The notes under the pieces: model-generated
What the model was told of the DNA's origin: nothing
The model's input: only the letters and a program-made list of their open reading frames with translations
The model's database searches: none
Program-made: the position numbers and the translations under genes
NCBI GenBank assembly: GCA_031290675.1
Contig: JAITNC010000184.1
Span: 1 to 11,047, forward strand
Length of the DNA: 11,047 bases
Source of the DNA: Campylobacteraceae bacterium
Lineage (GTDB): Bacteria; Campylobacterota; Campylobacteria; Campylobacterales; Campylobacteraceae
Reading direction: 5' to 3'
Shown here: positions 1-11,047 of the stretch, one piece after another
How positions within the stretch are numbered: the stretch's first letter is position 1
Layout: every line of letters begins with the position of its first letter

Positions 1-2366
1 GTCGTGATGTTGGCGTTGTTACCAAGTGTGATGGTTGAGTTGGTTTGAGCGGAAACTCCGTAAGCGTACTGTCCTGTTGTAGATATAATCGTGTTGTTGT
101 CTATGTTGATATTTGAATCGCTTTCAGCCACAACACCGTAAGAGTTATTGCCATTTGTTGCGATATTTAGGTTATTTCCTGCGTGTATAACAGAACCGTC
201 AGAAGCGGCAATACCGTAAGATGAGTTTTCACTTGTAGAGATGTGCGCATTATCGTTTATGTTGATGTTTGAGCCCAGCCCAGCGACAACTCCGATAGCG
301 TTTTCTCCGCTCGTAGAGATGTGTGCATTATCGTTTATATTGATACTTGCATTGTTTTGAGCCCGAACTCCGTGAGCATTATATCCGTTTGTAGATATAA
401 CCGTGTTATTACCTGTTGTGATGGTTGAGTTACTTATAGCGTTAAGCCCATAAGTCTGATTTCCGTTTGTCGTGATGTTGGCGTTATTGCCAAGTGTGAT
501 GGTTGAGTTGCTATTAGCCCGAACTCCATCAGAGTAATTTCCGCTTGTGGATATGGCGGCGTTGTTGCCAAATGAGATGCTTGAATTGTCATAAGCCGAA
601 ACTCCGTGAGAGCTATATCCGCTTGTGGATATAGCAGCATTGCTGCCCAATGAGATGTTTGAGTCGGTTTGAGCGTAAACTCCTCCAGAGTTATATCCGC
701 TCGTTGATATAGCTGTGTTATTGCCCAATGAGATGTTTGAGTCAAAATAAGCCGAAACTCCATAGGAGAGATTTCCTTTTGTAGATATATTTGCATTATT
801 TGCTATACCAATGGTTGAGTTATTTTGAGAGAGAACTCCATCGGAACTATTGCCGATTGTAGAGATAGTGGCGTTAGTGCCTACGTTTAGCTTGGCATTG
901 TTGGTAGCAAACAGAGCTACTGAATTTCCCCCGCCTGTTGTTATATTGGCTTTTGAACCTATGCTGGTGTTTGAATACCCACCGGCGAAGACACCCCCAG
1001 AGTTATTTCCGTTTGTCGTGATAGAAAGATTGTCACCTGTGGTGATAGTTGAATTGATGTCAGCTACAATTCCGCTAGCCATATCTCCGATTGTGGATAT
1101 AACGGTATTGTTGCCCAATAAGATGTTTGAGTTGCCATTAGCCCGAACTCCGTGACCTCCATAGCCCTTTGTTGATATAGCGGCGTTGTTGCCCAATGAG
1201 ATGTTTGAGTTAAAATGAGCCAAAACTCCGTAAGAGTTAGTTCCTTCTGTCAAGATAGCGGTGTTGCTACCCGTGATGATAGTTGACCCGTTATAAGACG
1301 AAACCCCATAAGAGTTATTGCCTTCTGTTGAGATAGTGGCGTTGTTACCCAATGAGATGTTTGACCCGCTGGAAGCGTGAACTCCGTAAGCTTCATCTCC
1401 TTCTGTAGCTATATTGGCATTATCGCCCGTCTTGATGTTTCCGGTAATATTAGCAAAAATGGCATGAGAGTTGTTGCCGCTCGTTGAGATGAGGGTGTTG
1501 TTACCTGTAATGATATTTGAATTGGTAGTAGCCGAAACTCCATATGCATTGTTGCCTGCTGTTGATATAGTGGCGTTGTTACCCAATGAGATGCTTGAGT
1601 TGACATTAGCCCAAACTCCGTAAGCTTCATCTCCGCTTGTAGATATAGCAGCGTTGTTACCCAATGAGATGTTTGAGTAGTAAAAAGCAAAAATACCGAA
1701 AGCATTATTTCCGCTTGTTGTAATAGAAGCATTGTTGTCTACTGTGATGCTTGAACCACCATAAAATGAATCAATAGCCCAAAGTCCAAAAGCGCCATCT
1801 CCGTTTGTTGTGATAACGGCATTTGAACCTATAGTGATGTTTGAGGAAGCAGCGTAAGCTCCAAAAGCGCCATTTCCGTTTGTCGTGATAGTGGCGTTTG
1901 AACCCACTGCGATAGTACCAAACATATAAGAGTCAAGCCCATAAGAGTTATAGCCCGCTGTCGTGATATTGGCGTTTGAACCTATTGTAATGCTTGAATT
2001 GATAGCGCTAATTCCATATGAGTAATTTCCGTTTGTATTGATAGTTACAATGGTTGAGTTTCTTGTGAAATCCCAACTGCTGCCATAGTCAGAGTTATCT
2101 ATACCATCAAGATTGTTTCCATTTGTCGTGACATTGACATGGTCAATAGTAGCATTGTTTGTGCTGTAATAACTATATTCACCACTACCAAGTGTAGTAT
2201 TATCACAATCATAAGTGCTGCCAACTTGAGTACAAGCAGCTGAAAGGTTTGATAAACTAAGGAGAGTTAAACCAATAAGAGAGAGTTTAGACTTTGAAAG
2301 TCTATATTTTGTTGGTGGAGAGGGGGTGATTATTTCACAACTGTTATTTTTAAACTTCAAATACAT
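1..2366 (-). CDS. Large secreted beta-repeat surface protein, autotransporter passenger-like (3' end outside window)
   Basis: The frame begins at ATG 2366-2364 and stays open for 788 codons to the window edge; I checked every codon and found no stop. Residues 1-44 look like a long Sec signal: a basic stretch (KYRLSKSK, 20-27), a hydrophobic core (LSLIGLTLLSLSNLS, 28-42), then AAC. Cys45 and Cys54 may form a disulfide; the residues before Cys45 (SAA) fit a lipobox poorly. From about residue 102 onward come some 26 copies of a 26-residue repeat, roughly N-S-x-I-x-x-G-x-N-A-x-I-S/T-T-x-G-x-x-S/A-Y-G-V-x-A. Such Gly/Asn/Ser/Thr repeats with alternating hydrophobic residues are typical of right-handed beta-helix passengers of autotransporters and adhesins. 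Any C-terminal beta-barrel or other anchor would lie beyond the left edge, so type V secretion is inferred. A role in adhesion or surface coating is a guess. Start supported by AAGGA six bases upstream. Confidence 0.85.
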   Translation of the reverse strand, partial: MYLKFKNNSCEIITPSPPTKYRLSKSKLSLIGLTLLSLSNLSAACTQVGSTYDCDNTTLGSGEYSYYSTNNATIDHVNVTTNGNNLDGIDNSDYGSSWDFTRNSTIVTINTNGNYSYGISAINSSITIGSNANITTAGYNSYGLDSYMFGTIAVGSNATITTNGNGAFGAYAASSNITIGSNAVITTNGDGAFGLWAIDSFYGGSSITVDNNASITTSGNNAFGIFAFYYSNISLGNNAAISTSGDEAYGVWANVNSSISLGNNATISTAGNNAYGVSATTNSNIITGNNTLISTSGNNSHAIFANITGNIKTGDNANIATEGDEAYGVHASSGSNISLGNNATISTEGNNSYGVSSYNGSTIITGSNTAILTEGTNSYGVLAHFNSNISLGNNAAISTKGYGGHGVRANGNSNILLGNNTVISTIGDMASGIVADINSTITTGDNLSITTNGNNSGGVFAGGYSNTSIGSKANITTGGGNSVALFATNNAKLNVGTNATISTIGNSSDGVLSQNNSTIGIANNANISTKGNLSYGVSAYFDSNISLGNNTAISTSGYNSGGVYAQTDSNISLGSNAAISTSGYSSHGVSAYDNSSISFGNNAAISTSGNYSDGVRANSNSTITLGNNANITTNGNQTYGLNAISNSTITTGNNTVISTNGYNAHGVRAQNNASININDNAHISTSGENAIGVVAGLGSNININDNAHISTSENSSYGIAASDGSVIHAGNNLNIATNGNNSYGVVAESDSNINIDNNTIISTTGQYAYGVSAQTNSTITLGNNANIT
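30..1748 (-). repeat. Tandem 78-bp coding repeats in unbroken register
   Basis: A landmark (GAT within the plus-strand motif TGAGATGTTTGAGT and its variants) recurs at 30, 108, 264, 342, 420, 498, 576 and so on to 1746, always at multiples of 78 bp. That is 22 intervals without any insertion or deletion. Nearly identical copies of CCCAATGAGATGTTTGAGT occur at 646, 724, 1192, 1348, 1582 and 1660. To the right of 1746 the spacing loosens (90, 75, 78, then 60 bp). The repeats are diverged enough to be single-copy in most positions but share blocks long enough for recombination. Confidence 0.9.
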
Positions 2367-2372
2367 TTATAA

Positions 2373-2404
2373 TCCTTATTCGTAAAAAATAAAACATAAT
2401 TGTA
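2373..2404 (-). promoter_or_regulatory. Putative promoter and ribosome binding site of the large repeat protein
   Basis: On the minus strand TACAAT (2404-2399), preceded directly by TG, is a plausible -10 box. TATAAA just upstream (about 2412-2407) is an alternative. No convincing -35 box is visible. Transcription would begin near 2392, giving a leader of about 25 bases. AAGGA (2377-2373) is six bases from the ATG. Confidence 0.4.
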
Positions 2405-2820
2405 CATTTATAAGAATTAAACTGTGTTTAAAATCATTAAATTTTTATAAAAAACTATACTTTTTTATTGATTTTAATACTTAAAAAAGGCATTTTTGTA
2501 TTTAAATAATAACCATATATATCATTGCTATATATATTAAAATATTTTTTGACACTTTTAGTAATCATCAAAAAGTCAAATATAGCCAAATAAATAAGAT
2601 AAGCTGCAATGTTTAACATAAAGCAGGACAACACATTCTATAGATGAAACAGATAAAAAGAGTGAAGTGTTTGATTGATTAAATTAAATAAGCATACTTA
2701 CTTTAAAGTATGTATCTGAATTTTATAAGAGATACAATATAATAATGGCACAAAAAGTTAATAATATATCAATAATTAGCAATAAAAATAATATTTTTAA
2801 AGTTATTTTCTCTTAAAAGA
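2405..2820. other. AT-rich spacer without a convincing gene
   Basis: This stretch is very AT-rich and has stops in all frames. The longest start-to-stop run I noticed is 23 codons from ATG 2745, which has no ribosome binding site and overlaps a promoter-like sequence. It probably carries the upstream region of the large surface-protein gene on the minus strand and a possible rightward promoter near 2738. Confidence 0.6.
2693..2743 (+). promoter_or_regulatory. Inverted repeat followed by a rightward -10 box
   Basis: CATACTT (2693-2699) and AAGTATG (2706-2712) form a 7-bp inverted repeat with a six-base spacer. TATAAT (2738-2743) follows on the plus strand, with TACAAT overlapping it at 2733-2738. 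The palindrome covers the region just upstream of where a -35 box would sit, so it could be an operator. No plus-strand gene follows that I can support; the transcript would enter the repeat cluster at 2825. Confidence 0.3.
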
Positions 2821-2824
2821 CGAG

Positions 2825-2863
2825 TGGATTGCCACGCCGCGAGTACACGGCTCGCAATGACGG
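2825..2863 (+). repeat. Palindromic interspersed repeat, copy 1
   Basis: A 39-bp element begins TGGATTGCCACGCC and ends CTCGCAATGACGG. Arms ATTGC (2828-2832) and GCAAT (2854-2858) pair, with an inner GAG/CTC. An exact copy lies in inverted orientation at 10299-10337. The following bases (GCAGAGAGGGCAA) are nearly repeated after the copy at 2925. Confidence 0.85.
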
Positions 2864-2883
2864 CAGAGAGGGCAAGAAACACA

Positions 2884-2915
2884 GATTGTCACTCTGCTTC
2901 GCTCCTCACAATGAC
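2884..2915 (+). repeat. Palindromic interspersed repeat, diverged copy
   Basis: A diverged member between two better copies. Its arms are ATTGT (2885-2889) and ACAAT (2908-2912), so the C-to-T change in the left arm is matched by a G-to-A change in the right arm, and TGAC follows as in other copies. Confidence 0.7.
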
Positions 2916-2924
2916 ACATGGGTG

Positions 2925-2962
2925 TGGATTGCCACGCCGCAGTCACAGGCTCGCAATGACGG
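2925..2962 (+). repeat. Palindromic interspersed repeat, copy 2
   Basis: A 38-bp element with arms ATTGC (2928-2932) and GCAAT (2953-2957). It lies exactly 100 bp after copy 1, and the similarity continues into CAGAGAAGGCAA, which suggests a tandem duplication of a unit of about 100 bp. The centre (GCAGTCACAGGC) is shared with the copy at 10737. Confidence 0.85.
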
Positions 2963-2999
2963 CAGAGAAGGCAAACAAAACCACCCCGCCCTTCGCTCC

Positions 3000-3017
3000 C
3001 CCCTCCCGCAGGAGGGG
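3000..3017. repeat. GC-rich perfect hairpin in the repeat cluster
   Basis: CCCCTCC (3000-3006) pairs with GGAGGGG (3011-3017) across the loop CGCA. No T-run follows on either strand, so it is a poor intrinsic terminator. It is probably part of the repeat cluster, though it could slow transcripts leaving nadV on the minus strand. Confidence 0.5.
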
Positions 3018-3041
3018 AATTAGTGAGCGAGCGCGGCGAAA

Positions 3042-3079
3042 TTGCAACGATGTTAGCGTGGAGCGAACCAAGCTAAAAA
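3042..3079 (+). repeat. Repeat-cluster tail motif, copy 1
   Basis: This 38-bp stretch starts TTGCAACGAT and ends CCAAGCTAAAAA. It matches 10921-10958 at 29 of 38 positions without gaps, and in both places it follows the palindromic elements in the same orientation. It lies just beyond the nadV stop codon. Confidence 0.55.
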
Positions 3080-3100
3080 AACGAAAAGAACAAAAACAAA

Positions 3101-4405
3101 TTAGTCCCTGATATCCTCAAACTTATACTCTCTCAGCAAATCTCCATTTACAAATACCGCCTCAAGAGCGTTTTCAAAGTCGTCCTTGTCAAGGTCTTGC
3201 ACTATGTATTTGCCTTCAAAAAGTTTTGCGCCTATTCTGCCGCTTTTGCTTTTTTTGGTCGGGTCTGTGGCGGGATTTTTGCAGATACCTTTCCAAACTC
3301 CGCCGACTTTTATCGCACTCGCCTTATACGCAAATCCGTAACTATCGCGGTTGATTTTTTGCAGCAGTGAAGCCCCCATACCGAAGTTCACATTGTCCGC
3401 ACTCCAGCCGCCTCTTGTGATGAGCGACAATATCTTGTCTATCATCTCAAAATTGATACCGTCGCCCCAGATGATGCGTACATTGTTCAAAAGTTTGCCT
3501 CTTGGGCTGGACGTGAAGCCAAAATTTTTAGCGAGGCTCTCCAATGTATATGGTATGAGCTTCAACGGGTCGCCGCTATCGGGTCTGATGACGAGTGTGG
3601 CTTTGCTTTTTATCACTTTTTCTTTCAGCTCTTTGCCCCAGATGTTGTCTACGGCGTTGATGTAGTCATAACTATCGCTCACACACGCCAGCGATACGCC
3701 ATCGCCCGCATAAACTTCAAGCATATTTGAAAATGCGTCCGCTTCTCTCTCCCACGATGTTACGGTGCTGTGTTCCATAGCGGGTATGGAGTAGCCTGCT
3801 ATATCGGCGTTGTAGTATTGTTTCGCGCAGTAGAGCGATATGGCCGTGTCTGTTCCTCTGAAGTTCAAAAGGTGGGCAAGCCCGCCTATCATCGCACTTT
3901 CGCTGCTTGAAACGCCGCGAGAACCAAAATCGTGCAGTTTAAATGCCGTGTCAGGCGTATATTTGCGCATAATCTCTCTGGCTTTGTGGGAGTTTGACGC
4001 TACAGTAGTCGGATACCACACACGCAGCAGAGCAGTTTCTATAAAACTCACGAGCCAGCCAAACCTTGCATCTGTGCTTTGGATACTCACGAGCGGGATT
4101 TGAGAAGGGTAAACGCCGCCCTCTTTGACCGCTTTTATCTTTAGGGGAAAATACCCAAGTTCTCGCAGCGCCTCAAAGCCTTTTTCGTTAAATGGCAATC
4201 CGTGCGCCGTGATGATATCTTTGGCTTCTTTGATATCCTCTTTTGAGTACATTTTGCTGAACATTTTTTTGAGTATATATTGCAGTCCGAAAAACCGTAC
4301 ATACTCTCCGTGTCTTGCTTCTATGTATGCGAAAAGCCCTTCATTTTGGGGATATTGGGCAAAGTGGCTGTATTTATAGCTGTCGCTATCCATTAAAAAA
4401 TTCAT
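3101..4405 (-). CDS. nadV: Nicotinamide phosphoribosyltransferase
   Basis: NadV/NAMPT joins nicotinamide and PRPP to give NMN in the cytoplasm. At 434 residues it is somewhat shorter than the usual 460-490. By comparison with human NAMPT, visible family features are DSYK (8-11, Tyr10 aligning with ring-stacking Tyr18), HDFGSRG (158-164, Phe160 and Arg163 aligning with Phe193 and Arg196), GTDT (184-187, Asp186 aligning with Asp219, which favours nicotinamide over nicotinate), EHS (211-213, His212 as the phosphorylated His247), RPDSGDP (274-280, Arg274 and Asp276), GDG (314-316) and FGMGASLLQK (341-350). All expected active-site residues I could place are present. The start is ATG 4405 with AAAGG about six bases upstream. 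It lies 92 bases after nadM, whose product uses NMN, giving a complete two-step salvage route. It is the last gene before a repeat-filled spacer. Confidence 0.93.
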   Translation of the reverse strand: MNFLMDSDSYKYSHFAQYPQNEGLFAYIEARHGEYVRFFGLQYILKKMFSKMYSKEDIKEAKDIITAHGLPFNEKGFEALRELGYFPLKIKAVKEGGVYPSQIPLVSIQSTDARFGWLVSFIETALLRVWYPTTVASNSHKAREIMRKYTPDTAFKLHDFGSRGVSSSESAMIGGLAHLLNFRGTDTAISLYCAKQYYNADIAGYSIPAMEHSTVTSWEREADAFSNMLEVYAGDGVSLACVSDSYDYINAVDNIWGKELKEKVIKSKATLVIRPDSGDPLKLIPYTLESLAKNFGFTSSPRGKLLNNVRIIWGDGINFEMIDKILSLITRGGWSADNVNFGMGASLLQKINRDSYGFAYKASAIKVGGVWKGICKNPATDPTKKSKSGRIGAKLFEGKYIVQDLDKDDFENALEAVFVNGDLLREYKFEDIRD

Positions 4406-4431
4406 TTTAAACCTTTCTGGGTTTATTCAAA

Positions 4432-4462
4432 GCCCAAGCTCTCCGCTTCGGGCGCATTTTTT
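4432..4462 (+). terminator. Hairpin plus T-run between nadM and nadV
   Basis: GCCCAAGC (4432-4439) pairs with GCTT-C-GGGC (4445-4453, one bulged C) around TCTCC, followed on the plus strand by TTTTTT (4457-4462). Read this way it is an intrinsic terminator for rightward transcription, yet no rightward gene ends here. On the minus strand, the direction of the operon, the T-run is upstream and only a weak TTT follows, so at most it would attenuate or stabilise the nadM-nadV mRNA. A smaller GAGG/CCTC hairpin lies beside it (about 4470-4482). Confidence 0.4.
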
Positions 4463-4497
4463 ACTTTAAGGAGGCTAATCCTCAAAAACCACAAAAG

Positions 4498-5475
4498 CTA
4501 AACGTTGCTCAGCTTTCTTATGATGTGGAAATGGTCTTCAAACATCATGGAGCGGTTGTCTTTGACCTTTGATAGGGGTAGCCAAAAGGCCTTTGCGGCG
4601 TCATCGCCACCTTTGACTTTTGGAAGTTCGTTCTCTTTGAGCTGTAGTAAAAAAGCGTGAGTTATGGTGCGTCCTCGTGTGCTTCGGTCTGGTCTGTCAA
4701 AAACTTCTGTCTTTTTGATGCTGCCCAAAAGAACGCTTTTTGGAAGCTTTATCCTTGTTTCCTCTTTGAGCTCTTTTATCGCACTGTCCTGAATAGAAAG
4801 TCTGCCGTCCAAAAACCCACCCGGAAGCGCATACAAGCCTTTGCCCGGGTATCCGCCTCTCACCACAAGCAGCACGTGAGCGTTGCAGATAGTAACACAG
4901 TCCGTAGTTACAAAGATGGGTTCATAAGGGGCTTTACTCCACGCCTCTTTCATCTTGACATGGTGGCGGTACTCCTCAACCCTCACTCCCCACGCCTCGC
5001 TTGTCATAAAATCCTGTACGATTTTTATCACGTTTTGGGGTAAAAACTTGGTTGGTATCTTGCCGTTGTACAGCTCTTCTCTTATCGTTGTTGCGCTGAT
5101 ATTTTGAAAATTTTCAACCGTTGTCAGCGTCCATTGGGGGAAGTGCTTGAGGTAGTAACTGCTCTCATCTTTCTCGTGTCCTACGATGTATACATTGTCG
5201 TATTTGTAGTCGTATTTTGAAACTTTTTCCTGTATCTGCGCAAACCACAAGTTGTCATCAGTCGGATAGTCTGCGATGTCTTCTATGAACGTGGCGTACG
5301 GCTCTAACATCTCATGTATGAGCGTTACGGGGAAGGGATTTTTGATATTGCGGGCTTCTACTGCCGAGCCTATCAGCACGAGCGTGTCGCCTATCTCTCT
5401 TGCTTTTGCCAAAAGGTGCAGATGTCCGTTGTGCAGGGGTTGGAAGCGCCCTATGTATATAGATAGATTTTTCAC
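4498..5475 (-). CDS. nadM: Bifunctional NMN adenylyltransferase / Nudix hydrolase
   Basis: The N-terminal half (about 1-165) is a nucleotidyltransferase that makes NAD from NMN and ATP. It shows GRFQP (9-13), the HNGH signature (15-18) and ISATTIREE (126-134), the C-terminal ATP-binding signature of the NadM family. The C-terminal half (about 185-325) is a Nudix domain, in this fusion family usually an ADP-ribose pyrophosphatase. Its box spans 220-242. The KELKEE core (234-239) keeps the metal-binding glutamates, but Leu226 stands where the first conserved Glu is expected and Lys234 replaces Arg, so the hydrolase may be altered. The start is GTG 5475, overlapping the preceding stop by four bases (GTGA), which argues for translational coupling. 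The same domain order and pairing with nadV is known from Synechocystis. Confidence 0.92.
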   Translation of the reverse strand: MKNLSIYIGRFQPLHNGHLHLLAKAREIGDTLVLIGSAVEARNIKNPFPVTLIHEMLEPYATFIEDIADYPTDDNLWFAQIQEKVSKYDYKYDNVYIVGHEKDESSYYLKHFPQWTLTTVENFQNISATTIREELYNGKIPTKFLPQNVIKIVQDFMTSEAWGVRVEEYRHHVKMKEAWSKAPYEPIFVTTDCVTICNAHVLLVVRGGYPGKGLYALPGGFLDGRLSIQDSAIKELKEETRIKLPKSVLLGSIKKTEVFDRPDRSTRGRTITHAFLLQLKENELPKVKGGDDAAKAFWLPLSKVKDNRSMMFEDHFHIIRKLSNV

Positions 5476-5963
5476 TTTTTCAACAGCCCGTCAAGCACAT
5501 ACTGCTCCCAATCTTTGCGTGGAAGCTCTTTTTTGCGTATCTCGTTGTACAGTTCCTCTACCTGAGCACTGTACTTTTCGTATGGAAAATATGGAAAATG
5601 CAGCACCCACGCCCTTTTTATGAGCTTCAATGTTATGCTGTCCCTCAGCCACGCTGTAAAGTAGTTGAAGGAGATAAAAACGCACGAAGTCGCAAATATA
5701 ACGCCAAAGATAGGAATATGGCGGTTTGTTTCTGGCAAAAAGTGGATTATCAAAATCACGGGTATGAGTATGCAGGCGCATATAAGCGCATACACACTGT
5801 AAGCTTTTGATATGTTCATTCTAAAGTTCAGCTTCGCAGGGTCAACATACATACCCTCGTTGTGAAGGGCGTTGGCGGCGAGCAAGTCTTTATATCTTAC
5901 GGGTTGTCTGGAGATAGTAAAAATATAATTTATCATCTTATCTCTTATGGACTTTTTTTCCAC
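5472..5963 (-). CDS. Uncharacterised two-helix membrane protein
   Basis: I do not recognise this 163-residue protein. It has a basic N-terminal region (1-53), two hydrophobic segments (about 54-76 and 83-106) separated by a short PETNRH turn, and a charged soluble tail (107-163) containing HFPYFPYEKY and an acidic/basic helix-like stretch. That pattern suggests an inner-membrane hairpin with both ends in the cytoplasm. The start is GTG 5963, preceded by AAGGAG with five bases of spacing. It is 22 bases after leuB and overlaps nadM by four bases, so it is co-transcribed and probably co-translated with NAD salvage. It has no enzymatic motif, so no function is proposed. Confidence 0.8.
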   Translation of the reverse strand: MEKKSIRDKMINYIFTISRQPVRYKDLLAANALHNEGMYVDPAKLNFRMNISKAYSVYALICACILIPVILIIHFLPETNRHIPIFGVIFATSCVFISFNYFTAWLRDSITLKLIKRAWVLHFPYFPYEKYSAQVEELYNEIRKKELPRKDWEQYVLDGLLKK

Positions 5964-5985
5964 AAAAACTCCTTATCTAAGGCTT

Positions 5986-7056
5986 TCAAATCTTGGAAAC
6001 TCTATCTGCTATGATAGAACCCATCTCGCTCGTTGAACATACCTCTTTTGCGCCGAACTGCGACAAATCTTTGGTTCTGTATCCGTCTTTGAGTACGTCT
6101 TTGACGGCGGCTTCTATACGCTCGGCGGCTCTTACCTCGTTCAGTGAAAATCTAAGCATCATCGCCGCACTCAATATAGTCGCTATCGGATTTGCTATGC
6201 CTTGTCTGGCTATGTCGGGAGCTGAACCGTGTATAGGCTCGTAAACCCCTACTTTGCCGCCTACTGAGGCTGAGGGCAAAAGCCCGATAGAACCGCCTAT
6301 CATACTCGCTTCATCGCTTAGTATATCTCCAAAAAGATTGCTTGTCAATATCACATCAAACTGCTTTGGATTTCGTATCAACTGCATAGCGGCGTTGTCT
6401 ATGTACATATGGGATAGTTCTATGTCTTTGTACTCTTTTGCGACTTCCTGCACGGTATCACGCCAAAGCTGGCTCACCTCAAGGACATTTGACTTATCCA
6501 CCGAGCAGACCTTTTTTGAGCGTTTTCTCGCAGCCAAAAATGCGATATGGGCTATGCGCACTATCTCGTCTTTTTCGTAAACCATAGTATTGTAAGCTCT
6601 GTTGCCTTCGTTTGCCCTCGGCTGTCCGAAGTAGATGCCGCCGATGAGCTCTCGCACGACAAGCAAATCAACGCCTTTTATGACGTCAGGCTTTAGTGTG
6701 CTGGCGTTTATAAGCTCGTCATACACGGTAGTCGGGCGCAAGTTGGCAAATACGCCAAGACTTTTTCGCAGTTTCAAAAGTCCGCTCTCAGGTCGTTTTT
6801 CACGTGGCAGAGTGTCCCATTTCTCGCCGCCTATCGCACCGAAAAGCACAGCGTCTGAACCCAAAGAGCCTTTTATGGTGTCGTCAGGGAGCGGTTCGCC
6901 TTTGACGTCTATGGCTATGCCGCCCATAAGGTATTCGTTGTAGGCTATCTCAAAATCCTCTTTCGCACTCACGGCGTCAAGTACTTTGACCGCCTCGTCT
7001 ATTATCTCAGGTCCGATACCGTCGCCTTTTATCAAAGCTATCTTGTAGTGTTTCAT
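5986..7056 (-). CDS. leuB: 3-isopropylmalate dehydrogenase
   Basis: LeuB oxidatively decarboxylates 3-isopropylmalate with NAD to 2-oxoisocaproate (leucine pathway, cytoplasm). The 356 residues match the normal length. Signatures are KGDGIGPEI (10-18), the substrate loop [19 protein letters not shown] (90-108) typical of LeuB rather than isocitrate dehydrogenase, [10 protein letters not shown] (135-144) with catalytic Tyr142, DKSNVLE (187-193) with catalytic Lys188, YID (218-220), GDILSDEAS (243-251) with metal-binding Asp244 and Asp248, and the NAD-binding region [13 protein letters not shown] at 276-283 followed by NP at 289-290. The start is ATG 7056, three bases after the leuD stop. It appears fully functional. 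Confidence 0.96.
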
Positions 7057-7059
7057 CTC

Positions 7060-7554
7060 TTATGCCTTTATCTTTTTAGAAGCGTAGTTTATAAGTCCGC
7101 CCGTGTTTACAAGCTCTTGCATAAACGGCGGGATTGGTGTGAAGCGGTAGAGCTTCTCTTTTGTCTTGTTTGTTATCGTGCCGTTGTCAAGGTCTATCTC
7201 TATCACATCGCCCTGCGCTATCTCGTCTGTTTCGCCAAGCTCAAAGATAGGCAGCCCCATATTGAACGAATTGCGATAAAAAATCCTCGCAAAACTTTTC
7301 GCTACGACAGCGCTCACTCCGGCGGCTTTTAAGGCGATAGGAGCGTGCTCACGGCTGCTTCCACAGCCAAAATTTTCTCCTGCTACTATCACATCACCTT
7401 TGTTAAGTTTTTTTACAAAATCCGCATCAGCGTCTTCCATCACGTGGCGAGCAAGCTCCTGGGGGTCGGAAGTGTTGAGATATCGGGCGGCTATTATCAA
7501 ATCCGTGTCGATATTGTCGCCAAAACGCCACACTTTAGCATTTATCAAACTCAT
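7060..7554 (-). CDS. leuD: 3-isopropylmalate dehydratase small subunit
   Basis: LeuD is the small swivel subunit that completes the iron-sulfur enzyme formed with LeuC and isomerises 2- to 3-isopropylmalate. The 164-residue length marks the short LeuD type (about 160-170 residues) rather than the roughly 200-residue enterobacterial form. Visible motifs are FGDNIDTDLI (11-20), the substrate-loop region AARYLNT (22-28), and GENFGCGSSREHAP (59-72), the most conserved stretch of the family. The start is ATG 7554 with AAGGA five bases upstream. leuC, needed for activity, is not adjacent and must be elsewhere in the genome. A -10 box in the 73-base gap upstream suggests that this gene opens the operon. 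Confidence 0.95.
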   Translation of the reverse strand: MSLINAKVWRFGDNIDTDLIIAARYLNTSDPQELARHVMEDADADFVKKLNKGDVIVAGENFGCGSSREHAPIALKAAGVSAVVAKSFARIFYRNSFNMGLPIFELGETDEIAQGDVIEIDLDNGTITNKTKEKLYRFTPIPPFMQELVNTGGLINYASKKIKA

Positions 7555-7569
7555 AAAAATCCTTTTTAA

Positions 7570-7600
7570 AAGTAAAAACGCAATTTTACCAAAAATTATA
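7570..7600 (-). promoter_or_regulatory. Putative promoter of the leuD-nadV operon
   Basis: In the 73-base gap between ygiQ and leuD, the minus strand carries TATAAT (7600-7595) with a T-run after it and no clear -35 box. A second candidate, TAAAAT, lies about ten bases downstream. Initiation near 7588 would give a leader of some 34 bases. I see no hairpin or leader peptide, so classical leucine attenuation is not evident. Confidence 0.45.
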
Positions 7601-7627
7601 TTAAACTATGAAATTTTCACTCTCAAG

Positions 7628-9340
7628 TCACTCCGTAAGCGTTGATTTTTGCCGCTCTTTGGCATTTGTATCACGCTCCACAAAAATCCTCTTTTTGCTC
7701 TTAAAATCAAGCCCGCTATAGTACATGGCAGACGAGTAAGTCCCGGGAGTCGGCGTAAATATCTGCACCTGCTCGGGGTTGAGTTTGAGCTCTTTGTTTA
7801 CAAATGTCTTCAAAGAGCGCATATCGCCCGCTTCACAGCCCGGGTGCGCTGCGATAAAATAGTACGTGAGAAACTGCTTTTTGCCCTCCTCTGCGTTGAG
7901 AGTGTCAAAGAGTTTTTTAAAGCTCAATAGCTCGTTTTTCGGGGGCTTTCCCATCAGTCTTAGTATCTTGTCGTCGGTATGTTCGGGGGCGACCTTCATC
8001 TGACCGCTGACGTGGTTTTTGACAAGCTCTCTCAGGTACGGCAATCCGAACTTTTTGTCTTTGTTGATAAGGTCGTAGCGCACGCCTGAGGCTACTACTG
8101 TTTTTTTCACGCCCTCTATATCACGGCTCTTGCACATCAAATCCAAAAGCGGCTTGTGATTTACAGCCATAGAGCCGCAAACACCCTCATAATCAGCACA
8201 TCTTCTGTTTTTGCATGCACCTGATTTTAGCTTTTTTTCGCACTCATAACCGTACATATTTGCGCTCGCACCGCCAAGGTCGTGAACAACGCCTTTGAAG
8301 TCTTTGTACTCCCTAAACTGCTTTATCTCTTTCAAAATGCCCTCGCTTGAGCGTGAACGGATAGTCCTGCCCTGATGCACGGTTATGGCGCAAAAATTGC
8401 ACTCGCCCCAACAGCCCTGATGCGTTGAGAGGGCAAATTTGATAGTTTCAAGGCATTTGACCTTGCCCATAGCCTCGTAATACGGGTGCTGCGCCCTTTG
8501 GTAGTTGAGCGCGGCGTAGATGTCAAGCTCCTCGCTTGTAGCGTAGGCGTTCGGCGGATTTTGTACGAGAAAACGTGCGTCCACTCTCTCACACAAACCT
8601 TTGGCGTTCAGAGGGTCGTTGTTTTTGTAAAACTCGTCAAACAACTCCATATATTTCTCTCTGTTTTGTAAAATCTCATCGTGCGAGGGGAGTTGTATGT
8701 AGCCCTCTTTTGGCTCTTTTGATATGTAACATACGCCTTTTACGTCGCTCGGCGATACGCCTTTGCGCAAAGCTGACGCCAACTCTTTGAGCGCATTTTC
8801 GCCCATACCGTATATCAAAAAGTCCGCCTTAGCGTCAAAAAGTATCGGTTTTCGTATGTTGTCGCCCCAAAAATCATAATGACTAACCCGCCGCAAACTC
8901 GCCTCTATGCCGCCGAGAACTATGGGGGCGGTGTGTTTGAAGTGTTGCCTTATGAGGTTTGTGTACGCTATACAGGCTCTGTCTACTCTTTTGGTGTTCG
9001 CTCCGCCGGGCGTATAATCATCGCTTTTGCGGAACTTTTTTGAAGCTGTATAGTTCGCCACCATAGAGTCCACGCTGCCGCCGTTCACGCCCCAAAAAAG
9101 CTTTGGTTCGCCAAGCCTTGTGATGTCTTTGTCGGAGCTGATATCGGGCTGTGCGATAACGCCCACTCTATATCCCCAATACTCAAGCAGCCTGCCGACA
9201 ACTGCCGTGCCGATGAAGGGGGAGTCTATGTACGAGTCGCCCGTAACGATGATGACATCACACCTATCCCAGCCAAGAGCGTCCATCTCATCTTTTGTTG
9301 TCGGTAAAAAAGCATTTTTTGAAGTCATTATTTTAGCCAT
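7628..9340 (-). CDS. ygiQ: YgiQ-family radical SAM protein
   Basis: This 570-residue protein belongs to the YgiQ (UPF0313) radical SAM family, whose reaction is not established as far as I know. The N-terminal signature DVIIVTGDSYIDSPFIG (28-44) is highly characteristic, followed by a cobalamin-binding-like region with YGMGE (177-181). The radical SAM motif C-W-G-E-C-N-F-C places the cluster ligands at Cys310, Cys314 and Cys317. A second cysteine group (367, 376, 381, 388) also fits the family. VAPEH follows in the C-terminal third. E. coli YgiQ is much longer (about 740 residues), so this is a short form. The start ATG 9340 overlaps the tauE-like stop by eight bases; Met5 (9328) is an alternative. 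The ribosome binding site is weak, which fits coupled translation. Confidence 0.93.
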   Translation of the reverse strand: MAKIMTSKNAFLPTTKDEMDALGWDRCDVIIVTGDSYIDSPFIGTAVVGRLLEYWGYRVGVIAQPDISSDKDITRLGEPKLFWGVNGGSVDSMVANYTASKKFRKSDDYTPGGANTKRVDRACIAYTNLIRQHFKHTAPIVLGGIEASLRRVSHYDFWGDNIRKPILFDAKADFLIYGMGENALKELASALRKGVSPSDVKGVCYISKEPKEGYIQLPSHDEILQNREKYMELFDEFYKNNDPLNAKGLCERVDARFLVQNPPNAYATSEELDIYAALNYQRAQHPYYEAMGKVKCLETIKFALSTHQGCWGECNFCAITVHQGRTIRSRSSEGILKEIKQFREYKDFKGVVHDLGGASANMYGYECEKKLKSGACKNRRCADYEGVCGSMAVNHKPLLDLMCKSRDIEGVKKTVVASGVRYDLINKDKKFGLPYLRELVKNHVSGQMKVAPEHTDDKILRLMGKPPKNELLSFKKLFDTLNAEEGKKQFLTYYFIAAHPGCEAGDMRSLKTFVNKELKLNPEQVQIFTPTPGTYSSAMYYSGLDFKSKKRIFVERDTNAKERQKSTLTE

Positions 9341-10106
9341 TTATAAAAAATTTCCATACAAGTGTTACGAAAAGCAGGCTTAGGGAGAAAAGCAGTATCT
9401 TTTTGACAAAACTTGAGCCTATTTTTATCGCCAGAGAGCTTCCGAGCGTGTTTCCGATGATACTCGCTATCGCCAAAGGGATACCCACGAGAAACAGCAC
9501 TTTCCCCGCAATCGCAAACACCACAAAACTGCTAAACGCCGTCGTGAAGTTGAACACTTTTGTCGTGGCGGCGGCTTGCACCAAGGTCAGTCCTACGAAA
9601 AGATTTAACGCTATGATAAAAAAGCTGCCAACTCCGGGTCCAAAAAATCCATCGTAAAATCCCAAAAGCAGGCATATGGCGGGTGTTAAAAGATAGAGTT
9701 TTAAGGCACTCAACTCTTTTTTTGTGCCAAAATCTTTTCTTGGAAGCAATATCGCCAAAACGCCCAGAGGGAGCAAAAATACGATGATACGCCCGATGTG
9801 GACACTGTCAAAAAAGAGTATCGCTCTTGTCCCCAACGCTCCGCCTATGATAGCAGCGGGCACTCCGACAAAGCTCACCCTCCAATCAATAAGGGAGTTT
9901 TTGGCGTAGTTTATCAGCGAGGCGATTTTGCCGATGGTAGCGGACATCTTTGTCGTGCCTAAAGCGAACTCGGGGTCAATGCCTGTGAGCAAAAACGCCG
10001 GTATGTTGATAAGCCCTCCGCCTCCGGCTATGCTGTCTACAAAACCTGAGATGAAAAATACCACAAATAAAATGGCTATGACCCAAATCTCAAACTCCAT
10101 GCCCAC
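9333..10106 (-). CDS. TauE/SafE (TSUP) family membrane transporter
   Basis: A 257-residue, strongly hydrophobic protein with seven to eight predicted membrane segments (roughly 7-27, 77-98, 107-122, 136-150, 159-175, 188-207, 209-226, 234-252). The two internally related family motifs are present: GFVDSIAGGGGLINIP (21-36) and GFYDGFFGPGVGSF (149-162), as in the YfcA branch. The family exports sulfite, sulfoacetate or related anions, but the substrate cannot be read from the sequence. The start is GTG 10106 with GGGAG five bases upstream; ATG 10100 is possible. It overlaps ygiQ and the end of a small upstream frame. Confidence 0.9.
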   Translation of the reverse strand: MGMEFEIWVIAILFVVFFISGFVDSIAGGGGLINIPAFLLTGIDPEFALGTTKMSATIGKIASLINYAKNSLIDWRVSFVGVPAAIIGGALGTRAILFFDSVHIGRIIVFLLPLGVLAILLPRKDFGTKKELSALKLYLLTPAICLLLGFYDGFFGPGVGSFFIIALNLFVGLTLVQAAATTKVFNFTTAFSSFVVFAIAGKVLFLVGIPLAIASIIGNTLGSSLAIKIGSSFVKKILLFSLSLLFVTLVWKFFING

Positions 10107-10243
10107 TTGCTCTCCCGTGATTGTTTTATGGTTGTGATTTTACCGTATATTGGGTTGTTTTCGGCTTTTGAGAGCAATTTCTCACTCTCTTTTTTGCTAA
10201 TCGCCCTGCGCCTACCGTCAAGCAAAATAATCGTTGCACACAC
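10076..10243 (-). pseudogene. Possible small or 5'-truncated lysine-rich gene
   Basis: This frame gives about 55 residues from GTG 10243 and contains LLDGRRRAISKKESEKLLSK and KAENNPIYGKITTIK, which read more like real protein than a random frame. The stop (10076) lies 31 bases inside the TauE-like gene. No ribosome binding site precedes the GTG. Immediately upstream the same frame runs into the palindromic repeats (10244-10337), so the natural 5' end may have been displaced by repeat insertion. I do not recognise the protein, and it may be spurious. Confidence 0.3.
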
Positions 10244-10275
10244 ATTGTCATGGCTTCGGCGTAGCCGTGAGCATC
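10219..10275 (-). repeat. Diverged palindromic element with partial tail motif
   Basis: On the minus strand 10275-10244 resembles the palindromic element (GATGCTCACGGC and GCCATGACAATG as imperfect arms). It is followed by TGCAACGATTATTTTGCTTG (10238-10219), which begins like the tail motif found at 3042 and 10921. Order and orientation match those clusters, but the similarity of the tail is limited to about ten bases. Confidence 0.4.
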
Positions 10276-10298
10276 TGTGTTTTGTTCGTGTCCCCATA

Positions 10299-10337
10299 CC
10301 GTCATTGCGAGCCGTGTACTCGCGGCGTGGCAATCCA
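10299..10337 (-). repeat. Palindromic interspersed repeat, inverted exact copy
   Basis: The reverse complement of this 39-bp stretch equals 2825-2863 at every base. Arms lie at 10304-10308 and 10330-10334. It sits between the small truncated frame and the promoter at 10363. Confidence 0.9.
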
Positions 10338-10362
10338 TATGATAATGACAAAAAAAGTACCG

Positions 10363-10391
10363 TTTGATTTTGTTGGATTTTTTGTTATAAT
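10363..10391 (+). promoter_or_regulatory. Near-consensus extended -10 promoter of the small peptide locus
   Basis: TATAAT (10386-10391) is a perfect -10 box preceded by TGT (10383-10385), the extended -10 element. TTGATT (10364-10369) is a fair -35 box with a 16-base spacer, and the spacer is T-rich as in Campylobacterota promoters. Initiation is expected at about 10397-10399, leaving a leader of some 64 bases before the ATG at 10462. Confidence 0.7.
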
Positions 10392-10396
10392 AAGGT

Positions 10397-10555
10397 ATTA
10401 AAGGATTTATTCCCTTGCGTTCTTAGTCCTTACCGTCCAAGACGGGAAAGGTGGTAAAAATATGAAGTTTATTCTATTCCTGCGTTTGCAGGTGAGAGTA
10501 AGTTTCAAGGTTAAGGCACTTAGAAAAATCTTAACCTTGATTAAGCTCTTTTAAT
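10397..10555 (+). promoter_or_regulatory. Highly structured transcript of the small peptide locus
   Basis: Several pairings stand out. ATTAAAGGA at the predicted 5' end (10397-10405) can pair with TCTTTTAAT over the stop codon (10547-10555), with one G-U, a 5'-3' long-range closure. CCGTC (10433-10437) pairs with GACGG (10441-10445). TTACC (10430-10434) can pair with GGTAA (10453-10457), covering part of the ribosome binding site. CCTGC and GCAGG form a hairpin with loop GTTT (10479-10492). TCAAGGTTAAG (10505-10515) and CTTAACCTTGA (10530-10540) form a perfect 11-bp stem inside the reading frame. Some of these are mutually exclusive, which would suit an mRNA that switches between inactive and active folds. 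A non-coding RNA of about 180 nt, such as a 6S-like RNA, would also explain the folding. Confidence 0.5.
10462..10554 (+). CDS. Candidate 30-residue basic hydrophobic peptide, type I toxin-like
   Basis: ATG 10462 to TAA 10552-10554 encodes 30 residues starting MKFILFLRLQVR and ending ILTLIKLF. I count eight Lys/Arg, no Asp/Glu and about eighteen hydrophobic residues. Residues 8-18 alternate strictly between polar and hydrophobic, and the whole could also form an amphipathic helix, so membrane association is likely. AGGTGG (10449-10454) lies seven bases before the ATG, an excellent ribosome binding site. A strong promoter precedes it and a GC-rich hairpin starts four bases after the stop. Size, charge, hydrophobicity, structured leader, 5'-3' pairing and a possible antisense promoter recall AapA-type toxins of Helicobacter pylori, which are also about 30 residues. 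I claim no sequence homology. The frame could be fortuitous if the locus is a non-coding RNA. Confidence 0.45.
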   Translation: MKFILFLRLQVRVSFKVKALRKILTLIKLF

Positions 10556-10557
10556 CT

Positions 10558-10577
10558 AGTGGGGCGAAAGCCCCGCT
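10558..10577 (+). terminator. GC-rich GAAA-loop hairpin after the small peptide gene
   Basis: GGGGC (10561-10565) pairs with GCCCC (10570-10574) around a GAAA tetraloop, extended by AGT/GCT with one wobble to eight pairs. Only CTT follows, so it is a weak classical intrinsic terminator but could mark or protect the 3' end of the transcript. Confidence 0.5.
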
Positions 10578-10736
10578 ATCTTAAAAACTTAATCGTATTG
10601 TATCATATTTTCTTGGTTTTGGTTGCTGTGGTGGGTGAAAGTGTAAAAAAGAGAAACCCATCAATCCAAAATAGCACAAGTTGTAACATTCAAATTAAAA
10701 ATCTACAAAGTCATAACACGAAAGGGCAAGAGCTGA
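10578..10736. other. Spacer between the peptide locus and the right repeat cluster
   Basis: I find no supportable gene here. One forward frame passes through with a hydrophobic stretch (IVLYHIFLVLVAVVG), but its only start candidate, GTG 10559, lies in the preceding hairpin and has no ribosome binding site. The notable content is a minus-strand -10 box at 10602-10597. Confidence 0.5.
10597..10607 (-). promoter_or_regulatory. Candidate antisense promoter facing the small peptide gene
   Basis: On the minus strand TACAAT (10602-10597) is preceded by TGA (10605-10603), an extended -10 element. No good -35 box is visible. Transcription from about 10590 would run leftward through the hairpin at 10577-10558 and then antisense to the stop codon and the 30-codon frame. 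Confidence 0.4.
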
Positions 10737-10770
10737 GATCGTCACGCCGCAGTCACAGGCTCACGATGAC
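10737..10770 (+). repeat. Palindromic interspersed repeat with altered but matching arms
   Basis: The element shares the centre CACGCCGCAGTCACAGGCTC with the copy at 2925. Its arms are ATCGT (10738-10742) and ACGAT (10763-10767) instead of ATTGC and GCAAT, so two changed positions in one arm are compensated in the other. Confidence 0.8.
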
Positions 10771-10831
10771 ACAAAAGGGAACGCTCTGCATGACACTGGG
10801 TGGGGGGCTTCGCCGCTTGTCTATCAAAAGA

Positions 10832-10898
10832 GTGGATTGCCACGTTCGCAAGCTCACTCGCAATGACGGAATGGGGGGGGTTCGCCTCGCAATGACGG
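10832..10898 (+). repeat. Palindromic repeat copy and an adjoining half copy
   Basis: 10832-10869 is a full element with arms ATTGC (10836-10840) and GCAAT (10860-10864) and a different centre (ACGTTCGCAAGCTCACTC). 10881-10898 repeats only the right half (TTCGCCTCGCAATGACGG), an incomplete copy separated by a run of G. Confidence 0.8.
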
Positions 10899-10920
10899 AT
10901 GGGGAGTAAATGCAACTGAG

Positions 10921-10958
10921 TTGCAACGATATTGGCATGCAAAATAACAAGCTAAAAA
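10921..10958 (+). repeat. Repeat-cluster tail motif, copy 2
   Basis: This starts TTGCAACGATATTGGCATGC and ends ACAAGCTAAAAA, matching 3042-3079 at 29 of 38 positions without gaps. It follows the palindromic elements directly, as in the left cluster. Confidence 0.55.
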
Positions 10959-11032
10959 TTATAAAAATCAAAATCTCCGTAAAATTTATTCAATTGCTCA
11001 AATATATATACATATAAACCTCTAACTTTCGC

Positions 11033-11038
11033 TAAAAT
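11033..11038 (+). promoter_or_regulatory. Possible rightward -10 box at the window edge
   Basis: TAAAAT preceded by TTTCGC and an AT-rich stretch (10960-11030) resembles Campylobacterota promoters. A gene starting beyond the right edge would be its target. No -35 box is clear. Confidence 0.25.
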
Positions 11039-11047
11039 GTAATATCT

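Follow-up and report, generated by a model that had tools for sequence, protein, structure and literature searches.

A small cationic peptide gene facing a predicted antisense promoter: a probable type I toxin-antitoxin-like family in the Campylobacteraceae

The locus c1, found in the genome of a Campylobacteraceae bacterium, is probably a chromosomal type I toxin-antitoxin-like unit, and it belongs to a family of which we found no description in the open-licence literature searched. The best reading of its organization is that the layout resembles that of the Fst systems while the regulation resembles that of the AapA systems. The window, by which we mean the whole stretch of 11,047 nucleotides that was analysed, is contig C118 of a source genome of 1.44 Mb that is 81% complete. 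Judged by the YgiQ protein, the best named relatives are Campylobacterales or Epsilonproteobacteria MAGs, 66% identical, in a comparison from which records close to this genome may be missing.

The predicted mRNA of c1 lies on the forward strand. An extended -10 element, TGTTATAAT, in which TG precedes TATAAT, occupies positions 10383 to 10391 (TATAAT at 10386 to 10391); a promoter scan picked it up as well, together with a weak -35. With the mRNA start assumed at 10397, the leader extends to 10461 and measures 65 nt. A Shine-Dalgarno sequence, AGGTGG (10449 to 10454), stands 7 nt 5' of an ATG at 10462, which opens a frame of 30 codons, MKFILFLRLQVRVSFKVKALRKILTLIKLF, that ends in a TAA at 10552 to 10554, is backed by related peptides, and contains eight K/R and no D/E. 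Directly after the stop, sequence and folds show a GC-rich hairpin, TAGTGGGGC-GAAA-GCCCCGCTA (10557 to 10578). The earlier note on this DNA had described the consensus -10, the ribosome binding site, the frame with its charge, and the GAAA-loop hairpin correctly; its 64-base leader is one nucleotide short. In minimum-energy folds a local hairpin at 10428 to 10451 (CCUU..CCGUC/GACGG..AAGG) masks part of the Shine-Dalgarno, which agrees with the suggestion that part of the ribosome binding site can be sequestered. The frame itself is covered by two hairpins supported by folding and covariation, ORF hairpin 1 (10464 to 10506) and ORF hairpin 2 (10507 to 10538), the latter also visible as an inverted repeat at 10505 to 10540. 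On the reverse strand, a motif scan found a convergent extended -10, TGATACAAT (10597 to 10605), which the earlier note did not contain and which would serve a candidate antisense RNA; the post-stop hairpin also lies near the predicted 5' end of this RNA. The antisense -10 is preceded, at a distance of about 40 nt on the same strand, by an inverted repeat, GGTGGGT..ACCCATC (10630 to 10662), that surrounds a T6 tract (A6 at 10645 to 10650 on the forward strand). A terminator scan recognized no terminator inside the locus; its one listed site, some 220 nt beyond the post-stop hairpin, is a forward-strand hairpin with a T-rich tail (10799 to 10814), which could be the end of the sense transcript or a chance match, 0.8 being expected by chance.

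Covariance models and individual judgement of the hits gave ten loci in six genomes, all of one family and spanning two genera. Four of the ten are in the source genome (c1 to c4), where DNA similarity identified c2 (C154, 91% identical to c1) and c3 (C56, 70%). A covariance model built from c1 to c3 with the long-range pairs left out (R1) matched G003:C53 (E 1.6e-12) and G007:C73 (8e-7) in a set of 14 genomes from the genus. The model R2, built from these five founders, added G000:C217, which is c4 (1e-9), G011:C11 (2e-7), G006:C86 (1e-4), and G007:C11 (1e-3). The widest searches used R3, which contains one opposite-strand row of c1 and into which G023 did not enter; R3 added the tenth locus, G023:C22, from the other genus (E 1.4e-5), and at E <= 0.01 matched 8 of the 153 family genomes, six of which were kept. 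The models match the opposite strand of c1, c2, c3, G003, and G007:C11 as well, because the hairpins of the members are self-complementary.

Membership of the weakest loci is partly a matter of judgement. Fourteen R2 stretches from the genus were considered; four (G000:C217, G011, G006, and G007:C11) were kept and ten were dropped because they offered no frame or downstream organization like that of the members (G009, G012, two in G004, G007:C143, G007:C20, G003:C58, G003:C54, G006:C25, and G000:C20). Six of the R2 genus matches beyond the founders and the opposite-strand match of c1 reached E <= 0.001, and four of these were kept; since the other two, G009 (8e-5) and G012 (2e-4), were dropped, E-values near 1e-4 are not decisive. 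Six weak R2 matches in the genus, including one to the opposite strand of c2, were left out of inspection. Candidates in G018, G024, G170, and G174 and in G197, G379, G207, G472, and G353 were inspected and rejected. Outside the family, a sample of 398 genomes of the order gave no credible match among those inspected; for R2 the inspection covered two of eleven other order genomes, the remaining nine having weak matches, and the strict filters used lose weak members. Searches of plasmid and phage DNA, and tblastn of two peptides against plasmids, returned nothing useful; an 18-mer of the leader is present in nineteen viral contigs, in which R1 had no match at E <= 1. A match to a known non-coding RNA family, which the earlier note had named as an argument against a peptide gene, was not seen, as no Rfam gathering score was reached in the window or in nine loci. 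Seven of the peptides had no match in NCBIfam or Pfam, a null result that is uninformative because AapA1 has none either; peptides this small lack family models.

The RNA of c1 is highly structured. The 184 nt from 10397 to 10580 fold at -61.3 kcal/mol, where shuffles that preserve dinucleotides average -41.5 +/- 3.6 (z -5.4; none of 200 shuffles was as good), and five members fold with z from -3.7 to -6.7, with G023 folding less strongly (z -2.7). When five members are aligned with MAFFT, 87% of the cells pair across the four helices counted, namely the leader hairpin (helix 1, 79% of cells paired), the two-part ORF hairpin 1, ORF hairpin 2, and the post-stop hairpin (helix 4, 97.6%). The leader hairpin is present in the minimum-energy folds of c1 and c2 and has a longer stem in the G003 locus. 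Nineteen pairs are changed on both sides, against a shuffled mean of 7.4 and with none of 500 shuffles reaching that number, while slid versions of the structure gave at most 5 such pairs and a structure-fitted alignment gave 21; the counted structure is the RNAalifold consensus of the same alignment, so the count leans towards itself. Fifteen of the 61 consensus pairs were left out, nine that would connect the start region with the antisense -10 and six that lengthen the post-stop hairpin. Across eight loci, the predicted mean pairing of the Shine-Dalgarno region (-16 to -5) is 0.48 to 0.71.

The frame is conserved along with this structure. Seven loci (c1 to c4, G003, G007:C73, and G023) have an ATG frame of 29 to 33 codons that ends just 5' of the post-stop hairpin, and six of the seven have a G-rich Shine-Dalgarno, that of G023 being weak. 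G006 has a frame of 31 codons that is otherwise open, with ATT at the start position. A cationic open frame, with 7 to 13 K/R and 0 or 1 D/E, is found in eight of the ten loci. Of the traits that the earlier note had proposed to look for in homologues, the charge pattern is thus present in those eight, compensatory pairing in the alignment, and an ATG start in seven of ten. Frames that are open and proline-free with at most one acidic and at least seven basic residues arise in 0.035 to 0.24% of base shuffles (seven members) and in 0.02 to 0.45% of hairpin-keeping shuffles (eight members), and in each of the seven members checked both remaining forward frames are closed. In six of eight members a reverse frame of the ORF is open from the second codon onwards, in c3 it is open throughout, and in G006 it is broken; 6 to 9 K/R are encoded in it, and an ATG occurs in none of the eight. 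We attribute this open basic reverse frame to the self-complementarity of the ORF hairpins, and it means that basic composition alone is no proof of coding. The eight open frames have in common the core [FVLI][KR][ILVF][KRSNA][LFC][KR][IVA][KR], whose rate of 0.2 to 1% in shuffles is a guide only, as the motif was built from the same sequences. MAFFT aligns the two subfamilies, which begin MK.. and MRVDF.., on this core, and the alignment spans the two genera. A separate motif search with CAARNTTTAGCCNTNCTTG matched 95 of 153 family genomes, and these matches were discounted, as 11 of 13 inspected sit in a stop-free frame of at least 76 codons.

Two copies have lost the frame. In G011 a stop follows after 19 codons, and the second hairpin is now a near-perfect inverted repeat of more than 20 nt, close to whose loop the premature stop falls (L079); this repeat draws weak Rfam hits to microRNA families, below gathering scores. 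G007:C11 has a broken frame and no start codon at the expected place, and its fold is not better than that of shuffles (z -0.7). The situation that the earlier note had regarded as damaging, a conserved RNA structure with an interrupted frame, thus occurs in one locus of ten, G011. We read both as decayed toxin copies, and the loss of the frame in two copies fits relief from a costly peptide. Against the toxin reading, hairpins and antisense box persist in G011 without the frame and G006 has ATT, and both also fit a function at the level of RNA. It is conceivable, though we think it unlikely, that the loci specify a structured non-coding sense/antisense RNA pair, with the ORF a by-product of purine-rich inverted repeats, a reading that those two loci and the nearly as open and basic reverse frame would favour and for which the CJnc180/CJnc190 pair of antisense small RNAs of Campylobacter jejuni, as presented in PMC8687705, is a precedent. 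Such a pair would leave unaccounted for the seven ATG frames of similar length and charge that stop before the hairpin, their rarity even where shuffling preserves hairpins, and a peptide core common to two genera; moreover, G007:C11 lost the fold together with its start and frame. Like CJnc180/CJnc190, c1 would have two opposed small RNAs, here predicted, in the same bacterial order; unlike that pair, for which the consulted portion of the paper mentions no toxin peptide, it has a conserved ORF.

The opposing promoter motif is better conserved than the sense one. By the criterion of TGN plus TATAAT with at most one mismatch, an extended -10, TGNTATAAT, faces back at the ORF in seven of nine loci, exactly in six and with one mismatch in c1, and lies 36 to 44 nt past the stop or, in the broken G011, past the nominal end of the frame. 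Background loci give 0.07 such matches per 80 nt, and of shuffles made from each 110-nt region, 4 to 11% contain one. G006 has TATAAT without TG at this position, and the weak boxes of G007:C11 and G023 were picked by eye. In comparison, the sense TGNTATAAT is suitably placed only in c1 to c3, three of nine loci, with no counterpart in the six others. A promoter scan that requires a -35 hexamer did not list the antisense promoter at the locus. Upstream of the opposing -10, a run of 5 to 7 A (a T-tract on the antisense strand) begins 36 to 49 nt past the TG in nine of ten loci, an arrangement found in 1.5 to 12% of shuffles. In c1 to c3 and G007:C11 the T-tract is enclosed by an inverted repeat with arms that co-change, as judged by eye, and in subfamily B it lies beside a conserved CAAG-TTTAGCCGTT-CTTG element (L046, L078, L079, and L192). 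Past the antisense -10 of G007:C73 and c4 are overlapping stems, CGCAAG/CTTGCG and GCCGTT/AACGGC, which, judged by eye, might fold into a pseudoknot that has an A-rich loop. From these motifs we read the region past the post-stop hairpin as an antisense promoter with an upstream element.

A convergent antisense gene over the 3' end of the toxin gene, as in the Fst type, is predicted here from the motifs, and this layout is closer to that of Fst-Sm/srSm of Streptococcus mutans, as described in PMC3543317, than to that of AapA/IsoA. Unlike the Fst systems (Fst of pAD1 and Fst-Sm/srSm), c1 has no recognized bidirectional terminator and no direct repeat family, none being found in 10380 to 10680; the hairpin sits near the antisense start with no U-run after it, and the peptide and the phylum are different.

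The comparison with AapA/IsoA of Helicobacter pylori concerns regulation. According to PMC6733600, AapA3 is a peptide of 30 residues, the full-length AapA3 mRNA is inert through 5'-3' pairing, and IsoA3 is an antisense RNA of 80 nt with its -10 box within the toxin ORF. Like AapA/IsoA, c1 and its relatives have a basic peptide of about 30 residues with its own promoter, several chromosomal copies in the same order, a highly folded mRNA with local sequestration of the Shine-Dalgarno, and a cis antisense RNA, the last two here predicted. The 5'-3' pairing on which the link to AapA was based is a tentative feature of modelled folds. The pairing of the 5' end with the stop region that the earlier note had predicted does appear in minimum-energy folds of exactly 184 nt for c1 and c2, and yields to an extended post-stop hairpin when 10 more 3' nt are included. 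In seven of eight loci the 5'/3' duplexes have energies no better than those of shuffles, and G006 is the sole locus whose duplex matches the best 4% of shuffles. In favour of the pairing, G003 and G007:C73 have minimum-energy folds that join the leader to bases past the post-stop hairpin, and the fold of c4 joins the Shine-Dalgarno itself to such bases.

Sequence kinship with AapA was not recognizable. Strong matches to AapA1, the peptide sequence being that given in PMC10537873, were confined among the 398 genomes of the order to genus g54 of another family, f13 (best E <= 3e-6), and the source genome held no candidate. In ten loci with AapA matches R2 gave nothing credible, its sole match, at E 0.09, being on the opposite strand. 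Seven of eight AapA loci were inspected, and all seven have an opposite-strand TATAAT inside the toxin ORF, unlike the loci described here, in which the strong antisense -10 is downstream of the stop hairpin, although a weak second promoter within the ORF is conceivable. The C-terminal Lys-Arg that, according to PMC10537873, is conserved in AapA and needed for its toxicity is absent, as the eight peptides end in LF, LK, FF, or RF. The earlier note had offered a choice between an analogue in a different lineage and a new member of the AapA class; the former is supported and the latter is not, given the missing genomic candidate, the blindness of R2 to AapA loci, and the different place of the antisense -10. 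That c1 is itself an AapA locus is therefore quite improbable in our estimation: peptide length, charge, cis-encoded control through mRNA folding, membership in the Campylobacterales, the leader or Shine-Dalgarno pairs with the 3' end in G003, G007:C73, and c4, and a loose LKIS/FKIS resemblance between AapA1 and the peptides of c3 and G003 would speak for it, and to the points just named against it are added the shuffle-like duplexes and the lack of an alternating core in the two AapA-type peptides tested. The locus may work like AapA, but its sequence does not support kinship. By description rather than by sequence, it can also be likened to aapB/IsoB of H. pylori (HPnc4170/HPnc4160, NikS), which according to PMC8035401 has a small ORF, an antisense RNA (here a candidate), and a T-repeat upstream of that RNA.

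The peptides also differ from AapA1 in the way their residues are arranged, having an alternating, beta-type amphipathic pattern in place of the transmembrane helix of AapA1. The 170-degree (beta) moment exceeds that of residue shuffles in six of eight peptides (p <= 0.04; p 0.08 to 0.09 in the other two), with no excess in AapA1 or one AapA-type relative, and the helical (100-degree) moment is above shuffles in none of the eight. Triplets of the basic-hydrophobic-basic type exceed residue shuffles (p < 0.05) only in c3, so the claim of alternation rests on the 170-degree moment and the common core. We tentatively entertain, as a minority view of these data, that the peptides form a new class of type I toxin, beta-strand amphipaths of alternating basic and hydrophobic residues (FKFKLKIK, FKLRLKIR) without a transmembrane helix, in which the in-frame hairpins and the peptide pattern are one design and the antisense promoter with its phased T-tract is the main control. 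Under that proposal, AAG/CTT-like codons would pair with one another, so that the inverted repeats that silence the mRNA would also write the alternation of K with L or F. Alternating basic and hydrophobic residues are the pattern of synthetic beta-type antimicrobial peptides, and by this analogy the loci might instead encode a small cationic peptide that is secreted or resides in the membrane, in a bacteriocin-like or housekeeping role, the opposing promoter being incidental. We regard this as very improbable, given that the flanking ORFs of eight loci had no common neighbour by eye and that the opposing -10 is the better conserved of the two.

The surroundings of the copies were also surveyed. 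An interspersed palindromic repeat, CATTGCGAG...TGGCAATCC with its complement, flanks c1 (window positions 2826 to 2958, 10303 to 10336, and 10834 to 10894) and occurs near c2 (L002, 508 to 534) and c3 (L003, 243 to 398), with none in the 601 bases around c4; intergenic regions rich in repeats may be where the copies are located. Elsewhere in the window, on the reverse strand, a gene for a NAMPT-like phosphoribosyltransferase adjoins one for a cytidylyltransferase-NUDIX protein (3101 to 5475), likely an NAD salvage pair, and an open-ended long ORF of many degenerate repeats (for example SNISLGNNATIST), resembling a surface protein, occupies positions 3 to 2366. Upstream of the tenth copy (L251, G023:C22) is a protein that matches prokaryotic viperin (PADLOC pVip, E 5e-69), and downstream of the broken copy of G011:C11 (L250) is one that matches Abi_2 / AbiD.

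Returning to the reading that we prefer, of a type I toxin-antitoxin-like unit, we infer two transcripts. A self-contained mRNA from about 10397 to at least 10580 would encode the 30-residue cationic amphipathic peptide, which would probably harm its own producer cell, most likely at the membrane. This mRNA would be mostly silent through its own structure, with the Shine-Dalgarno partly in the local hairpin and the ORF mostly in two hairpins. From the convergent promoter past the stop hairpin, an antisense RNA would start at about 10590 and run leftwards, complementary to the 3' part of the mRNA and, if long enough, to the ORF and leader. Pairing of the two would neutralize the toxin by blocking translation and would deliver the duplex to RNase III. 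If confirmed, the loci would constitute a peptide/antisense family organized unlike AapA/IsoA in the same bacterial order, with four copies in one genome, and the members in two genera would provide a set in which the co-evolution of RNA folding, antisense control, and the peptide can be tested.
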